In this document: positions 1-64,000 of the stretch, one piece after another
How positions within the stretch are numbered: position 1 is the stretch's first letter
Layout: the number at the start of each line of letters is the position of its first letter
NCBI GenBank assembly: GCA_007126035.1
Contig: SLCC01000059.1
Span: forward strand, 62,001-126,000
Origin: Gemmatimonadota bacterium
GTDB lineage: Bacteria; Gemmatimonadota; Gemmatimonadetes; Longimicrobiales; RSA9
Length of the DNA: 64,000 nt
Direction: 5' to 3'
Program-made: the position numbers and the translations under genes
The notes under the pieces: generated by a model
What the model was told of the DNA's origin: nothing
Seen by the model: only the letters and a program-made list of their open reading frames with translations
Database searches by the model: none

Positions 1-1488
1 CCGGACCCTCGGCTCCGGGAACTCGGGCGGGAAGTCCGCCGGGTCCATCACGGCGTTGAGGTTCGTGTGGTAGAAGGGATCGTTCTCGTTCCGCAGGTAG
101 CCGCCGGGCGGGTTCAGCAGCTGGGGCAGCTCGTCGAAGGGTATGATCTCGCTCCACACGTCACCGGCGCCGCGGACCGGTACCGCCAGGGTGTCCCCGC
201 CGTGGGGGTGCGGGCGCACCGGGTGGGCCGCGTTCCAGACGTAGAAGATGTTACCATCGGCGTCGGCGTACGTGAAGTTGGAGGCGTTCCTGGCCTGTAG
301 CCGCATCGCCTCCTGCCACTCCTCCAGGGAGCGGGCGGTCATCATCCGCAGGAACTGCTCGCCGACACGGAAGGCATCGTCGCCGCCGGTGCGCAACACG
401 TAGAACCACTGCTCGTCCTGGTGGATCACCGGCCCGATGGACGTCTCCAGCCACTCCCGCGTCTCGGCTCCCTCTCCCTCCTCGGTGCGGTACTCCAGGC
501 GTACCAACTCCCGCACCAGTGGCACCGACCGACCGCCTAACAGGTAGTGGTCCCGTCCGGCCGGGTCTCGCTCCAGCGCGTAGATATCGTTCAGCTCGGG
601 AGCGTTGTTGGTGCTGGACCAACCGAGCCGCTCGTTCCAGCCACCGATCATGCCGAAGGGGCCGCCCAGCCGGAAGTCGCCGTAGAAGTTGAGCACACCC
701 GGCACCGTGATCTGGGCCTCGTAATAGCCAGCGTCCCACGACAGGTGTGGGTTGCGCACGAGGATCGACCGCCCCGAAGTGGTCCGCGACGGGCCGAACG
801 CCCAGGTGTTCGAGCCGTCCTCCCAGCCGCACCAGCCGTCCCGGCCATCCTCCGGGACATAGGACGAGCCATGGACAACCGGCGAGGAAACTGCCGCCGC
901 CCGCCGCTGCGCCTGGCCGTTGTCGCTTGCCTGCCAGTCCATGATCAGGGGCAGGCCGGCCTCTGCCCGGCTCGCGAACCGGCGTCCCACCGCCCACGAC
1001 GGCTGGCCCTTGTCCCTGGCCGACACGTCAGCGCCCGAGAACCGCCGCAGGGGGCGACCTTCGAACTCCTCCGGGCGGAGCTCGATGTAACGGTTGGCCG
1101 CCTCCGCGAAGCCGTGGTAGATGTCCCGGACCTCCTGCGGCAGGCGCGGGAATGTCTCCAGCGCCCGGGCATGGCGACGCCGGGCCTGGAAATCCGAGTC
1201 CAGCGAACCCTCCTCCCGGCCCAGGTACAGCGCCGTCTCGCCTCTGGCCTCCACCAGACCCTGCACGATCCGCTCGCCGTGGTCCTCGAGCTGGACCCAG
1301 CCCAGGGCGAAGCCGGCGGCCCTCAGGTTGTCAGCCAAAATGTGCGGGACCCCGTAATCGGTACGCCGGATCTCCACCTGCTCCGACAACACTCTCCACT
1401 CCGGGGCGGGCGAAACGCCGGTCTGCACCGGAGCAGCGCATGCCAGGGCCAGGGCCGCCAGGGCCGGAAGGGCCAGGCGTCGAGTCAT
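1..1488 (-). CDS. Penicillin acylase family (Ntn) hydrolase, lipoprotein, C-terminus cut by window edge
   Basis: The visible 496 residues read through to the window edge without a stop. Residues 1-17 form a lipoprotein signal (LALAC, Cys17). GSNTWAFGP at about 225-233, followed by TTSGR..LVRNPHL, is the self-cleavage site of penicillin G acylase/aculeacin acylase enzymes, with Ser226 as the N-terminal nucleophile of the beta chain. The preceding block with Q-N/GE..R spacing fits the alpha chain. Family members hydrolyse amide bonds of beta-lactams, acyl-homoserine lactones or cyclic lipopeptides; the substrate here cannot be told. The ATG at 1488 has an AGGAGG-type site and overlaps the stop of the upstream small gene as ATGA, implying translational coupling. 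Confidence 0.88.
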   Translation of the reverse strand, partial: MTRRLALPALAALALACAAPVQTGVSPAPEWRVLSEQVEIRRTDYGVPHILADNLRAAGFALGWVQLEDHGERIVQGLVEARGETALYLGREEGSLDSDFQARRRHARALETFPRLPQEVRDIYHGFAEAANRYIELRPEEFEGRPLRRFSGADVSARDKGQPSWAVGRRFASRAEAGLPLIMDWQASDNGQAQRRAAAVSSPVVHGSSYVPEDGRDGWCGWEDGSNTWAFGPSRTTSGRSILVRNPHLSWDAGYYEAQITVPGVLNFYGDFRLGGPFGMIGGWNERLGWSSTNNAPELNDIYALERDPAGRDHYLLGGRSVPLVRELVRLEYRTEEGEGAETREWLETSIGPVIHQDEQWFYVLRTGGDDAFRVGEQFLRMMTARSLEEWQEAMRLQARNASNFTYADADGNIFYVWNAAHPVRPHPHGGDTLAVPVRGAGDVWSEIIPFDELPQLLNPPGGYLRNENDPFYHTNLNAVMDPADFPPEFPEPRVR

Positions 1489-1802
1489 GACAATCCTCCT
1501 TCTCCTCGATTCGATAGTCGGTGCCCCACCATCCGCCCCTTGGACCAGCGCCAGGGCACCAGGACCGCCAGCCCCCTCGACAGCAGCGGACGCCTCAGGT
1601 CCGACTGCCGCGGACGGGGATCGGGCAACGGGTCCAGGAACCAGACGCCGATACCTGCCAGGGGGTCGGACGGCAGCCTGTCCGCCGGCCGGACCACCCG
1701 CAGCGGGGCACGCAGAGAAGGACGGATCGCCGCCAGCCCTGCCACCTCCACCAGCCCGATCAGGGCGCCGGCCAGCGCGCTGCGCCACACGTTCCACTTC
1801 AC
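1485..1802 (-). CDS. Small hypothetical membrane protein coupled to the acylase gene
   Basis: 105 residues starting at a GTG with a strong AAGGAGG site about 8 nt upstream. There is one clear hydrophobic segment near the N-terminus (about residues 9-27, SALAGALIGLVEVAGLAAI), then a proline/arginine-rich tail. Its stop codon overlaps the acylase ATG (ATGA), so the two are probably one transcript. I recognise no family. The good ribosome binding site and the coupling are the main reasons to believe it is real; an accessory or anchoring role for the acylase would be a guess. Confidence 0.6.
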   Translation of the reverse strand: MKWNVWRSALAGALIGLVEVAGLAAIRPSLRAPLRVVRPADRLPSDPLAGIGVWFLDPLPDPRPRQSDLRRPLLSRGLAVLVPWRWSKGRMVGHRLSNRGEGGLS

Positions 1803-2021
1803 GATCGCCGCCTCCTTGGATCCTGTAGTGCAACCAAAAACCTACTCGAACCATCTCATCTACGCGACCGGCCCCGGTTGGGCCCGCTGTGTGGGACGGG
1901 TCCTCCGGCGGCCGGTTGAAACCTTCGGGCGGCTTGCCTCGTCATGTGGACCAGGATAGCTGAACCGGCTGGAGCAGCCGGCCGTCAGGGAGAACGGGAG
2001 AGGGGACAGGAGACGGGTAAC

Positions 2022-2246
2022 ATGATGATCAACCGCCACCACTCGCTACGCGGACAGCCGCGCTACCAGCTCGCCGGCCGGGTCCTCCTGGTCACCGCGG
2101 TCCTGGCCCTGGTCGTCCCGATCCTTGCAACTTCGGCTCAGCCCCACGCGGCCTGGATTTTCACCACCTCGTACGGAGCCGTAGCAATGGTCGTGGGGCT
2201 CACACTGATCCGCGTCGACCAGGACCCGCCGGTGCCGGTACGGTAA
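2022..2246 (+). CDS. Small hypothetical two-helix membrane protein
   Basis: 74 residues from the ATG at 2022, which follows an AGGAG-like site; a longer in-frame start at 1944 has no ribosome binding site. Two hydrophobic stretches (about residues 17-37, LAGRVLLVTAVLALVVPILA, and 47-64, IFTTSYGAVAMVVGLTLI) predict two transmembrane helices with a charged N-terminus. No recognised family. It stands alone between the divergent acylase operon and the convergent nrdJ gene. A small perfect hairpin (CCGGCT/AGCCGG, about 1966-1982) lies in its leader. Confidence 0.5.
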   Translation: MMINRHHSLRGQPRYQLAGRVLLVTAVLALVVPILATSAQPHAAWIFTTSYGAVAMVVGLTLIRVDQDPPVPVR

Positions 2247-2271
2247 GGTACTCCAGTCTCGGAACAGGAAG

Positions 2272-2340
2272 GGCGCGCCGGCCACCCCGGCTGACCCACC
2301 CGCGTCAGTGGGTCAGTCGGTGTTCTGTGACCGGCGCGCC
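2272..2340. terminator. Nested inverted repeat between convergent genes, probable bidirectional terminator
   Basis: GGCGCGCCGG (2272-2281) pairs with CCGGCGCGCC (2331-2340), and inside it CTGACCCAC (2291-2299) pairs with GTGGGTCAG (2308-2316) around an 8-nt loop. It sits between the plus-strand gene ending at 2246 and nrdJ ending at 2391. There is no T-run on either side, so it is not a classical intrinsic terminator; a U-less or Rho-assisted terminator is the likely reading. Confidence 0.5.
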
Positions 2341-2390
2341 GCAGGACGTCTCCTATTCGATAGGCAACGCTGACTGTGATCGACCTGCCG

Positions 2391-4958
2391 CTAACCGCAC
2401 TCCGAGTAGCCGCAGCTCAGACACTTCACACAGCCCTCCGCGAACTGGAGATCGGAGGCGCACTCCGGGCAGGTGCCAAGGAATGCGTCCCCGGGATCGT
2501 AGGCCTCCAGCTGCGTCTGGGTCTCCGCGTCCGATTCCGCCGCCGGCGTGGGCCTGGACCGGGCCGCGGCAGCCTCCGTCGCCGCGCTCCCGGCGATGGG
2601 CAGCTCCTGCTGGATCCCCTCCTTCTCCATCATGTGCAGCTCCAGCACCTGGCCAATGGCGTCAGGCATGGACAGCACCTTGGTGGGGCCGAGACCCACG
2701 GCCCGGTCGCATGAGATGCCCCGGAGCTGCTTCGCGATGTCGGCCAGCGGGATACCGCTGCGTAGGGCCAGCGAGATCATACGACCCAGGGCCTCGGCGT
2801 CCGCCATGGCCGCGCCACCCGCCTTGCCCAGGGTGGCGAAGACCTCGAAGGGTCGACCGTCAGCGTCCTCGTTGACCGTGACGTAGAGGTCGCCCAGCGG
2901 AGTCCGCATCTTCCGCGTGGTGCCCGCCAGCACGTCGGGCCGCGACTTCCGGTGCAGACGCTTCTGGTGCTTGACCTCCAGCTCCCGGTGCGCCGCGCTC
3001 ACACGGTCCAGCTCCTGACGCAGGCGATGGTTCTCCTCCCGGGAATCCGCCAGCGCCGCCTCCAGGTCCGCCGTCGCCGAAGGCGGGGCCCCGGACTCGA
3101 CCGCACCCTTCTCGGCCCTTCCAGTCTTACCAGTGGACAGCACCTGCATCGGCCGGCACCCGTCGCGGTAGACCGTAACGCCCTTGGCCCTCAGCTCATG
3201 GGCCTGGAGGTAGATGGCCCGCACGTCGTCGAGCGAGGCCTCGTGCGGGAAGTTGCACGTCTTGCTGATGGCGCTGTCCGTAAACTCCTGGAAGGCGGCC
3301 TGCATCCGGATGTGCCACTCCGGCGCCACATCGTGGCTCGTGACGAAGAGCCGCTGAACCACGTCCGGGACTTCCTCGAAATGGATATGGCCCTCGGCGG
3401 CGATCCGCTCCATCAGCGCTTCGCTGTACCAGCCCTGCTCCCGGGCGATCCGGACGAAATCCTTGTTCACGTCCGGCATCTGGGCGCCAGCTTGGTTCCG
3501 CATGAACGCCACGGCGAAGTGCGGCTCGATACCGCCACTGCAGTCGGCGAATATCGATATCGTGCCCGTGGGCGCCACCGTGGTGATGTTGCAGTTGCGC
3601 AGCCTCCGAACCGGACGCACACGCTCACCGTCCACCAGCGCCGCGCTGCCGTCCGGGCCCCAGACGCTGTCCGCCCAGGCCGGGAACTCGCCGCGGACCT
3701 CCGCCAACCGCTCCGACGCGTTCTTCGCCTCGTCATCCACGAAAGCCATGACGCGACGGGCCAACCCGATGGCCCCGTCGCTGTCGTAGGGGACACCGAC
3801 ACGGACCAGCAGGTCGGCCCAGCCCATGATGCCCAGCCCGATACGACGGATCTGCCCGGCCAGCTCGGCGATCTCCGGGAGCGGGTAGTTGTTCGCGTCG
3901 ATCACATTGTCCAGGAAATGGGTCGACAGATGCACCACGCTCCTGAAACCGTCCCAGTCGATCTTCTCCTCCGCCGGCGCGTCCGCGGCAACTCCCTCCT
4001 TCACGAACCGGCCCACGTTCACGCTGCCCAGGTTGCAGACGTCGTACGCCAGGAGCGGCTGCTCGCCACACGGATTCGTCGCCTCGTAGCTGCCCAGCTT
4101 CGGTACCGGGTTGTAACGGTTCGCCTCGTCGATGAAGAACACGCCCGGCTCGCCCGTGCCCCACGCGCCGCGGATGATCAGGTCGAAGATCTCGTTCGCG
4201 TCCTCAGAACCCACCACCTCCTCCGTACGCGGATTGACCAGGTCGTAACGCTCGCCCCGCTTCACCGCCTCCATGAACGCGTCCGTTATCGCCACGCTGA
4301 TGTTGAAGTTCGTCACCTGCGTCACGTCGGTCTTGCACGTGATGAACTCTCTGATGTCGGGATGATCCACCCGCAGGATCCCCATGTTCGCACCACGACG
4401 CGTGCCACCCTGCTTCACCACCTCCGTCGACGCATCGTAGAGCTTCATGAACGACACCGGGCCAGACGCCACACCCATCGTCGACTTCACTCGGTCGTTC
4501 GTCGGACGCAGACGGCTGAATGCGAAACCCGTCCCACCGCCCGACTGATGCACCAACGCCATCGCCCGCAACGTGTCATAAATACCGTTCCTGCCGTTGC
4601 TCAGCGCATCCTCCACCGGCAGCACGAAGCACGCGCTCAACTGGCCCAACGGCCGGCCAGCGTTCATCAGCGTCGGACTGTTCGGCTCGAAATAACGCTG
4701 CGTCATCAAGCGATAGAACTCCCGCGCCAGCTGGTCCACCGCACCAACGCTCGCCCCGTAGCTCGTGTCCACCTCCGCTATCGTTCGCGCTACCCGCCAG
4801 AACATCTGCTCCGGCGACTCCACCGGTGAGCCCGCCTCGTCCTTCTTCAGGTACCGCTTCGCCAGGATTATCCGGGCGTTGTCTGTCATGTCCGCCAGAG
4901 GCAGGTCCTCGGGCAGCACAGCGGCCGGACCAGGTGAGTTTTCGGGCCTCGATGTCAT
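2391..4958 (-). CDS. nrdJ: Adenosylcobalamin-dependent (class II) ribonucleotide reductase
   Basis: About 855 residues. It reduces ribonucleotides to deoxyribonucleotides using adenosylcobalamin to make the thiyl radical. NPCGEQ at about 295-300 supplies the radical-site trio (Asn295, Cys297, Glu299), with a probable redox cysteine at 110 (QLSAC). GVTVYRDGCRPMQVL, a TSCPD domain (CDRAVGLGPTKVLSMPDAI) and a terminal CPEC..CVKCLSCG zinc-ribbon tail are typical of bacterial NrdJ. The two adjacent ATGs at 4961/4958 sit immediately after a GAGGAG, closer than ideal. An in-frame ATG at 5063 would add a poorly family-like N-terminus, so I prefer 4958. It is monocistronic, with NrdR-type operators at its promoter. 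Confidence 0.95.
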   Translation of the reverse strand: MTSRPENSPGPAAVLPEDLPLADMTDNARIILAKRYLKKDEAGSPVESPEQMFWRVARTIAEVDTSYGASVGAVDQLAREFYRLMTQRYFEPNSPTLMNAGRPLGQLSACFVLPVEDALSNGRNGIYDTLRAMALVHQSGGGTGFAFSRLRPTNDRVKSTMGVASGPVSFMKLYDASTEVVKQGGTRRGANMGILRVDHPDIREFITCKTDVTQVTNFNISVAITDAFMEAVKRGERYDLVNPRTEEVVGSEDANEIFDLIIRGAWGTGEPGVFFIDEANRYNPVPKLGSYEATNPCGEQPLLAYDVCNLGSVNVGRFVKEGVAADAPAEEKIDWDGFRSVVHLSTHFLDNVIDANNYPLPEIAELAGQIRRIGLGIMGWADLLVRVGVPYDSDGAIGLARRVMAFVDDEAKNASERLAEVRGEFPAWADSVWGPDGSAALVDGERVRPVRRLRNCNITTVAPTGTISIFADCSGGIEPHFAVAFMRNQAGAQMPDVNKDFVRIAREQGWYSEALMERIAAEGHIHFEEVPDVVQRLFVTSHDVAPEWHIRMQAAFQEFTDSAISKTCNFPHEASLDDVRAIYLQAHELRAKGVTVYRDGCRPMQVLSTGKTGRAEKGAVESGAPPSATADLEAALADSREENHRLRQELDRVSAAHRELEVKHQKRLHRKSRPDVLAGTTRKMRTPLGDLYVTVNEDADGRPFEVFATLGKAGGAAMADAEALGRMISLALRSGIPLADIAKQLRGISCDRAVGLGPTKVLSMPDAIGQVLELHMMEKEGIQQELPIAGSAATEAAAARSRPTPAAESDAETQTQLEAYDPGDAFLGTCPECASDLQFAEGCVKCLSCGYSECG

Positions 4959-4989
4959 CATCTCCTCGCGGCTGCGTCTCGGGTGGCTA

Positions 4990-4998
4990 CGTGGATAA
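4990..4998 (-). promoter_or_regulatory. DnaA-box-like sequence in the nrdJ leader
   Basis: TTATCCACG on the minus strand differs from the consensus DnaA box TTATCCACA only at the last base. It lies 32 nt upstream of the chosen nrdJ start and downstream of the predicted transcription start. Confidence 0.35.
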
Positions 4999-5082
4999 CT
5001 GGATTGTGTGATGATTCCCCGCAGATCGTCGTCAATCGGAGCAACATAGCAGCACCCACACACATCTGCCGGTCGGTGAGTG

Positions 5083-5096
5083 CACTACATGTTGTG
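5083..5096. promoter_or_regulatory. NrdR box 1 (nrdJ operator)
   Basis: CACTACATGTTGTG is a near palindrome that fits the NrdR core CACWATATNTWGTG at 13 of 14 positions. It lies just downstream of the predicted nrdJ start of transcription. NrdR is the ATP/dATP-sensing repressor of ribonucleotide reductase genes. Confidence 0.75.
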
Positions 5097-5106
5097 CGGG
5101 GATCCC

Positions 5107-5135
5107 AGTATGCCACCACATATAGCGGTTGTCAA
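5107..5135 (-). promoter_or_regulatory. nrdJ promoter, sigma-70 type
   Basis: Read on the minus strand: TTGACA at 5135-5130, a 17-nt spacer, then CATACT at 5112-5107. The -35 is perfect and the -10 matches 4 of 6. Transcription would start near 5100, giving a leader of about 140 nt to the chosen nrdJ start. Confidence 0.75.
5114..5127. promoter_or_regulatory. NrdR box 2 (nrdJ operator, inside the promoter spacer)
   Basis: CACCACATATAGCG matches the NrdR core at about 11 of 14 positions. It starts 31 bp from box 1, the three-helical-turn spacing usual for NrdR box pairs. It lies between the -35 and -10 hexamers, where bound NrdR would exclude RNA polymerase. Confidence 0.7.
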
Positions 5136-5143
5136 GACTTTGC

Positions 5144-5215
5144 TTCTCCACAACGTTTTACACCGCAGAGGCTCGGGGTATCCTTTGACTTGCGGGGTTT
5201 TCCACGTTTTCCACA
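5144..5215 (+). promoter_or_regulatory. Cluster of DnaA-box-like sequences upstream of nrdJ
   Basis: TTCTCCACA (5144-5152), TTTTCCACG (5198-5206) and TTTTCCACA (5207-5215) all read the same way and differ from TTATCCACA by one or two bases. A weaker GAATCCACA follows at about 5223. The local sequence is also less GC-rich. DnaA is known to control nrd genes in some bacteria; here that is inference. Confidence 0.35.
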
Positions 5216-5270
5216 GGGACGGGAATCCACAGGGGGACGGGTGGCGATTGGTATGGGGGCGGGAGTTGTA

Positions 5271-5345
5271 TCGGTCTCTGTCAGCAGGAATTGTGGGTGA
5301 TCGGCTTGGCTGATACTACCCACATTTCCTGCTGCCAGAGACCGA
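5271..5345. repeat. 28-bp inverted repeat with 19-nt loop
   Basis: The arms 5271-5298 and 5318-5345 are complementary at 26 of 28 positions, with the two mismatches internal. The structure stands about 50 bp beyond the end of the small minus-strand gene at 5394 and about 135 bp upstream of the nrdJ promoter. No T-run follows on either strand. It may be an unusual terminator for the small-gene pair or a structured RNA; nothing in it is coding. Confidence 0.7.
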
Positions 5346-5393
5346 CGAGGAGTTTCAGTGCCGCTGACGCCGGGTGGCCGCCGGGGACCGGGG

Positions 5394-5582
5394 CTACCGC
5401 CGCTCGTCCTCTTCTACCTCCCGCTCCCGGCGTTCGATCACGTCGATCTGGAGCCCCTGCTCCTGGGCCTGGCGGGACTGCCGGGCCATCATTTCGCGAT
5501 CCCTCAGCTTGCGCCGTCGCCGCTCCAGGTCATCGCTCTCGTGCAGGTAGCGGTGCGGTCTCTGGTTGCGGTTATCGCTCAT
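5394..5582 (-). CDS. Small highly charged hypothetical protein
   Basis: 62 residues, more than half Arg/Glu/Asp/Lys/Gln, probably an extended or coiled-coil helix (SDDLERRRRKLRDREMMARQ...). The ATG follows a GGAGG-type site and overlaps the stop of the upstream gene as ATGA, so the two are coupled. No recognised domain. The strong ribosome binding site and coupling argue that it is translated. Confidence 0.55.
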   Translation of the reverse strand: MSDNRNQRPHRYLHESDDLERRRRKLRDREMMARQSRQAQEQGLQIDVIERREREVEEDERR

Positions 5583-5812
5583 GCGGATTCCTCCCTGGCC
5601 TTCCGGGCGCGTTCAATCTCCTTCTGCCGGTCGGCCTCGGATTGTTGTCGTTTCGCCTCCAGTTCCTCCCGTGGCGTTTCGTTGCCACGGTCCTTCGGAG
5701 CGTTCTCGGGCTTGTCCCGATCCACGCCTTCCTGGGTCTGTCGGCGGAACTTGTAGTCAGTGGCGCCGCCCTCGTTCTGATCGAGGTTGTGCTGATCCGA
5801 GCGTTTGGTCAT
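5579..5812 (-). CDS. Small charged hypothetical protein, first gene of a two-gene operon
   Basis: About 77 residues from the ATG at 5812 (MTKRSDQHNLDQNEGG). An in-frame GTG 12 nt further upstream is a possible alternative, but the GGGG preceding 5812 fits better. The protein is hydrophilic: a polar N-terminal half, then a likely helical segment rich in Glu/Arg/Lys/Gln (REELEAKRQQSEADRQKEIERARKAREE). No family recognised. It shares composition with its coupled downstream neighbour, suggesting a joint structural or stress role, which is speculative. Confidence 0.55.
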   Translation of the reverse strand: MTKRSDQHNLDQNEGGATDYKFRRQTQEGVDRDKPENAPKDRGNETPREELEAKRQQSEADRQKEIERARKAREESA

Positions 5813-5841
5813 GGCGTTCCCCACGCTTCATTTTTTGATTG

Positions 5842-5881
5842 CAAATCGTGGACACATAAAGATTTAACTTCACAAATCGTG
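5842..5881. repeat. Pair of CAAATCGTG direct repeats 31 bp apart
   Basis: CAAATCGTG occurs at 5842-5850 and 5873-5881 in a short AT-rich stretch upstream of the small-protein operon. Same orientation and three-helical-turn spacing suggest two sites for one DNA-binding protein. No clear -35/-10 pair could be fixed around them. Confidence 0.4.
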
Positions 5882-5895
5882 CCGAAAATGGAGGT

Positions 5896-8800
5896 TCAGA
5901 AGCTGGGGCCGGCGCCGATGTGGAGCACGGGTCTGCGCAGGTCCGTTCCCGCCACGGGCAGGGCGATTCCGTAGCGGACGGAGAGGGGGATGCTGTGCAG
6001 CACACCGAGGGTGAGGGCCATTTCTGCACCCACGGACACGAGGGGGGTCTGATCTGCCCGGGGACAGCGGTGGAATCGGTCGCGTGCGCGCTCCTGTTCG
6101 GAGCACCAGGCGTGACCAGCATCGGCGAAGAGTGCTCCGGCCACGGAGGTCAGGGAGAACCCCAGGACCTGCTGGGGAGCGCCGGTCATGTGGAGGGGGA
6201 ACCGGTACTCGGTGCTGGCGATCCAGGCGCGGGTCCCGAACCGTTCCCCGCTCCTGAACCCGCGCACCGGGAGGAAGGGCCCCGCCCCGATGGTCCCCTG
6301 CCAGAGGTCCGGGGTGCCGCCGGGAGTGCCGCCGATGGAGGTGGTCCTGGCGTCGTCGCCGGTCCGCCGCAGGCCTGCGATGCGGATTGCGGTGACGTGG
6401 TCGGCGAATCCCCAGAGCCTGTGGCCCCGGAAGGCGGCAAGGGAGCCGAGCACCTGGTCGTAGGCGATGCGGCCGTCGGTCACGTTCCACCAGCGGCCCA
6501 GGCCTATGGAGGTGGTGAAGCCGTCCTGCCGGCTGATGGAGTAGGGGTGTTGTCGGACGTTGGAGAACCCCGGGCGGGCGGTGATGCTCGCGGTGGTGGG
6601 CAGCTCCCGCAGCCTGATCCCTGCCTCGGTCAGCTCTCCGGTGCTCAGCCGGCGAGCCTGGAACTGCTCCCGCTCCATGTCGCTGCCCAGGGCCAGCCAG
6701 GCGGTGTTGCGCCACTGGCGTCGCCAGAACACGGCGCTCAGGGACACCCGGTCCTGCCTTTCCAGGACCGCCTCCTGCAGGTCCTCCGCCAGCTCGAGCC
6801 ACCCGGCACCCGACCAGACCCGGCGAGCGCTGAGCGACAGGTCGGGATTGCCCAGGCCGGCCCATGTCCAGGCGATGCCGCCTCCCAGGCGGCCGGTGTC
6901 GATGTCGTAGGCGGCGGACCCGCTCCAGCTGTGCCTGCGCAGCACGTCCCAGCCCAGGGAGTGGATGCCCAGGAACCGGTTCCATTGACCGGTCTCGGTA
7001 CTTCCCACCACCTCGAAGGTAGGGGCCCAGAACCGGGGTAGGGCGCCTGGCAGGGCGTTGTAGGGCTGGGCTGGGCCGCCGAAGACGTCACCATCTTCCG
7101 GCCCGGTCGTCATATCCGGCGCCAGCGGTGCCTGCGCCTCCCCCACCGGACCGGCGGGCGGGGGCAGCAGGCTCGGCTGGTAGTGGACTGCCGGGGGCGC
7201 GGCAGGCCGCCAGGCTGTTGTGTCGAAGGCCATCCTCTCGATCCGCCACCCCGTGTAGCCGTAGCCGACGAAGAAGATCGACCCACCGTCGGGCGACATC
7301 TCCGGGTCGAAAGCTCCCGTGACTACGTTGGTCACCTGCCACAGGCTTTCTGGCTGGTCTGGCGCCCTGTCCGGCTGGCCTGGCGCCGTCGGCGCGACCG
7401 CCGGCGCCGGGGCGGCGAAGAGGTTGGGCACGCCGGTCCTGTCGGACCAGAAGAGCACCCATCGGCCGTCCGACGACCATGCAGGGCTACCGTCCATGGC
7501 GTCCGCATCCGTCAAAGCGGAGAGCTGGCCCGTGGCGGCGTCCACCACCACCACGTTGAGCCGGCCTCCGGCGAACCGTGAGACGGCTATGCGACGGCCA
7601 TCGGGGCACCATCGAGGCGAGTCGAAGGCCTCACCGGGCGCGGCCGGCGATATTGTGCGGGTGGTGCCTTCCGCCATGTCGTACTCGACCAGGTGCACTG
7701 CTCCGTCCTCTACCTGAACCGCCGCCACTCGCCGGCCGTCGGGCGCCACGTCTGGCTGGGCCAGGCGTTGGTGGCGTGTCAGGCGCCTGCTGGGCCTCCC
7801 ATCGTCACCGGCCAGCCACAAATCGCTGTAGAGGCGGTATCGGCCCTGGTACTCGAGCTGCGCGAAGACCAGGCCCGAGCCATCCGGGAGCCAGCTGGCT
7901 GGCCCCAGGATCATGCCGAACTGGTTCCTCGGCGCCACCTGCACCACCTCTCCGGTGCCGAAGTCCATCAACTCGGTGACGGCGTCGGAGCGGAAGTCGT
8001 GACCGGCGTAGCTCAGGCGAAGCCCGTCGGGCGAGATCCGGGGCGCGACGGCATACGGGTCTCGCCTGGCCACCGTCTCCGATGCCGTGAGTCCCTCGGC
8101 CGCCAGGCTGTCCGCCAGTGCCCGTGCCGACCGGGTGGCGGAGCGTCGCCAGTCATCGTAGATGGCGCTGAACGGCCGGCCCAGCGCTCGCCGTGCCACG
8201 TGGTCGAAGAACAGGAACGTGGGCAGCACGGAACCGTAGGTGGCGTCGAAGAGCGCGGGGTGTGCCTCGGGACCGTACTGCTCGGTAATCCATTCCATGA
8301 GGGCGGCGCCGTACACGTAGCTGCGCTCGCCGCCGGGGAACACGGGGCTGGGTGTGCTCACCTGCCGGAGCCTTGGTATCTCCGCCTCCAGCGCCGCGGC
8401 CCGGATCACCATGTCGTGATAAGTGCCATGGACCCGGCCTCCGCCGGTCAGGACCGACTCGTAGTAGGTGGCCACTCCCTCCATGTTCCAGATGGGAGTG
8501 CCCACGGCCGGGAACAGCGGCCAGACGATGGGTATGCGTCCGAAGACGGAGCGGACCGCCCGCCCCACGGGGCCGGCGGGGTCCAGGTGGAAGATGTGCA
8601 CCAGCTCGTGGGCCACCACCAGCTCCAGCCAGTCCCGGCTGAAGCCCAGCGACGGGACGCCAGCCGGCGGCCGGGCGTAGACCACTATCCGGTTCCTGGT
8701 GAACGGCGTTGCCAGACCGTTGCTGAAGTCCACGTGGTCGGTCACCACCATCTCGACGGGACCACGGGGCACCCGGTCCAGCTCCGATCGGAGCAGGATC

Positions 8801-9003
8801 CAGGTCCGCTCGCCCACCGCCGCCGCGTGCCGCGCCAACTCCTCGAGGCCGTCGTGGAATATGACCCGGAAGTTCTCCGTCTCGAACTCGAGCCAGACGG
8901 CGTCGGGCGGCGGGGCCTGGGCCACGACCGGCGACGCGGCCAGCCCTGCCACGAGGATCACCGTGGCTACCGCGGTCACTACCCGGGCCGCACTACCTCT
9001 CAT
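5896..9003 (-). CDS. Gluzincin metallopeptidase / PD40 beta-propeller / outer-membrane barrel fusion
   Basis: About 1035 residues with a signal peptide (1-29, ending VVAQA). HELVH at 132-136 plus Glu175 in WNMEGVATYY form a gluzincin-type zinc site. Residues of about 310-600 hold TolB/PD40-type repeats (RISPDGLRLSYAG, DVAPDGRRVAAV, SPAWSSDGRWVLFWSDRTG, DPEMSPDGGSIFFVGY). The last ~360 residues are rich in alternating strands and end LHIGAGPSF, a C-terminal aromatic typical of Omp85/surface-antigen barrels. The ATG at 9003 overlaps the stop of the amidase gene (ATGA). Likely an outer-membrane protein processing or sensing periplasmic proteins; the substrate is unknown. Confidence 0.82.
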   Translation of the reverse strand: MRGSAARVVTAVATVILVAGLAASPVVAQAPPPDAVWLEFETENFRVIFHDGLEELARHAAAVGERTWILLRSELDRVPRGPVEMVVTDHVDFSNGLATPFTRNRIVVYARPPAGVPSLGFSRDWLELVVAHELVHIFHLDPAGPVGRAVRSVFGRIPIVWPLFPAVGTPIWNMEGVATYYESVLTGGGRVHGTYHDMVIRAAALEAEIPRLRQVSTPSPVFPGGERSYVYGAALMEWITEQYGPEAHPALFDATYGSVLPTFLFFDHVARRALGRPFSAIYDDWRRSATRSARALADSLAAEGLTASETVARRDPYAVAPRISPDGLRLSYAGHDFRSDAVTELMDFGTGEVVQVAPRNQFGMILGPASWLPDGSGLVFAQLEYQGRYRLYSDLWLAGDDGRPSRRLTRHQRLAQPDVAPDGRRVAAVQVEDGAVHLVEYDMAEGTTRTISPAAPGEAFDSPRWCPDGRRIAVSRFAGGRLNVVVVDAATGQLSALTDADAMDGSPAWSSDGRWVLFWSDRTGVPNLFAAPAPAVAPTAPGQPDRAPDQPESLWQVTNVVTGAFDPEMSPDGGSIFFVGYGYTGWRIERMAFDTTAWRPAAPPAVHYQPSLLPPPAGPVGEAQAPLAPDMTTGPEDGDVFGGPAQPYNALPGALPRFWAPTFEVVGSTETGQWNRFLGIHSLGWDVLRRHSWSGSAAYDIDTGRLGGGIAWTWAGLGNPDLSLSARRVWSGAGWLELAEDLQEAVLERQDRVSLSAVFWRRQWRNTAWLALGSDMEREQFQARRLSTGELTEAGIRLRELPTTASITARPGFSNVRQHPYSISRQDGFTTSIGLGRWWNVTDGRIAYDQVLGSLAAFRGHRLWGFADHVTAIRIAGLRRTGDDARTTSIGGTPGGTPDLWQGTIGAGPFLPVRGFRSGERFGTRAWIASTEYRFPLHMTGAPQQVLGFSLTSVAGALFADAGHAWCSEQERARDRFHRCPRADQTPLVSVGAEMALTLGVLHSIPLSVRYGIALPVAGTDLRRPVLHIGAGPSF

Positions 9004-11150
9004 GGCCCGCTGCCCCCGGACAGCTGCCGGAGCCACCGCTCCAGCCCGCGCACGTGGGCCTCGGCTATCCGGCGCTGAACTGCCGGATCCCGGAGCGCCG
9101 CCTCCTGTTCAGGGATCATCATGAACATGGTCTCGGTGAGGATCGACGGCGCCCAGGTCATGCGGGTCACGTGGAAGTCTCCCCTCCCCACCCCGATGTC
9201 CCGCAGGCCCAGCTCCGCCAGCAGCTCCTCGTGCACCGCCCAGGCCAGAGCCGCGCCACGGGGATGAGTATAGTAGACGCTGGTCCCGTTGTTCGCCCAT
9301 GGGTCGACACCGTCGGGGAAGGCGTTGTTGTGGATGCTGATGAAGACGTCCACGTCGTCCGCCTCCGCCCGATCGGTCCGCTGCACCAGGGACACGGTGG
9401 CGTCGGCCTCCCGCGTCATGATCACCCTGGCCCCCGCCGCCTCGAGCAGCTCCCTGAGCGGCAGCGCGATCCACAGGTTGGCGTCCGCCTCGGTCAGGCC
9501 CGTGGGGCCCATGGTGAACCGGTCGGCGCCGCCATGCCCGGGGTCGATGGCCACCGCCAGGCCGCGGAGCGGGTGGGCCTCATCGATATCGGGCGGTCGC
9601 CGTATCCGGAGGATCAGGTCTCCGCCGCCACCCCAGTAGGTCTCGTAGCCCCAGGGCATGGCCGAGAGGTGTATGTCGAGCCGGAACAGGTCATCCCTCG
9701 GCTGGCTCCACTCGGCCCGCTCGACGTACGGGTCCACTCGCCCGTGCTGGAGGAAGTTGGCGCGGCTCAGCCCACCGTAGACCAGGAGGCTCAGGGACCG
9801 GTCTCCCTCTTCGACCCGGTACGGCAGCCGCCGCGCCAGCGCCACCCGCACGTCTATCCACCCGGGTTGCGGGTCCATGCGGACGGTGGCCACACGCGAG
9901 GCCGGCGGCGGAGTCCCGGCCGGCAGGAGCGTCACCTTGTTCCCGGGCGACCAGGCGGTCAGGTCTTCGCCCAGTCGCACCCGGTAGTTACCACCCCGTT
10001 CGCCCGTGAGCTCCAGCTCCGTACCGTTGCGCCACACGTAGTGGAACGGGCCGCTGCCAGGGCCAGGGCGCCCGATGTGGCGCTGGTTGCCGTTCCGCTC
10101 AGGCGGGTCCGGGTCCCACGCCACCCCCACCCGTGGCCGCGCCGGGTCGGCCAGCAGCAGGTTCAGCGGGAGCGGCCGCCGGACCACCTCGCCGTCCACC
10201 ACCAGCTCCACCACCACCCCGGTGGCGGGGGCAGCTACCTCCCCCGGTGGCACGGGCCGGGCCGGGACCCCCAGCGGGGGAGCACCCGCGTCGCGCTCCC
10301 GCTGCGCCTCCAGCAGCTCCAGAGGCGTGGGCCGCGCCTTGCCGGTGAGCGCCGGCCACGCGACGGTGGTATCCGCCGTCACGACACGCCGTGCCTCGAA
10401 GAAGCCACGGTACCAGGATAGACTCCCGCCGTCCGCAGTGGCAGCAGTGGCACCGGTGCCCGGAGCCACTTCGAAATCGGTGGCGCCCCGGCCCAGGGGC
10501 ACCTGCTCCGCCGCCAGTGGGACCGTGGTCCCGTCCGGGAAGACCAGTCGGGCCGCGCCGCCTGCCGAGCCGCGGAAACCGACCTCGATCCGCTCACCAG
10601 GCAGGGCCACCCAAGCACCCGACGGATATATGGTGCCCGCCACTATGACCGGCGGATCCCCCGGCGGCGGCGCCGGCGGCAGCCGGATCGGCAGCTCCAG
10701 AGAGGCCGTATCCTGGCCGCGGACGGCCCGCAGCCGGTACACCTGGTCCGCCGGCACGGGGATGAAGGCCAGGAAAGCGCCGTTCGGTTGGACCTCCACC
10801 TGGTGGTCGTTGATCCGGAGCCGGGCCTCACCGGTGCCGGTGGACCCGAAGATGAAGTTCCGGCCCCGGGTGTTCACCAGAGCACCCGGGGCGGGGTAGC
10901 TCACCCGCAGCTCCAGCGGCCCGTCCGCCGCCGGGATCGGCGGGAGTCGGGGCTCTGGCGGTCGTGGTCCCGGCTCGAAGGCTGGCGGCCTCGCGACCGT
11001 AGGCGCGGGCGTCGGGGCCTCGGGCGTCGGGGCCTCGGGCGCCGGCGGCGCGCATGCCACCATGGTCGCCAGCACCGCCAGCGCGGTCACCGGCCAGCGC
11101 CTGTAGCCCGTCCACCTCATCAGGGCGACCTCGCCCGTTGCTTCTCCCAT
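9000..11150 (-). CDS. N-acetylmuramoyl-L-alanine amidase (Amidase_3), lipoprotein
   Basis: 716 residues. The N-terminus contains a lipobox (LATMVAC) followed by a Pro/Ala/Glu linker. The middle region (about 70-520) looks like Ig-like or SH3-like beta modules. The catalytic Amidase_3 domain starts near 533: DPGHGG, TEADANL, SIHNNA and LTETMFM carry the zinc and catalytic residues (His, Glu, His, Glu). It cleaves the MurNAc-L-Ala bond of peptidoglycan in the periplasm. The start at 11150 (GGAGAAG site) shares one base with the stop of the upstream symporter. An in-frame ATG at 11120, closer to the signal peptide, is a possible alternative. Confidence 0.88.
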   Translation of the reverse strand: MGEATGEVALMRWTGYRRWPVTALAVLATMVACAPPAPEAPTPEAPTPAPTVARPPAFEPGPRPPEPRLPPIPAADGPLELRVSYPAPGALVNTRGRNFIFGSTGTGEARLRINDHQVEVQPNGAFLAFIPVPADQVYRLRAVRGQDTASLELPIRLPPAPPPGDPPVIVAGTIYPSGAWVALPGERIEVGFRGSAGGAARLVFPDGTTVPLAAEQVPLGRGATDFEVAPGTGATAATADGGSLSWYRGFFEARRVVTADTTVAWPALTGKARPTPLELLEAQRERDAGAPPLGVPARPVPPGEVAAPATGVVVELVVDGEVVRRPLPLNLLLADPARPRVGVAWDPDPPERNGNQRHIGRPGPGSGPFHYVWRNGTELELTGERGGNYRVRLGEDLTAWSPGNKVTLLPAGTPPPASRVATVRMDPQPGWIDVRVALARRLPYRVEEGDRSLSLLVYGGLSRANFLQHGRVDPYVERAEWSQPRDDLFRLDIHLSAMPWGYETYWGGGGDLILRIRRPPDIDEAHPLRGLAVAIDPGHGGADRFTMGPTGLTEADANLWIALPLRELLEAAGARVIMTREADATVSLVQRTDRAEADDVDVFISIHNNAFPDGVDPWANNGTSVYYTHPRGAALAWAVHEELLAELGLRDIGVGRGDFHVTRMTWAPSILTETMFMMIPEQEAALRDPAVQRRIAEAHVRGLERWLRQLSGGSGP

Positions 11151-12970
11151 CAAGCTTCTCCCGCGGTAGGATGCGCGTGGCTGGGCGGCTCCGGCATGGG
11201 CGGCGCTTCCGGCTGCGGCCCCAGCCACCTGAGCCAGATCAAACCGATCACGGCTGTCAGCAGCCAGGTCAGGGCCGCCTGCCAGCGGAGCAGAACCACG
11301 CCGCCCACGAAGAACATGAGCCCGAACAGTATGAGCAGCGCGGCTAGCACCCGCATGATGTCGTGACTCAGAGACTGGGCCTGGGGCACGCCCGTCCGCT
11401 CCCGCACGACCCGCCAGCCGATCCCGCCGGGCCGGACCCGCCGGTAGAACGCGTCCAGCTTCTCCGGCCGCTCGGGCTGGGTCAGGAACATGACGGGTAT
11501 CCAGACGGCCGCCGTGAGCACGGCCGTCACCGTTATCCGTATGCCGAAATCGTCGATCCGGATGATGGGGACCAGGGTGGTGCCCACACCGATCAGGAAC
11601 CCTGCCACCATTGCGGCCAGCTCCGCCCACGCGTTGATCCGCCACCAGAACCATCGGAGGATCAGGACCAGCCCGGGCCCCGTGCCGATGGCTATGATGA
11701 GCTGGAATATCATGGTGACATGCTCGAAGAAGAAGGCGAAGGTGGCGCCCAAGGCCGTGGCCAGCACGCTGGCGACGCGGCCCGCGAACACCAGCTCCCG
11801 CTGCGAAGCCTGCGGCCGCATGAACCGGTGGTACAGGTCATTGGTCATGTAGGACGCGGACCAGTTGATGGTAGTGGACACGGTGCTCATGAACGCCGCC
11901 ACCAGGCTCGCCACCACGATGCCGAGGATCCCGATGGGCAGGAATTCCAGCATCAGGAGCGGATAGCCCAGCTCACGGTCCTCTAGCTCCGGGAAGACAA
12001 CGAGCGCCACGACCGCCACCACTATCCAGGGCCAGGTCCGCACCACGTAGTGCATGATGTTGAAGAACCAGGCCGCCTTCTCAGCGTCCGACTCGCTCCT
12101 GCAGCCGGCCAGGCGCTGCACGAACTCGCCGCCCCCATCCGAGCGCCGGAACGCCCACCACTGGACGAAGGTGTAGGCGAAGAAGGTGCTGGCCGTTATT
12201 CCCGCGGCAGTGGACCAGCCGAGGAAGTTGAACAGTCCGCCCTCCGCGAACGTGATGGGCGTGAACGCCAGCACATCGAAGTCGGTTATCTGCTGGGCCC
12301 CTTCCACCATCTGCCCCAGCCCACCCACATGGGCGACCGCTATGACCGCAACGGTGATGGCCCCCAGGACACCCAGGAAGAACTGGAAGAAATCAGTGGC
12401 CACCACGCCCCAGAGTCCGGCCAGCCCGGCGTAGAGGAGCACGAATACGCTGACCGCCACCACCAGCCAGAGCTTGCCCTCGTCGCCCACGTCGAGCCCC
12501 AGCGCCGGGAACAGGCCCAGGGCGTCCAGCACCTTGACCATGGCCAGCATGGCCAGGCTCATTGACACCGAGCCCATGATCACGGCGAACAGGAAGCCTT
12601 TCGCCCCTCGCAGGATCGCGGCCGGCCGGCCGCCGTAGCGCATCTCCGTCAGCTCGTTGTCCGTCACGATCCGGGCCCGACTCCACAGGCGGGCGAAGAT
12701 GTAGATCAGGATCACATGGGCGATGGCGAAGTTCCACCACTCCCAGTTGCCGGCGATGCCGCGGGTGCCCACCACACCAGCCACATAGAGGGGGGTATCG
12801 ATGGAGAAGGTGGTGGCTGCCATGGACGTTCCCGCCAGCCACCAGGGCAGGTTCCTGCCGCCCACGAAGAAGTCCTCCAGCCCGCCCGAAGCCCTGCGGC
12901 TGAGGTAGACGCCCAGTGCCAGCGTGCCCACCAGGTAGAAGACCACCACTCCCCAATCGATACCTGTCAT
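11150..12970 (-). CDS. Sodium:solute symporter (SSS) family transporter
   Basis: 606 residues with about 13-15 transmembrane helices beginning DWGVVVFYLVGTLALGVYLS and the SSS signature region DFFVGGRNLPWWLAGTSMAATTFS. It is the first gene of a three-gene operon with the peptidoglycan amidase and the propeller/barrel protein. The SSS family covers sugars, amino acids, nucleosides and sialic acid. Given the amidase downstream and murQ nearby, a muropeptide or amino-sugar substrate is possible but unproven. The C-terminal ~60 residues are a Pro-rich cytoplasmic tail. Confidence 0.85.
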   Translation of the reverse strand: MTGIDWGVVVFYLVGTLALGVYLSRRASGGLEDFFVGGRNLPWWLAGTSMAATTFSIDTPLYVAGVVGTRGIAGNWEWWNFAIAHVILIYIFARLWSRARIVTDNELTEMRYGGRPAAILRGAKGFLFAVIMGSVSMSLAMLAMVKVLDALGLFPALGLDVGDEGKLWLVVAVSVFVLLYAGLAGLWGVVATDFFQFFLGVLGAITVAVIAVAHVGGLGQMVEGAQQITDFDVLAFTPITFAEGGLFNFLGWSTAAGITASTFFAYTFVQWWAFRRSDGGGEFVQRLAGCRSESDAEKAAWFFNIMHYVVRTWPWIVVAVVALVVFPELEDRELGYPLLMLEFLPIGILGIVVASLVAAFMSTVSTTINWSASYMTNDLYHRFMRPQASQRELVFAGRVASVLATALGATFAFFFEHVTMIFQLIIAIGTGPGLVLILRWFWWRINAWAELAAMVAGFLIGVGTTLVPIIRIDDFGIRITVTAVLTAAVWIPVMFLTQPERPEKLDAFYRRVRPGGIGWRVVRERTGVPQAQSLSHDIMRVLAALLILFGLMFFVGGVVLLRWQAALTWLLTAVIGLIWLRWLGPQPEAPPMPEPPSHAHPTAGEA

Positions 12971-13057
12971 GCGACCTTCCTAGCGCTGCTGCGGTTGCCA
13001 CCGTGGCTCCGACGCCCCAAAATCCATCCGGGCCAGTGACCTTTCCCAGGAGGCAAC

Positions 13058-13708
13058 GTGTTGGGCGACCTGTTCTATCACCTCGGCACAGTGGTCGGCG
13101 GACTGAGCGCACCCCTCTCTGGCAAGGCCGGTGCCGGAGACCACCCCACCGAAGGCGACGTGGCCTTCTACGACCCGGAGACAGGCGACATCACCGAGCT
13201 GGAGCACGGCGCGGCCATCGGCCACGCAGGGACGGTGGTGGCCGGAGCCGCCGCGGCCTGGATCGCGGCCCGGGGGCTGCGGCCCCGGGCCGTGAGCTGG
13301 CCCCGGGTGGTCGTCGCCGGCGTGGCCGCCACGTTCCTGGCCGACCTGGCCTCCCTCGCCTTCCCGGCAGCAGACGAGCACCCGTCCCGCGCCCTGGACG
13401 ATGACGCCGAAGACATGGCCAGACGCTACGGCGCCGGCATAGCCAGGGCCGCAGGCTACGCCGCGGTCCTCTATCCCAGGTTGCCCGGCTCACCGCTGAT
13501 GAGGGGCCTGGCCTTCGGCGCCATGGAGGTGGCCGCGACGCCCCACGGCGGGCTGGTGGGCCTGGCTGCCCGCGCGCCGGGCCTCCGGTTCCCGCTCCAG
13601 TCCCTGGCCGGCATGGACGAGATCGCCAGGGACCCTGTAGCGCAGCTCGCCTTCGGACTGGGGCTCGGGCTCTTCTACCGGACGGGGCACGGCGAACCCG
13701 ACGACTGA
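13058..13708 (+). CDS. Hypothetical membrane-associated protein
   Basis: 216 residues from a GTG at 13058 with an exact AGGAGG four nucleotides upstream. Moderately hydrophobic segments occur at about 50-68 (GHAGTVVAGAAAAWIAARGL), 82-102 (VVVAGVAATFLADLASLAF) and near the C-terminus. A central acidic loop contains DDDAEDMARRYG. No family recognised. It is divergent from the symporter operon and convergent with murQ (19 bp apart). Confidence 0.6.
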   Translation: MLGDLFYHLGTVVGGLSAPLSGKAGAGDHPTEGDVAFYDPETGDITELEHGAAIGHAGTVVAGAAAAWIAARGLRPRAVSWPRVVVAGVAATFLADLASLAFPAADEHPSRALDDDAEDMARRYGAGIARAAGYAAVLYPRLPGSPLMRGLAFGAMEVAATPHGGLVGLAARAPGLRFPLQSLAGMDEIARDPVAQLAFGLGLGLFYRTGHGEPDD

Positions 13709-13727
13709 GGCCCGGTCAGGGATACCT

Positions 13728-14699
13728 TCATTGCCGCCCCTCCCTCCGCCCCGAACCCCGGCGGTGGGTCAGGTCGCCGGTCAGACGGGTGATCACGCCA
13801 CCGGCCTCGATCAGACGACGCCTGGCTTCCGCCTGGTCCAGGCCCAGCCGGCCCATCACGATGGCCGTCTTCACGTGACCGCCGGCATCCTCCAGCAGAG
13901 AGCCGGCGACCTGCCGCTCGATGTCCAGCACCTGCATGAGGATCCGCTCGCCCCGGTCCCTCAGCTTCTCGCACGTTACCTGGAGGTCCACCATGAGGTT
14001 GCCGTACACCTTGCCCAGGCGGACCATGGCGGCCGTGGTGATGGTGTTGAGCACCATCTTGGTGGCCGTGCCCGCCTTCATCCGGGTGGATCCCGTGATC
14101 ACCTCCGGCCCGACGAGCGGCGCGATGACCACGTCGTGCACCTTGCTCAGCTCGCTGTCCGGGTAGGTGCAGAGCAGGAAGCCCGTCCGCGCGCCCAGCT
14201 CCCGGGCCCGGCCCAGGGCCCCGTGGACGTAGGGCGTCGTGCCCGAGCTGGCTATCCCGAGTACGAAGTCCAGTGACCCAACGCCTCGCTCGTCCATGGC
14301 TCGGGCACCGTCCTCCAATCGGTCCTCCGCCCCCTCCTGGGCCCGGACCAGGGCGTCGTAGCCGCCGGCTATCACGCCCTGAACCATGGCCGGATCCGTT
14401 CCGTAGGTAGGCGGCATCTCGGCGGCATCCAGCACCCCGAGGCGGCCGGACGTCCCCGCCCCCACATAGATGAGGCGGCCGCCCCGCCTGAACGTGTCCA
14501 CCACCAGCTCCACGCAGCGGGCTATCTCCCGGCGTTCCTCCGCAACCGCTTCCGCCACCATCCGGTCCTCGGCGTTGATCAGGTCCACTATCTCCAGCGT
14601 GGAGAGCTGATCGATCCGCGCACTCCGCGGGTTTGGCTGCTCCGTCAGCCGTGCGTCCACCTCTGGTGCCTTGCTGTCGTGTGCGTCGTTTCGATACAT
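13728..14699 (-). CDS. murQ: N-acetylmuramic acid 6-phosphate etherase
   Basis: 323 residues, the usual MurQ length. It removes the D-lactyl ether from MurNAc-6-phosphate to give GlcNAc-6-phosphate during cell-wall recycling. LTEQPNPRS near the N-terminus, GAGTSGRLGVLDAAEMPPTYG (SIS sugar-phosphate site, about 80-100), the catalytic-region stretch AQEGAEDRLEDG, and TGSTRMKAGTATKMVLNTITT are characteristic. The ATG at 14699 is 35 bp from the divergent M20 gene, so promoters must overlap. No kinase making MurNAc-6P (AnmK or MurK) is visible in the window. Confidence 0.95.
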   Translation of the reverse strand: MYRNDAHDSKAPEVDARLTEQPNPRSARIDQLSTLEIVDLINAEDRMVAEAVAEERREIARCVELVVDTFRRGGRLIYVGAGTSGRLGVLDAAEMPPTYGTDPAMVQGVIAGGYDALVRAQEGAEDRLEDGARAMDERGVGSLDFVLGIASSGTTPYVHGALGRARELGARTGFLLCTYPDSELSKVHDVVIAPLVGPEVITGSTRMKAGTATKMVLNTITTAAMVRLGKVYGNLMVDLQVTCEKLRDRGERILMQVLDIERQVAGSLLEDAGGHVKTAIVMGRLGLDQAEARRRLIEAGGVITRLTGDLTHRRGSGRREGRQ

Positions 14700-14734
14700 T
14701 CGGCCCGCCTGAAGCTACTCCACCCGGTGCCGCC

Positions 14735-15928
14735 ATGCGAGACTTCCTCCACCACGCCCGCACCTTCCACGCCTACCTGGTGGAGATCCGCCGGGACCTG
14801 CACCGACACCCTGAGCTGTCGTTCAACGAGCACCGCACCGCCGCCGCTGTCGCCCGGGAGCTCGAGGAGCTGGGCCTGGAGCCCCGCACCGGCGTGGGCG
14901 GGACCGGCGTGGTGGCGGACCTGCCACTGGGCGCCGGGTCAGGCGCCGGGCCCGTGGTGGCGCTGCGAGCCGACATGGACGCCCTGCCCCTGACTGAGAC
15001 GAACGAGACCGACTACCGGTCGACGAGTCCGGGGGTAATGCACGCCTGCGGGCACGACGCCCACACCACCATGCTGATCGGCGCCGCCCGGCTCCTGGTC
15101 GAGGGCCAGGCAGCCGGGACGTCCCTTCCCGGAACGGTCCGGCTCCTGTTCCAGCCGGCGGAGGAGCGGTCCGACGCCGACAACCGGAGCGGCGCCAGGC
15201 ACCTGCTGGATGCCGATGTGTTGGAGGGGGTGTCCGCCATATTCGCGCTGCACGTGGGACCCCACCTGCCGGCGGGCAAGGTCTTCACCTGCCCGGGCCC
15301 GATGATGGCTGGCAACGACACCTTCCAGGCCCGGGTCCTGGGCTCCGGCAGCCACGGGGCCCGCCCGGACGCGGGCGTGGACGCCGTGGTCCTGGCCGCC
15401 CACGTGGTGCTGGCGGCTCAGAACGCCGTCGCCCGCCGGATCAGCCCCATGGACGCCGGCGTCCTCACCATCGGTACCGTCCGGGGCGGCACTGCTGAGA
15501 ACATCCTGGCGGACCAGGTCACACTGGAGGGCACCCTCCGCTACTTCGACCCGGCCGTGCGACGGCGCCTGCGGGAGGCCTTGCGGCAGGCGCTGGCCGT
15601 GGCCGATGCCCTGGGCGGCGCCCACGAGCTGGATCTCAGGGACGGGTACCCGCCAACCACCAACGACGCCGCCATGGCCGAGCTGGCCCTCGAGGCCGCC
15701 CGTGAGCTGCTGGGCCCCGACGGCGCTATGCCGGCAGCGCCCATGATGGGCGCAGAGGACTTCGCCTTCTTCCTGCGGCGGGTACCGGGAGCCCTCATGT
15801 GGCTGGGCGCCGCGCCCGCCGACCGGCCCCGGGAGCTGCACCGCCCGGACATGGACATAGACGAGGACGTCCTGCCGGTAGGAGCCGCCGTCCTGGCAGC
15901 CTGCGCCGCACGAGCGCTGACCGACTGA
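14735..15928 (+). CDS. M20 family amidohydrolase (aminoacylase/hippurate hydrolase type)
   Basis: 397 residues. RRDLHRHPELSFNE, ALRADMDALPL, HACGHDAHTTML, LFQPAEE and a late MGAEDFAFF are the metal-binding and catalytic signatures of the M20D amidohydrolases that release amino acids from N-acyl conjugates, or act as N-acetyl-diaminopimelate deacetylase-like enzymes. The chosen ATG has no obvious Shine-Dalgarno sequence, so translation may be leaderless or start elsewhere; homology begins right after it. With dapH at the far end of the window, a role as N-acetyl-DAP deacetylase (DapL route partner) is conceivable but not shown. Confidence 0.88.
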   Translation: MRDFLHHARTFHAYLVEIRRDLHRHPELSFNEHRTAAAVARELEELGLEPRTGVGGTGVVADLPLGAGSGAGPVVALRADMDALPLTETNETDYRSTSPGVMHACGHDAHTTMLIGAARLLVEGQAAGTSLPGTVRLLFQPAEERSDADNRSGARHLLDADVLEGVSAIFALHVGPHLPAGKVFTCPGPMMAGNDTFQARVLGSGSHGARPDAGVDAVVLAAHVVLAAQNAVARRISPMDAGVLTIGTVRGGTAENILADQVTLEGTLRYFDPAVRRRLREALRQALAVADALGGAHELDLRDGYPPTTNDAAMAELALEAARELLGPDGAMPAAPMMGAEDFAFFLRRVPGALMWLGAAPADRPRELHRPDMDIDEDVLPVGAAVLAACAARALTD

Positions 15929-16012
15929 GGGGCCGGGGCCCGGCGCGCCAGGGGCTTTCGCCAGTGATCCGGCCCGGCTACGGCAGACCGGCGACCCGGG
16001 CTGCCGCCGCCG

Positions 16013-16777
16013 TCAGGACCGGGGGGATCCCCTGGGACGGTGCCCGATCACGAGCACCAGACCGAACGAGATGCCCAGCAGGGCCAGCATGCGCCACACC
16101 GTGCCCTGCCCGGGCTGATCCGCCAGCTCCGCCACTGTCAGGGTCGCCGCCTTGAGGCTCAGCCGCTGCGCCATGAGGTGCACCCGTTCCGCGGAGCGCT
16201 CAGCCTCCAGGAGCGGCGCGATATGGTCCATGTACGCCTCGGGGAACAGGGCCACATGGTAGTGAGGCGGGTTCCGCTCCCGGATGCCGTCCAGCAGGCC
16301 CTGTCCCTCCATGGTCATGAGCCTGTCCTCGAGCCAGCTCCGGCAGTCCGGATTCTGGCTGACCCTGAGGTCCACGGCGATGCCGGCGGGATGTACCGAT
16401 AGCCGGTGCGAGTTGCGTGGCTGCCGGCTCATGGGCCGGGTCAGGCTCGTCACGATGAGCTGCTCGCCGCACGCCGCGCGGTAGTCACGGGCCAGTCGCT
16501 CGATGAACACCTTCGTTTCGGGACGGCCCACGAGCGAGCTCACCCCGGCGCGGAAGCCATAGTCCTCGTTGCCGTGCAGCCGGACCAGCTCGCCGCTCTC
16601 CACCAGGGCCTCAATCTCGGCGGCTGTCCTGACGAAGGTATAACCTGCGTCCACCGCCACACTATGCTGACGGGCCATGGCCGCGTTCGAGCCCCTCAAA
16701 GAAACCGGCACATACGCGTGGGCCGGTACGGCCATGAGTCCCATAAGGGCAATGGCCCCCAGTATGCTTCGGCGCAT
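16013..16777 (-). CDS. Exported M15-like (D,D-/L,D-carboxypeptidase fold) peptidase
   Basis: 254 residues from the ATG at 16777, preceded by a GAGAGG site; longer in-frame starts read into non-coding-like sequence. Residues 1-22 are a signal peptide (ending PAHAY). NSHRLSVHPAGIAVDLRV matches the SxHxxGxAxD zinc motif of peptidase M15, and NPPHYHVALF supplies the late HxH. That places it with DUF5715/VanY-like enzymes that act on peptidoglycan peptides. The C-terminus has a hydrophobic segment (VWRMLALLGISFGLVLVIG) and a basic tail, so it is probably membrane-tethered. Confidence 0.78.
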   Translation of the reverse strand: MRRSILGAIALMGLMAVPAHAYVPVSLRGSNAAMARQHSVAVDAGYTFVRTAAEIEALVESGELVRLHGNEDYGFRAGVSSLVGRPETKVFIERLARDYRAACGEQLIVTSLTRPMSRQPRNSHRLSVHPAGIAVDLRVSQNPDCRSWLEDRLMTMEGQGLLDGIRERNPPHYHVALFPEAYMDHIAPLLEAERSAERVHLMAQRLSLKAATLTVAELADQPGQGTVWRMLALLGISFGLVLVIGHRPRGSPRS

Positions 16778-16799
16778 ACCTCTCTCCTGCTTCGCCATT

Positions 16800-17039
16800 A
16801 TGCGGACGGCGCCTGTCCGGGAGCACCGGGCGGAGCGCCGTGGTGACTGCTGTCGTGGGTACGACTCCTGATACCCAGGGGGGAGCACAGGTTCCATCGT
16901 TTGGCCTCGGCTCGCCGGGCCCAGAGTCGTTCTGACGAGGGCATCGCTTACGAGATTGGCCTCGGCTGGCCGGGGTCCGGGGTGCGGGCGCGCGGGATTA
17001 CGAGCCAGGGCGGAACCGGTCTTGCTGTCGCTTCGCATC
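16800..17039. other. Intergenic region between divergent cell-wall genes
   Basis: No convincing gene. It contains a small inverted pair GGGTA/TACCC around 16857-16877. It also has two imperfect direct copies of GGCCTCGGCTSGCCGGG (about 16903 and 16962). The downstream ligase start at 17040 lacks a clear ribosome binding site. No promoter could be fixed. Confidence 0.4.
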
Positions 17040-18620
17040 ATGATAGTCTCGCCGACACCCGAAGGCCTCAGGCAGGAGACGCCGCGCCGGATCGGAGACC
17101 TGCTGCGGGACATGGAAATGGAGGTCCGGCCAGGTCGCGCCGCCGAGCTGGAGGCCACGTCCATCACCAGCCGCTCCGAGGAGGTACGGCCGGGCACCCT
17201 GTTCGTAGCGCTGCCGGGCACGTCCGCTGACGGCCACACCTTCATCGCCGACGCGGCACGGCGAGGCGCCGCCGCTATCCTGGTCGAGCGGGATGTTGGC
17301 GGGGCCTTCGACGTGCCGCTGATACGGGTCAGCGATGCGCGAAAGGCACTGGCCCGACTCGCCGCCAGGTGGTACGGCCGGCCGGCGGCGGAGCTGGAGT
17401 TGGTCGGCATCACCGGCACAGCAGGCAAGACGTCCACCCTCTGCCTCTTCGAAGCCGCCCTGATCGCCGCCGGCACACGCGTGGGCTCGGTAGGCTCCCT
17501 CGGGATCAACCTGGACGGCAGGACCCTGGACCGCTCGTCCTACACCACGCCGGACCCGCTCCTGCTGCACCGCGAGCTGGCACGCCTCAGGGACGGAGGC
17601 GCGGAGCTGGTGGCCATGGAGGCCACCTCCCACGCCCTGGCTCAGCGGCGCATCCACGGGCTGACGTTCAGGATGGGCATCTTCACCAACCTCCTGCCCC
17701 TGGAACACTCGGACTACCACCCGGACTTCGACGACTACGTCCGGTCGAAGACCCTCTTCTTCGAGCACCTGGAGCCGGGGGCGCCCCTCATCTACAACCG
17801 GGACGACCCGGTCACACGGGTCCTGATCCCGTACTGGAGGCTCAACGGGATATCCGTGGGCACCAGCAACCGGAGCATGGTCCACCTCGCGGATACGGTC
17901 ACCACCGCCACGGGTACCCGCTACTCGATACGGGTGTCGAGCCCGCTGCCGAGACTCGCTGGCGGCACCGTGGGGCCGGTGGATCTGGACGTGCGTTTGC
18001 AGCTCCTGGGTCCGGCCAACCGCATGAACGCGTCGCTGGCCGCGGTGGCGGCGCTGTGTGCCGGGGCCGAGCCCCGTGAAGTGAAGGATGCCCTGGCACG
18101 GTTCCGACCGCCACATCGACGACTGCAGGTCATCTACAGGGGACGCTTCACCCTCCTGGACGACACCGTGGGCCATCCCGACAGCATCAGCGCCTTCTTC
18201 GATGTAGTGGCGCGGCTGAGGCCTCGACACGTCCACCTGGTCTGGGCGGTGAGGGGTCAGAGGGGCGAGGAGATCAATCGGCAGAACGGTGAGACCCTGG
18301 CCATATGGGCCGAGCGCCTCAAGCTGGAGACCCTGGTGGTGACGCGCAGCGACGGCACCGCGGACGAGCTGAACCGGGTGGACGACGAAGAGTACGAGGC
18401 GGCCCTGGAGCCTCTCCAGCGGGCGGGGCTGGAGGTACGGGAGGTCCCCCGCCTGGAGCCGGCGGTCCTCGCGGCGCTGGAGCGCGCCTCCGACGGCGAC
18501 CTGGTCGCCCTGCTCGGAGCCCAGGGAATGGACTCCGGCCAGGAGATCGCTCTGGACTGGCTCGCGGCCAGGGGCGAGGTGGAGCGGTCGGGTGAGGCGA
18601 CCAACGCCACCGCGCCCTGA
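17040..18620 (+). CDS. Mur ligase family protein, MurE-like but without the MurE amino-acid signature
   Basis: About 526 residues. The N-terminal UDP-binding-like domain (ITSRSEEVRPGTLFVALPGTSADGHTFIADA) and the central ATPase domain follow MurE closely. The P-loop GITGTAGKTS lies at about 124-132, MEATSHAL replaces MEVSSHAL, and FTNL..HSDYHPDFDDYVRSKTLFF carries the lysine that is carbamylated in MurE. The C-terminal domain diverges: the VDYAHTPDAL segment is LDDTVGHPDSI, the GCGGDRDKGKR segment is AVRGQRGEEINRQ, and no DNPR motif follows VVTRSDGT. An ATP-dependent amide ligase of unknown acceptor is likely. Upstream in-frame ATG at 16956 is less likely. Confidence 0.8.
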   Translation: MIVSPTPEGLRQETPRRIGDLLRDMEMEVRPGRAAELEATSITSRSEEVRPGTLFVALPGTSADGHTFIADAARRGAAAILVERDVGGAFDVPLIRVSDARKALARLAARWYGRPAAELELVGITGTAGKTSTLCLFEAALIAAGTRVGSVGSLGINLDGRTLDRSSYTTPDPLLLHRELARLRDGGAELVAMEATSHALAQRRIHGLTFRMGIFTNLLPLEHSDYHPDFDDYVRSKTLFFEHLEPGAPLIYNRDDPVTRVLIPYWRLNGISVGTSNRSMVHLADTVTTATGTRYSIRVSSPLPRLAGGTVGPVDLDVRLQLLGPANRMNASLAAVAALCAGAEPREVKDALARFRPPHRRLQVIYRGRFTLLDDTVGHPDSISAFFDVVARLRPRHVHLVWAVRGQRGEEINRQNGETLAIWAERLKLETLVVTRSDGTADELNRVDDEEYEAALEPLQRAGLEVREVPRLEPAVLAALERASDGDLVALLGAQGMDSGQEIALDWLAARGEVERSGEATNATAP

Positions 18621-18623
18621 TGC

Positions 18624-19469
18624 TCAACGCACCGCGGTCCTGGTCACCTGGACAGGCCGGTCCAGCCTGATGATCACCTCCGCACCTGACGGCAGGACGG
18701 CGTCCACGTCCGCGGTACCCATGGCCACGGCTGTCCCCGCTGCGGCACCGATCACTGCTCCACGGACCGTCGACTGGCGATCCCGACCGATCACCTGTCC
18801 CAGCACCGCGCCCGCCGCCGCGCCGGCGGCCACCTTGCCCGCCTGCTCCCCGACGCTGCTCCGCGTCCGCTGCTCGACCGCCGCCCGCTCCACCGAGGCG
18901 TCCAGGGGATAGCTCCGGCCTTCGAAGGTGATGGCCTCGAAGACCAGGGTCATGGTGGCCTTCTGACCCACGCGCGTGGACGGGGCCGCGGCCATGACCC
19001 GGCCCCGGACCGTGGCGCCCGCCGGGACCAGCACCCCGCCCGCGCCATCAAGGAGGGGCGCCGTCACCGTGGCGGTGAAGACGTCGCCAGGCTGGCTCAC
19101 CGCCGTGGACAGCTCATCCCGCATCCGGATGGCCAGCGTGGTCCCGGCGGGAATGCTGGCCGTGACAGTCTCGGGCTGCGGCTGTCGGGGCTCCGGCGGG
19201 AGCGCCGTCCGGGGCGGCTGCTGTGGCGGCGGCGCCGGCCTGGTCCGGACTGGCGCGGGCGCCGGCGGAGTCGGTTCCTCCCGCTCCACCTCCACAACAG
19301 TGTCCTCGAATGTGGGCGATCCCGTGTCCACCGGAAGGGCCAGATCAAGCTCCCGCTCCAACTCGTCGTCCGTGAGGGCCAGCCGATCGTCCGGGCCGCC
19401 GCACGCAGAAACAGCTAGGCCCAGAGGCAGGGCCAGCACCAGCGCCAGGGACAGCGTTCTCCGCTCCAT
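18624..19469 (-). CDS. Glycine-zipper lipoprotein with TrbI/SLAP-like beta domain
   Basis: 281 residues from the ATG at 19469 with GAGGAGG about 8 nt upstream. Lipobox LAVSAC near residue 26, then an acidic/proline-rich linker. A beta-rich domain (TASIPAGTTLAIRMRDELSTAVSQPGDVFTATV, VLVPAGATVRGRV) follows. A glycine-zipper stretch (AGKVAAGAAAGAVLGQVIGRDRQSTVRGAVIGAAAGTAVAMG) resembles Gly-zipper_2/YMGG proteins. The protein should be membrane-anchored in the periplasm. Function unknown; no partner genes are evident and it converges on the Mur ligase gene with a 3-bp gap. Confidence 0.7.
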   Translation of the reverse strand: MERRTLSLALVLALPLGLAVSACGGPDDRLALTDDELERELDLALPVDTGSPTFEDTVVEVEREEPTPPAPAPVRTRPAPPPQQPPRTALPPEPRQPQPETVTASIPAGTTLAIRMRDELSTAVSQPGDVFTATVTAPLLDGAGGVLVPAGATVRGRVMAAAPSTRVGQKATMTLVFEAITFEGRSYPLDASVERAAVEQRTRSSVGEQAGKVAAGAAAGAVLGQVIGRDRQSTVRGAVIGAAAGTAVAMGTADVDAVLPSGAEVIIRLDRPVQVTRTAVR

Positions 19470-19677
19470 CACTCCACCTCCTCGATTATCCGACCACCGA
19501 CGCCCCTCCCGGAGCGGTGACGCGCACCGCAGGAGAAGGTCCCTGTATGGGCCCTCTCGCACCCTCACCAGCGTCGGCCGCGGCTTGTTCATACACGGTG
19601 AGCGCATTACCGTTCGGGCAACGGACATGCCATGATGAGATGCCGCAGGTCAGCAGCGGGCCGGCCTGCGGCTTCGT

Positions 19678-21501
19678 GTGAGGGATGACGAGGTGCTCCG
19701 TCGACTCTACCCGTACCTGAATCGCTACCGGCGGGACTACCTCCTCGGGCTCATCATGGTGGTCCTGGCCAACGCCTTCGCCATCCTTGCCCCCCGTCTG
19801 CTGGGCGCCGCCATCGATTCACTGGAGCGGCCGGACATCGACCTACAGATCCTGGTTCGCTACGCTGGCCTGATCGTCCTCGTCGCCGTGCTGGCCGGCA
19901 CCGCCCGCTACGGGATGCGCCAGCTACTGAACAGCGCCAGCCGGCGCGTCGAGACGGACCTCAGGGACAGCTTCTTCCAGCACCTCATGCGCCTCGACGC
20001 CTCCTTCTACGGACAATGGCGCACCGGCGACCTCATGAGCCGCGCCACCAACGACATCCTGAGCGTGCGCATGGCCGTGGGACCGGGGATCATGTACAGC
20101 GTCAACACTCTGGTCCTGGGCGCCCTGGCGGTGGGCTTCATGATCAACGTGAGCCCCCGCCTCACCGCCCTCGCTCTCGTGCCGCTGGTGGCGCTGGCTC
20201 CCGCCACCCTGATCTTCGGCCGGCTGATCCACCGCAAGCACGAACGGATCCAGGCCCAGCTGGGCAGCCTCACCACCATGGTGCAGGAGAACCTGGCCGG
20301 CGCGCGCACCGTCCGGGCCTACACCAGGGAAGAGGAGCAGGCCAGGGAGTTCGACGGCCTGAACGAGGAGTACCTGAAGCGCAACATGGACCTGGCCGTG
20401 TCCACCGGCGCCTTCTACCCCTCCCTGTCCCTCATGGCGGGACTGGGCATGCTGATCGTGCTGTACTTCGGCGGCCAGCTCATAGTTGCCGGAGACATCA
20501 CCATCGGCGACTTCATCGCCTTCGGGTTCTACCTCACCATGCTGATCTGGCCCCTCATCGCCCTGGGATGGGTCATCAACCTGTACCAGCGGGGCGCCGC
20601 CTCCCTGGGCCGGATACTGGCGGTCCTGGACACGCCGCCCGCCATCAGCGACCCGCCCCGCCCGGCTACCCTCCACCGGCCGCGGGGCGGGATGACCTTC
20701 CGCGGCGTCAGCTTCCGGTACCCGGGCACCAGTCGAATCGTGCTGCACGACGTCTCCTTCCAGATCGAGCCGGGCAGCACCGTGGCGCTGGTGGGGCCGA
20801 CGGGCGCGGGCAAGTCCACGGTCGTCGCACTCATGGCCCGGCTCTACGACCCCACCGAGGGCGTGGTCCTGCTGGATGGGACGCCCCTGACCAGGCTATC
20901 ACTGGACACGCTGCGCCGGAACATCGGGCTGGTACCCCAGGACGCCTTCCTGTTCAGCGAGTCCATCGCCCAGAACATCGCCCTGGGCATCGAGGACGAC
21001 CAGGAGGACGTAATGGCACCGGTCCGCGCCGCCGCGGCCATCGCCCAGCTCGATGAGGCCATCGGCGGCTTCCCCCACGGCTATGAGACCCGTCTCGGGG
21101 AGAGAGGCATCAACCTCTCGGGCGGCCAGCGCCAGAGGACCACGCTGGCCCGGGCCCTGGCCCGTGACCCCCGGATCCTGATCATGGATGACTCCCTGTC
21201 CGCCGTGGACACCAGGACCGAGCGACGGATCATCGAAGGCCTGCGCCCGGTACTCAGGGATCGGACCGCCGTCATCGTGAGCCACCGGGTCACCGCCGTC
21301 ATGGAGGCGGACCTGATCCTGGTCCTCGATGATGGCCACATCGTGGAGCAGGGCACGCACCAGGAGCTCATCCGGGCCGAGGGCGTATACGCGCGCCTTC
21401 TGCGGCGCCAGCTCCTGGAGGAGACGCTGGAGGAGAATGGCGACCAGGCAACCGGCTCGCCGGGACCCACAAGCTTGCAGGCACATGGCCCCGACACCTA
21501 G
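19678..21501 (+). CDS. ABC exporter half-transporter (MdlA/YheI type, degenerate catalytic glutamate)
   Basis: 607 residues: six-helix ABC exporter domain (about 18-300), then an ATPase domain with Walker A GPTGAGKST, Q-loop VPQDAFLFSES, signature LSGGQRQR, Walker B ILIMDDSLSAVD and H-loop VSHRVTAV. The residue after the Walker B aspartate is Asp, not the catalytic Glu. This is typical of the degenerate half in heterodimeric exporters such as MdlA, BmrC or TM287, so it probably pairs with an intact half encoded elsewhere. Start is a GTG at 19678. The substrate (drug, lipid or peptide) cannot be inferred. Confidence 0.9.
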   Translation: MRDDEVLRRLYPYLNRYRRDYLLGLIMVVLANAFAILAPRLLGAAIDSLERPDIDLQILVRYAGLIVLVAVLAGTARYGMRQLLNSASRRVETDLRDSFFQHLMRLDASFYGQWRTGDLMSRATNDILSVRMAVGPGIMYSVNTLVLGALAVGFMINVSPRLTALALVPLVALAPATLIFGRLIHRKHERIQAQLGSLTTMVQENLAGARTVRAYTREEEQAREFDGLNEEYLKRNMDLAVSTGAFYPSLSLMAGLGMLIVLYFGGQLIVAGDITIGDFIAFGFYLTMLIWPLIALGWVINLYQRGAASLGRILAVLDTPPAISDPPRPATLHRPRGGMTFRGVSFRYPGTSRIVLHDVSFQIEPGSTVALVGPTGAGKSTVVALMARLYDPTEGVVLLDGTPLTRLSLDTLRRNIGLVPQDAFLFSESIAQNIALGIEDDQEDVMAPVRAAAAIAQLDEAIGGFPHGYETRLGERGINLSGGQRQRTTLARALARDPRILIMDDSLSAVDTRTERRIIEGLRPVLRDRTAVIVSHRVTAVMEADLILVLDDGHIVEQGTHQELIRAEGVYARLLRRQLLEETLEENGDQATGSPGPTSLQAHGPDT

Positions 21502-21510
21502 CTTCCTGCC

Positions 21511-21888
21511 ATGACGGACTTCGATCGAACGATCCTGATCGTCGAAGATGACGAGCTCCTCAGAGACGCCTTCAAGCTCCTCCTCGAAGATGCTGGATAC
21601 CAGGTCATCGAGGCCGGCTCCGCCGGGGAGGCCCTGCACCTGGTGACGGGCCGGCTCCCGTCCCTGGTCGTCCTCGACCTGGGCCTGCCCGACCGGTCAG
21701 GCCTCGACGTGGTCCGGGAGATGCGCAAGGACCCCGACCTCAAGGACACGCCCGTTATCGCCCTCACCGGACGCGTGGGAGAGCGTGAGCGCCGCGCCTG
21801 CATCGACGCAGGCTGCGACCGGTACCTGGCCAAACCCGTCGCCCCCACGGACCTGCTCCGGGAGCTGCCGATCCTGCTGGCGCGATGA
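21511..21888 (+). CDS. Stand-alone response-regulator receiver domain
   Basis: 125 residues covering only a CheY-like receiver: acidic pair EDDE near 12-15, phosphoacceptor Asp in VVLDLGLPD at about 56, switch Thr in VIALTGR and conserved Lys in YLAKPV. There is no output domain. It starts 9 bp after the ABC transporter gene and its last four bases overlap the next gene's start (ATGA), so the three are probably one operon. No histidine kinase is adjacent. Confidence 0.9.
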   Translation: MTDFDRTILIVEDDELLRDAFKLLLEDAGYQVIEAGSAGEALHLVTGRLPSLVVLDLGLPDRSGLDVVREMRKDPDLKDTPVIALTGRVGERERRACIDAGCDRYLAKPVAPTDLLRELPILLAR

Positions 21889-23681
21889 GCTCAGGGCGGC
21901 ACGAGAGCCCTGGCGACGAAGGCTGGGTCAGACGCGTCCGACAACGCTTCTACCAGACATACTATCGCCTCAAGTACCTGCCCTTCGCCGGGGAGCGGCC
22001 GGCCCACCGCCAGCCGCAGGGTCGCGGGTTCGTCGGCATACAGATCGACGCCCTGGCCTTCGAAGACATGGAGCGGGCCCTCGAAGCCGGGCACATGCCG
22101 TTCCTCAACCGGTTGATCGAACGCCACGGCTGGGAGCTGCGTAGGTTCCCCGCCGGCCTGCCCAGCGCCACGCCCGCAGCACAGGCCGCCATATTTCACG
22201 GCGTCAAGGGCCGCATCCCCGCCTTCCGGTTCTACGAGAAGGGAGATCGTCGGGTCATAGTCGGATCACAGCTCGCGTCCATGCAGTACATCCGGGACCG
22301 GCTGCCCGACAGAGGAATCCTCACCGGCGGCTCCAGCTACGTCAACTTGTACGATGGTGGCGCGGACCAAGCCGTCTGGACCCTTTCCGGCCGGAACCGG
22401 CAACCGTTCCTGACCAGCCTGGGCGGCAGCCGGATCCTGCTCCTCCTCCTGGTCAACCCGGTCCGCGTCCTGAGGATGCTGGGCGCCATCGTCGTGGAGT
22501 ACCTGCGCGAGGAGAAGGACCGCTTCCTGAGCCAGATCCGCGGACGGTCCACCTACTACTGGTGGTACCTGCCCTTCCTCCACATCGGCACCAACGTCAT
22601 CCTCCGGGAGCTCCAGACCCTCTCGGTACTACTGGATGTATACCTGGGGGTGCCCCGGATCTACACCACGTACAACGCCTACGACGAGTTCGCCCACCAC
22701 TTCGGACCATCCTCGCGCACCGCCTACAAGAGCCTGCGCGCCCTGGACCGCCGGATCCGGGAGATCTTCAAGCTGATGAGACGCGTCCCAGGGCGCGCCT
22801 ACGACGTATACATCCTCAGCGACCACGGGCAAACTCCTTCGATACCGTACCGCATCCGCTACGGCGAGACCCTGGGTGACACCATCAACGACGCGGTCGA
22901 GCAGGGAGTCATGGTCATGGCCAGGAGGGGCGAGTACGCGCCGCCCAGGGAAGCAGTCGAATTCCTGGTGGGTGAGCTCGAAGGGATGGCCGCCACCTCG
23001 AGCGGCGCCGGCCGCCGCCTGGGGTCCGGCCTGGGACGATGGCTCCGCCGCCACTACCAGGTCTTCCCACTCGTCGCCGAAGTGGTCCGACCCCTCCAGG
23101 AGCACGACCTGGTGGTCACCTACTCGTCATCACTGGCCCATGTCTACTGGACCGAGCCGCCAGAGCCCCTGCGCTTCAGCGACATACGCAGCCAGCCAGA
23201 TCGACGAGCCCTCTACTACTTCCTCGTGGCACACCGGGGGATCGGCGTCGTCCTCACTCGCATGCTCGATGGGGTACACGCAGAAAGCGACCAGGGACGA
23301 GCCCTGATCACCAGCGACGCAGAGCTCGAGACCCTCAGCGGCAACGACCCGCTCCAGCACTTCGCGCCCGGTCGCGTCGAGCGGAAGGCCATCCTCCACC
23401 TGCTCCGCCTGCCCAACTCCGGGGACATGGTGCTCTTCGGAGCCTACGACCACGGACAGGACCTCCAGATCTGCTTCGACGACCAGGTCGGCGCCCACGG
23501 CGCCCTGGGCGGCCGCCAGTTCTGGCCCTTCATCATGGCCGCGCCCGGCCTGGTGCCGCCACGATACCCCATCACCGACCCCCTGGACCTCCACCCCCTG
23601 TTCGCCCGCTATCCCCTGCTCCAGCACCACGCCGAATCCGGCCAGCAGCGACGCCGACCACCGGCTCACCGGAAACGATAG
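21885..23681 (+). CDS. Alkaline-phosphatase-superfamily phosphodiesterase-like protein
   Basis: 598 residues. The metal and nucleophile set of the type I phosphodiesterase/nucleotide pyrophosphatase group is visible: IQIDALAFEDME, nucleophile region LPSATPAAQAAIFHG, YNAYDEFAHHFGP (Asp and His ligands) and YILSDHGQTPS, with a late His in DDQVGAHGALGG. A hydrophobic segment near 175-200 (ILLLLLVNPVRVLRMLGAIVV) may attach it to the membrane. The substrate could be a phosphodiester, sulfate or phosphoglycerol group. It converges on, and overlaps by 16 bp, the agmatinase-like gene. Confidence 0.8.
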   Translation: MSSGRHESPGDEGWVRRVRQRFYQTYYRLKYLPFAGERPAHRQPQGRGFVGIQIDALAFEDMERALEAGHMPFLNRLIERHGWELRRFPAGLPSATPAAQAAIFHGVKGRIPAFRFYEKGDRRVIVGSQLASMQYIRDRLPDRGILTGGSSYVNLYDGGADQAVWTLSGRNRQPFLTSLGGSRILLLLLVNPVRVLRMLGAIVVEYLREEKDRFLSQIRGRSTYYWWYLPFLHIGTNVILRELQTLSVLLDVYLGVPRIYTTYNAYDEFAHHFGPSSRTAYKSLRALDRRIREIFKLMRRVPGRAYDVYILSDHGQTPSIPYRIRYGETLGDTINDAVEQGVMVMARRGEYAPPREAVEFLVGELEGMAATSSGAGRRLGSGLGRWLRRHYQVFPLVAEVVRPLQEHDLVVTYSSSLAHVYWTEPPEPLRFSDIRSQPDRRALYYFLVAHRGIGVVLTRMLDGVHAESDQGRALITSDAELETLSGNDPLQHFAPGRVERKAILHLLRLPNSGDMVLFGAYDHGQDLQICFDDQVGAHGALGGRQFWPFIMAAPGLVPPRYPITDPLDLHPLFARYPLLQHHAESGQQRRRPPAHRKR

Positions 23682-24649
23682 CCGATCATCTTGTAGATCA
23701 ACTTCGCCACCAGGAAATCGGGGGCATGCAGGCCCGGGACAGGCGCAAGCTCCACCACGTCCACCGCCCGGACCGTCGAGACCTCGAAAACCCGACGCAG
23801 CAGACGGAGCACCGGGTACCAGCTCAGGCCACCAGGCTCCGGCGTGCCCGTCGACGGGACCAGCGACGGATCGAAACAGTCCACGTCGAACGTGATGTAC
23901 ACATTGTCACCCAACGCACCGACAACCTCGTCCAGCCACTCCTCGCCAGTGTGGATGTCGTCCGCATAGAACACCCGGATATTGTCACGACCCTCCGCCA
24001 GACGCGCCTCGTCGGACGTCAACGACCGGATACCCACCGCCACAATGTCAACCGACTCGTGGACCTGGTGCATCACCGACGCATGTGAATGACGCGTGCC
24101 CTCGTACTTCGGGCGCAGATCCGTGTGGGCATCGAATTGCAGAACCGTCAGCCGCTCACCCCCCAGCCGGTCCACCCACGACTGGATCAGCGGGCCGGAG
24201 ATACTGTGCTCGCCACCCAGCGCGATCACGAACTTGTCGGGACCCGCCGCCAATACCCGGTCGTACGCCGACCGGAGCTCGCCCATCGCCGCTCCAGCGC
24301 CCGCTCCCGTGAGCTGAAGCTGAGGCAGCGTGGCAATGCCCAACTCCCACGGCTCCGAGCCCAGCTCCTGGTCGTACAGCTCTATGTACCGCGAAGACTC
24401 CAGGATCGCACGGGGGCCAGCCGACGTGCCACCACCGTAGCTCGTCGTCGACTCGTAGGGCACTGGCAATATCACAACCCCCGCCGCACCGAAATCACTG
24501 GCAGACTCGTCCAGTCCCAGGAACGTGTGCGGCAGCTCCCAGTCCAGGTCCCGCAACGACTCCGGCACCATCATCGACCCACCATCCGCTGTGTATGATG
24601 ACAGAAGGGGACCCCGGCCTGGAGCCCCCTCGTCCCGCTCGTTCGGCAT
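23666..24649 (-). CDS. speB: Agmatinase / arginase family ureohydrolase
   Basis: 327 residues. Manganese-binding signatures are in order: ALGGEHSIS (His), LQFDAHTDLRPKYEGTRHSHAS (Asp-His-Asp) and YITFDVDCFDPSLVPSTGTPEPGG (Asp, Asp). GTPEPGG and overall length fit agmatinase (agmatine to putrescine plus urea) better than arginase, but guanidinobutyrase-type activity is possible. The start at 24649 is 7 bp after the fur stop codon; the internal MMVPESL start is an alternative. It is probably co-transcribed with fur, an unusual pairing. Confidence 0.88.
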   Translation of the reverse strand: MPNERDEGAPGRGPLLSSYTADGGSMMVPESLRDLDWELPHTFLGLDESASDFGAAGVVILPVPYESTTSYGGGTSAGPRAILESSRYIELYDQELGSEPWELGIATLPQLQLTGAGAGAAMGELRSAYDRVLAAGPDKFVIALGGEHSISGPLIQSWVDRLGGERLTVLQFDAHTDLRPKYEGTRHSHASVMHQVHESVDIVAVGIRSLTSDEARLAEGRDNIRVFYADDIHTGEEWLDEVVGALGDNVYITFDVDCFDPSLVPSTGTPEPGGLSWYPVLRLLRRVFEVSTVRAVDVVELAPVPGLHAPDFLVAKLIYKMIGYRFR

Positions 24650-24655
24650 GCGACC

Positions 24656-25135
24656 CTACACCCGCTCGATAGGACAGCTCAGACCCTTCCACTCCAGCTC
24701 ATGACCCGCCGCACGACAAACCGCGCACAGACCGAAAATCTCCAGACGATACCGGGCCGGCGCAAAACCCTCCAACGCCGCAACTCGATCCTGGATACGC
24801 TTCAGCTCCACTTCCTGGATCTCCGTCACTCCTCCACATTCCTCGCAGATCAGGTGACCGTGCACCGGCATCTGACCAAACAGATGCTCGTAGCGCTTGA
24901 ATCCCTCACCAAAATCACGCTCCGCCACAAGACCGCTCTTCACCAGCATCTCCATCGTGCGGTACACCGTGGCCTTGCCCGTCTTCTCGCCCCGCTCCCG
25001 AAGAAGACCCTCTATCTCGTCCACCGACAGATGTCCGCCGCTCTCGAACACCACCTCCGCCACAGCCTCTCGCTGCTGCGTTACCGGCAGACCCTGCTCC
25101 CGCAGGTACCGTCGGAACAGATGTACGTAGCTCAT
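24656..25135 (-). CDS. fur: Fur family transcriptional regulator
   Basis: 159 residues. Winged helix at about 14-85 (TQQREAVAEVVFES, KTGKATVYRTMEMLVKSGLV), then a dimerisation domain with HGHLICEECGGVTEI and CAVC, giving two CxxC pairs for the structural zinc plus metal-sensing histidines. It represses iron-uptake or related genes when loaded with metal. A Fur-type operator sits 22 nt upstream of its ATG, indicating autoregulation. Fur, PerR and Zur subclasses cannot be separated with certainty; the operator sequence favours Fur/iron. Confidence 0.92.
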   Translation of the reverse strand: MSYVHLFRRYLREQGLPVTQQREAVAEVVFESGGHLSVDEIEGLLRERGEKTGKATVYRTMEMLVKSGLVAERDFGEGFKRYEHLFGQMPVHGHLICEECGGVTEIQEVELKRIQDRVAALEGFAPARYRLEIFGLCAVCRAAGHELEWKGLSCPIERV

Positions 25136-25156
25136 GTTGTCCCCGGCCTCACCTAT

Positions 25157-25171
25157 GGAGAATGATTCTCA
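25157..25171. promoter_or_regulatory. Fur box (7-1-7) upstream of fur
   Basis: GGAGAATGATTCTCA matches the 7-1-7 Fur palindrome TGATAATNATTATCA with an inner GAGAAT-G-ATTCTC core that is a perfect inverted repeat. It lies between the fur start codon and an AT-rich TTAGATATTGA stretch that could be part of the promoter. Confidence 0.7.
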
Positions 25172-25223
25172 ATATCTAAGAGTAGGGCCCCGAGGGCAAG
25201 TGAGCGACGGATGACGGGGCGAG

Positions 25224-25709
25224 TCACGTCCTGCCTCTGGGGCGGAGGTTCCTGGCCGTGGCGCGGGGCCTGGGGTCGCGGCGGGCGCGGGCCCGGGAGC
25301 CTGCCTCCTGGAGCTGGTGGTCGGCCAGGGAGTGGAGGAGTTCGTTCCAGCGTGAGTGATGGCCTTCGATGCGTGCCGCCCGCGGTGGTGCCGGGGGCAC
25401 GTCCTTGATCCGTTCCAGGACGTCTTCCACGAGGCGTCCCATCCGTTCGGTAGGCGCGGTCCCGAATTCGTCCAGGACAAGTCGGGCCTCGGGTTGGTCG
25501 GCGGCGACGGTGTAGTGTGCGGCGTAGACGCGTCGCCGGTCGGGATCGGCTGGGAGGAACGCGGCGACGATGACCACGGACGTCTCGCCTGCTTCCAGCT
25601 TTCGTGGCGGGAATATCCAGATCCGGTCCATCTGCTCGACGCTCACATCTTTTTCGATGGTCCGCAGGAGAGCAAAGAGGGGTGTGTCGGGCAGCTGCTG
25701 GTCAGGCAT
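25224..25709 (-). CDS. Hypothetical protein
   Basis: 161 residues. The first ~120 form a soluble alpha/beta-looking domain (MDRIWIFPPRKLEAGETSVVIVAAFL, RRVYAAHYTVAADQPEARLVLDEFGTAPTERMGRLVEDVLERIKDVP). The last ~25 are a disordered basic tail rich in Arg and Pro. The ATG at 25709 lies inside the end of the DHH phosphoesterase gene (8-bp overlap), so it is translationally coupled to it. No family recognised. Confidence 0.6.
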   Translation of the reverse strand: MPDQQLPDTPLFALLRTIEKDVSVEQMDRIWIFPPRKLEAGETSVVIVAAFLPADPDRRRVYAAHYTVAADQPEARLVLDEFGTAPTERMGRLVEDVLERIKDVPPAPPRAARIEGHHSRWNELLHSLADHQLQEAGSRARARRDPRPRATARNLRPRGRT

Positions 25710-26736
25710 GGCGCTGGTCCTGGGCCTGCACGGCCTCCCTGACAGCGTCGAGGATCCGGGCCCGGTTGGCTTGCACGGGTCCGCCCACGATCGCTCCGGC
25801 GGCCTTCACGTGTCCGCCGCCACCGAACTGCCGTGCGACGCTGTTCACGTCCACATCGCCGTTGGACCGGAATGAGATCTTGGTGGCCCCATCGATGGTT
25901 TCGCGGAAGGTGACGGCCACCTCGGTACCCTGGAGGTTCCGGGCGAAGTCTCCGATCCCATCGATGTCGTCGGGTGTGGCGTTCATCTGGTGGGTGACCT
26001 CCCTGGGGATGGTGATCCAGGCGATGGGCAGCTCCGGATCCCGTTCCAGGGTGTCGAGAGAGAGGCGGATCATGTGGATCCGCTCCATGGTTATGGTGGC
26101 GTGGAGACGCCGGTAAACCCGTTCGGGGTCGACGCCGCGGCGGATGAGGTCGGCGGCGATGGCGTGAGTGCGAACGGAGGTATTGGAGAAGCGGAAGGAC
26201 CCGGTGTCGGTTTCGATTGCCACGTAGACGCCCTGGACCATGGTATCGTCCCAGTGGTCGGGCGCTGCCATGAGCAGGAGGTCGTAGACGATCTCGCCGG
26301 TGGCGCAGGCCGAATCGTCGCGGAGCCCTGGTCCCGGGATGCCGTTTTCGCCTGGCGGGTGGTGGTCCAGCACGACGACCCGGCCCTCGGGCAGGTGCTT
26401 GGCGACGCGGCCCAGGCGTCGCGGCTCGCCGGTGTCCAGCACCATGACCACGTCCGCGTCTCGCACCCGGGCCTCCAGCCCCGCTCCCGGCTCCATCACC
26501 TCGACTCCGTCGGGCAGGAGGTACGAGTACCGGTCGGGGAAGGGAGTGGGGTTGGCGATGGTCACCTTCCTGCCCGGGCCTGTCAGCCAACCTGCCAGCG
26601 CCGCCTGGGAGCCGGCGCCGTCGCCGTCGGCGTTGACGTGTGTGGTCATGACCACGTGGGCCGCGTCCTGGAGGATGGCCTGCACGCGGGTCAGGGGCTG
26701 ACGGCGACGAGGTGGTACCGCCAGTAGGTCCTTCAT
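25702..26736 (-). CDS. nrnA: DHH/DHHA1 phosphoesterase, NrnA type (nanoRNase / pAp phosphatase)
   Basis: About 344 residues. THVNADGDGAGSQ near 30, DVVMVLDTGEP, VVLDHHPPGENGIPG (the DHH triad) and TDTGSFRFSNT are the manganese-binding motifs. GGGGHVKAAGAIV near the C-terminus is the DHHA1 substrate-binding signature. NrnA degrades very short RNAs and 3',5'-phosphoadenosine phosphate. The start is ATG 26736, with an in-frame GTG three codons upstream as alternative; a far longer upstream extension overlaps the neighbouring gene in another frame and is rejected. Confidence 0.88.
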   Translation of the reverse strand: MKDLLAVPPRRRQPLTRVQAILQDAAHVVMTTHVNADGDGAGSQAALAGWLTGPGRKVTIANPTPFPDRYSYLLPDGVEVMEPGAGLEARVRDADVVMVLDTGEPRRLGRVAKHLPEGRVVVLDHHPPGENGIPGPGLRDDSACATGEIVYDLLLMAAPDHWDDTMVQGVYVAIETDTGSFRFSNTSVRTHAIAADLIRRGVDPERVYRRLHATITMERIHMIRLSLDTLERDPELPIAWITIPREVTHQMNATPDDIDGIGDFARNLQGTEVAVTFRETIDGATKISFRSNGDVDVNSVARQFGGGGHVKAAGAIVGGPVQANRARILDAVREAVQAQDQRHA

Positions 26737-26813
26737 ATCGGTCACGTTTCCGGTGTTCGTCACGGCCGAACTGTATCGGCTGCGGGTCAGGTCCGGCAAG
26801 TCTGTGGCCCGGA

Positions 26814-28082
26814 TCAGGGGAGCAGCTTGGCGAAGGTGGAGGCCAGGTGTACGAGGCGGGACGCCTCCCGTCCGTGGGTGGTACCCTGGCGGAGGGCCTG
26901 TAGGAATGACGGCGCGTCGTTGTCGAACGGGGGCACCTGGACGAACCCGTTGCCGATCTCGCCCAGCGTGTGGGCGTCGGAGCCGGCGCCCATGGGGAGG
27001 TCTCGTTCCTGGCCCCACTCCTCCGCCCGTCGGTTCAGCGCCTGGCGGTGGATCCGGGCGTTGAACCCTTCCACGACGTGTACCAGATCCTGGATCTCTT
27101 CCAGGACCCGGCCACCTCCACCCTTGCCACCCGCGAACGGGTGCGGCACGTAGACCAGACCGCCCTGCTCCCGGATTAGCTGGCAGGTCTCACGGGCCGG
27201 TGTGCCTTTCGGTATCCACTCGTGCAGATAGAGACCTATGATATCGATCCCTTCCCGGGTCTTCACCTCCTCACCGGGTATGACCAGGTTCGGGAACCCG
27301 GCCGCCAGGTCCAGTGCGGCCTCGACCTCGTCATGGTCGGTAATGCAGATCCGACCCAGGCCCCGGGCCAGCGCCGTGCCGATCACTGCGTCTGGCCGGC
27401 TCCTGCAATCGAAGGAGATGCGGGTGTGGACATGCATGTCGACCCGTATGGGTCCAGCCCCCCGGTTCCGCCCTGTCCCGGCCCGTGCGAGTCGGCGCAG
27501 CACATCCTTCCACAGCCGACGTGCTTCGTCCCTCAACTCGTCCAGCGTGCCGTCGTTCTGTATCACCACATCGGCCCGGTCACGAACCGCCTCGGGGTCC
27601 GCCTGCGATCCCAGAAGGCCACGCACCTCTTCGGGGGATAGTCCGCGGCCGGCCGTCAGCCGCTCCACCCGGGCCTCCAGCGGAGACTCCACCATGACGA
27701 CCAGGTCGAAGTCGTTCTCCAGGCTCTTCTCGAAGAGGAGCGGGACGTCATGGACCACCAGCCGCGCCCCCTCACCAGCGAGCCGTGCCTCTTCCTCCGT
27801 GCGGAGACGCGCCACCTCGGGGTGGATGATGGACTCCAGCCGTCGCCTGGCGGTGGGATCGAGGAATACCAGGCGCCTGACGGCCTGGCGATCCAGACCC
27901 TCATCGGAGGCCGCCGCGGGTCCGAACTCCCGGCGCACCGCAGCCAGACCGGGCGAGCCCGGCGCCACGGCCCTCCGGGCCAACTGGTCGGCGTCCACCA
28001 GTGGAGTGCCCAGGCCGGACCACACATCGGCCACCGTCGACTTCCCGCTCGCCGCGTTGCCCGTGAGGCCGATCCGTATCAT
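26814..28082 (-). CDS. coaE: Dephospho-CoA kinase fused to a PHP-family metal-dependent hydrolase domain
   Basis: 422 residues. Residues 1-200 are CoaE: P-loop GNAASGKST (8-16), VDADQLAR, HPEV, VVHDVPLLFEKSL and the lid/VVIQNDG region, performing the last step of CoA synthesis. Residues from about 212 on are a PHP domain: DMHVHTRISFDC (217-220), CITDHDEVEAAL (248-252), YVPHPFAGG and GSDAHTLGEIG, i.e. the His/Asp metal ligands of a phosphoesterase. The stretch between them (ARAGTGRNRGAGPI) looks like a linker, and the reading frame is continuous. ATG 28082 begins MIRIGLTGN; upstream in-frame codons run into the inverted-repeat element. Confidence 0.9.
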   Translation of the reverse strand: MIRIGLTGNAASGKSTVADVWSGLGTPLVDADQLARRAVAPGSPGLAAVRREFGPAAASDEGLDRQAVRRLVFLDPTARRRLESIIHPEVARLRTEEEARLAGEGARLVVHDVPLLFEKSLENDFDLVVMVESPLEARVERLTAGRGLSPEEVRGLLGSQADPEAVRDRADVVIQNDGTLDELRDEARRLWKDVLRRLARAGTGRNRGAGPIRVDMHVHTRISFDCRSRPDAVIGTALARGLGRICITDHDEVEAALDLAAGFPNLVIPGEEVKTREGIDIIGLYLHEWIPKGTPARETCQLIREQGGLVYVPHPFAGGKGGGGRVLEEIQDLVHVVEGFNARIHRQALNRRAEEWGQERDLPMGAGSDAHTLGEIGNGFVQVPPFDNDAPSFLQALRQGTTHGREASRLVHLASTFAKLLP

Positions 28083-28121
28083 GGGCCCGAAGACGGGCTC
28101 CGGGAATTCGGCTTCACTACC

Positions 28122-28430
28122 CTGGAAGGGTGATCGGAAAGGGGAGTGGGCCGCGTTGGGAGCGCCACGACCCCGATCCCCAGGCGGGACGCCGAAGGCA
28201 TAGCCGTAGCGATGTCGAGGCGTTCCAACGACGCAAGCGGGTCCGTGCCGCCCCAACCCCCAGTGCGTATCTCCATATCGGATCTCATGTTGGGCGCCAG
28301 GAGGGGTGCGCGACTGATCCGTCGTCGCGCCTCGCTCGCCGTAGCGGTGCTACGTCTCGTCGGCGCTCCTCGACTGAACCGCGCAGAACCCCGGCGCCCG
28401 GGCCGCTCCCCTTTCCGATCACCCTTCTAG
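28122..28430. mobile_element. 309-bp element with 25-bp terminal inverted repeats, MITE-like
   Basis: The ends 28122-28146 and 28406-28430 are inverted copies matching at 24 of 25 positions, with an uninterrupted 22-bp core. Subterminal inverted pieces also match (GGAGCGCC at about 28159 against GGCGCTCC near 28362). It fills the gap between coaE and the GspG-like gene, and its right end contains the latter's TAG stop. No transposase fits inside and no target-site duplication is evident, so the mobile reading is tentative; a large foldback regulatory structure is the alternative. Confidence 0.45.
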
Positions 28431-28867
28431 CGGCGGGCTGGCGATGAGCGTCGACCCTGGTACGGCAGCCTCACCACCACGTCCGCCCCGGTGCCATAGG
28501 TCCTGTCCGGACCGGCGGATACCAGGGCCAGGCTGTCCGGCTCTTCCACCATCCTGTAGGGCATGCCCCAGGGGTCGAGGCCATCGGGCACGATGTCATG
28601 CCGCTTCAGGAAGGCTGGCAGCTCGTGGGGCGGAGGGGCCCGCTGGCCCATGGTCGACTCGGTGACCAGGAGGCGGGCCGCCTTCTTCAGATTCGACTCG
28701 GCCCTGACCCGCCGGTAGCGGTCGGTGATCGGTGACAGCGGCCCCTCCACACTAGCGCCCGCACGGGCCCACAACTCCGCCGCCGGCGGGGCGACACGCT
28801 CTCGGACGCCAGGGACCAGAAGGTACACCAGCCAGACCAGCAGCAGCACCAGAAGCCATCGTTTCAT
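28427..28867 (-). CDS. Membrane-anchored protein with type II secretion GspG-like C-terminal domain
   Basis: 146 residues. One N-terminal hydrophobic anchor ([20 protein letters not shown]). After a helical middle, the C-terminal part DPWGMPYRMVEEPDSLALVSAGPDRTYGTGADVVV matches the DPWGxPY...SxGPD...GTxDD pattern of the calcium-binding end of GspG pseudopilins. It lacks a prepilin cleavage motif, so it is not a pseudopilin itself. It is coupled by ATGA to the upstream gene, and its stop lies inside the inverted-repeat element. Confidence 0.65.
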   Translation of the reverse strand: MKRWLLVLLLVWLVYLLVPGVRERVAPPAAELWARAGASVEGPLSPITDRYRRVRAESNLKKAARLLVTESTMGQRAPPPHELPAFLKRHDIVPDGLDPWGMPYRMVEEPDSLALVSAGPDRTYGTGADVVVRLPYQGRRSSPARR

Positions 28868-29142
28868 TGCGCCCCCCTCCTCGACCGCCGGCCCCGCTGC
28901 ATGCGGTTCGTCCAGCGGACGTAGCGCTCGACCTCCCCGGGTGTCGGATCCCGGCCCTCGTCACCGTACGCGGTATGCAGACGCCACTCCAGGTACTCCA
29001 TGGGCGGGAGCGGCAGAAACGGCACTCGCCGCCACCAGCCGCGGGCGCGGAACCGCCACCCGGCCCGGAGCACGGAGGGGATCAGCCAAGGCCTCATGAG
29101 GACGCGTCCCAGGATCGACATCAAGCTCGTGATCGATACCAT
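28864..29142 (-). CDS. Small hypothetical basic protein
   Basis: 92 residues from ATG 29142; an internal ATG at MSILGRVL is equally plausible. It is rich in Arg and Trp ([37 protein letters not shown]) with a weak hydrophobic N-terminus. No ribosome binding site is obvious for either start. The four-base stop/start overlap with the downstream GspG-like gene supports it as part of a two-gene unit. No family recognised. Confidence 0.5.
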
Positions 29143-29246
29143 GTCCGTTCATGCGGGAGAGGCGGGAAGGTCGCATCACCAAGATAGCACAGCCGCACCC
29201 CCGGTGCGAGCCTTGCCTTCGGCACCACGGGAAGTCGCCGCTGACG

Positions 29247-29475
29247 ACCGCCCCGCCACTACCCGGCCGCCGGTTGCCGGGCTTCGGTGGGCTGCCGGGC
29301 TTCGGTGGGCTGCCGGGCTTCGGCGGGTTGGCGGGCTGCGGACAGTGCCGGGCGCTCGAACTCGAACTCCGAGCTCCGAGCTCCGAGCTCCGACCGCCCC
29401 GCCACTACCCGGCCGCCGGTTGCCGGGCTTCGGCGGGCTGGCGGGCTGCGGACAGTGCCGGGCGCTCGAACTCGA
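29247..29475. repeat. Local direct duplication with embedded tandem repeats
   Basis: A unit beginning GACCGCCCCGCCACTACCC and ending near GCGCTCGAACTCGA occurs at about 29247-29354 and again at 29391-29473. The first copy carries three tandem 18-bp GCCGGGCTTCGGTGGGCT-type units where the second has one. Between them is a 7-bp tandem CCGAGCT repeated three times. This looks like slippage and unequal duplication in non-coding DNA. Confidence 0.75.
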
Positions 29476-29667
29476 CCGCTTGCGCACCACCTCTGATTCG
29501 TCGCGGCTGATCGCTGAGGGTCCAGTCGCCCCCCCTCAGGGCGAGATCGGCAGAGCGCCGGCTCGGCCTATGTCGGTCGTGCGATTGGCTACCGTAGAGC
29601 TGCTCAATCGCACTATCAGCGTCGGCCCCGCGCACCGATCGTGTGATTCGCACAGCCTGTTGAACTC

Positions 29668-29790
29668 TGACCGCTCCGCTTCCTCCGACCTCTCCGAGCC
29701 CATCGTGTCACGCTGTTGGAATGCTGGGCTCACCCCGGGGCATGAGATTAGCCGGATCGGCCGAACCCGCCGGAGTCGCCTGCCAGGGCC
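29668..29790 (+). repeat. Conserved leader element, copy 1 (upstream of the E1 gene)
   Basis: Aligned by hand to 56845-56720 on the minus strand, roughly four of five positions are identical, including an uninterrupted TGTCACGCTGTTGGAATG and AGCCGGATCGGCCG. It ends 106 nt before the E1 start codon. CTCCG near its 5' end can pair with CGGAG near its 3' end, closing a possible RNA fold. It is the same orientation relative to the downstream gene as copy 2. Confidence 0.65.
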
Positions 29791-29810
29791 TCTCCGGCGG
29801 CATTCAGAAA

Positions 29811-29868
29811 AGGAGGGAACTCAACGTTGGAACGGTAGCGGCCCGGGACCGGTCCGTTTTATCTTTTT
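29811..29868 (+). promoter_or_regulatory. Possible attenuator leader of the E1 gene
   Basis: AGGAGGG at 29811 is followed 10 nt later by the minimal frame TTG-GAA-CGG-TAG (29827-29838). Next comes a short hairpin around GGACCGGTCC (29846-29855) and then TTTTATCTTTTT (29857-29868), 29 nt before the E1 ATG. The hairpin plus T-run resembles an intrinsic terminator, though the stem is short. Confidence 0.35.
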
Positions 29869-29896
29869 AGGTCTGTCCACTGAATCCAGGAAGAGC

Positions 29897-32071
29897 ATGG
29901 CCGCAAGGGAAACCCGGAAGACAAGCGCCAGGACCGGCGCCTCCCGCACGAAATCACGCAAGTCGGGGACGCAGGCGAGGGCCGGGCTGGAACCGGCGGC
30001 CATGATCCGCTTGTACCGGACGATGGTGGCCGCCCGCCGGACCGACGACCGCGAGATCCAGCTCAAGCGCCAGAACAAGATCTTCTTCCAGATCTCCGGC
30101 GCCGGTCACGAGGGCATCCAGGTGGCCGTCGCGCATCATCTGCGGCCCGGCCGGGACTGGTCCTACCTGTACTACCGTGACCGTGCCCTGAGCCAGGGCC
30201 TGGGCATGACGCCTTACGAGCACCTGCTCCAGGCGGTGGGCGCCGAGAGCGATCCCGCCAGCGGCGGGCGCCAGATGCCGTCGCACTGGGGCCATCGGGA
30301 GCTTCGGATCGTCAGCACGTCGTCACCTACGGGGACCCAGTACCTCCAGGCGGTAGGTACCGCGGAGGGTGCGTGGCGGGCGTCCCTGCTGGAGGAGTTG
30401 CGGGAGCGGATCGAGTCGTTCGAGGACGACGAGGTCGTCCTCTGCACCACGGGCGAAGGCCAGACCTCCGAGGGCGAGTTCTGGGAGGCGCTGAACACCG
30501 CTTCGAATTTGAAGCTGCCGGTGGTCTTCCTGGTCGAGGACAACGGCTACGCCATTTCTGTCCCGGTTGAGGTGAACACGGCTGGCGGCAAGATCAGCAA
30601 TCTGGTCGGGAACTTCCCTGACCTGTACATAGAGGAGGTGGACGGCACCGACGTACCGACGAGCCTGGCGGCGGCGGAGCGGGCCATCGACCATTGCCGG
30701 CAGCGCAAGGGCCCGGCCCTGCTCCATGCCCACGTGGTGCGGCCCTACTCCCATTCCATGTCCGACGACGAGCGGGCGTACCGCACCGCGGAGGAACGTG
30801 AGGCGGAGGCCCGCCGTGACCCGCTGGCCCGGTTCCGCGCCCACCTGGAGGAGCAGGGGCTGGCCACCGCCGAGGAGCTGGACGCCCTGGAGGGGGAGGT
30901 GCTGGCCGAGGTCCAGGAGGCGGCGGACCTGGCCCTGGAGCAGCCCCAGCCCTCGCCGGACACGGCCATGAGGTTCCTCTACTCCGAGGAGGTGGACCCC
31001 ACCTCGTCGGACTTCGATACGGAGGACTCGCCCCGGTTCGAGGGCTCGGAGACCACCATGGTGGACCTCCTGAACTCGTGTCTACGGGACGAGATGGCGC
31101 GGGACCCCAGGATGGTGATCTTCGGCCAGGACGTGGCCGATGCCAGCCGGGAGGAGGTCCTGGAGGAGTGCAAGGGCAAGGGCGGCGTCTTCAAGGTCAC
31201 CTGGGGGCTACAGCAGAAGTTCGGCGGGCTGCGCGTCTTCAACTCGCCCCTGGCGGAGGCCAACATCGTGGGCCGCGCCATCGGGATGGCGCTGCGAGGG
31301 CTGAAGCCGGTGGTGGAGATCCAGTTCTTCGACTATATCTGGCCCGCCTTCATGCAGCTCAGGAACGAGTTGGGCACAATGCGCTACCGGAGCGCCGGCT
31401 CCTGGAAGGCGCCGGTGGTGGTCCGCGTCACCTACGGCGGGTACCTGAAGGGCGGCGGCATCTACCACAGCCAGACGGGCGAGACGCTCTTCACCCACTC
31501 CCCCGGCCTGAGGGTGGTCTTGCCTTCCACGGCGTTGGACGCCGCCGGGCTGCTGCGGACGGCCATCCGCTCGGACGACCCGGTGATCTTTCTGGAGCAC
31601 AAGCACCTCTATCGCCAGGTCTACAACAAGAGCCAGTATCCTGGCCCCGACTTCATGATCCCCCTGGGCAAGGCCCGGGTGGTGAAGGAGGGCACGGACC
31701 TGACGGTGGTGACCTGCGGGGCCGTGGTGAAGCGCTCCCTGGATGCGGCACGGATCGCTGAGGAGCAGGACGGTCTGAGCGTGGAGGTCATCGACCTCCG
31801 CTCCCTGAGCCCCCTGGACATGGAGACCATAGCCCGGTCGGTCAAGAAGACGAACCGGGTGGTGATCGCCCACGAGGACTCTCTCAGCTGGGGCATCGGG
31901 AGCGAGATCAGCGCCCGCATCGCCAGCGATCTCTTCGAGTGGCTGGACGCTCCCGTGAAACGTGTCGCCAGCCTGGACACCTGGGTGGCGTATGCACCGC
32001 AGCTCGAGGCGGTCATACTCCCCGACGCCGACCGGGTCCTGGCCGCCGTGCGGGAGGTGGCCAGCTACTGA
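29897..32071 (+). CDS. 2-oxoacid dehydrogenase E1, fused alpha and beta subunits
   Basis: About 724 residues from ATG 29897 (AGGAAG site); a much longer upstream frame covers only repeat DNA. Residues of about 35-350 are the thiamine-diphosphate-binding alpha subunit ([65 protein letters not shown]). From about 390 the transketolase-like beta subunit follows ([59 protein letters not shown]). The features fit branched-chain 2-oxoacid or pyruvate dehydrogenase E1. No E2 or E3 gene is nearby, so the partner complex is encoded elsewhere. The first ~35 residues are a basic, disordered extension. Confidence 0.9.
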
Positions 32072-32078
32072 GCGTGCC

Positions 32079-33179
32079 ATGCTCGCCACCGCCCGCTTCA
32101 CCCGAGAGTTCCTGTTCCCACGAAGAGCGGCGGTTGTTGTCGAGGAGATGACCTACCGGCGGGGAGACGAGTCGCTCCCCGCCTCCCTTTACCGGCCCCG
32201 CCACGTCGGGCGCCCGCTCCCGGGCTGGATGACGCTCCACGGGCTCACCCACCATGGCCGGGACCACGAGTCTCTGAAACGGCTGGCCAGGGCGCTGGCC
32301 GCGGCCGGCTCCGCGGTCCTGGTGCCTGACATCCCGGAATGGCGGGCCCTGGAGGTGGCACCGGGCGCGGCGGTGGCCACCATCAAGGCGGCGGTGCTGG
32401 AGCTGGACGCCCTGGGCCTGACCGAGCCTGGCCGGATCGGTGCCATCGGGTTCTCCTTCGGGGCCACCCAGGCCCTGATCGCCGCAACGGACCCGGCGCT
32501 GGAAGGGCACCTGGCCGGCGTGGCGGCATGGGGCGGCTATGCCGACATCCGCACCGTCTCCCGCTTCATGTTCCTGGGCGAACACGAGCTCGACGGCACA
32601 TCGTACACCGCCTCACCCGATCCCTACGGCCGCTGGATCCTGGCGGGCAGCTACCTGGGGCTCCTCGACGACTTCAACGGCGAGCCAGGGCTGGCACCTC
32701 GCTTCCTGACGCTGGCCAGAGAGGCGGCCCGGCGCAGGATCATGTCCTGGGATCCACGGCTCGACCCGCTCAAGGCCCGACTCCGCGAGGATCTGTCCGC
32801 AGGCGACCGGGAGGTGTTCGACCTCATCGCGCCGGCCACAGACGTCACCCTCAGCGCCAGCCAGCGGACCCACCTCCAGGCGCTGGTGGACCGGATGCTC
32901 GAGGCCGCGATCAGGCGCGAGCCGCTCCTGGACGCGGCGCCGTATCTCGGCCGGATCAGAGTGCCGATCTTCCTGGCCCACGGCAGGGGCGACAGGCTGA
33001 TCCCCTGGACGGAGATGGTTCGCCTGCGACGGGCTCTGCCGGCAGACAGGATCGCGAGCAGCGGCGTCACTTCCCTCTTCGCTCATTCCGGTGGCGAACG
33101 CCGCATCCCATCCCCCGGCACGGCCATCGAGGCGGCGCGGTTCCTCCGCCTCATGCGACGCATGCTGGGACTCATCTGA
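32079..33179 (+). CDS. Alpha/beta hydrolase, dienelactone-hydrolase-like
   Basis: 366 residues from ATG 32079, eight bases after the E1 stop, so probably co-transcribed. The N-terminal stretch (EEMTYRRGDESLPASLYRP) resembles a small beta cap. GAIGFSFGA holds the GxSxG nucleophile (about Ser131), PIFLAHGRGDRLIPW carries the acid, and LFAHSGGE the final His. Such enzymes hydrolyse esters, lactones or peptides; the substrate is unknown. It converges with the DHH gene and overlaps it by 8 bp. Confidence 0.78.
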   Translation: MLATARFTREFLFPRRAAVVVEEMTYRRGDESLPASLYRPRHVGRPLPGWMTLHGLTHHGRDHESLKRLARALAAAGSAVLVPDIPEWRALEVAPGAAVATIKAAVLELDALGLTEPGRIGAIGFSFGATQALIAATDPALEGHLAGVAAWGGYADIRTVSRFMFLGEHELDGTSYTASPDPYGRWILAGSYLGLLDDFNGEPGLAPRFLTLAREAARRRIMSWDPRLDPLKARLREDLSAGDREVFDLIAPATDVTLSASQRTHLQALVDRMLEAAIRREPLLDAAPYLGRIRVPIFLAHGRGDRLIPWTEMVRLRRALPADRIASSGVTSLFAHSGGERRIPSPGTAIEAARFLRLMRRMLGLI

Positions 33180-34197
33180 CCGCCCGCAACGCTTCCACCG
33201 CGCCCGCTACCCGCCGCAGCAGCCATTCTACCGTGGCCGGATCGCCAGGATCATCCGAAAGCGGGTAGCCGACGCCCGGTCGGAACACCACCCTGGCCAT
33301 GGCGTGATGGCCGCCACCCAACCCAGGCTCCTGGGCCAGCGACCGCGCCACCTCCCCCGCCCCCGTCCCGCCCCCGCTACCGCCGCTACGACGGACGTTG
33401 ACCGCCAGCTCGTCGCCCAGCAGGCCACCTGCCGCAGACCAGGACACGCCCTCGATCAACAGGCAGAAGTCGGCCAGGTTCGGCAGCACGTGGGCCGTTC
33501 CCGCAGCGAGCCGTCCCAGGTAGGCCACGGCGATGCCGTTCTCCCGGCGCAGCCCTGTCAGCGCCTGCCCCACCGCCGTCACCGCCTCCTGCGGAAAGGA
33601 GGGACGTCCGATCCGCCGGAGCAGGTCCTCGTCCGCCAGCTCCTGGAGGAACACGTACGCCTCCACATCCTGCCCAGAGGTGCCCCGCCTGAGGACGTCC
33701 GTGTCCGTGCGGATGCCGTACAGCAGACCGGTGGCCAGGGCCACGCTGATACCCGAGCCGCTCGCCCGCAGGTACTGGGTCACCATGGTGGCCACGGCGC
33801 CCACGTCCGGCCTGATGTCAACGAAGTCCGCGGTGTAGCCCGGGGGGGGCGGGTGGTGGTCGATCACCGCCAGCCGAGCCCGGCAAGTCGCCGGCTGCGG
33901 CTGCATGTCCACCGCGATCAACCGCCGGAACGTGTTCAACTCCCGCTCAGTGACCTGCGTCACCTGGATGCCCAGCAGCTCGGCCATGCGCCGGTTCTCC
34001 GGTCGCGTGACCTGACCCAGGCTGACTATGGGGCTGGCGTCGTCGGTGCGATGCAGCAGCGCACGGATGCCCGCGGCGCTGGCCATGCCGTCCGGGTCCG
34101 GATCCCACTGCACCAGGATCGGGAGCACGGGCGTATCCCGGGCGAACAGGCGCAGCTCCTGGACTCTGCGAGCGTTGCTCTTCTCCTCAACTCCCAT
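33172..34197 (-). CDS. DHH-family phosphoesterase
   Basis: 341 residues. QWDPDPDGMASAAGI (the DxD-type first motif), LIAVDMQP, AVIDHHPPPPGY (DHH triad) and IRTDTDVLRRG give the manganese site. LGGGHHAMARVVF near the C-terminus is the GGGH-like DHHA1 signature. The DPDPDGMAS motif differs from the classic NADGD of NrnA, so this is a distinct paralogue of the enzyme at 25702-26736. Likely acts on short oligonucleotides or cyclic-dinucleotide breakdown products such as pApA, but that is inferred. Confidence 0.82.
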   Translation of the reverse strand: MGVEEKSNARRVQELRLFARDTPVLPILVQWDPDPDGMASAAGIRALLHRTDDASPIVSLGQVTRPENRRMAELLGIQVTQVTERELNTFRRLIAVDMQPQPATCRARLAVIDHHPPPPGYTADFVDIRPDVGAVATMVTQYLRASGSGISVALATGLLYGIRTDTDVLRRGTSGQDVEAYVFLQELADEDLLRRIGRPSFPQEAVTAVGQALTGLRRENGIAVAYLGRLAAGTAHVLPNLADFCLLIEGVSWSAAGGLLGDELAVNVRRSGGSGGGTGAGEVARSLAQEPGLGGGHHAMARVVFRPGVGYPLSDDPGDPATVEWLLRRVAGAVEALRAVR

Positions 34198-34375
34198 TTC
34201 CGCACCACCGCCTCTCTCTTACCACCTTCAGACGGCCGCCGACCCGGCTACCCGCCGTGCAAGAGCAACTCCCGGTCCACACGGCTGCGCGTGCGAGATC
34301 AGCAACTGCCGCCGCTCGACCGTGGACCCGGATTCCTCTATCTTTACGGCAAGTCATGAGGAACCCAAAGGCACA

Positions 34376-36064
34376 GTGACACTGCTATCCAGGCTGCGCC
34401 GCCTGCTGATCGGTCGCGACCAGGTCGACGACGCCACCGGCACCGATGCGGCTCTGCGCCTGCTGCGGGCACGTTTCGATCGGATGGTCGAGATCTCTGC
34501 CGACGCTATCATCTCCATCGACGAGCGCCAGCGCATCATCCTCTTCAACAGGGGCGCGGAAGACATCTTCGGCTACCATCGGGACGAGGTGCGCGGCCAG
34601 CACCTGGAGATGCTCATCCCGGAGCAGTTCCGGCAGTTCCATCGCGCCCACATGCAGGCGTTCGCGGCTGGCGCCGATGCGGCCCGCCGGATGGGCGAGC
34701 GGCGCGAGATAGCGGGCCTCCGCAAGGGGGGCCAGGAATTCCCCGCGGAAGCCTCCATCTCCCGTCTGGACACTCCCACGGGCCGGATCTACACGGTAGT
34801 GCTCCGGGACATCACGGACCGGAAGAAGGCGGAGGAGACGCAACGGTTTCTGGCGGACTCGAGCGCCGTGCTGGCTCGCTCGCTGGACTACCGGACCACC
34901 CTGGCCGGGCTCGCGCGCCTGGCCCTGCCGCACCTGGCCGACTGGTGCGTGATCGATGTGCTGCAGGACGGCCGGCTCCATCGTACGGAGGCCGCCCACG
35001 CCGACCCCGCCCTCGACCCCATGGTCCAGGATCTGAAACAGTTCCCGCCCGAGGCGGCCCGCGCCCACCCGTCAGTGACCGTGGTGGAGACCGGCGAGCC
35101 GGAGCTCATCGAGAACGTGTCCGACTCCTTCCTCGAGGCCATAGCCGCGAGCCCCGAGCACCTGGCCACGCTGCGCCGCCTCGAGCCCCGGTCCCTCATG
35201 GTGGTGCCGCTGATCGCTCGAGGCCGCACGCTGGGTGCGTTCGGCCTGTTCTCCGCGCGGGCCGACCGTCGCTACGATGCGGATGACCGACTCTTGGCCA
35301 CCGAGCTCGCCCGCCGCGCCGCCCTGGCCGTGGACAACGCACGCCTGTACCGGCAGGCCCGGGAGGCCGTGGCCGCCCGCGACGAGGTGCTGAGCATCGT
35401 CTCACACGACCTGGGCAACCCGCTCAGCGCCATCCGTGTCTCGGCCCGGGTGCTGGAGCGGTTGCTGGAGGCCGGCAACCTGGAGCAGGCACGCACGCAG
35501 CTCGATGGTATCCGCGGCGCTGCCCTCCAGATGGAGCGTCTCATCAGGGACCTGCTCGAGGTCCGCCGGATCGAGACGGGACGCCTGCGCCTGGTCCGCC
35601 GCAGGGAGGCTGTGGACAGGCTGGTGGACGAGGCGGTCCGCTGCCTGAGGGATGTGGCTCGTGAGCAGGACGTCTCGGTGATCGGACGCGTGAACGAAGA
35701 GGTGCCCGCCACCGTGCTGGTGGACGCGGACAGGGTCCAGCAGATCCTGTCCAACCTCATCGGCAACGCGCTCAAGCACGCCTCCCCAGGTGACACCATC
35801 ACCGTCACCGCCGACCCCGCGGATGACGCGGTGGTCTTCTCCGTCCGTGATACGGGACCGGGAATACCTGCCGAGCACCTGCCCCACGTCTTCGACCGGT
35901 TCTGGCAGGCGAGCCAGCAGGGTAGCCATGGGATCGGCCTCGGGCTCGCCATAGTGAAAGGCCTGACCGAGGCCCACGGCGGAGCCGTGGCGGTGGACAG
36001 CGAGCCCGGTGTAGGTTCCGTCTTCTCCTTCACCATACCCGCCATGAGCGAGCAGATGGATTGA
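34376..36064 (+). CDS. Sensor histidine kinase, PAS-GAF-HisKA-HATPase, apparently cytoplasmic
   Basis: About 562 residues from a GTG at 34376 (AAAGG four bases upstream); longer frames upstream overlap the divergent DHH gene. PAS domain at about 30-150 (DAIISIDERQRIILFNRGAEDIFGY...), GAF at about 170-330 (DYRTTLAGLARLALPHLADWCVIDVL), H-box SIVSHDLGNPLSAI, N-box LSNLIGNALKHA, G-boxes DTGPGIP and GIGLGLAIVKGL. No transmembrane segment is evident, so it should sense an internal signal. It lies 90 bp upstream of the NarL-type regulator gene. Confidence 0.88.
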   Translation: MTLLSRLRRLLIGRDQVDDATGTDAALRLLRARFDRMVEISADAIISIDERQRIILFNRGAEDIFGYHRDEVRGQHLEMLIPEQFRQFHRAHMQAFAAGADAARRMGERREIAGLRKGGQEFPAEASISRLDTPTGRIYTVVLRDITDRKKAEETQRFLADSSAVLARSLDYRTTLAGLARLALPHLADWCVIDVLQDGRLHRTEAAHADPALDPMVQDLKQFPPEAARAHPSVTVVETGEPELIENVSDSFLEAIAASPEHLATLRRLEPRSLMVVPLIARGRTLGAFGLFSARADRRYDADDRLLATELARRAALAVDNARLYRQAREAVAARDEVLSIVSHDLGNPLSAIRVSARVLERLLEAGNLEQARTQLDGIRGAALQMERLIRDLLEVRRIETGRLRLVRRREAVDRLVDEAVRCLRDVAREQDVSVIGRVNEEVPATVLVDADRVQQILSNLIGNALKHASPGDTITVTADPADDAVVFSVRDTGPGIPAEHLPHVFDRFWQASQQGSHGIGLGLAIVKGLTEAHGGAVAVDSEPGVGSVFSFTIPAMSEQMD

Positions 36065-36154
36065 GAAGGTGGTGGCAAGTGAGAAACGGCGCTACTGTAG
36101 TACCCGGAACGGGCGCAGGTGGCGCGCTGATATGGACCGAGTTGGGGATGGGCG

Positions 36155-36817
36155 ATGATGCCGAAGATGATAAAGATCCTCCTGGCCGACGATCACGGTG
36201 TGCTGCGCGCCGGATTGCGGGCGCTTCTCGATGCCGAGCCCGACCTCCAGGTGGTGGGTGAGGCGGAGACGGGGGAGGAAGCTATCAAGAAGGTCAAGGA
36301 GCTCTCTCCAGACATCGTGGTCATGGACCTGTCCATGCCCGGAATGGGGGGGATGGAAGCCACCAGGCGGATCGCCGCCATGGACCAAGCGACCAAGGTA
36401 CTGGTCCTGACCATGCACGCCGAGGAGGAGTTCCTGCTCCCGGTGCTGGACTCGGGTGGCAGCGGCTTCGTCCGCAAGACGAGCGCCGACGAGGACCTGA
36501 CCCACGCCATACGGACCGTAGCCCGTGACGAGGTGTTCCTCTACCCGAGCGCCGCCAAGCTGCTGCTCGAGCGGTACAAGGATGCCGACGCCGACGAGAT
36601 GCGCGGACCCCTGAGCAAGCTGACCGAGCGGGAACGGGACGTGCTCGCCATGACAGCCGAAGGCTTCAGCTCCAGCGAGATCGGGGAAAAGCTGTTCATC
36701 AGCCCCAAGACCGTGGACACCTACAGGAGCCGGATCATGGACAAGCTCCAACTCAGGCATCGCTCCGAGCTGGTACGCTTCGCGCTCCAGACCGGCCTGC
36801 TCCGGGCAGAGGACTGA
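36155..36817 (+). CDS. NarL/FixJ-type response regulator
   Basis: 220 residues. The receiver has an acidic pocket (ADDH), phosphoacceptor Asp in VVMDLSMPGM at about 58, Thr in LVLTMH and Lys in FVRKTS. The LuxR-type helix-turn-helix covers about 155-215 (LTERERDVLAMTAEGFSSSEIGEKLFISPKTVDTYRSRIMDKL). It starts with adjacent codons ATGATGCCGAAGATG, preceded by GGGATGGGCG. NarL-type regulators normally pair with HisKA_3 kinases; the convergent kinase at 36822-37934 is exactly that type. Confidence 0.92.
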   Translation: MMPKMIKILLADDHGVLRAGLRALLDAEPDLQVVGEAETGEEAIKKVKELSPDIVVMDLSMPGMGGMEATRRIAAMDQATKVLVLTMHAEEEFLLPVLDSGGSGFVRKTSADEDLTHAIRTVARDEVFLYPSAAKLLLERYKDADADEMRGPLSKLTERERDVLAMTAEGFSSSEIGEKLFISPKTVDTYRSRIMDKLQLRHRSELVRFALQTGLLRAED

Positions 36818-36821
36818 GCCC

Positions 36822-37934
36822 TCAGTCCATCTCCGCCATATCGATTGCCACGAGCTCGGCCGGCAGCGTCCCGCCAGCCCCGTGAATGGGCACGCCCGCA
36901 CGTACGGTTGTACCCCGGCCCGGGGCGCTCCTTATCTCGACACGGCCGCCCACGTACTCCGCACGCTCCCGCATGCCGAACAGGCCCAGGCCGTGCTCCC
37001 CCATGGGCGCCCTCAGTATGGCCTCCGCATCGAAGCCCACGCCGTCGTCCTGCACGGTGGCCACCACCGCGCCGTTGCTGCGCTCGATGGTGACGGCCAA
37101 GCAGCTCGCACGGCTGTGGCGCAGAGCGTTGGTGATGGCCTCCTGCACGATCCGGTACAGCGCCAGCTCCGCCTCCGGCGACTCCAGCCGCCCTACCCCC
37201 TCGGTGCGTACCTCCACCGGCATCACCGCCGCGTCCGCCACGTGTCTGACATGTGACTCGATGGCGGGGCCCAGGCCCAGCTCGTCCAGGGCGGGTGGCC
37301 GCAGCCCCTGCGCGTACCGACGCAGGCCATCCGCCGTCTCCGCCAGCTCCCGCCGCACATCCTCCAGCATGGCGTCCTTCGCGTCGGTGTCCGCAACGCT
37401 GCGCGCTATCCGTAGACGCATCAGGATCGCCGCCAGTCGCTGCGACGCGTCATCGTGGAGCTCCAGGGAGATACGACGCCGCTCCTCCTCGGCGGCGTTC
37501 AGCGCACGAGCCGCCACCTCCCTCAGACGGCGTCGATAGTCCGCCAAGCGATCCAGCATGAGGTTGGTCGCGCTCGTGACCCGGTCCATGTCCCGATCCG
37601 CCACCCTCGATGCCGGGACCCGGGCGTCCATGTCGCCACGCTCCACCCGATGAGCCGTGCGTTGCAGAAGACGCAGCGGCTCGAGCGCCAGCTGGATGAT
37701 CACCGCGTTCACCGCCACGCTCACCATGGCGGCCACCACCGCCAGGACGAGCAGCACGCCCACCGCGCCCTCAGCACCGGGTATCCGCGCCACCAGCACC
37801 GTGGCCAGCAGCGCGAAGAACAGGACGATCAGGGCATTCGCAACCAGGATCTTGTAGAACAGCGGCAACCGCAGCAGCCTTCCGACAAGGCCGCCGCGGG
37901 CACTTCCGCGCTGTTCCGTTCCAGTGGATGCCAT
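36822..37934 (-). CDS. Membrane sensor histidine kinase, NarX/DegS class (HisKA_3)
   Basis: 370 residues. Two transmembrane helices (about 27-49 and 59-84) with almost no periplasmic loop, then HAMP (LEPLRLLQRTAHRVERGDMDARV). The HisKA_3 dimerisation region has ISLELHDDASQRLAAILMRLR, and the ATPase domain shows EAITNALRHSRA, DDGVGF and GLGLFGMRERAEYVGG. The short loop suggests membrane or intramembrane sensing. It is convergent with the NarL-type regulator (4-bp gap), its probable partner. Confidence 0.88.
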   Translation of the reverse strand: MASTGTEQRGSARGGLVGRLLRLPLFYKILVANALIVLFFALLATVLVARIPGAEGAVGVLLVLAVVAAMVSVAVNAVIIQLALEPLRLLQRTAHRVERGDMDARVPASRVADRDMDRVTSATNLMLDRLADYRRRLREVAARALNAAEEERRRISLELHDDASQRLAAILMRLRIARSVADTDAKDAMLEDVRRELAETADGLRRYAQGLRPPALDELGLGPAIESHVRHVADAAVMPVEVRTEGVGRLESPEAELALYRIVQEAITNALRHSRASCLAVTIERSNGAVVATVQDDGVGFDAEAILRAPMGEHGLGLFGMRERAEYVGGRVEIRSAPGRGTTVRAGVPIHGAGGTLPAELVAIDMAEMD

Positions 37935-38098
37935 TTGATGGGAAGACCTGAGCTGTCACGAGGCTGCGGGCACTGCCCGACGACCGCACAACGACACAGA
38001 GTAGCACCAACTCCGGTGCCAGGTCAGTCGGGAGCCTCCGCAGTCGCCGGTGGGGGAATCTACTCCCTGCGCCCGAGCCCTGGCCTCAGCGCGCGGGC

Positions 38099-40294
38099 TC
38101 AGTGGATCTCCCAGACCCTCTCCACGAGCGTCCCCGCCTCCGCCTCGTCGACGGCTCGACTGAAGTGATAGCCCTGGGCGGACGTACAGCCCAGGATCCG
38201 CATGATCCGCAGCTGGTCGGCCGTCTCCACTCCTTCCGCCACGACCTCCATCTCCAGCTCGTCAGCCAGCGCGACGATGGTCCTCACTATCTCGCTGTCC
38301 TCACCGTTGGGGCCCACACGGGCCGTGAAGGCATCGTCGATCTTCAGCGCCTGAGCGGCGAACCGGTGCAGGTAGCCGAGGGAGGAGTAGCCGGTCCCGA
38401 AGTCGTCTATCAACAACGACACGCCGAGTGTCCGGAGCCGCTCCAGGGTACGCGCCGTCTCCTCAGCCTGGTCCATGACAACGCTCTCCGTCAACTCCAG
38501 CCGCAGCGATTCGGGAGGAGCACCGGAGCGGGCCAGGACGCCCCTGACCTGACGGACCAGGTCTGGCTGGGCGAGCTGGGTCGCAGACAGGTTCACCGCC
38601 ACGTATGGGCGGCCCAGCTCCGGGCGCCACCATTCCCGCGCCCGGCGCGCCGCTTCCTCCAGTGTCCACCAGCCGATGGGCACGAGCAGGCCCGTGTCCT
38701 CTGCCATAACCAGGAAAGCGTCGGGAGCCAGCAGGCCCCGGACGGGATGCCGCCAGCGGAGCAGCGCCTCGAACCCTACCGGCCAGCCGTCACGAAGAGA
38801 GATGATAGGCTGGAAATGCAGCACGAACTCCTGACGCTCCACCGCGAGCCTCAAGCTGGTCTCCAGCTCGAGGTCCGCTATCGCCTGCTCCCGCATCGTA
38901 CTGTCGAACACCGTCGTCTGCGCCCGCGCCAGCTTCTTCGAGCGGTACATGGCGATGTCCGCGTCGCGAAGGACGTCCTCCGCCTTGTCGTAGTGCTGCT
39001 TGCCCAGAGCGACCCCGATGCTGACGGATGCATGGACCTCCCGACCCGCGATCGGGAACGGGCGCTCCATGGCAGCATGGATCCTGTCGGCGAGACGCTC
39101 GGCCGCGCTGGGCGTGGCCATGCCGTCAATTAGCAGGGCGAACTCGTCGCCCCCAACCCGCGCCACCGTGTCACCGGGGCGGACGCACCGCTCCAGCCGT
39201 GCCCCTAAGCCCATCAAGAGCTGGTCACCAGCGCTATGGCCAAGGCTGTCGTTGACGGCCTTGAAACGGTCCACGTCCAGGAACAGTACGGTGTAGCCGG
39301 GTGGCTCCGGCCGGCGACCCCGCTTCACCAGCTGGGCCAGGCGGTCCATGAACAGCGCTCGATTCGGAAGCTCGGTCAGACGGTCGTGGAAAGCGTCGTG
39401 GAGCAGACGCTCCTCCGCCCGCCGCCTCTCCGTCACGTCCTTGGCGTTCACCAACAGCCCGCCTATCACGGGGTCGCCGAGCAGGTCCTTTACCACCGCC
39501 TCCAGGATCCGCCATGACCCGTCATGATGGAGGAAACGCACCTCCACAGGCGCAGAGGCACCGCTGCCGTCGTCGAGCCGGACAAAGACCTGACGAGCCC
39601 TGCCCACCTCGTCAGGATGTATCAGCTCGAAGACAGATCGACCGACCAGCTCCTCCGGCGCGTAACCCAACACTCGCTCGACGGACGGGCTCTGGAAGGT
39701 GATCGTGCCATCGGCCGCCAGTATGGTGATGAAATCCAGGGCGTTCTCGATCAGCGAGCGGTATCGCCTCTCGCTGGCAACCAGCGCCGCCGCGGTTCGG
39801 GCCTGCTCCGTCACGTCCCGGAACGTCCAGACCAGGCCCAGCGCCCTGCCATGGACCTCCTGAGGCCAGCAGCGCCTCTCTATCAACCGGCCATCCCGCC
39901 GCCTGAGCGTGTCGGATTCCGGCCAGTCAGGGTCCCCGTCCTGGTCGGTGTACAGGGCGCGCACCCGCTCTACGAACCCCTCCGGGTCATCGAGCTGGTC
40001 GGCGACGAAAGCCAGCGCCTGGTCAGCGCAGCGCTCCGCCAGCACCGCGTCAGGGATAGCCCAGAGTTCGACGAACCGACGGTTGTAGCTGACCACCCGG
40101 TCCTGCTCATCCACGATCAACACGCCGTCGCTCGTGGAAGCCAGGACCGCATCCAGGAGCGAGGCATACAGCGCAAACCGCTCCGCTAGAGGCTCGGCGA
40201 CCTCGGCGGATCCCGACCCGGCACTCGACCCGTCGGCTGTCGCTGCATGATCCGACGGAGTCCCGTCCAAAGGCGGCTCGCTGGTTGTGCTCAA
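38099..40294 (-). CDS. PAS-PAS-GGDEF-EAL cyclic di-GMP enzyme
   Basis: 731 residues from a TTG start at 40294. Two PAS domains (about 45-160 and 170-290) precede a GGDEF domain with an intact ARVGGDEFALLI and the inhibitory I-site RPGD exactly five residues before it. The EAL domain keeps FEALLRW, VNLSATQ, LELTES, IDDFGTGYSSLGYL and VVAEGVE. Both diguanylate cyclase and phosphodiesterase residues look functional, so net direction is probably set by the PAS input. Cytoplasmic; no membrane segment. It stands between the two-component genes and the cytochrome operon. Confidence 0.92.
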   Translation of the reverse strand: MSTTSEPPLDGTPSDHAATADGSSAGSGSAEVAEPLAERFALYASLLDAVLASTSDGVLIVDEQDRVVSYNRRFVELWAIPDAVLAERCADQALAFVADQLDDPEGFVERVRALYTDQDGDPDWPESDTLRRRDGRLIERRCWPQEVHGRALGLVWTFRDVTEQARTAAALVASERRYRSLIENALDFITILAADGTITFQSPSVERVLGYAPEELVGRSVFELIHPDEVGRARQVFVRLDDGSGASAPVEVRFLHHDGSWRILEAVVKDLLGDPVIGGLLVNAKDVTERRRAEERLLHDAFHDRLTELPNRALFMDRLAQLVKRGRRPEPPGYTVLFLDVDRFKAVNDSLGHSAGDQLLMGLGARLERCVRPGDTVARVGGDEFALLIDGMATPSAAERLADRIHAAMERPFPIAGREVHASVSIGVALGKQHYDKAEDVLRDADIAMYRSKKLARAQTTVFDSTMREQAIADLELETSLRLAVERQEFVLHFQPIISLRDGWPVGFEALLRWRHPVRGLLAPDAFLVMAEDTGLLVPIGWWTLEEAARRAREWWRPELGRPYVAVNLSATQLAQPDLVRQVRGVLARSGAPPESLRLELTESVVMDQAEETARTLERLRTLGVSLLIDDFGTGYSSLGYLHRFAAQALKIDDAFTARVGPNGEDSEIVRTIVALADELEMEVVAEGVETADQLRIMRILGCTSAQGYHFSRAVDEAEAGTLVERVWEIH

Positions 40295-40382
40295 GGCTGG
40301 TTCCCTGATCGCGGCAAAACGGACCGGGGAAGCCTAATCCCTGTCAACAGGCGGTGGCAAGTCGCTGCACCCCCCATGCGGC

Positions 40383-41723
40383 CTACTGACCCAACCTCAG
40401 GACCCTCTCGTGGAAGTCTTCCGCCATCGCCTCGAAGTTCCACGGCTCCCTCGGATCGTAGTGACAGTAAGTGCACAAGCCGCTGTGGGGCACCCGGCCA
40501 AGGTCGGGTGGGGGTGGCGGTGATCGACCCGCCAGCCGATACGCATCCTGGACGCCCACAACAGCCTCCCGCAGCAGCCGATCGCTCAGCTCCAGGTTGT
40601 GCTGGCCGCCTGCATCCGCTATCAGGCCGATCATCTCCGCAGACATCCGCAGCAGGATGGTGGACGTGTCCGGCGGCTCCACCAGCTGGAGCGATGCCCG
40701 ATCCAGGTACTGCCGCACCGCGGCCATCCGTACGTCCACCCCGTCGATCCACCAGGTCAGGATCCGCTCGTACTCCCGCTCGTGACAGCTCGCGCACGCC
40801 GTCGCCTGGCCACGGATCGCATCGCCCGGCGCCTCCGCCGTCCGGGCCGTGGGGATGTGGCACGAACGGCACGTTATCCCCACCACGAAATGCTCTGCGG
40901 GCATGGTCCGGCCGTCAGGTCGGATGCCCAGCAACAGGCGCTGCTGGGGCGCGTGCACACCCACGTGGCAATCGGTGCAGAACTCCGCGGGCGGCACGCC
41001 CGGCCGAGGCAGCGCCTGTCCGTGCGCCTCCTGATGGCAGTCGGCGCACACCAGGTCCACCGCCGAGCTCATGGCTTCCATGCGGTGGATATCGCTGGTA
41101 TGGCACGCGGTGCAGGTCAGGCCCGAATGGACCGGGTGCAGGTCCAGGCCCACCGCCCGGGCCTGCAAGCGCTCCAGGTCCGTGTGACACTGGCGACAGG
41201 TCTGCGGGCTCACCCCCACGTCCGGACTCACCAGATCGTAATGGCAACGGACGCAACCGATCTCGATCCAGGGCAGCTGCGAATGGGATATGGCCACGCC
41301 CTGGCTGGTCAGGATGCTGTGATCCGGATCGACGTGACAGGACCGGCACTCCTGCGGCTCCGCGCCCGTGAGTTGACCCACATGACAGAGTGCGCAGGCG
41401 TCCACCGTTGCGCGGATGGGCTCCTCGCCTCGGTCATGCGTGTGACACCCCGAGCAGGTGATGGGCACGGGGCTGCCATGACCATGATCACGGTGCGGAA
41501 ACGTCACGGTCCCGAAGCGTGCCTCGGCCGGCCCACGGTCACCGTGACAGCCCGCCGAGGTGCACGTCGCCTCCGGCACCATGGCCCGGCCGCGCTCGCC
41601 CCTGGGCCCCTGATGGCAGGCCGCGCACGCCAGGTCCGCGTGAGGGTCGACCGGGTCGCGCTCGACCACGTCGCAGCCCGCGACCATGACTACCAGCGCA
41701 GCGATCAGCAGAGAGCGGCCCAT
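40383..41723 (-). CDS. Tridecahaem cytochrome c lipoprotein
   Basis: 446 residues with lipobox VMVAGC (Cys17). I count twelve CxxCH motifs and one CX4CH (CTSAGCH, about residue 54), plus many free histidines for second axial ligands. The C-terminal ~130 residues hold a helical region (RILTWWIDGVDVRMAAVRQYLDRASLQ...) between the twelfth and last haem. This resembles the octahaem/NrfB-like electron carriers. It is the last gene of the five-gene unit and overlaps the cytochrome b gene by 19 bp. It probably accepts electrons from that membrane subunit in the periplasm. Confidence 0.88.
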   Translation of the reverse strand: MGRSLLIAALVVMVAGCDVVERDPVDPHADLACAACHQGPRGERGRAMVPEATCTSAGCHGDRGPAEARFGTVTFPHRDHGHGSPVPITCSGCHTHDRGEEPIRATVDACALCHVGQLTGAEPQECRSCHVDPDHSILTSQGVAISHSQLPWIEIGCVRCHYDLVSPDVGVSPQTCRQCHTDLERLQARAVGLDLHPVHSGLTCTACHTSDIHRMEAMSSAVDLVCADCHQEAHGQALPRPGVPPAEFCTDCHVGVHAPQQRLLLGIRPDGRTMPAEHFVVGITCRSCHIPTARTAEAPGDAIRGQATACASCHEREYERILTWWIDGVDVRMAAVRQYLDRASLQLVEPPDTSTILLRMSAEMIGLIADAGGQHNLELSDRLLREAVVGVQDAYRLAGRSPPPPPDLGRVPHSGLCTYCHYDPREPWNFEAMAEDFHERVLRLGQ

Positions 41724-42610
41724 AAAATCATCCCAATGGTGGCAAGTCCCACGCCCCAGGCGGCGAAGCCGAATATGGCTGCCACCATGGTCTGTGTCCG
41801 TGTCGGCGGCGGCGCACGCCGGTCGGCGATGGCCTTGTGCGAGACCGGTTCGTGCGCCACGGCCTCGATCTGGTCCATCATGACCGGATGCTCCTCCTCC
41901 ATGTAGTCCAGGGTTCCCCGGCCCGTGAACATCACCGCGTCCAGCGGGAACTTGTCGGGCCGAAGGTGGACATTGAAGAAATGGATCGTGAACAGGAACG
42001 CCGCGGCCAGCATGGCCTCATAGGCGTGGAAGATGGTGGCCACGTTGAACATCCAGCCCGGCATCCACCGGCCGAAGAACTCGGGGAACCAGAGCATGAA
42101 GCCCGACCCGCCGATGATCACGAAACCCCACACCTCACCCATGTAGTCCATCTTCTCCAGGTAGGAATAACGACCGAACCGCGGCCGCTCCCCCTTCCCG
42201 AAGTACCACTTCCACTGCTGGAGGAAGTCCCGCGCATCCTGCGGGTGAGGCAGCAGCGAGTCGGAGCCCCACAGCATCCGCCGCTTGTCCCTGGTCCTCA
42301 CCAGCTTCACCGTCATGTACACGATGTGGACGAAGGTGTAGGTAACCATGAACACCGCGGCGGTGCGGTGGATCAGCCCCGCCTGCTCCACACCACCCCA
42401 GAACCGCATCAGCGGCTCGGCGAACGGCGCGCAGGCGAACCGTAGCGGGATACCCGTCAGGATCAACGTGTAGAACGAGATGATGGCGAAGCCGTGCGTC
42501 AGGCGGTGGAACAGGTTGAACCGCCAGATGAACGGGCCCCGCCCTCGCTGAGCAGCATCGAGGGGGACCCCCCCATCCCCGTACTCGTGGTGCACGATAT
42601 GGTTACTCAT
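41705..42610 (-). CDS. Membrane di-haem cytochrome b (FdnI/HydC-like quinone-interacting subunit)
   Basis: 301 residues. About four core transmembrane helices carry histidines placed as in formate dehydrogenase gamma and hydrogenase cytochrome b subunits: FNLFHRLTHGF (His35, His39), LIHRTAAVFMVTYTFVHIVYM, and IFHAYEAMLAAAFLFTIHFFNVHLRPDKFPLD. A fifth hydrophobic helix closes the C-terminus. Expected to exchange electrons between the menaquinone pool and the flanking multihaem cytochromes. It overlaps both neighbours, which implies fixed stoichiometry and a complex. Confidence 0.88.
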   Translation of the reverse strand: MSNHIVHHEYGDGGVPLDAAQRGRGPFIWRFNLFHRLTHGFAIISFYTLILTGIPLRFACAPFAEPLMRFWGGVEQAGLIHRTAAVFMVTYTFVHIVYMTVKLVRTRDKRRMLWGSDSLLPHPQDARDFLQQWKWYFGKGERPRFGRYSYLEKMDYMGEVWGFVIIGGSGFMLWFPEFFGRWMPGWMFNVATIFHAYEAMLAAAFLFTIHFFNVHLRPDKFPLDAVMFTGRGTLDYMEEEHPVMMDQIEAVAHEPVSHKAIADRRAPPPTRTQTMVAAIFGFAAWGVGLATIGMILWAALC

Positions 42611-43868
42611 GCTCGTCTCCCTCTCCCCTCACGCGCCCCTGCCCCTGCCCCTGCCCCTGCCCCTGCCCCGGGCCATGCTTGTGGCCCGGCCCGTGGAAGA
42701 TGCCGCGACGCTCGTCGACCTTGATCCTGACCCACCAGAACAGCGTGTGCAGACCGAACACCGTCAGCGTCCCGATCAGCAGTGAGTTCATGAACCAGAA
42801 CGAGTAGAATATGGCCGGGTTCCGGTGCCGGTTGAACGGCTCCGGATGCGAGTCGTACAGGACGAAGGCCGGCCGTGCGTACGGGTGACAGGCGGCACAC
42901 GTCGGCACCAGGTTCTGTTCGGCCACCGTGGATCGCGGGTCGTCCGCCGGGAAGATCTGGTGCGCGCTGTGACAGTCGGCGCAGGTCGCCACGATGACCG
43001 AGCCCAGGGCCGTCGCCTTCCCGTGGTAAGTGCCGAAGAACGTCTGAGCCGCGTGCGGGTGACACTCCGCACAGCGTTCCACCGCCGCCACAGTGAAGTC
43101 CCGCTCCCCCGCAACCGCCGTGGGGTGGGCATCGTGGCAGGTGGAGCAGGTGGGCGGACCAATCCCGCGCCGCGGGTCGAAGTCCTCGGGTGGCGTGGCC
43201 AGCAGCGCCTGCCCGTGCACGTCGTTCACCCACGCCGCTGCCGCCTCCTGGTGGCAGGCACCGCAGAACTGCGGCTGGTTGTGGGCAGCCATCCGTGATT
43301 CCGGGTCAGCCGGCGGCAACTGCTCGTGCGCCGAATGGCACGAGTGGCAGCCTACCCCTTCCGCGGCCCGGTGCGGGTCCGGCGGCGACAGGCGTTGGAG
43401 CTCGTGACAGGCGGTGCAGCGCTCGTTCAGCCGGGCCAGCTCCGGCCCCTCAGCCAGCCGCTCAAGGTCAACTACCGTGTGCACACCGTGACACTGGGTG
43501 CACGTCACCACCTCGCCCACCTCCCTCGCCTCCTCGCCCTCGACCCCCGCGTGGGCACTCCTGCGCCACTCCTGCTCCGCGGCTTCGTGACAGTCCGCGC
43601 ACCCGGTCGTGCGCGCGGCGGCAGGGTGGGGGAACCGGCCGAAGCCGGCATGGCAGTCGGTGCACGTCATGTGGCCGTGTGCCGACGCCGCCAACTCTTC
43701 CGGCAGAACCAGCATGCGCCGGGCATCCGCCAGGGTCCGGGTATGCTGCCTCAGCAGCTCCAGCTCACCATGGCAGCGCTGGCACTCGAGCACGGCCTGG
43801 GCCTCCAGGCCCGCGGGCACGAGCCCCATGATCAGCGCCATCGCCAACAACCTCAATGTCACCCTCAT
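42603..43868 (-). CDS. Undecahaem cytochrome c with C-terminal membrane anchor
   Basis: 421 residues. Signal peptide 1-24 (ending LEAQA), eleven CxxCH motifs, then a transmembrane helix (FWFMNSLLIGTLTVFGLHTLFWWV) and a short cytoplasmic tail ending in a repeated Gly-Gln run encoded by CCTGCC-type hexamers. Homology style is that of the multihaem subunits paired with cytochrome b in Geobacter-type Cbc complexes. Starts by ATGA overlap with the sigma-54 activator gene, so regulator and target are in one transcript. Confidence 0.88.
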   Translation of the reverse strand: MRVTLRLLAMALIMGLVPAGLEAQAVLECQRCHGELELLRQHTRTLADARRMLVLPEELAASAHGHMTCTDCHAGFGRFPHPAAARTTGCADCHEAAEQEWRRSAHAGVEGEEAREVGEVVTCTQCHGVHTVVDLERLAEGPELARLNERCTACHELQRLSPPDPHRAAEGVGCHSCHSAHEQLPPADPESRMAAHNQPQFCGACHQEAAAAWVNDVHGQALLATPPEDFDPRRGIGPPTCSTCHDAHPTAVAGERDFTVAAVERCAECHPHAAQTFFGTYHGKATALGSVIVATCADCHSAHQIFPADDPRSTVAEQNLVPTCAACHPYARPAFVLYDSHPEPFNRHRNPAIFYSFWFMNSLLIGTLTVFGLHTLFWWVRIKVDERRGIFHGPGHKHGPGQGQGQGQGQGRVRGEGDEHE

Positions 43869-45217
43869 TCTTCGAGCCCGTACTTCTTGAGGCGGTTACG
43901 TACCTGGTGTCGACTCATCCCCAACAGTCTCCCCGCTTCCGTTCGATTACCCTCGGCCCGCCGCAGCGCCGCCTCAAGCAGGCTCCGCTCGAGCGACTCG
44001 AAATCCAGCCCTTCCGTTCCCAGCTCCACCGCCGGCTCCCGGGACGGCTGACCACCGGCCAACTGCGCTGGCAGCATGTCCGGCGTCAGCACAGGCCCGT
44101 CCGCCAGGAGCACGGTACGCTCGATCATGTTCCGTAACTCCCGCACGTTGCCGGGCCACGGGTACTTCTTCAGCACCGCCATGGTCTCCGGCGCAATATC
44201 CCTGATCTTCTTGCCGAATTGACGGTTGAACTCTTCGACGAACGTCTTCACCAGCGCCGGTATGTCCGACGGTCGCTCCCGCAGTGGCGGCAGCCTGATC
44301 GGGAAGACCCGGAGCCGGTAGTACAGGTCTTCCCGGAACCGCTCCTCCGCCACCTCCTCCTCCAGGTCCCGGTTCGTGGCCGTCACCACCCGGGCATCAA
44401 CTACCAGGTCCTTCGTGCCGCCCACCCGCCGGAACCGCTTCTCCTCGATGAACTGCAACAGCTTGCCCTGGAGCCGGAGCCCTATCTCGCCAATCTCGTC
44501 CAGGAACAGGGTGCCGCCCTCCGCCAGCTCCACCAGCCCTCGCTTCATGGTACGAGCATCGGTGAACGCTCCCTTCTCGTGGCCGAACAGCTCCGACTCC
44601 ATCACGCTCTCGGCCAGTGCCGAACACGTCACGTTCACGAAAGGGCCCTCCGCCCGCTGACTCGCCCGATGGATCGACCGGGCCAGCAGACCCTTGCCCG
44701 TCCCTGTCTCACCCTCGAGCAGGACCGTGGTGCTGTCCGCCGGGGCCACCCGCCGGACCAGCTCGAAGACCTCCTGCATGGCCGGACTGCTGCCCACCAT
44801 GTCCTCTCCGACGCCCACCCCCCGGCGCAGGGCCCGGACCTCCCGGCGCAGCCGCGTCCGCTCCAGCGCCCCCTTGATCGTGGCGCTGAGCCGGTCGAAG
44901 CTGAACGGCTTCTCCAGGTAGTCCACCGCCCCTGCACGCAGCGCCCCTACCGCCGACGAGACCGTGGCATGGGCGCTCATCATCACGCAGACAGTGTCAC
45001 CCGAACGGGTCAACTCCTCCAGGAGCTCCGTCCCCTCACCGTCAGGAAGCTTGATGTCCAGGAGCGCCAGGTCAGGGATCTGCTGCTCGAGCTGTTGCCG
45101 GCCTTCCGCCAGGTTCGCCGCCGTGACCACGGTGTAGCCCTCCCGCTCCAACCGCTCCGCCGTCACCTGCCGCAGCAGATCGTCGTCTTCCAGGATCAGG
45201 ACTCGAGCGTTCGTCAT
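43865..45217 (-). CDS. NtrC-family sigma-54-dependent response regulator
   Basis: 450 residues: receiver with phosphoacceptor Asp in LALLDIKLPDGEG (about 57), AAA+ domain with Walker A GETGTGKG, the sigma-54 contact loop GAFTDA (a variant of GAFTGA), Walker B GGTLFLDEIGEI, and a Fis-type helix-turn-helix at the end (AEGNRTEAGRLLGMSRHQVRNRLKKYG). It activates sigma-54 promoters after phosphorylation by the coupled kinase (ATGA-type four-base overlap). I found no convincing GG-N10-GC promoter nearby, so the target promoter may lie outside or be diverged. Confidence 0.93.
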   Translation of the reverse strand: MTNARVLILEDDDLLRQVTAERLEREGYTVVTAANLAEGRQQLEQQIPDLALLDIKLPDGEGTELLEELTRSGDTVCVMMSAHATVSSAVGALRAGAVDYLEKPFSFDRLSATIKGALERTRLRREVRALRRGVGVGEDMVGSSPAMQEVFELVRRVAPADSTTVLLEGETGTGKGLLARSIHRASQRAEGPFVNVTCSALAESVMESELFGHEKGAFTDARTMKRGLVELAEGGTLFLDEIGEIGLRLQGKLLQFIEEKRFRRVGGTKDLVVDARVVTATNRDLEEEVAEERFREDLYYRLRVFPIRLPPLRERPSDIPALVKTFVEEFNRQFGKKIRDIAPETMAVLKKYPWPGNVRELRNMIERTVLLADGPVLTPDMLPAQLAGGQPSREPAVELGTEGLDFESLERSLLEAALRRAEGNRTEAGRLLGMSRHQVRNRLKKYGLEE

Positions 45218-46653
45218 TCCCCCTCCCCCCCCGACGTCTCCGCTCGGGGCTTCTCCGGCAGCGCGATCCTCACCGTCGTCCCCACCCCGGCCTCGCTCTT
45301 GATGTCCAGCTCCCCTCGATGCGCCGCCACGACCCGCGCCACCAGCGGTAGGCCCAGCCCCGTGCCCGCCGGCTTCGTAGAGTAGAACGGGAGTACCACC
45401 TTCTCGATCTCCGTCTCCGGGATCCCGGGCCCGGTGTCCTTGAACTCCAGAACCACGCGGTCACCCTCCCGTTCGATTCCGATGGCCAACACACCACCGG
45501 GATCCATGGCCTCCATGGCGTTCAGCATCACATTCAGCACCGCCTGCTCGAGGCGGTGCCGGTCCCCGTAGACAATCGGGGTTTCACTACCGTAACCCCG
45601 CTCCACCCGGCGGCCCGCCAGGTCCATGAGCCCCGCCAACTGGGCCAGCGCGCTGTCCACCGTGTCCCTCAGGTCCACCCGCTCGTCCTCCAGTTCCACC
45701 GGCTTGGCCAGGGCGAATAGGTCCTGCATGGTCTCCGTCAACTTGCCCAGCTGGTTGTCCACTGCCGACAACAGCGACTGGGCCGGACCGTCCAGCCGGT
45801 ACTCCTGCTCCAGAAGGGAGACCGCGGAACGGATCGACGCCAGTGGACGCTTGAACTCGTGCGCCATCTCCGCAGCCATCTCACCCACCTGTGCAAAACC
45901 AGCCTGCGTCGCCAGCCGGGCCTCCTGCTCCGCCGCCACCCTCGCCGCCTCCCGCTCCTTGCGCAACAGGTCCGATACGGACGCCTCGATATCCGCAAGG
46001 TCCACATGGCGCTGACCAGGTCGGTCTCTCGGACCCAGGATACCGGCCACCCGCTCCATGGGCGTCATCACTTCCCGCTCGAGCATAGTGGCAACGATGA
46101 AGATCACCGCCGCCAGTGACCCCACCAGCAGGAGCAGGCCCAGACGAGCGGCCCGGTCCATGGCAGCCTGGAGCGGCGCAAGGGAGAAGTCGACCTGGAG
46201 GAACGCAGCACCACCGGCACGCAGCGGCAGGAACGCGTTGACCAGATCTCCGTCAGTCGTGAGCCGCGCCGCGCCGCCGACCGGTATGTCCCGGGGCGCG
46301 GGGATCCAGATACCGGCTGGCCGCTGGCCCTCCTCCTCCCGATTTGTCGAGACGATGATCACACCGGCAGGACTGAAGACACGTGCCGCGACAATGGACT
46401 CCAACTGCACCAGCTCCAGCAATGCGCGACGCGCCCGACCATAGTCCCGGGCCGTCAGGCCCGCCTCCACCGCCGATCGCACCGACGCGGCCGCCAGCAG
46501 GGCCTGCTGCTCCGCCGCGGCTACCGACTCCTGGTGCCAGTATCTGAACGTCAAAGAGGAGACGACAGCGAAGACGATCACGGCCGTACCCACAGCCGTG
46601 ATGATCAGCTTCGTCCGAAGCGGCTGTGCTCTGAGCCGCCGGATCCCCCTCAT
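45214..46653 (-). CDS. Membrane sensor histidine kinase paired with the sigma-54 activator
   Basis: About 479 residues from ATG 46653 (GGAGGG six bases upstream); a longer frame to 46788 is unlikely. Two transmembrane helices (about 13-35 and 180-203) flank a ~140-residue periplasmic sensor region. Then a HAMP-like linker, H-box MAHEFKRPLASI, N-box NVMLNAMEAMDPG, and G-boxes DTGPGIP and GTGLGLPLVARVV. Likely reads a periplasmic or redox signal and controls the downstream cytochrome complex. Confidence 0.88.
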   Translation of the reverse strand: MRGIRRLRAQPLRTKLIITAVGTAVIVFAVVSSLTFRYWHQESVAAAEQQALLAAASVRSAVEAGLTARDYGRARRALLELVQLESIVAARVFSPAGVIIVSTNREEEGQRPAGIWIPAPRDIPVGGAARLTTDGDLVNAFLPLRAGGAAFLQVDFSLAPLQAAMDRAARLGLLLLVGSLAAVIFIVATMLEREVMTPMERVAGILGPRDRPGQRHVDLADIEASVSDLLRKEREAARVAAEQEARLATQAGFAQVGEMAAEMAHEFKRPLASIRSAVSLLEQEYRLDGPAQSLLSAVDNQLGKLTETMQDLFALAKPVELEDERVDLRDTVDSALAQLAGLMDLAGRRVERGYGSETPIVYGDRHRLEQAVLNVMLNAMEAMDPGGVLAIGIEREGDRVVLEFKDTGPGIPETEIEKVVLPFYSTKPAGTGLGLPLVARVVAAHRGELDIKSEAGVGTTVRIALPEKPRAETSGGEGE

Positions 46654-46801
46654 CGTCCCTCCAACACCGGACCAGGACCGCGCCGCAGCACGCGGATGAC
46701 CTCTTGAAATGCTACCGATCACAAAGATAATACAACCTGAGGCAGCGGCCTTTACCAGCACCGCCACCTCAGGCGGACCCCCACCCAAACAACCGCCGCA
46801 C

Positions 46802-47971
46802 TCAGCCGGCGATCAGGAACAGCGCCGCCAGCGCCGTGGCGTGCGCCACCAACGCCGTGCCGAACCCCTGACGCCAGTACAGCACACCGAACGCCACCGC
46901 CGGCACCACCGCCGTCACCAGCAAGAACGCCAGCAGCGTGGTCGTCGACGGCAGACCGAGCGCCAGCACGCCAGGCAGGTATATCAGCACCTGCGCCACC
47001 GCGGCCACCGCGATGGCAACGCCCACCGCCTTCGCTTCAGTGAAACCGAACTCCCTGAGCCCGACCCAGGCCACCGCAGTGACCAGGAACAGGCGGAACA
47101 GGACCTCGTCGACCAGGGCGCCGCTCAACACGCCCGCTATGCCACCCGTGCTCACGCCGTACGCGGCGGTATAGAACGGCAGCGCGATCAGCGCCAGGAC
47201 AATTCCCACCGTCAGCGCAACCGCAATGCTCGCCAGCGCGCTGCCCCGCCCGCCGAATGTCATCGCGGGCCGCGCCACCGGGAGCCGGTCCAGCAGCGCC
47301 AGCGACAACCCTACCATCGGGCCGGCAAGCCATAGCGTCACCGCAGTCGCCAGCAACACCGCGCCAGTAGGCGTCACCTGCACCGGCAGACCCCATAGCT
47401 GCGGACGCTCCGAGACGAACACCGCCAGCAACCCGCCGTACAGAGCCGCCACCAGCAACGTGGCGACCCGGGCGTTGGACCAGCTCCCGTACAGGCGCCG
47501 CAGTGCCGACCAGCCCTGCTCCGCGCCCACGTACAGCAGCGCCGCACCAACCAGCCAGGCCACTCCGCAGCCGATCAGTCCCGCTACCCTGCCCGTGTAC
47601 AGCGCAACCGACGTCATGGCTATCCAGCCACAAACCAGCCAGCTCAACAACAGGGCCGGCACCGCGTACACCACACCCATGGCCAGACTGGCAACTGCGT
47701 CACGCCGTGTGACCTCCGCCGGACGCCCCACATAGCCGAGCAGACCGCCATGAATGAAGCCCAGGCCGGCGCCGACCCCGAACAGACCCGTGGCCGTCAT
47801 CAGGAGACCAAAGCCGCTCAACTGACCGGCCAGCGTCATCCCCGCCACCACCACACCTCCCACCAGGATCCCACCCGCGACAGCCCAACTCACCGCAAGC
47901 TTGCCCACAGGGCCGACCCCCAGGACCAGCGGCCCTCCTTGCTTCCTCTCGTCCGTCCTCGTAGTAGACAT
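46802..47971 (-). CDS. Polytopic membrane protein, CPBP (Abi) intramembrane protease-like
   Basis: 389 residues with about 9-10 transmembrane helices. Near the C-terminus SGALVDEVLFRLFLVT has the ExxxR part of the CPBP EExxxR motif (first Glu is Asp), and HATALAALFL supplies a late His. This fits a glutamic/metal intramembrane protease of the Rce1 type but with imperfect motifs. It sits between two cytochrome units in the same orientation; a role in their assembly would be speculative. Confidence 0.6.
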   Translation of the reverse strand: MSTTRTDERKQGGPLVLGVGPVGKLAVSWAVAGGILVGGVVVAGMTLAGQLSGFGLLMTATGLFGVGAGLGFIHGGLLGYVGRPAEVTRRDAVASLAMGVVYAVPALLLSWLVCGWIAMTSVALYTGRVAGLIGCGVAWLVGAALLYVGAEQGWSALRRLYGSWSNARVATLLVAALYGGLLAVFVSERPQLWGLPVQVTPTGAVLLATAVTLWLAGPMVGLSLALLDRLPVARPAMTFGGRGSALASIAVALTVGIVLALIALPFYTAAYGVSTGGIAGVLSGALVDEVLFRLFLVTAVAWVGLREFGFTEAKAVGVAIAVAAVAQVLIYLPGVLALGLPSTTTLLAFLLVTAVVPAVAFGVLYWRQGFGTALVAHATALAALFLIAG

Positions 47972-48134
47972 CTATCGCCCTCCGCGTGAGGCCCGCGGCA
48001 CCGCGGGCGTTGCTCTCCGCTAAGCCTCTATTACAAGGCCGGGGCCAAACTTGCGAAACCAGACCTAAAGCATTGGGCCACAACAATATCGGGCCTTGGA
48101 CCGACCGCCGGTGACAGCCCGACACCGTCGCTGA

Positions 48135-48174
48135 CCGCGCGGATTCGCGCGGCCGAGTGCGCGATTCCGCGCAC
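48135..48174. terminator. Two tandem perfect hairpins downstream of the mono-haem cytochrome gene
   Basis: CCGCGCG-GATT-CGCGCGG (48135-48152) and GTGCGCG-ATTC-CGCGCAC (48157-48174), each a perfect 7-bp stem with a 4-nt loop. They begin 4 bp after the minus-strand stop at 48178. No T-run follows; probably a transcription end or RNA-stabilising structure. Confidence 0.6.
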
Positions 48175-48177
48175 GCC

Positions 48178-48660
48178 TCAGCCGCCCCAGTCCACCGGCG
48201 GCGGGGCCTCGAGCATCTCGGGTCGGAGCAGCTCCTGGACGTAGAACGCCACCGCGTCGATCTCCCGGGGCGTCAGTCGACTGATGCCCCAGCTCGGCAT
48301 CCCGCCCACGTGCCCGGTGAAGATCCGCTGTCGCACTGCCTCGGTATCGGCCGCGAGCCGCCACTCGGCGGCGACCAGGGAGGGGACCGGGATCTGCTGA
48401 CCTGCCACTTCCACGACGCCACCCTCGCCCACCGGGCCGTGGCAGCGGCGACAGAAGTCGGCATAGACCAGATTGCCGGCCGTGGCCCTCTGCTCCTCCG
48501 ACGGCCACTGGATGGTATCGAAGAGTGCGGGCGAATAGAGGGAGTCGGCCAGCTCGATACGCCGTTCCGCCTCGGGCGGCTCGTAGCCTGGCGCCTCGCA
48601 GGCGGGCAGAGCCGCGCTTGCCGAGGCCAGGGCGACGACGGCGAGCCAGCGGGTCCTCAC
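48178..48660 (-). CDS. Mono-haem cytochrome c lipoprotein
   Basis: 160 residues. Lipobox ALPAC near residue 21. The single haem site is CRRCH at about 69-74, and the class I distal ligand is the Met in VGGMPSWGISRLTPREIDAVAFYVQELL. Architecture is a small class I cytochrome c tethered to the membrane, suitable as a soluble-domain electron shuttle. It overlaps the TPR gene by four bases (ATGA). Confidence 0.88.
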   Translation of the reverse strand: MRTRWLAVVALASASAALPACEAPGYEPPEAERRIELADSLYSPALFDTIQWPSEEQRATAGNLVYADFCRRCHGPVGEGGVVEVAGQQIPVPSLVAAEWRLAADTEAVRQRIFTGHVGGMPSWGISRLTPREIDAVAFYVQELLRPEMLEAPPPVDWGG

Positions 48661-49067
48661 GGCAGCGTATCGGGGAGCGCGGGGTGATCGGGTGGCACGG
48701 GCATGTCCGGGTCGGGCTGGATGAGCGAGGCGTCCGGCGCGTGCATCCTGGCCTGCTCCATGGCCGCCTCGGCCGCTTCCGGATTGTCCAGGGCCATCTG
48801 GGCCATGTAGATGCCGAACCAGGCTGCCGCCAGGTCCCCGTGGATCTCCACGGCCTCATGGTAGTGCCGCAGGGCTCGCTCGTAGTCCCGTTCCCGGTAT
48901 GAGATGTTCCCGCTGTCGAGTGCGGCGGCGGCCGCCGGGTGCAGCTCGGCCCTGGCCGTCAGCACGTCCCGATCCGTGATGGTCTCGGTGCGCTGGTCGT
49001 CCGGCTGGGGGCAACCGGCCAAGACCAGCGCGGCGGCAGCGGTCGCGAACAGGCCTCTCGTCTTCAT
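48657..49067 (-). CDS. TPR-type lipoprotein
   Basis: 136 residues. Lipobox LVLAGC (Cys19), then two TPR-like helical pairs (AAAAALDSGNISYRERDYERALRHYHEAVEIHGDLAAAWFGIYMAQMALDNPEAAEAAMEQARMHAP) and a proline-rich end. The GATGAGG site precedes the ATG. TPR lipoproteins often scaffold multiprotein assemblies. Placed between the 20-haem and mono-haem cytochromes, it may organise that complex (inference). Confidence 0.75.
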   Translation of the reverse strand: MKTRGLFATAAAALVLAGCPQPDDQRTETITDRDVLTARAELHPAAAAALDSGNISYRERDYERALRHYHEAVEIHGDLAAAWFGIYMAQMALDNPEAAEAAMEQARMHAPDASLIQPDPDMPVPPDHPALPDTLP

Positions 49068-49089
49068 ATGCGCCTCATCACGTTGATGA

Positions 49090-50928
49090 TCATGTTGTGC
49101 CGGTGGGCAGAACGTGGCACGCGACGCAGTTGCGCCCCGGCCGGTGGTCCACCAGGTCCTGGTGACAGACCAGGCAGAAGTCCCGGGTCCGGGGCACCGC
49201 CTGGACCGTTGCGGGCGCCGCGTCGTGACATCCGGCGCCTGCGCAGCCCAGGTGGGCGTTCAGGTCGTGGGCGTCCTGCGCCGGCGCCGGGTGGCACGAC
49301 ATGCACGACACCGTCGGCTGGTGATGCTCCGCGTGGCAGGTGGCGCAGTTGAGCCCCGCTGCGCTGAGGGCCAGCCCGGCGGTGTGACACCGCTGGCAGT
49401 CGTACTGCATGTGATTGGCATGATCGAAAGGCAGAGTCCGGCGAGGCCGGTCCAGCCTGCCCACCTGGATGTCCATGACCCGGCTCACCGGCATGCTCAG
49501 CCGGCGCACGGCGCCCCTGTCATGGCACTGGACGCAGGGAGTGGCCTCCGGTTCCGTATGGTGGCAGGAGCGACAATCCCGGAGGCTGGTAACCGTGACC
49601 GCGCCGTGCCGGTCCCGCACCGAATGGCAGGCCGTGCACTCCACCCCCCGGTGCTGGGCATGCCAGAACCTGAGTGTGTCACCTGCCATGACCGCGGGCT
49701 GCCGCGTCGGCGCCGGCGCCGTCGGCGCTACCTGCTGCGGCGCGTGCAGCGCGGACACCGTCCGTTTCCGCTCCGGCCCCACCACGCCAGCCAGCCCGCC
49801 CGGTCCCGCCAGGGAATACGAGCCGTTCGACCACCCGTACGGCCCGCCTGGGCCATCCCACCCGCCAGGACCAGCGGGGTGACTGGCGACCATCGGCCGG
49901 TTCGATACCGGCGTCGGGGTGGGCTGAGGATGTGGAGACGGCTGCGCACCAAGTCGGCCGGGCGGAGCGTCCTGGTAGATGTCCGTATGGCAGGCCAGGC
50001 AGTCCATCCCCTGGTGGGGGATACGGAAACGATGCGCCTCGTGGCAAGCGCTGCAATCCTCCAGCACGCCCACGCCCAGACCCCGGTGGAAGGGAGACAG
50101 ATCCGCGGGCCGCTCGTGACAGCCTGCCGTGGCGCACGTCTGGACCGCCTGCGCCGGCGTCTCCTGCACGTGGGGGTTGTGGCACGCGCCACAGGCCGCG
50201 TCGTGAGGCTCGTCCGGCGGGAAGTCGGTGAGCAGGAGCCGCATCTGATGACAGCTCATGCACTCCGCCGCCTGCGGCCGCAACGACGTCGCCACCTCAA
50301 CCGGCAGGGCCTCCTCGGGAACTGGCGCCGTGAACTCGTGACAGGTGGCGCAGTGGATCGTGATCTCCGCCATCCGACCCAGCTCTATGGTCAGGCCCTC
50401 GTGACACCCGCCCTGGCCACACGTCCGATCCGTGGGAGCAAACTCGTGCACGCCCGTGGAATGACACTCCACGCACTGGTACCCCCGCAGCACCGGGTCG
50501 TCCGACTCCAGGTGGATACGGTGCCCCGCCGTGTTGGCAATGTGACGCCACTGCTCGGGGTCACCCTCGATGTGGCACTCGGCACACACCTCGTTGGGAA
50601 CATGCGCGTGTACCCGGACCTCCTCCGGTCGCTCGACCACCTGCGCCAGACCCATGGTGCTCCGCTCGACGATGCCAGGTCGATGACACGCCTTGCAGCC
50701 CAGGTCACGATGGCCGCTCCGAGCGAATCGCTCGTACGGATCACGCATCAGGTGGCACTGGAGACAGAACTGGTTGTCGTGCTCCACGAACTCGTACGTC
50801 CGGTACAGCAGGACCGAGCCTACGGCAAACACAGCCACCAGGCCCACCCCGGCCACCACCTTCAGCCCACGGGGAAGTCCACGGAACCGACCCCCGAGCG
50901 CCGTCAGAAGAGAGGAAAATCTACCCAT
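49090..50928 (-). CDS. Icosahaem (20-haem) cytochrome c, NapC/NirT-like N-terminus
   Basis: 612 residues. A transmembrane anchor (about 22-42, LKVVAGVGLVAVFAVGSVLLY) is followed by NQFCLQCHLMRDPYERFARSGHRDLGCKACH, the start of NapC/NirT-type quinol dehydrogenases. I count seventeen CxxCH and three CX4CH (CGQGGCH, CATAGCH, CAGAGCH), i.e. twenty possible c haems. A haem-free, Pro/Gly/Ser-rich linker at about 325-395 splits them into an N-terminal group of eleven and a C-terminal group of nine. Such a protein could carry electrons from the quinol pool deep into or across the periplasm. First gene of a three-gene unit. Confidence 0.9.
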   Translation of the reverse strand: MGRFSSLLTALGGRFRGLPRGLKVVAGVGLVAVFAVGSVLLYRTYEFVEHDNQFCLQCHLMRDPYERFARSGHRDLGCKACHRPGIVERSTMGLAQVVERPEEVRVHAHVPNEVCAECHIEGDPEQWRHIANTAGHRIHLESDDPVLRGYQCVECHSTGVHEFAPTDRTCGQGGCHEGLTIELGRMAEITIHCATCHEFTAPVPEEALPVEVATSLRPQAAECMSCHQMRLLLTDFPPDEPHDAACGACHNPHVQETPAQAVQTCATAGCHERPADLSPFHRGLGVGVLEDCSACHEAHRFRIPHQGMDCLACHTDIYQDAPPGRLGAQPSPHPQPTPTPVSNRPMVASHPAGPGGWDGPGGPYGWSNGSYSLAGPGGLAGVVGPERKRTVSALHAPQQVAPTAPAPTRQPAVMAGDTLRFWHAQHRGVECTACHSVRDRHGAVTVTSLRDCRSCHHTEPEATPCVQCHDRGAVRRLSMPVSRVMDIQVGRLDRPRRTLPFDHANHMQYDCQRCHTAGLALSAAGLNCATCHAEHHQPTVSCMSCHPAPAQDAHDLNAHLGCAGAGCHDAAPATVQAVPRTRDFCLVCHQDLVDHRPGRNCVACHVLPTGTT

Positions 50929-51277
50929 GGCACAGGAACTTACCGGACGTGGACAAATCGGGCCAGTCGGGATTCACCTGACACAGCCGCGGTGAGATGC
51001 CCGGCCCGCCTATAGGCGTCCGGCCGCGGCAGCGGGCGGCAGAAGCCGAGTGACGAGGACGGGCCCCGGGCGAAGAAGAAGCTTGCGCCCGGGCACCACG
51101 AAACGCCATAGCTATAGTATAGTGGAGGACGGCGCCGGCACGACGCCGGCTGGTGCACCGCCTGCTGCGCGCGTGCCCGCCGCAACTCAGGACGAAATTT
51201 TCGTCCATGGATTTGGCACATATGGATGGGGCCAGCGGGATTGCTGGCGGCGAAGGCTCATCCTTGGGGGAGGTCCG
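50929..51277. other. Intergenic region with operator-like palindromes
   Basis: About 350 bp without a credible gene. It contains an inverted pair around CCCGGGCG/CGCCCGGG (about 51066-51091), a TATAGTATAG stretch near 51113-51122 that could be a -10 region for the plus-strand gene, and the palindrome GGACGAAA-T-TTTCGTCC (51190-51206). Confidence 0.45.
51190..51206. promoter_or_regulatory. Perfect 8-1-8 palindrome, operator candidate
   Basis: GGACGAAATTTTCGTCC is a perfect inverted repeat about a single T. It lies between the TATAGT-like stretch and the start codon of the small plus-strand gene, where a bound repressor would block transcription. Confidence 0.45.
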
Positions 51278-51541
51278 ATGAGCGGCTTCTGGAACTATCG
51301 GGTGGTGAAGCGACCGCATCACGACGGGGCCACGTACGGCGTCCACGAAGCGTTCTACGAAGATGATCAGACCATCGACGGCAGACCGCACGGCATCAAC
51401 CCGAGCCCGGTCACGATCCAGGCCGAATCGGCAGAAGACCTTCGGGATGTGGTTCGGCTGTTGCACCAGTCGCTCCAGCTACCCGTGCTGGACTACGAGA
51501 CGGGGGAGCGGATACCGCACGGACTGGCAAGGGGCCGGTGA
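51278..51541 (+). CDS. Small conserved-looking hypothetical protein
   Basis: 87 residues from ATG 51278 with GGGGGAGG seven bases upstream. A longer frame upstream covers the palindromic intergenic region and is rejected. The compact soluble sequence (SGFWNYRVVKRPHHDGATYGVHEAFYEDDQTIDGRPHGINPSPVTIQAESAEDLRDVVRLLHQSLQLPVLDYETGE) suggests an alpha/beta fold. I recognise no named family. Good ribosome binding site and balanced composition make it likely real. Confidence 0.65.
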   Translation: MSGFWNYRVVKRPHHDGATYGVHEAFYEDDQTIDGRPHGINPSPVTIQAESAEDLRDVVRLLHQSLQLPVLDYETGERIPHGLARGR

Positions 51542-51562
51542 GCTGGTTCGTGGGAGTGACAA

Positions 51563-51635
51563 TGGGCCGGGTGGGACTCGAACCCACGACCGTTGGATTA
51601 AAAGTCCACTGCTCTGCCAACTGAGCTACCGGCCC
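51563..51635 (-). tRNA. tRNA-Lys, anticodon TTT
   Basis: A 73-nt cloverleaf: acceptor stem GGGCCGG/CCGGCCC, D-arm TAGCTCAGTTGGCAGAGCA, anticodon loop CTTTTAA, T-arm GTGGG-TTCGAGT-CCCAC, discriminator A. CCA is not encoded. The anticodon stem has four clean pairs and one terminal mismatch. Confidence 0.95.
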
Positions 51636-51678
51636 GCCTGATTGTAGCGGCTGGAAGGTGCCGCATCAATCCGCGGCT

Positions 51679-52140
51679 TCACTCCTCGGCCCGATCCCGC
51701 ACCCCTGTGCCGGGCCCACTGAGCTCCGTGGCCCGGAGGCGCGCTCCGCGGGCGCCCATCCAACACCCTGCGACGGCGGCCGCGATCTGGGTCAGGATCA
51801 CGGCGGCGGTGGTGGACGCCGTCAGGCCTTCCCACTCCACGCCCCTGAACCCGATGACCATAATGAGGTTCAGGACCACCCACACCACCAGGGTGGTCAA
51901 ACCGATGGCCACCCCGTGCAGGATCGGAGCCTCCAGGGCGCCGTAGCCGGCGAACCAGCCGCCCACCAGGAAGCCGATTGCCGCGGCGGTGATCGCCCAC
52001 GCGGTGTCGTGTGGCGACGTGTCCCCCAACAGCCCCACCAGCACGAAGCCGAACGCGACGAACGACGTGACGGCGATTGCCACCAGCCACCCGGTCACGA
52101 CCCGGCCGGGACTGACGTTCTGGAGATGCTCGCTGTGCAT
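51679..52140 (-). CDS. Hypothetical four-helix membrane protein
   Basis: 153 residues. Hydrophobic segments at about 18-39, 48-66, 73-97 and 108-128 (TGWLVAIAVTSFVAFGFVLVGLL; AWAITAAAIGFLVGGWFAGY; HGVAIGLTTLVVWVVLNLIMVIGF; TAAVILTQIAAAVAGCWMGARGARL) predict four transmembrane helices with Gly-rich packing. The ATG has a GGAGA site. It lies between tRNA-Lys and rnhB. No function can be assigned. Confidence 0.65.
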   Translation of the reverse strand: MHSEHLQNVSPGRVVTGWLVAIAVTSFVAFGFVLVGLLGDTSPHDTAWAITAAAIGFLVGGWFAGYGALEAPILHGVAIGLTTLVVWVVLNLIMVIGFRGVEWEGLTASTTAAVILTQIAAAVAGCWMGARGARLRATELSGPGTGVRDRAEE

Positions 52141-52151
52141 GGGTCTCTCCT

Positions 52152-52802
52152 TCAGCCGATTTCGAGGGAGAGCTGAACCGGCACGAAGCTACGTCGATGA
52201 TGCGGTGTAGGTCCGTGCAGGGCCAGTGCCTCGACATGCTCCGCGGTGCTGTAGCCCATATTGGTGTCCCAGCCGTAGTCAGGATAGCGACTGGCAAGCC
52301 TTCCCATTAATCGGTCCCGAGTGGTCTTGGCCAGTATGGACGCGCAGGCGATGGTGAAGGACCGGGCGTCGCCATCCACCACGGCGGTATGCCCCGGCCC
52401 CAGCTCCGGCACCGGCAGCCCGTCAACCAGCACGTGCCCTGGCAGCAGCGGCAGTCGTGCCAGCGCCCGGCGCATCGCCAGGTGGGTGGCCCGCAGGATG
52501 TTGAGCCGGTCGATCTCGAGCCTGCTGGCCGCGCCGATGCCGAAGCAGAGAGCGCGCCGCCGGATCTCCACCGCCAGCTCCTCCCGGATAGCGGGCGGCA
52601 ACAGCTTCGAGTCCACGACGCCGGCAACTCTCTTCTCCGGCGGGAAGACCACGGCAGCGGCCACCACCGGCCCGGCCAGTGGCCCCCGGCCCGCCTCGTC
52701 GACTCCGGCAATCAACTCCACGCCGTCGTGCCAGAGCTCTCTTTCCAGCGTCAACGGCGCACCGCGGCGCCGACGCCGGTCGCTCCTGCGGGTTCCAACC
52801 AC
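52152..52802 (-). CDS. rnhB: Ribonuclease HII
   Basis: 216 residues. Removes RNA from RNA-DNA hybrids and excises misincorporated ribonucleotides. LIAGVDEAGRGPLAGPVVAAAVVF is the family signature (Asp and Glu of the DEDD site), followed by VDSKLLPPAIREEL, VDGLPVPELG and FTIACASILAKTTRDRLM. GTG start at 52802, 11 bp after the rplS stop. Gene order trmD-rplS-rnhB is widespread. Confidence 0.95.
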   Translation of the reverse strand: MVGTRRSDRRRRRGAPLTLERELWHDGVELIAGVDEAGRGPLAGPVVAAAVVFPPEKRVAGVVDSKLLPPAIREELAVEIRRRALCFGIGAASRLEIDRLNILRATHLAMRRALARLPLLPGHVLVDGLPVPELGPGHTAVVDGDARSFTIACASILAKTTRDRLMGRLASRYPDYGWDTNMGYSTAEHVEALALHGPTPHHRRSFVPVQLSLEIG

Positions 52803-52813
52803 CTGGAGCCTGC

Positions 52814-53161
52814 TCAGCGCTGCTGCCGCTCCCGGATCCGGGCTGCCTTCCCCTTGCGGGCCCGCAGGTAGTAGAGCTTCGCCCGCCGGACCCGGCCTCG
52901 GCGCACCACCTTGATGGACTCCAGCATGGGCGAATGGAGGGGGAATACCCGCTCCACGCCGATCCCGCCAGAAACCTTCCGCACCGTGAACGTCTCGGCG
53001 GCGCCGCCGCCCTGGCGCGCGATGCAGACGCCCTCGAACGCCTGGATCCGCTCCTTGTCCCCTTCCCGTATCCGTACGTTAACCCTGAGCGTGTCGCCCG
53101 GATCAAAGCTCGGGAGCCCCTCCCGCAGCTGCTCGTTCTCGATCTGCTTGACCATGTCCAT
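52814..53161 (-). CDS. rplS: 50S ribosomal protein L19
   Basis: 115 residues, full family length. [94 protein letters not shown] covers the conserved core. L19 sits at the 30S-50S interface. It lies 4 bp after trmD in the usual operon order. Confidence 0.97.
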
Positions 53162-53165
53162 AACG

Positions 53166-53864
53166 CTACCCTCGTTCGCGTCGCTCCCAGAGATCCGGCC
53201 GACGCTCCCGCGTCAGCGCTTCCGACCTGTCCCGGCGCCACGCCTCCACCCGCGCGTGGTCGCCCGACAGCAATACCTCGGGGACTTTCAGCCCCCTGTA
53301 CTCCGCCGGCCTCGTATACGAAGGCGGGCTCAGCAGCCCGTCGTCATAGAAACTGTCCGAGGCCGCTGATTCATGCGTCCCCAACGCGCCCGGCAACAAC
53401 CGCACGATCGCGTCCGTCACCGCCAGCGCAGCCACCTCGCCCCCGCTCAGGACGAAATCGCCCAGCGACAGCTCCTCCGTCGCCAGGCCGTCCGCTACCC
53501 GCTGGTCCACGTCCTTGTAATGACCACACAGTAGCGTAAGCTCAGGCTCGACCGCCAGCCTCACCGCGTCCCGGTGCTCGAACCGCCGGCCACGAGCCGA
53601 CAGCAGCACCACCGGCCCCGTCGGCTCCAGAGACTCCACCGCCTCGAAGAACGGCTCCGGCTTCATGACCATCCCGGTCCCGCCACCGTACGGGTAGTCA
53701 TCCACCGTTCGATGTCGATCGTGGGTGTGGGCCCGCAGGTCCACCACCCGGTAATCCACCAGTCCCGCCGCCGCCGCCCGACCCGGTATGCTCAGGGACA
53801 GGGGCTCCCGGAAGAAGGACGGGAAGATCGTGACGATGTTGATCCGCACAGATCCCGCCGTCAC
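53166..53864 (-). CDS. trmD: tRNA (guanine-N1-)-methyltransferase
   Basis: 232 residues. Forms m1G37 using S-adenosylmethionine in a trefoil-knot fold. [12 protein letters not shown] at the start, [51 protein letters not shown] and [30 protein letters not shown] are diagnostic. GTG start overlapping the rimM stop (GTGA). Confidence 0.97.
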
Positions 53865-54397
53865 AAATCCAGCAGCCCTTCGGGCGGGTCGATCACCAGG
53901 CGCCCAGCCTCCACATCAACCGCCTTCACCACCTCCCTGGAGAACGGGATCAGGTGGACCCGCTCCGCCCCCTTCACCTCGAGCAGGTGCCTGGGCTCCG
54001 TATCGAACACCTCCCGGACCCGGCCCACCACTTCACCTTCCGTCGTCTCCACGGTCAGCCCCAGAAGCTGATGGTAGTGATGCTCGCCCTCGGCCAGCTC
54101 GTCCAGCTCCTCCACAGGCAGCAGCACGTATCGAGACGACAGGGCCTCGGCACCGCTCCTGTCAACCACGCCTGCCAGCCGCACCAGGACACCCCGCCGG
54201 TAGGGCCGACTCGCCTCTACCTCCAACTCCAAACCCGGGTCCGAGACCTCGCCGGACTCCGTCCCCACAACCAGCCGTCGGCCCGGCACGAACACCTCCT
54301 CCGGTCGATCGGTCAGCGGCCAGACGAGCAGCTCACCCTGGACGCCGTGCGGCTTGCTCAAATGGCCCACGACCAGATGGTCCGGCTCGCGGCCCAT
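53861..54397 (-). CDS. rimM: Ribosome maturation factor RimM
   Basis: 178 residues. Binds S19 and assists 16S rRNA head maturation. The N-terminal RimM barrel (VVGHLSKPHGVQGELLVWPLTDRPEEVF) and C-terminal PRC-like barrel (HYHQLLGLTVETTEGEVVGRVREVFDTEPRHLLEVKGAERVHLIPFSREVVKAVDVEAGRLVID) are both complete. Seven bases after rpsP. Confidence 0.95.
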   Translation of the reverse strand: MGREPDHLVVGHLSKPHGVQGELLVWPLTDRPEEVFVPGRRLVVGTESGEVSDPGLELEVEASRPYRRGVLVRLAGVVDRSGAEALSSRYVLLPVEELDELAEGEHHYHQLLGLTVETTEGEVVGRVREVFDTEPRHLLEVKGAERVHLIPFSREVVKAVDVEAGRLVIDPPEGLLDL

Positions 54398-54403
54398 CCG
54401 GCC

Positions 54404-55162
54404 CTACTCCTTCCCGGCCTTCTCTTCAGTCTCGGCCTCCGACTCACCAGCCTCAGAACCGCCGGCCTCAGGCTCCTCCGGCGACGCCGGCGGCGCCTCC
54501 TCCACCGGGGCGCCAGTGCTCTCGGCCTTGCCGCTCTTCGGGGCCAGCGCCTCCACCTCCTGCTTCGTCTCGCCCGTGGTCGCCTCCGCGGGCGGCTCCT
54601 TCTCGGCACCAGGAGCGGCCGCCTCCAGCGGATCCGTCACCGGCTCGACCTCCGGCGCCTCCTCGGGGGTCGCCTCGGGGGTCGCCTCGGGGGCCGCCTC
54701 GGGGGTCGCCTCGGGGGTCGCCTCGGGGGTCGCCTCGGGGGTCGCCTCTGGGGTCGCCTCGGGGGCCGCCTCGGGGGCCGCCTCGGGGGTCGCCTCTGGG
54801 GTCGCCTCGGGGGCCGCCTCGGGGGCCGCCCGGTCGCCCTTCGGGCGCCGCTCCAGCCTGCTGGCCGTCTTCAGCGTAGGCGCCTCCTCGCCCGGCGCGA
54901 CGTACCGGACGGACGCATCGCCACCCTTGCGCGCCTTGCGGATCAGGGAGGCGGCGCTGTCGGTGACCTCGGCCCCCTTCTCGAGCCACTCGTCCACCTT
55001 GGACAGGTCCATGGTCAGGTACGCCGGGCGAGTGCGAGGATTGTAGAACCCCACCTCCTCGATGTAGGAACCGTCGCGCGGCGCGGTGCTGGGCATGACC
55101 ACCACGCGGTAGTAGGGCTGCTTCTTCCGGCCAACTCGCCGGAGTCGAATCCTCACGGCCAT
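54404..55162 (-). CDS. rpsP: 30S ribosomal protein S16 with a long acidic repeat tail
   Basis: 252 residues, about three times the usual length. Residues 1-82 are a complete S16 (MAVRIRLRRVGRKKQPYYRVVV.. FYNPRTRP.. WLEKGAEVTDSAASLIRKA). The rest is low complexity: about thirteen tandem PEA(T/A) tetrapeptides at 114-166, then an acidic Glu/Ala/Pro-rich stretch to a KAGKE end. The repeat DNA (about 54660-54835) is a 12-bp tandem array. The reading frame is intact throughout and neighbours are in the normal order, so the tail appears to be translated and probably disordered. Confidence 0.93.
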   Translation of the reverse strand: MAVRIRLRRVGRKKQPYYRVVVMPSTAPRDGSYIEEVGFYNPRTRPAYLTMDLSKVDEWLEKGAEVTDSAASLIRKARKGGDASVRYVAPGEEAPTLKTASRLERRPKGDRAAPEAAPEATPEATPEAAPEAAPEATPEATPEATPEATPEATPEAAPEATPEATPEEAPEVEPVTDPLEAAAPGAEKEPPAEATTGETKQEVEALAPKSGKAESTGAPVEEAPPASPEEPEAGGSEAGESEAETEEKAGKE

Positions 55163-55247
55163 GTGTACCTCGGTCTCAGGTATCTCTCAGTTACAGTTTC
55201 CCGGCCACCGCCGGGCGCTCGGTCTACGCCCTGAATTCCACTGGTGC

Positions 55248-56618
55248 TCAACGAGGGATGGGCAGCCCGGGGAACCCGCCCCCCGCACCGCCGCCGGGCC
55301 CACCGCCCATCATCCCGCCCAGCCCCATCTTCCGCATCTGCTTCATCATCTTCTGCATCTGCTGGAACTGCTTCATGAGCTGGTTCACCTCCTGGACGCT
55401 GCGACCCGAGCCCCGGGCGATACGGGCACGGCGCGAGCCGTTCAGGATCTGGGGCTTCGCCCGCTCCTGCGGTGTCATGGACAACACGATTGCTTCGATA
55501 TGCTTCAGACGCTTCGGATCCACCTTGGCGTTCTTGAGCATCTTCTTGTCCATCCCGGGGATCATCCCCAGGAGCCCCTCCAGGGGTCCCAGCTTCTGCA
55601 TCTGACGGAGGGCGCCCAGGAAGTCCTGGAGGTCGAACTTCCCCTCCTCGGCCACCCGTTTCTGCAACCGCTCCGCCTCGTCCACATCGAAGGCCTGCTG
55701 GGCCCGCTCGACCAGACCCACCACGTCACCACGCTGGAGGATCCGGTCCGCCATCCGCTGCGGATCGAACGCGTCCAGCGCGTCAACCCGTTCACCCACG
55801 CCCACGAACTTTATGGGGACGCCGGTCATCCCCTTGATGGACAGCGCAGCGCCACCGCGGGCATCACCGTCGAGCTTGGTCAGCACCACGCCGGTCAGGC
55901 CCAGGGCCTCGTGGAAACCCTCCGAGATCCGGACCGCCTCCTGCCCGGTCATTGCGTCCGCCACCAGCAGCACTTCCGTCGGCTCCACCGCCGACTTCAC
56001 TCGCCGCAGCTCGTCCATCAATTGCTCGTCGATCTGGAGCCGGCCCGCAGAGTCCAGGATCAGAGCACGATGACGATCGGCCCGCGCCTGCTCCAGCGCC
56101 CGCTCCGCCAGCCGCGCCACATCCCGCTCCCGGCGGTCGGAAAAGACCGGCACGCCCACCTGGCCGCCCAGCGTCTCCAACTGGTCGATGGCCGCCGGGC
56201 GGTACACGTCCAGCGCCGCCAGCAGAGGCTTCTTCCCCTCCCGCCCCAGCCGACGCGCCAGCTTCGCCGCCGTCGTCGTCTTACCCGAACCCTGCAAGCC
56301 CACCAGCAGCACCACCGTCGGCCCCGCGGGCGCCGTGACCAGCCCCTGACGATCCTGGCCCAACAGCTCCACCAGCTCGTCGTGGACGATCTTCACCACC
56401 TGCTCGCCCGGCCGTACCGACTTCAACACCTGCTCGCCCACGGCACGCTCCCGGACACGGTCCAGGAAATCGCGGGCGAGTTGATAATTCACGTCCGCCT
56501 CGAGCAGGGCACGACGGATCTCGCGCAGCCCATCGTCGATCATGGACTCCGTCAGCAGACCCCGCTGCTTGAAGCGGCCTAGTACGCCGTCCAGCTTTTC
56601 CGAAAGCTCGTCGAACAT
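55248..56618 (-). CDS. ffh: Signal recognition particle protein Ffh
   Basis: 456 residues from ATG 56618 (MFDELSEKLDGVLGRF). NG domain GTPase: GLQGSGKTTTAAKLA (G1), DVYRPAAIDQL, LILDSAGRLQID (a variant of DTAGR, with Ser for Thr) and TKLDGDARGGAALS. The C-terminal M domain has the methionine-rich groove (MQKLGPLEGLLGMIPGM, QQMQKMMKQMRKMG) that binds signal peptides and 4.5S RNA. Starts the classic ffh-rpsP-rimM-trmD-rplS-rnhB series. Its leader carries copy 2 of the conserved element. Confidence 0.96.
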   Translation of the reverse strand: MFDELSEKLDGVLGRFKQRGLLTESMIDDGLREIRRALLEADVNYQLARDFLDRVRERAVGEQVLKSVRPGEQVVKIVHDELVELLGQDRQGLVTAPAGPTVVLLVGLQGSGKTTTAAKLARRLGREGKKPLLAALDVYRPAAIDQLETLGGQVGVPVFSDRRERDVARLAERALEQARADRHRALILDSAGRLQIDEQLMDELRRVKSAVEPTEVLLVADAMTGQEAVRISEGFHEALGLTGVVLTKLDGDARGGAALSIKGMTGVPIKFVGVGERVDALDAFDPQRMADRILQRGDVVGLVERAQQAFDVDEAERLQKRVAEEGKFDLQDFLGALRQMQKLGPLEGLLGMIPGMDKKMLKNAKVDPKRLKHIEAIVLSMTPQERAKPQILNGSRRARIARGSGRSVQEVNQLMKQFQQMQKMMKQMRKMGLGGMMGGGPGGGAGGGFPGLPIPR

Positions 56619-56635
56619 CCCCGAGCACGGTGCAT

Positions 56636-56657
56636 GAGAAAACGGCCGGTATCGGCC
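56636..56657 (-). promoter_or_regulatory. Short hairpin and T-run just before ffh
   Basis: On the minus strand GGCCG-ATAC-CGGCC (56657-56644) is followed by GTTTTCTC, 18 nt before the ffh start codon. It resembles a weak intrinsic terminator and could act as an attenuator or mask the start. The E1 gene leader has a comparable arrangement. Confidence 0.35.
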
Positions 56658-56691
56658 TTGAGCCGCCAACCGGTAACCAAAGAGCCTGTAA

Positions 56692-56725
56692 AGGTATCTT
56701 CAGTTCGCGGATCTCTCAAGGCCCA
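56692..56725 (-). promoter_or_regulatory. Possible ffh promoter
   Basis: On the minus strand TTGAGA, a 17-nt spacer and TACCTT lie directly after the conserved leader element and about 75 nt before the ffh ATG. The -35 matches 5 of 6; the -10 is weak. If this is the promoter, the conserved element would be upstream DNA rather than RNA. Confidence 0.3.
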
Positions 56726-56845
56726 TGGCCGGCGACTCCGCTGGGTCCGGCCGATCCGGCTATTCGCCCGCCCCGGGGCGACGCAAACATTCCAACAGCG
56801 TGACACACGGTGGTCTCGGACGGGTCGGGGGAAGCGGAGTGGGCA
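56720..56845 (-). repeat. Conserved leader element, copy 2 (upstream of ffh)
   Basis: Minus-strand partner of 29668-29790. Shared blocks include CTCCGCTTC near the 5' end, TGTCACGCTGTTGGAATG, CCCCGGGGC, AGCCGGATCGGCCG and CGGAGTCGCC. Here ACTCCGC and GCGGAGT are fully complementary and enclose most of the element, and CGCCCCGGGGCG is a perfect palindrome. It ends 101 nt before the ffh ATG. The rest of the 56619-57020 gap shows no gene. Confidence 0.65.
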
Positions 56846-57020
56846 CGGGTCTACCTCAATGCCCTCGCGGTCGACGGCTGGAAGCGAGTCCTCCGCAGGG
56901 GGTGACAAGCGCTGTCCTCCGACCCCTCAGAAAACCTCAAACCTTCGTGCCACGTTGACGTTGTGACGCCGACCCCCAGCCGAACCAGCGACGATTTCTG
57001 GGGAAAGTCGTCCCTGCCGG

Positions 57021-58325
57021 TCAGGCCTTGCCCACGCCGGTGCCGACCCTGATGATCTGGTCCCTCTGGGTGCCGACGGACACGTATTCCATGGGCACGC
57101 CCACCAGTTCCTCGATCCTGCTCATGTATGCCTGGGCCTCAGGCGGCAGGTCCTGGAGGGACCGGGCCCGTGTGGTATCGGACCGCCACCCCGGCATGGT
57201 CTCGAGGACGGGCTCGGCGCGTTCGAGGCGGGCCAGGTCATCGGGGAAGTGCTGGTGGTGCTGGCCGTCGATGATGTATCCGGTGCAGATCCGGACCTCG
57301 TCGAAGGAATCCAGCACGTCCAGCTTGGTGAGGGCCAGGCCAGTGAGTCCGTTGACGCGGGCGCCGTACCGTACCACGACGGCGTCGAACCAACCGCATC
57401 GCCGTGGTCTGCCGGTGGTGGCGCCGTACTCTCCGCCCAGCTTCCGGAGCCGGTCGCCGAGCTCGGCTGCCAACTCGGTGGGCAGGGGTCCGCTGCCGAC
57501 GCGGGTGGTGTAGGCCTTGACCACGCCCAGGATGGTCTCCAGGGCCGTTGGTCCTATGCCGGTACCGGTGGCGGCGCCGGCGGCGGTGGTATTGGAGGAG
57601 GTTACGAAGGGGTAGGTCCCGTGGTCGATGTCCAGGAGAGCGCCCTGGGCGCCTTCCAGCAGCACCCGCTGTCCCTGCCGGATCGCCTCGTGGATCTCCT
57701 GACCCGTGTCGGTGATGAGGGGGAGCACCCGGTCCCTTGCCGCGAGCAGGGTATCCACGAGCTCTTCGCCGTCGACCAGTTCGCCGCCGGCGTCGCGGAG
57801 TCGGTGGTTAGCCCCCTCGACCGCCAGGCGGAGCAGGGTCTCGGCCCGGGCAGCGTCCCTGAGGTCACCGGCGCGCAGCCCCCGGCGAGCCACCTTGTCC
57901 TCGTAGGCGGGCCCGATGCCCTTGCCTGTGGTGCCGATCTTCTCCACCCCCCGCCGCTGCTCGCTGGCCCGGTCCAGCCGCTTGTGGTATTCCAGGAGCA
58001 GGTGGGCCCGACCGCTGATCCCGACGCGGGCCTCCGCATCGATGCCTCGGGCTTCGAGGCCGTCCAGCTCAGTGAAGAACTGGTCCAGGTCGAGGACGAC
58101 GCCGTTCCCCAGGAGGCAGCGTTTCCCGGGGTGCAGGATGCCCGACGGGATCTGGTGGAGGATGAACTCATCGCCGGCCACGTCGACGGTGTGCCCCGCA
58201 TTGGCGCCGCCCTGGTAGCGGGCGACGATGTCAACGTGGGCAGCGAGAACGTCTACGATTTTGCCTTTACCTTCGTCGCCCCACTGGGCGCCTACGACCA
58301 CTGTACAACGCTTCAGCTTGTCCAT
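57021..58325 (-). CDS. purA: Adenylosuccinate synthetase
   Basis: 434 residues. Converts IMP plus aspartate to adenylosuccinate with GTP. VVVGAQWGDEGKGKIVD (P-loop), GGANAGHT, GTTGKGIGPAYEDK, EGAQGALLDIDHGTYPFVTSSNTTAAG and RRCGWFDAVVVRYGARVNGLT are diagnostic and complete. Eight bases after the upstream M28 peptidase gene on the same strand. Confidence 0.97.
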   Translation of the reverse strand: MDKLKRCTVVVGAQWGDEGKGKIVDVLAAHVDIVARYQGGANAGHTVDVAGDEFILHQIPSGILHPGKRCLLGNGVVLDLDQFFTELDGLEARGIDAEARVGISGRAHLLLEYHKRLDRASEQRRGVEKIGTTGKGIGPAYEDKVARRGLRAGDLRDAARAETLLRLAVEGANHRLRDAGGELVDGEELVDTLLAARDRVLPLITDTGQEIHEAIRQGQRVLLEGAQGALLDIDHGTYPFVTSSNTTAAGAATGTGIGPTALETILGVVKAYTTRVGSGPLPTELAAELGDRLRKLGGEYGATTGRPRRCGWFDAVVVRYGARVNGLTGLALTKLDVLDSFDEVRICTGYIIDGQHHQHFPDDLARLERAEPVLETMPGWRSDTTRARSLQDLPPEAQAYMSRIEELVGVPMEYVSVGTQRDQIIRVGTGVGKA

Positions 58326-58333
58326 GTGGAAGA

Positions 58334-59539
58334 CTATGGAGACGTTGCTCGTCCTCCCGCAAGGTGGGACCCCTCATCGTCCGCCAGCAGACGGACCGCG
58401 GCGTAGAGGAGCGTAGCGCCGGTGGCGGCGCCGGTGCCGTCGAGCCGGTCCGCCGAGTCGCGAGGCGTGTGAACGCGCAGCAGGGAGGCCCAGCCTCCGC
58501 GCAGGAGCGTCAGGGCCGGGATCCCAGCAGCCGCTACTGGCATGTGGTCCACCAGCACCGACCGGGGCAGAGGCCTGCGCTCCACCGGGTAGTCCAGGGC
58601 GGTGGCCGCCGTGAGCAGGGCTGCCGCCAGCTGCGGCGCGGAGCCGCTCCGTCGCCAGCCGTAGCCTTCCGCCACGATGAACGACCCGTAATCATCGAGC
58701 CCGTCCACGTTGATGATTCCCTGGACCGGCGGCAGCAGTGGCACCACCAGGCGGGCACCCACCAGCCCGAGCTCCTCGGCGTCGGTGATCAGGAAGCCGA
58801 TGTCACCGTTGTCCCTGGCTGCGGCGGCCACGCTCTGGACGGCAGCCAGACCGCTGGCGTTGTCCAGTGCGCCCGGCGACTCGTTGGACGCCCAGCTCAG
58901 GGCCAGTGCCAGCCCTGCGGCGAAGAGCAGGGCCCCGCCCAGTATGGCCAGGCCGGTGGACCGGAACGGCTCGCCGCCCCACCAGACCACCGTCATGGCC
59001 ACCAGCGCTACCCAGACGACGGCGCCCACGGTGATGGCCCCGGTCCGGACCAGGGTGGGGACGAACTGTGACTTGCTGTCCCGGTGTGCCATGATGATCC
59101 AGGCCGGCCGCGACCCGGGCCGGGTGAACAGCAGGTTGCGGCCCTCGGTCCGGCCACGGGGGAGCTTGTGGAGGGCGGTGTCCAGCGCCAGGAAGGTGGC
59201 CATGGCCACGGCCATTCCCAGGACCAGGACGATGAGCGCCACCACCGGTCGGTCGGCGGCCAGGAGCCCGCCGCCCACGGCTCCCGCCAGGCCTACTGCC
59301 CCACCGGCCACGCATATGCCGAGGCGGCCTGGCCAGTTGGAGAAGGAGAAGGGCAGCTCCTGCACCTCGTACCCCAGCTCTTCGAATTCGGACCGGAGCT
59401 CTTGCTCCACCGCGTCGGCTCCCTCGCTGCCCGTCATGCGGGGCCGGGCGAGGGCCTCGATCCGCCGCCTGAGATCGCCAGGTCGGAATCGCTCCAGGCC
59501 AGCAAGCCTGGCACGGGCGTCTTCGATGTCGAACGGCAT
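58334..59539 (-). CDS. Membrane-embedded M28-family peptidase-like protein
   Basis: 401 residues. IIMAHRDSKSQ replaces the usual HxD motif, GALDNASGLAAV gives the bridging Asp, FLITDAEELGLVGARL the catalytic Glu pair, and HTPRDSADRLDG the final His, so all M28 zinc positions are present. Four to five transmembrane helices are inserted between the first motif and the rest (about 73-130 and 170-220), unlike secreted M28 aminopeptidases. The site probably faces the periplasm. Confidence 0.8.
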   Translation of the reverse strand: MPFDIEDARARLAGLERFRPGDLRRRIEALARPRMTGSEGADAVEQELRSEFEELGYEVQELPFSFSNWPGRLGICVAGGAVGLAGAVGGGLLAADRPVVALIVLVLGMAVAMATFLALDTALHKLPRGRTEGRNLLFTRPGSRPAWIIMAHRDSKSQFVPTLVRTGAITVGAVVWVALVAMTVVWWGGEPFRSTGLAILGGALLFAAGLALALSWASNESPGALDNASGLAAVQSVAAAARDNGDIGFLITDAEELGLVGARLVVPLLPPVQGIINVDGLDDYGSFIVAEGYGWRRSGSAPQLAAALLTAATALDYPVERRPLPRSVLVDHMPVAAAGIPALTLLRGGWASLLRVHTPRDSADRLDGTGAATGATLLYAAVRLLADDEGSHLAGGRATSP

Positions 59540-59561
59540 GGGCTCCCCGGTTCCTGTGAGC

Positions 59562-60464
59562 TCAGATCAGCCGGGCCTCCTGCATCACCCGGGCCACGGT
59601 AGCCCGTTCTTTCTCGTTGAGCGGTCGGAGGGGTGGCCTGGGCGGACCGCCGTGCCACCCCATCAGATCGAGGGCCGCCTTGACGCCCCGTGCCCCGTAC
59701 GCCGCCACGATCTGCTTGTGGGCGGGGGCGAGGCGCTGCTGGAGCGTCCCCGCCTCCTGGAGCCGGCCGGCGCGGAAATGGTCGAAGAGCTTGCCATACT
59801 GCTCCGGCGCCAGCAGCCCGAGGGCCAGTATGCCTCCCACCGCCCCGAGCTCCAGGGCGGTATAGAGCAGCGCGCCGTTGCCCACGAAGAGACGGCACCC
59901 CTTCTCGCAGGCCTCGGTGAACTCGGCGAACCTCTTGATGTCACCGGACGAGTCCTTGATCCCTGCGATGTTTGGGTGGCGCGACAGTTCGGCCATCAGC
60001 CCCGCTTCCAGGGTGACCTGGGTGTACTTGGGTATGTGGTACAGGATCACCGGGACCGGTGAGCCGTCCGCCACCGCCAGGTAGTGGTCCCGAAGTGCGC
60101 CGGGGCTGAGCGTGACGCCGAAGTACGGGGGCGGGTGGACCAGCACCGCGTCGGCTCCGGCGCTGGCGAAGCGGCGGGCCAGCCGGACGGCGGCCCGTGT
60201 GGATTCGGCTCCCGCGCCGGCGACGAGGGGCCGCATGGACGGGATCACGCTACGGGCGTAATCCGCCAGTCGGGTCATCTCGTCCTCATCCAGCAGGGCC
60301 CCCTCCCCGGTGGAGCCGAAGAGCACGAACCCGTTGATCGGCGTCTGGAGCCACCGGCGCAGGTTCTCCCTGAAGCTGACGGGCGCGACGTCGCCGGTGA
60401 CCGGATCGAATGGGGTGGTGACGGGGACGAGGAGACCGCCCAGCCACGCTCGTTCGTCAGGCAA
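59562..60464 (-). CDS. DapA-family class I aldolase / lyase, probably not true dihydrodipicolinate synthase
   Basis: 300 residues, TIM barrel of the DHDPS/N-acetylneuraminate lyase family. GFVLFGSTGEG is the substrate-carboxylate loop (Ser for the first Thr of GTTGE), VILYHIPKYTQV has the catalytic Tyr, and IAGIKDSSGD the Schiff-base Lys. The Arg that binds aspartate semialdehyde in DapA (YNVPSRTG) is replaced by Tyr here. Better candidates are 4-hydroxy-2-oxoglutarate or 2-keto-3-deoxy-sugar aldolase. The distance to dapH (3 kb, same strand) keeps a lysine role possible. Confidence 0.82.
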   Translation of the reverse strand: MPDERAWLGGLLVPVTTPFDPVTGDVAPVSFRENLRRWLQTPINGFVLFGSTGEGALLDEDEMTRLADYARSVIPSMRPLVAGAGAESTRAAVRLARRFASAGADAVLVHPPPYFGVTLSPGALRDHYLAVADGSPVPVILYHIPKYTQVTLEAGLMAELSRHPNIAGIKDSSGDIKRFAEFTEACEKGCRLFVGNGALLYTALELGAVGGILALGLLAPEQYGKLFDHFRAGRLQEAGTLQQRLAPAHKQIVAAYGARGVKAALDLMGWHGGPPRPPLRPLNEKERATVARVMQEARLI

Positions 60465-61524
60465 GGGTCCTCAACATGAGTTCGAAGTCGGAAGGATTGG
60501 TTGCCGCCCCCTTGGCCATCTCGAAGTCGACCAGGTCCTGCGCCACCAGCTCCGTCAGGTGCTGGTCGAAGGTCTGGGACTTGTACTGCTCTCGCCCCTC
60601 GGCGATCAGGTCCGTGATCTCGTGCGTCCTCTGCGCCTCCCGGATCAGGTCCTGGATAGCAGCAGTGGCCCGCATCACCTCGACCGCGGCGATCCGCCCC
60701 CGCCCGTCCTTCCGGGGGACGAGCCGCTGGCTCACGATGGCCACCATCGACTCCGACAGCCGGACGCGCACCATGTCCTGCTCGTCGCGTGGGAACACCG
60801 AGACGATCCGGCTCAGGGTCTTGACCGCGCTCTGGGTGTGGAGCGTGGAGAGGACCAGGTGCCCCGTCTCCGCCGCCTTCAACGCGATGTCGATGGTCTC
60901 CGTATCCCGCATCTCTCCGACCAGGATGATGTCCGGATCCTCACGGAGCGCCGCCCGCAGCCCCTTGTTGAAGGACTCCGTGTCCGTGCCTATCTCCCGC
61001 TGGGTGATGGAGCTCTTGTTGTCCCGGTGCAGGAATTCGATGGGGTCTTCCAGGGTCAGGATGTGCCGGGACCGGGTCTGGTTGATGTGGTGCAGCATGG
61101 CCGCCAGCGTGGTGCTCTTACCGGCGCCCGTCACTCCCGTGACCAGGACCAGACCCCGCCGGGCGTCGGAGATCTCCTTCAGGACCGCCGGCAGCTCGAG
61201 CTCCTCGATGCTGGGGACGTCGAAGGCGATCACTCGCATCACGATCCCCATGGTCCCCCGCTGCCGGAACAGGTTGACCCGGAACCGTCCGACCCCGCTG
61301 GCGCCCCACGAGCAGTCATAGTCGCGGAGCTTGTCGATGTTGCCCCGCTCCCACTCGGGCAGGAGCTGCTGGGCCAGTTGCCTCGTCTGCTCCGGCGGCA
61401 CCCTCTGCTTGGTGATGGGGACCAGCTCATCCTGGATCCTGGCCCGGATGAAGTCGCCCGCCTTGATGTGGATGTCGGACGCGCCCCGCTGAATGGCTGC
61501 CTTGAGAATCTCGATCATGCTCAC
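60457..61524 (-). CDS. pilT: PilT/PilU-type twitching motility ATPase
   Basis: 355 residues. Powers type IV pilus retraction. GVTGAGKSTTLAAMLHHIN (Walker A), ILTLEDPIEFLH (Asp box), QREIGTDTESF, DIILVGEMRDTETIDIALKAAETGHLVLSTLHT (Walker B and His box) are complete. It overlaps the aldolase gene by 8 bp. No pilin or other pil genes are in the window. Confidence 0.93.
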   Translation of the reverse strand: MSMIEILKAAIQRGASDIHIKAGDFIRARIQDELVPITKQRVPPEQTRQLAQQLLPEWERGNIDKLRDYDCSWGASGVGRFRVNLFRQRGTMGIVMRVIAFDVPSIEELELPAVLKEISDARRGLVLVTGVTGAGKSTTLAAMLHHINQTRSRHILTLEDPIEFLHRDNKSSITQREIGTDTESFNKGLRAALREDPDIILVGEMRDTETIDIALKAAETGHLVLSTLHTQSAVKTLSRIVSVFPRDEQDMVRVRLSESMVAIVSQRLVPRKDGRGRIAAVEVMRATAAIQDLIREAQRTHEITDLIAEGREQYKSQTFDQHLTELVAQDLVDFEMAKGAATNPSDFELMLRTLA

Positions 61525-61557
61525 CTGAGGGTTGGAGGATCCGGGGGTGCGGACAAA

Positions 61558-62601
61558 CTAATACCCCGCCTGTTTGTCCACCACATTCCGCAGCGGCCGG
61601 CCACCAATATATCGCCGGATGTTGTCCACGATAAGGGCTGTCTCCCTTTCCCAGAAACGATGGGTGTAGGCCGACGTGTGGGGCGTGATCAGGAGGTTGG
61701 GCGCTTCCCACAGCGGGTGGTCCGGCGGCAGTGGCTCCCTGCGGAACACGTCCAGTGCCGCGCCCCGGATACGCCGCCGTCGCAGCGCCTCCAGCAGGGC
61801 GACCTCGTCCACCAGCCCGCCGCGCGAGATGTTGACCAGCACCGCGTCGTTCCTCATCCAGTCAAGCTGCTCCGCCCCGATCAGGCCGCTGGTCTCGCGC
61901 GTCTGAGGCAGGGTCAGGACCACGTAGTGACTCGATTCCAGGACTCGCCTCAGCGCCGCCGGTCCGGTCACGAGCTGTGGGCCCTCGGGCCCTGTTGACC
62001 CGGCGGGCGGCGCGGCTCGCCGCCTGGAGGCCAGGACGCGGGCTCCGAGGGCGGTGCAGCGCCGTGCCACCTCGCCGCCGATACCGCCCAGCCCCACGAT
62101 GCCCACAGTGCTATGGCCGAGCTCCCGGACCGGAGAGTCGGCGGAGCCCAGCTCCTCGGCGCACCAGCGGCGCTCCGCCTGAGCCGCCGCGGCCATGTCC
62201 AGGCCACGGGCGAAGTGGAGCAGGTAGGCCAGCACCGTCTCCGCCACCGGGGGGGCATGGATGCCGGCGGAGTTCGTGAAGAGCACGTCCCGCTCCAGCA
62301 TCTCGGTGGAAAGCGACGCCCTGACACCGGCCGCCCCGCTGTGGACCCAGCGCAGCCCCGGCCCAGCGCGCAGCAGGTCCGGCGGGACGCCGTAGCCCAT
62401 GTATACCTCCGCCTCCCGCACCGCCTCCAGCGCCGCTACCGACGACGCCGGCCCGCCGTCGCCCACGCCGCTGGCGGGAGCGTCCACCACCACCACCTGC
62501 CAATCCGCCGGCAGCTCATCACGGATGGTATCGATCACCTGATCCGGCAGGGTGAAGATCGGCCGCTCGTCGGAGAGGTCCACCACCAGTCGCCGCATCA
62601 A
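61558..62601 (-). CDS. D-isomer-specific 2-hydroxyacid dehydrogenase
   Basis: 347 residues. NAD-binding GIVGLGGIGGEVARRC with basic residues after the second strand (ASRRRAAPP), which may favour NADP. The catalytic Arg is in LVNISRGGLVDEVAL, Glu in DVFRREPLPPDHPLW, and His in ITPHTSAYT. Members reduce glyoxylate, hydroxypyruvate or other 2-oxoacids. Substrate unassigned. Confidence 0.85.
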   Translation of the reverse strand: MMRRLVVDLSDERPIFTLPDQVIDTIRDELPADWQVVVVDAPASGVGDGGPASSVAALEAVREAEVYMGYGVPPDLLRAGPGLRWVHSGAAGVRASLSTEMLERDVLFTNSAGIHAPPVAETVLAYLLHFARGLDMAAAAQAERRWCAEELGSADSPVRELGHSTVGIVGLGGIGGEVARRCTALGARVLASRRRAAPPAGSTGPEGPQLVTGPAALRRVLESSHYVVLTLPQTRETSGLIGAEQLDWMRNDAVLVNISRGGLVDEVALLEALRRRRIRGAALDVFRREPLPPDHPLWEAPNLLITPHTSAYTHRFWERETALIVDNIRRYIGGRPLRNVVDKQAGY

Positions 62602-62640
62602 CGCCTCCGCTCCGTGGCCGGCCGGGACATGACTGATCGC

Positions 62641-63318
62641 CTACCGCCGCACCACGATACGGACGCCGTCGATCTCCAGGAGCCGGTCCACCAGGCGGAG
62701 AGTCAGGTCCATGTGACCGGAGATGTGGTAGGTCATGCTGACCTCCTTGTCCGTGCGCTCCGCCTCCATTACCTGGACCTTGAGACGGTCACCCAGCAGC
62801 GTGTCCACCTGCTCCATCGTGTTCGGGTCCCGGTCCATGGTCACCCGCAGGACCACGTCACGCTGCCGGCTCAGATACGGCTCCAGCTGCCCCAGCACCA
62901 GCAGCGCCACCACCACCAGGATCGTCGCACCCACCGCCTCGACGTAGGCCGCCGCGCCCACCGCCATGCCGATGGCAGCCACCACCCACAACGTGGCCGC
63001 GGTGGTCAGCCCCACCACCCCGGCCCGGGACTGGATTATCGTGCCCGCGCCCAGGAACCCGATACCGCTCACGATCTGCGCCGCTATACGACCCGGGTCC
63101 GCCATGGCGAACGGGTCCGCCGCACGGGCCACCGAGATCGACAGCTCCGTCAGCAGCGCCGCACCCACGCAGATCAGCAGGTTCGTCCGGAACCCCGCCG
63201 GCTTCCCACTCCACTCCCGCTCCACCCCCACGATCCCGCCCAGCACCGCAGCCAGGACCAGCCGCGCCAGCAGGTCCAACCTCAGCCAGCCAACGTCCGT
63301 CGCCAGAAATTCCGTCAT
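62641..63318 (-). CDS. MgtC/SapB family membrane protein
   Basis: 225 residues. About five transmembrane helices with the MgtC signatures LLARLVLAAVLGGIVGVEREWSGKPAGFRTNLLICVGAALLTELS and RIAAQIVSGIGFLGAGTIIQ, and a C-terminal ACT-like regulatory part (VLRVTMDRDPNTMEQVDTLL..). The family affects magnesium limitation and F-ATPase activity. Upstream DNA between it and dapH is the hairpin array. Confidence 0.9.
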   Translation of the reverse strand: MTEFLATDVGWLRLDLLARLVLAAVLGGIVGVEREWSGKPAGFRTNLLICVGAALLTELSISVARAADPFAMADPGRIAAQIVSGIGFLGAGTIIQSRAGVVGLTTAATLWVVAAIGMAVGAAAYVEAVGATILVVVALLVLGQLEPYLSRQRDVVLRVTMDRDPNTMEQVDTLLGDRLKVQVMEAERTDKEVSMTYHISGHMDLTLRLVDRLLEIDGVRIVVRR

Positions 63319-63360
63319 CTAATCAGGCACCATTGGATCCGCCCTCCATACTACCACCCC

Positions 63361-63569
63361 TGCGAGCCGCCAGGCGAGCCCCCTGCGGCCGTCAGGCCGC
63401 CCTCCTGCGAGCCGACAGGCTCGCCCTCCTGCGAGCCCACCAGGCGAGCCCTCTGCGGCCGTCAGGCCGCCCTCCTGCGAGCCCACCAGGCGAGCCCTCT
63501 GCGGCCGTCAGGCCGCCCTCCTGCGAGCCGACAGGCTCGCCCCCCTGCGAGCCGACAGGCTCGCCCTAC
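63361..63569. repeat. Array of nine tandem short palindromic units
   Basis: Nine units of 22-24 bp, each starting TGCG: types GCGAGCC-GACA-GGCTCGC (units at 63406, 63522, 63546), GCGGCC-GTCA-GGCCGC (63384, 63454, 63500) and GCGAGCCCACCAGGCGAGC or similar (63361, 63430, 63476). Types one and two are perfect hairpins. The array begins at the dapH stop codon and ends 43 bp before mgtC. Units abut with no spacers. Confidence 0.85.
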
Positions 63570-64000
63570 TCGTTCAACCTCCGCAACTCCTTCAACAGCC
63601 CCGTCTTGTCTTTCGTCCTCGCGTCCACCGCCTTGATCGTACGGGCAGGCTGTCCGGCAGCCACGGTCATGGGCGGGACGTCCCTGGTGACCACGGCCCC
63701 GGCGGCCACGACGGAGCCCTTTCCGACCCGTACGCCCTCCAGGATCACGGCGTTGGCGCCGATGAGGACCTCGTCCTCGATCACCACCGGCTCCGCACTG
63801 GGCGGCTCCAGTACGCCCGCCAGGACGGCGCCTGCTCCGATGTGGCAATCCCGCCCCACCAGTGCCCGGGCGCCGATCACGCAATTCATGTCCAGCATGG
63901 TCCCGTCGCCCACCACGGCGCCTATGTTCACCACGGCGCCCATCATGCCGATCACATGTTCGCCCACCTCGGCGCCCTCGCGGATGATGCAGCCCGGCTC
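63566..64000 (-). CDS. dapH: Tetrahydrodipicolinate N-acetyltransferase, N-terminus beyond the window
   Basis: 144 residues visible; the frame is open to the window edge. A left-handed beta-helix of hexapeptide repeats ([94 protein letters not shown]) follows DapH nearly residue for residue, including EPPSAxPVVIED. It acetylates tetrahydrodipicolinate in the acetylase branch of lysine/diaminopimelate synthesis. The stop codon TAG lies inside the hairpin array. Confidence 0.9.

Follow-up and report, generated by a model that had tools for sequence, protein, structure and literature searches.

A dispersed repeat in register with predicted promoters is a candidate upstream activating sequence in a Gemmatimonadota genome

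Results

Two copies of one element precede unrelated genes

The window, the whole 64,000-nucleotide stretch of DNA that was analysed, carries two copies of an element, one upstream of a gene encoding a fused alpha/beta 2-oxo-acid dehydrogenase E1 and the other upstream of ffh. Both belong to a subfamily that we call S1. The features at the two loci are as follows.

29668-29822, + strand: S1 copy at E1, including the last module GCATTCAGAAAAGGAGGGAACTC (29800-29822); from blastn, profile matches and module alignment
29836-29865, + strand: predicted E1 promoter, with a weak -35 TAGCGG (29836-29841), a -10 TATCTT (29860-29865) and a spacer of 17-18; from the family register
29897-32071, + strand: E1 gene, ATG in frame; Pfam E1_dh, Transket_pyr and Transketolase_C on 30002-32071
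55248-56618, - strand: ffh (SRP54); Pfam SRP54, SRP_SPB and SRP54_N
56691-56719, - strand: predicted ffh promoter TTGAGA-N17-TACCTT; top score upstream of ffh, of a type that recurs in relatives
56720-56845, - strand: S1 copy at ffh, which lacks the last module and stops directly at the -35; from blastn, profile matches and promoter comparison

An initial annotation had put the identity of the two copies at about four fifths, with an unbroken shared stretch. blastn aligned 29668-29791 (+) with 56845-56719 (-) over 127 columns at 81.9% identity (E about 1e-29), and the unbroken TGTCACGCTGTTGGAATG is present in both. The arrangement described there was also confirmed: both copies are oriented towards the downstream gene, with 106 nt from 29790 to the E1 ATG at 29897 and 101 nt from 56720 to the ffh ATG at 56618. 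The short hairpin and T-run said to precede each start codon did not prove general. E1 has no terminator-like site and ffh has one weak 5-bp stem, and a terminator was therefore rejected. The T-rich stretch at E1 coincides with TATCTT, the -10-like hexamer expected from the family register; taken alone, the E1 promoter has a score that is not significant.

Two other repeats were seen in the window. Upstream of the E1 element, 29245-29475 is a GC-rich repeat of the CCGGTTGCCGGGCTTCGGCGGGCTGGCGGGC type in two diverged copies, and stretches resembling it trail several copies of subfamilies S2 and S3 elsewhere in the genome. Close to the window end, 63357-63570 is a tandem duplication of about 95 bp (92% identity).

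The element belongs to a dispersed repeat family

The genome of the window (G000, a draft of 3.88 Mb in 218 contigs, assigned to Gemmatimonadota from its nearest ffh relatives) gave 44-48 blastn matches to the element, and a sequence-only model made from 17 copies gave 71 matches at E <=1, about 46 of them at <1e-3. These many scattered intergenic copies bear out one of the readings offered in the initial annotation, that of a dispersed intergenic repeat. Several subfamilies, assigned by eye, have a common 5' half of CTCCG units at a 9-bp period followed by GTGTCACGCTGTT-GAA. In S1 the 5' half continues into GTCGCCCCGGGGCAGGAGAATAGCCGGATCGGCCGAACC, GGAGTCGCCGGCCAGGGTCGCTCCGGCCGC and ATGAAGAAATGGGGAAACTCC to give an element of about 150 bp, and some S1 copies retain the later modules only. 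The 3' halves of S2-S4 (our own names) differ and run into GGAGCTC-type tandem repeats, often as head-to-head inverted pairs. A viral, plasmid or phage origin of the element was considered and dropped, as no match was found.

Related subfamilies also occur head to head, as pairs with 35-150 bp between the two members, at L017 1203-1434, L021 1388-1573, L020 1271-1559 and L049 1499-1760. The outer ends of these pairs have GACA-CCTCTCGGAG-TCGGAG in common, and each pair is possibly a compound MITE-like unit.

S1 copies face the genes that they precede

Each of the 22 best matches (E <=1.4e-11) points at the gene that follows it, also where that gene is tRNA-Leu, and convergent intergenic regions hold none of them. 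Many of the regions examined are divergent, and there orientation carries no information. Where the flanking genes are codirectional, copies with a complete 3' end point downstream by 9:1, and those with an incomplete one, which include S2-S4, take either orientation.

Genes downstream of S1 were identified with ARAGORN, Rfam and Pfam, except rpmH, which lies before rnpA and was spotted by eye. Those of translation and RNA metabolism are tRNA-Leu, tmRNA, rpmH-rnpA (RNase P protein), rpsU (S21), prfB (PCRF/RF-1), yhbY and ffh; by plain count, translation-related targets make up about 7 of 23 S1 copies. Further targets are ATPase_gene1 (atpI-like), a DksA/TraR zinc finger protein, csp (cold-shock protein), E1, M13 and M14 peptidases, MatE, a class V aminotransferase, a LysM/DUF5715 protein and saccharopine dehydrogenase, and there are others besides. 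The peptidase, MATE transporter and lipoprotein targets have no obvious link to growth. At the prfB copy (L180, upstream of 1862) the programmed-frameshift sequence GGAGGTTATCTTTGAC is apparently kept, as judged by eye.

S1 ends in register with predicted promoters

Downstream of S1 lies a predicted sigma-70-type promoter, the -35 of which usually starts 13-15 nt after the element and the spacer of which is mostly 17. The mean promoter score over the 23 S1 places examined peaked at one offset with 7.3 of 12 matches, the maximum of 400 random-window sets being 4.87; an earlier set of 17 copies gave a mean score of 7.7 (maximum of 500 shuffles, 5.5). In both statistics the E1 and ffh values are among the weak ones, and ffh was scored with TTACCG-N17-GATACC, a site since dropped (see below). 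The same scoring gave no peak for S2-S4. Some S1-linked promoters, that of E1 included, are weak by consensus, and no convincing promoter was found at the M14-type copy (C198:16384). The tRNA-Leu and tmRNA genes begin just downstream of the predicted -10.

Mean pairwise identity is 0.85 in the last five bases of S1, falls to 0.41 in the five that follow and is about 0.28 further on, and the TTG-C and -10 signals come after this drop. Both the stretch between S1 and the -35 and the 17-nt spacer show no more than background identity, so copying of the element did not extend to the promoters. The initial annotation had also offered a shared upstream activating sequence, and that suggestion is borne out by the placement of S1, the copies of which keep one orientation and one register to the predicted promoters that they closely precede.

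Clear copies occur in only two of the genera searched

Only G000 and G009, which belongs to another genus of the same family, have clear copies (2 of 12 family genomes). A scan of the phylum found copies in 4 of 395 genomes, two of the four being marginal. All seven G009 matches point towards the start of a gene, with TTGAC-like and -10-like hexamers coming next in most of them. In the two G009 copies that keep the last module, the distance to the -35 is shorter, about 5-6 nt.

The ffh promoter recurs in relatives that lack the element

The best-scoring promoter upstream of ffh, TTGAGA-N17-TACCTT (56719-56691), directly abuts the element. The family register had pointed to TTACCG-N17-GATACC, which was dropped because relatives favour the former. 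A TTGAG-N17 type is the best ffh site in G010, G005 and G004, ranks second or can be made out by eye in G001, G006 and G007, and is less clear in G011 and G003; clear copies of the element are absent from all eight genomes. In G000 a gap of 402 nt separates ffh from its upstream gene; in G010, G007 and G004 this gap ranges from 105 to 177 nt. Since these relatives have the promoter without the element, and a shorter gap, the ffh element was most likely a later addition beside an older promoter.

In other genera of the family (L243-L248) different periodic or inverted repeats occupy the slot upstream of ffh; the G005 repeat there reads CCACGGAGAGC ... GCTCTCTGTGGTG.

Discussion

We consider S1, one subfamily of a lineage-specific dispersed repeat, to be regulatory DNA that most likely serves as a portable upstream activating sequence, and put the probability of this reading at about 0.6. 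What speaks for a function is the register and orientation of the copies, their difference from S2-S4, the nature of the genes behind them and the reappearance of the layout in a second genus. From the placement of S1, whose modules would stop about 50 bp short of the start site, we infer that one or more proteins bind these modules. Protein so bound would help RNA polymerase at the adjacent -35 and -10, and the outcome would be raised or coordinated expression of genes for stable RNAs, translation and other growth functions. A more tentative proposal concerns the origin of the arrangement: a dispersed repeat may have spread a ready-made activating module of about 150 bp before existing, unrelated promoters, including some of stable-RNA and translation genes, in fixed register to the -35, and thereby rewired a growth regulon in this lineage. 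Against activation stand the lack of the element in most family genomes, the targets without an obvious link to growth, the weak promoters and the shorter gap of the two G009 copies.

The initial annotation had called the element a leader in its title and had suggested one RNA fold, closed by pairing of CTCCG with CGGAG. Orientation towards the gene would fit a structured cis-regulatory RNA, and the few complementary bases are indeed present in the two window copies. The closed fold, however, was rejected: across 17 copies 70% of the cells of this helix pair, compared with 72% in shuffles, with no double change. Nor did the 17 copies contain any compensatory changes (the RNAalifold covariation term was +0.17, that is, none), and a search of Rfam matched no family at gathering or relaxed thresholds. 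Moreover, the element lies upstream of the predicted -35, with a predicted promoter between it and the tRNA, tmRNA and mRNAs, and would thus fall outside the transcripts. The absence of covariation together with a site upstream of tRNA and tmRNA promoters makes a leader RNA very unlikely.

The main rival of the activating sequence is a mobile or duplicating repeat without any regulatory role, the insertion of which is targeted to, or tolerated only, just upstream of promoters. S2-S4 copies lie scattered with no register to promoters and are often arranged as inverted pairs, the ffh copy was apparently added beside an older promoter, and other repeats fill the equivalent slot in other family genomes, all of which would suit such insertion. 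Divergence along the element is also nearly uniform, which is expected of copied repeats and so gives no proof of selection; heterogeneity of column rates is mild (reached by 5 of 1000 simulations) and for that reason was not used as such proof. Tolerance, however, leaves unexplained why about 20 copies share one orientation and usually have their -35 at a distance of 13-15 nt, and targeting would require a mechanism that reads promoter direction. We therefore regard functionless insertion as rather unlikely. Less probable still is that S1 serves as a repressor or silencer platform, or as a boundary against read-through into the promoter. A DNA-bound regulator beside a promoter would fit these roles equally well, and many of the intergenic regions lie between divergent genes, but the element stops before the -35 and does not overlap the promoter, and the genes served (tRNA, tmRNA and ribosomal proteins) are expected to be strongly expressed.

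Compared as an activating sequence of the Fis type or a similar one, S1 resembles the system of PMC8301835 in its fixed geometry to the -35 (the ffh copy abuts its -35) and in lying immediately before promoters, those of stable-RNA and growth genes among them. It differs in being a long, nearly continuous conserved block of about 150 bp common to unrelated promoters, and in that many of its targets are not stable RNAs. Dispersed, non-coding, intergenic repeats of about 100-200 bp in tens of copies are also seen among small mobile repeats with regulatory effects, such as Correia repeats and MITE-like sequences (PMC2229807) and pneumococcal BOX and RUP (PMC3049150). Unlike these, S1 has no promoter of its own, always points towards a gene and keeps its register to the -35. 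The free orientation and register expected of a MITE are seen in S2-S4, not in S1, and single S1 copies have no terminal inverted repeats that we could see, although related subfamilies form inverted pairs.

UP elements are contacted by the alpha-CTD of RNA polymerase upstream of the -35. S1 shares that position, and its last module is its least GC-rich part; however, S1 greatly exceeds UP elements in length, is on the whole GC-rich and usually leaves 13-15 bp between its end and the -35. Promoter-carrying repeats are already known. A promoterless repeat in register before some 20 unrelated promoters would, if our reading is correct, be a case of a bacterial regulon rewired by copying one enhancer-like module. 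The S1 register also gives a set of promoter predictions for Gemmatimonadota, a phylum for which our literature search found no start-site study and nothing on repeats.

A 16S rRNA gene was not found in the draft assembly of G000. At 54280 of contig C134 (L018 1501-1811), a remnant of the element is followed by two promoters of the TTGAC type and then by GTTGATTGAAAACATGG, which resembles a leader, close to the contig end; the remnant perhaps precedes the leader of an unassembled rRNA operon.

Follow-up and report, generated by a model that had tools for sequence, protein, structure and literature searches.

A 20-haem cytochrome with a NapC-like start as candidate arm of a porin-cytochrome conduit in Gemmatimonadota

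The 20-haem cytochrome c encoded in the analysed DNA of a bacterium of the little-studied phylum Gemmatimonadota (assembly GCA_007126035.1; a stretch of 64,000 nucleotides of contig SLCC01000059.1, hereafter called the window) probably forms the arm by which a porin-cytochrome electron conduit is anchored in the inner membrane and reaches across the periplasm. Such a conduit would move electrons between the respiratory chain and the exterior of the cell. The sequence-only reading of the window had pointed to a long-range or trans-envelope electron wire. A trans-envelope route is well supported, both by a gene cassette shared with relatives of the class and by a barrel gene in the genome itself, whereas a single rigid wire is not favoured. 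The features of the region are compiled in Table 1.

Table 1 Positions of the 20-haem gene, its parts and its neighbours in the window
Feature	Position	Strand	Remarks
20-haem cytochrome c	49090..50928	(-)	612 aa; N-terminal anchor, two lobes, linker
NapC/NirT-like start	50674..50856	(-)	PF03264 match and CxxCHxM at haem 1
N-lobe, haems 1-11	49987..50766	(-)	residues 55-314; two motifs are CX4CH
Pro/Gly-rich linker	49639..49986	(-)	residues 315-430, 116 residues
C-lobe, haems 12-20	49114..49638	(-)	residues 431-605; one CX4CH; class III cytochrome-like (PF02085)
TPR lipoprotein	48657..49067	(-)	136 aa; lipobox LAGC; TPR_19 30.9 bits
Mono-haem cytochrome, probable lipoprotein	48178..48660	(-)	160 aa; CBB3-type, 46.9 bits
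Polytopic membrane protein	46802..47971	(-)	389 aa; without Pfam match; homologues in relatives
Histidine kinase	45214..46788	(-)	second module
Sigma-54-type response regulator	43865..45217	(-)	second module
11-haem cytochrome	42603..43868	(-)	second electron-entry module; haems by motif count
Cytochrome b-like membrane protein	41705..42610	(-)	second electron-entry module; PF01292 25.5 bits, below cut-off
13-haem lipoprotein	40383..41723	(-)	second electron-entry module; haems by motif count

Haem sites, lobes and linker of the 20-haem protein

The recount of haem motifs agreed with the sequence-only reading. The protein contains 17 CX2CH and three CX4CH motifs, the latter at residues 170, 265 and 562, and all 40 Cys as well as 20 motif His are occupied by them. 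When the residues were shuffled (n = 2000), a mean of 0.20 CX2CH and 0.21 CX4CH motifs was obtained with a maximum of three of each. The Pro/Gly-rich linker between eleven and nine haems was likewise confirmed. One hydropathy peak at residues 18-36 represents the sole predicted membrane helix, at the N-terminus. Genes for cytochrome c assembly are present in the genome. An AlphaFold model of the protein from four sequences reached a mean pLDDT of 33 and was discarded. A scan for sigma-54 promoters upstream of the gene gave two 7-of-10 matches compared with 199 in the whole window, and no promoter is claimed. The only tRNA of the window, a tRNA-Lys (ttt) at 51563-51635 (-), is found upstream of the 20-haem gene at a distance of 635 bases.

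The 20-haem protein was aligned with 41 full-length relatives (42 rows), which derive from 41 loci in 40 genomes of the class, as L050 and L087 both belong to genome G266. L034 and L035 were dropped from the counts since their contigs are those of L044 and L054. The loci were drawn from the matches listed, mostly the stronger ones, plus L033, and weaker relatives may be less regular. All 20 haem sites were retained in each of the 41 relatives. At sites 5, 9 and 18, CX4CH is found in 39, 32 and 24 relatives, and CX2CH instead in 2, 9 and 17. Because CX2CH replaces CX4CH at the identical three places and none of them was ever lost, the three sites look like true haem sites. The earlier reservation that CX4CH might bind no haem is unlikely to apply, given this exchange. 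In addition, 19 His outside the motifs are invariant in all 42 rows, which would suffice as second ligands for nearly all of the 20 haems.

The two-lobe layout fits the dumb-bell proposed from the sequence. However, the linker between haems 11 and 12 varies from 23 to 170 unconserved residues across the relatives, which argues against one rigid wire. The lobes are thus not kept at a fixed distance, and a tethered two-lobe carrier is favoured.

The description of the protein as NapC-like applies to its N-terminal anchor together with haems 1 and 2, but not to the remainder. PF03264 was matched with 25.3 bits (cut-off 24.1) in the genome search, only over positions 7-75 of 174, and it was absent from the matches of the whole protein at E <= 0.01. 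The first haem motif reads CxxCHxM, which we take to be the NapC/NirT signature in an NrfH-type arrangement, and 41 of 42 rows share its Met61. When a profile built from 22 members of the family was compared with the PDB, NrfH was matched at the N-terminus (E 2e-10). The NrfH equivalog TIGR03153 scored 28.7 bits on the protein, under its cut-off of 134.2, and the DmsE/MtrA family TIGR03508 scored 17.8 bits, under 192.2. That only haems 1 and 2 look NapC-like counts against the conduit.

Within the C-lobe, the profile matched 19hc (E 3e-7), 1z1n (E 3e-12) and 3ov0 (E 7e-10). These matches are the nine-haem cytochrome c, the Hmc sixteen-haem cytochrome and GSU1996, the last of which we take to be 3ov0. 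An MtrA-like C-lobe was considered and dropped, the profile matches of this lobe being of class III/Hmc type. A match to 6r2q_A (E 1.7e-5) maps to the N-lobe and not to the C-lobe; we presume this entry to be MtrA and its listed name to be a database mislabel. The 9-haem lipoprotein of the cassette resembles the DmsE/MtrA family more strongly (50 bits, below the cut-off) than the 20-haem protein does.

The cassette in the class and in the genome

Among 394 genomes of the class, a search for relatives of the 20-haem protein found matches in 134 genomes (77 of 143 genera), many of which were weak or confined to the C-lobe. The genes of the 41 loci are ordered as 9-haem lipoprotein, 20-haem cytochrome, barrel and 16-haem cytochrome, often with TPR and mono-haem genes next. 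The 9-haem gene is located upstream of the 20-haem gene in 38 loci; the remaining three loci break off at a contig end after 16-240 bases. In 40 of 41 loci the barrel gene follows downstream at less than 3 kb, and in the remaining one at 4.7 kb; the 16-haem gene comes after the barrel in 40 loci and at 6.0 kb in one. Homologues of the TPR and mono-haem proteins are encoded downstream in 25 and 11 of the relatives, respectively. At least 26 of the 41 9-haem proteins carry a lipobox, as some gene starts were miscalled. The adjacency by which porin-cytochrome systems are recognised, that of a barrel gene and a gene for a periplasmic multihaem cytochrome, was observed in 40 of 41 relatives and not at the window itself. 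Furthermore, 75 of the 77 genomes for which an N-lobe match is listed also carry the barrel. The co-occurrence of lobes and barrel was counted on 150 lobe matches and 101 barrel matches among those listed; most of the remaining barrel matches are weaker or belong to different types of cassette, and the contigs of standalone C-lobes counted as barrel-less carry none of them.

The barrel gene encodes a haem-less protein of ~500 aa with a signal peptide, and no further hydropathy peak was detected in the four proteins checked. It has no NCBIfam or PDB-profile match, and Pfam gave nothing except a sub-threshold DUF3570 in one of three proteins. A model from three sequences (pLDDT 44), which was used for strand content and fold search only, consists entirely of beta structure, with about 22 strands, and every one of the 50 PDB matches listed in the fold search was an outer-membrane protein by title. 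With the caveat of this weak model, the protein is treated here as a putative outer-membrane barrel. The weakness of the model counts against the conduit, as does the failure of library and PDB profiles to put a name to the barrel. Barrel profile matches were obtained in 123 of 394 genomes and in 71 of the 143 genera sampled, and a wider sample of the phylum contained only two, weak matches outside the class (E about 1e-4).

No barrel, 9-haem or 16-haem gene was found at the window locus and its surroundings, though the contig extends 26.6 kb further. The absence of a barrel beside the window copy counts against the conduit. Still, the search of the genome for a conduit porin, which the sequence-only reading had advised, was positive. 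Contig C40 of this genome carries the 9-haem gene (4015-2420), the barrel gene (2411-912) and the 16-haem gene from 915 to the contig end, and the remainder of the 16-haem gene is located together with a TPR gene at the end of contig C202. The two halves join: the C40 part ends with DVRAPGV and C202 starts with LPPSH, where a relative has VRAPGVGLEDQLPGSH. In phylogenetic trees, the barrel of the genome clusters with three barrels of 20-haem cassettes (support 0.91) and its 16-haem protein with 15 sequences of such cassettes (support 0.93). Its 9-haem sequence did not group cleanly with the 20-haem cassettes, and the low support in this tree counts against the conduit.

The cassette appears to be split, with the 20-haem, TPR and mono-haem genes in the window and the 9-haem, barrel, 16-haem and a second TPR gene on C40/C202. 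The tetranucleotide likeness of C202 to the window (0.931) is above that of all 37 loci of other genomes (maximum 0.899), while that of C40 (0.893) is below the best foreign locus. Since C40 is no closer than foreign loci and the contamination of the genome bin amounts to 4.24%, C40 is possibly a contamination. A plasmid search gave no match.

Of the 42 aligned loci, the window copy alone lies outside the cassette. It might therefore be a stranded relic which has lost its former neighbours and is decaying, but we consider this very improbable: the frame is open, 20 of 20 sites and all invariant His are intact, and the TPR and mono-haem partners still stand in tight succession. These two partners, described in the sequence-only reading as lipoproteins, are both present. 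The TPR protein has its lipobox; the mono-haem cytochrome has a lipobox-like LPAC with an untypical Pro, and its status as a lipoprotein is probable. Both genes follow the 20-haem gene closely in an operon-like manner, and homologues of the 389-aa membrane protein come after the mono-haem gene in L047, L049 and L088.

The separate C-lobe and a second electron-entry module

Among the matches listed, 34 rows are standalone C-lobes, i.e. proteins with 9-10 haems. A barrel gene lies within 400 nt downstream in 18 of them, and 16 are without a barrel, which counts against the conduit. A cassette-type 9-haem gene is located upstream of the standalone C-lobe in L112-L114, L116 and L117. The C-lobe, fused or free, often precedes the barrel and this points to the C-lobe as the outer-membrane side; the NapC-anchored N-lobe would then face the inner membrane.

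The bare-C-lobe barrel cassettes of L111-L114 are adjoined by a large haem-less gene and a 4-5-haem gene, and the large gene was NapA-like in both loci tested (L112 and L114). Contig C185 of the window's own genome (L073, 8992-10188) encodes a 13-haem paralogue which consists of the four last N-lobe haems and a C-lobe 63% identical to that of the window; it is situated near an M1 peptidase and an acyltransferase.

Another contig of the genome, C51 (L074, 136-5294), encodes in one run a NapA-like enzyme with a Tat signal, a 9-haem C-lobe homologue and cytochromes with five and four haems. The homologue beside the NapA-like enzyme speaks most strongly for a purely periplasmic role, in which the 20-haem protein would be an anchored quinol dehydrogenase that feeds soluble reductases such as NapA, with the mono-haem cytochrome as partner and no crossing of the outer membrane in this genome. 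NapC/NrfH proteins supply electrons to periplasmic reductases, and the window gene is apart from the barrel genes. As all 41 relatives examined sit in a barrel cassette and the genome retains barrel, 9-haem and 16-haem genes, such a role is nevertheless unlikely, and the conduit is preferred.

The haems of the region add up to 45 (20+1+11+13), as the sequence-only reading had stated. They belong, however, to two modules rather than to one chain, and the outer part of the conduit is encoded outside the region. Of the 394 genomes of the class, 76 contain homologues of the cytochrome b-like protein. A fusion of ~940 aa, in which cytochrome b is joined to a multihaem part with 19 motifs, is encoded directly before the conduit barrel gene in L101-L104 and L108, where the barrel is accompanied by a 12- or 16-haem gene. 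L109 contains in a row on one strand genes for 9-haem, barrel, 16-haem, 11-haem and cytochrome b proteins, followed by a relative of the 13-haem gene with 14 motifs, and the 11-haem/cytochrome b/13-haem trio lies less than 10 kb from the 20-haem cassette in L037 and L039. Because genes of this cytochrome b type adjoin the same barrel in relatives, two entry modules that lead to one kind of exit are probably encoded in the window, the second being its 11-haem/cytochrome b/13-haem operon. Two electron-entry modules for one exit, and not one rigid wire, are hence the best reading of the 45 haems.

A 22-haem protein that begins with a NapC region of its own is also encoded at loci of the second-module type (PF03264 35.1 bits in L104). 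These 22-motif cytochromes (L104 442-2505, L107 11239-13362 and L109 15079-17097) carry a different NapC-like start and form a second lineage of anchored cytochromes with more than 20 haems. In the window, a PAS-GGDEF-EAL protein is encoded immediately downstream of the 13-haem gene (38099-40294, (-)) and could link the redox state to c-di-GMP. The gene at 54404-55162 (-), by its start presumably that of ribosomal protein S16, has a long repeat tail of the EATPEATPEA type.

Proposed electron route and related systems

The N-terminal helix would anchor the 20-haem protein in the inner membrane, where the NapC/NrfH-like haems 1 and 2 may take electrons from quinol. From there, electrons would travel through the 11-haem N-lobe and across the flexible linker to the 9-haem C-lobe, which may pass them on to the unit of barrel, 16-haem cytochrome and 9-haem lipoprotein; linkage of these genes is observed, and contact of the proteins is presumed. 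The outer-membrane unit would exchange electrons with something outside, provided that it is exposed at the surface. Outward flow seems more likely than inward flow, as most characterised anchors of the NapC/NrfH type act as quinol dehydrogenases. The same conduit run in reverse, in which Fe(II), a different mineral or a partner cell would donate electrons for the reduction of quinone, is improbable on these grounds, even though conduits are discussed as reversible and PCC3 is proposed for Fe(II) oxidisers in sections of PMC10734462 and PMC5566968. A review estimates in its relevant section that about 27 haems are needed for a periplasm of 200 Å (PMC7096707), so that 20 haems correspond to a reach of ~150 Å, and together with its linker the 20-haem protein could bridge the periplasm.

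The C-lobe resembles the Desulfovibrio nine-haem cytochrome c, the sixteen-haem cytochrome Hmc and Geobacter GSU1996 in the profile search. To our knowledge, these are never fused to a NapC-like anchor, nor do their genes adjoin a barrel gene. The conduit shares a barrel with periplasmic and outer multihaem cytochromes with MtrCAB/MtoAB of Shewanella and Sideroxydans, and a membrane anchor with NapC-like first haems with ImcH, CymA and NrfH. According to the sections concerned, the 10-haem MtrA receives its electrons from a separate CymA and soluble shuttles (PMC7096707), and CymA and ImcH have four and seven haems (PMC6295460). The latter two need a separate carrier, in contrast to the anchored protein with 20 haems and a second lobe.

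The nearest known kind, compared by description, is PCC3, whose clusters occur in Sideroxydans, Leptothrix and others as far as described in sections of PMC5566968 and PMC10734462. By these descriptions, both systems combine a barrel, a further multihaem cytochrome and a presumed quinone-linked inner-membrane step, and the PCC3 cytochrome proposed to cross the periplasm has ~21 haems compared with 20 here. They differ in that the membrane step of PCC3 is a separate five-helix protein of ~300 aa, whereas the NapC-like anchor is part of the 20-haem protein itself, that the extracellular PCC3 cytochrome has a median of 34 haems whereas the partner cytochromes here have 16 and 9, and that the PCC3 porin reaches up to 42 strands whereas the barrel is modelled with about 22. 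None of the four cassette genes encodes the ~300-aa inner-membrane protein with SGXXG and WX3HX13H, and the cytochrome b of the window lacks both motifs. Membership in PCC3 was considered and is not claimed; the membrane protein differs, and the barrel size probably does.

Our full-text literature search found no description of such a conduit in Gemmatimonadota. For the phylum, Table 1 of PMC6295460 gives one homologue of CbcL type and two of ImcH. The closest description is that of a 2026 cave study (PMC13264449), which reports a conduit group with more than 20 motifs; its section text does not name Gemmatimonadota as carriers, and this group might include the 20-haem cassette.

A more far-reaching reading, which we put forward tentatively and with somewhat more doubt than belief, is that of a class-wide Gemmatimonadota conduit which, unlike MtrCAB, joins a hinged fusion of quinol dehydrogenase and docking lobe to one exit with interchangeable entry modules. 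The exit would consist of the 9-haem lipoprotein, the barrel and the 16-haem cytochrome. Entry would be provided by the NapC fusion, one molecule of which would span the periplasm, by the bare C-lobe, which often has a NapA-like enzyme close by, or by cytochrome b with 11-19 haems alongside the 22-haem NapC-anchored cytochrome. Whether electrons cross the periplasm by diffusing shuttles or over a continuous bridge is an open question, and a natural fusion of quinol dehydrogenase and docking lobe, whose hinge measures 23-170 residues in the relatives, makes this question testable through changes of the linker. If true, the Gemmatimonadota would possess a widespread conduit, with the barrel in 71 of the 143 genera sampled.
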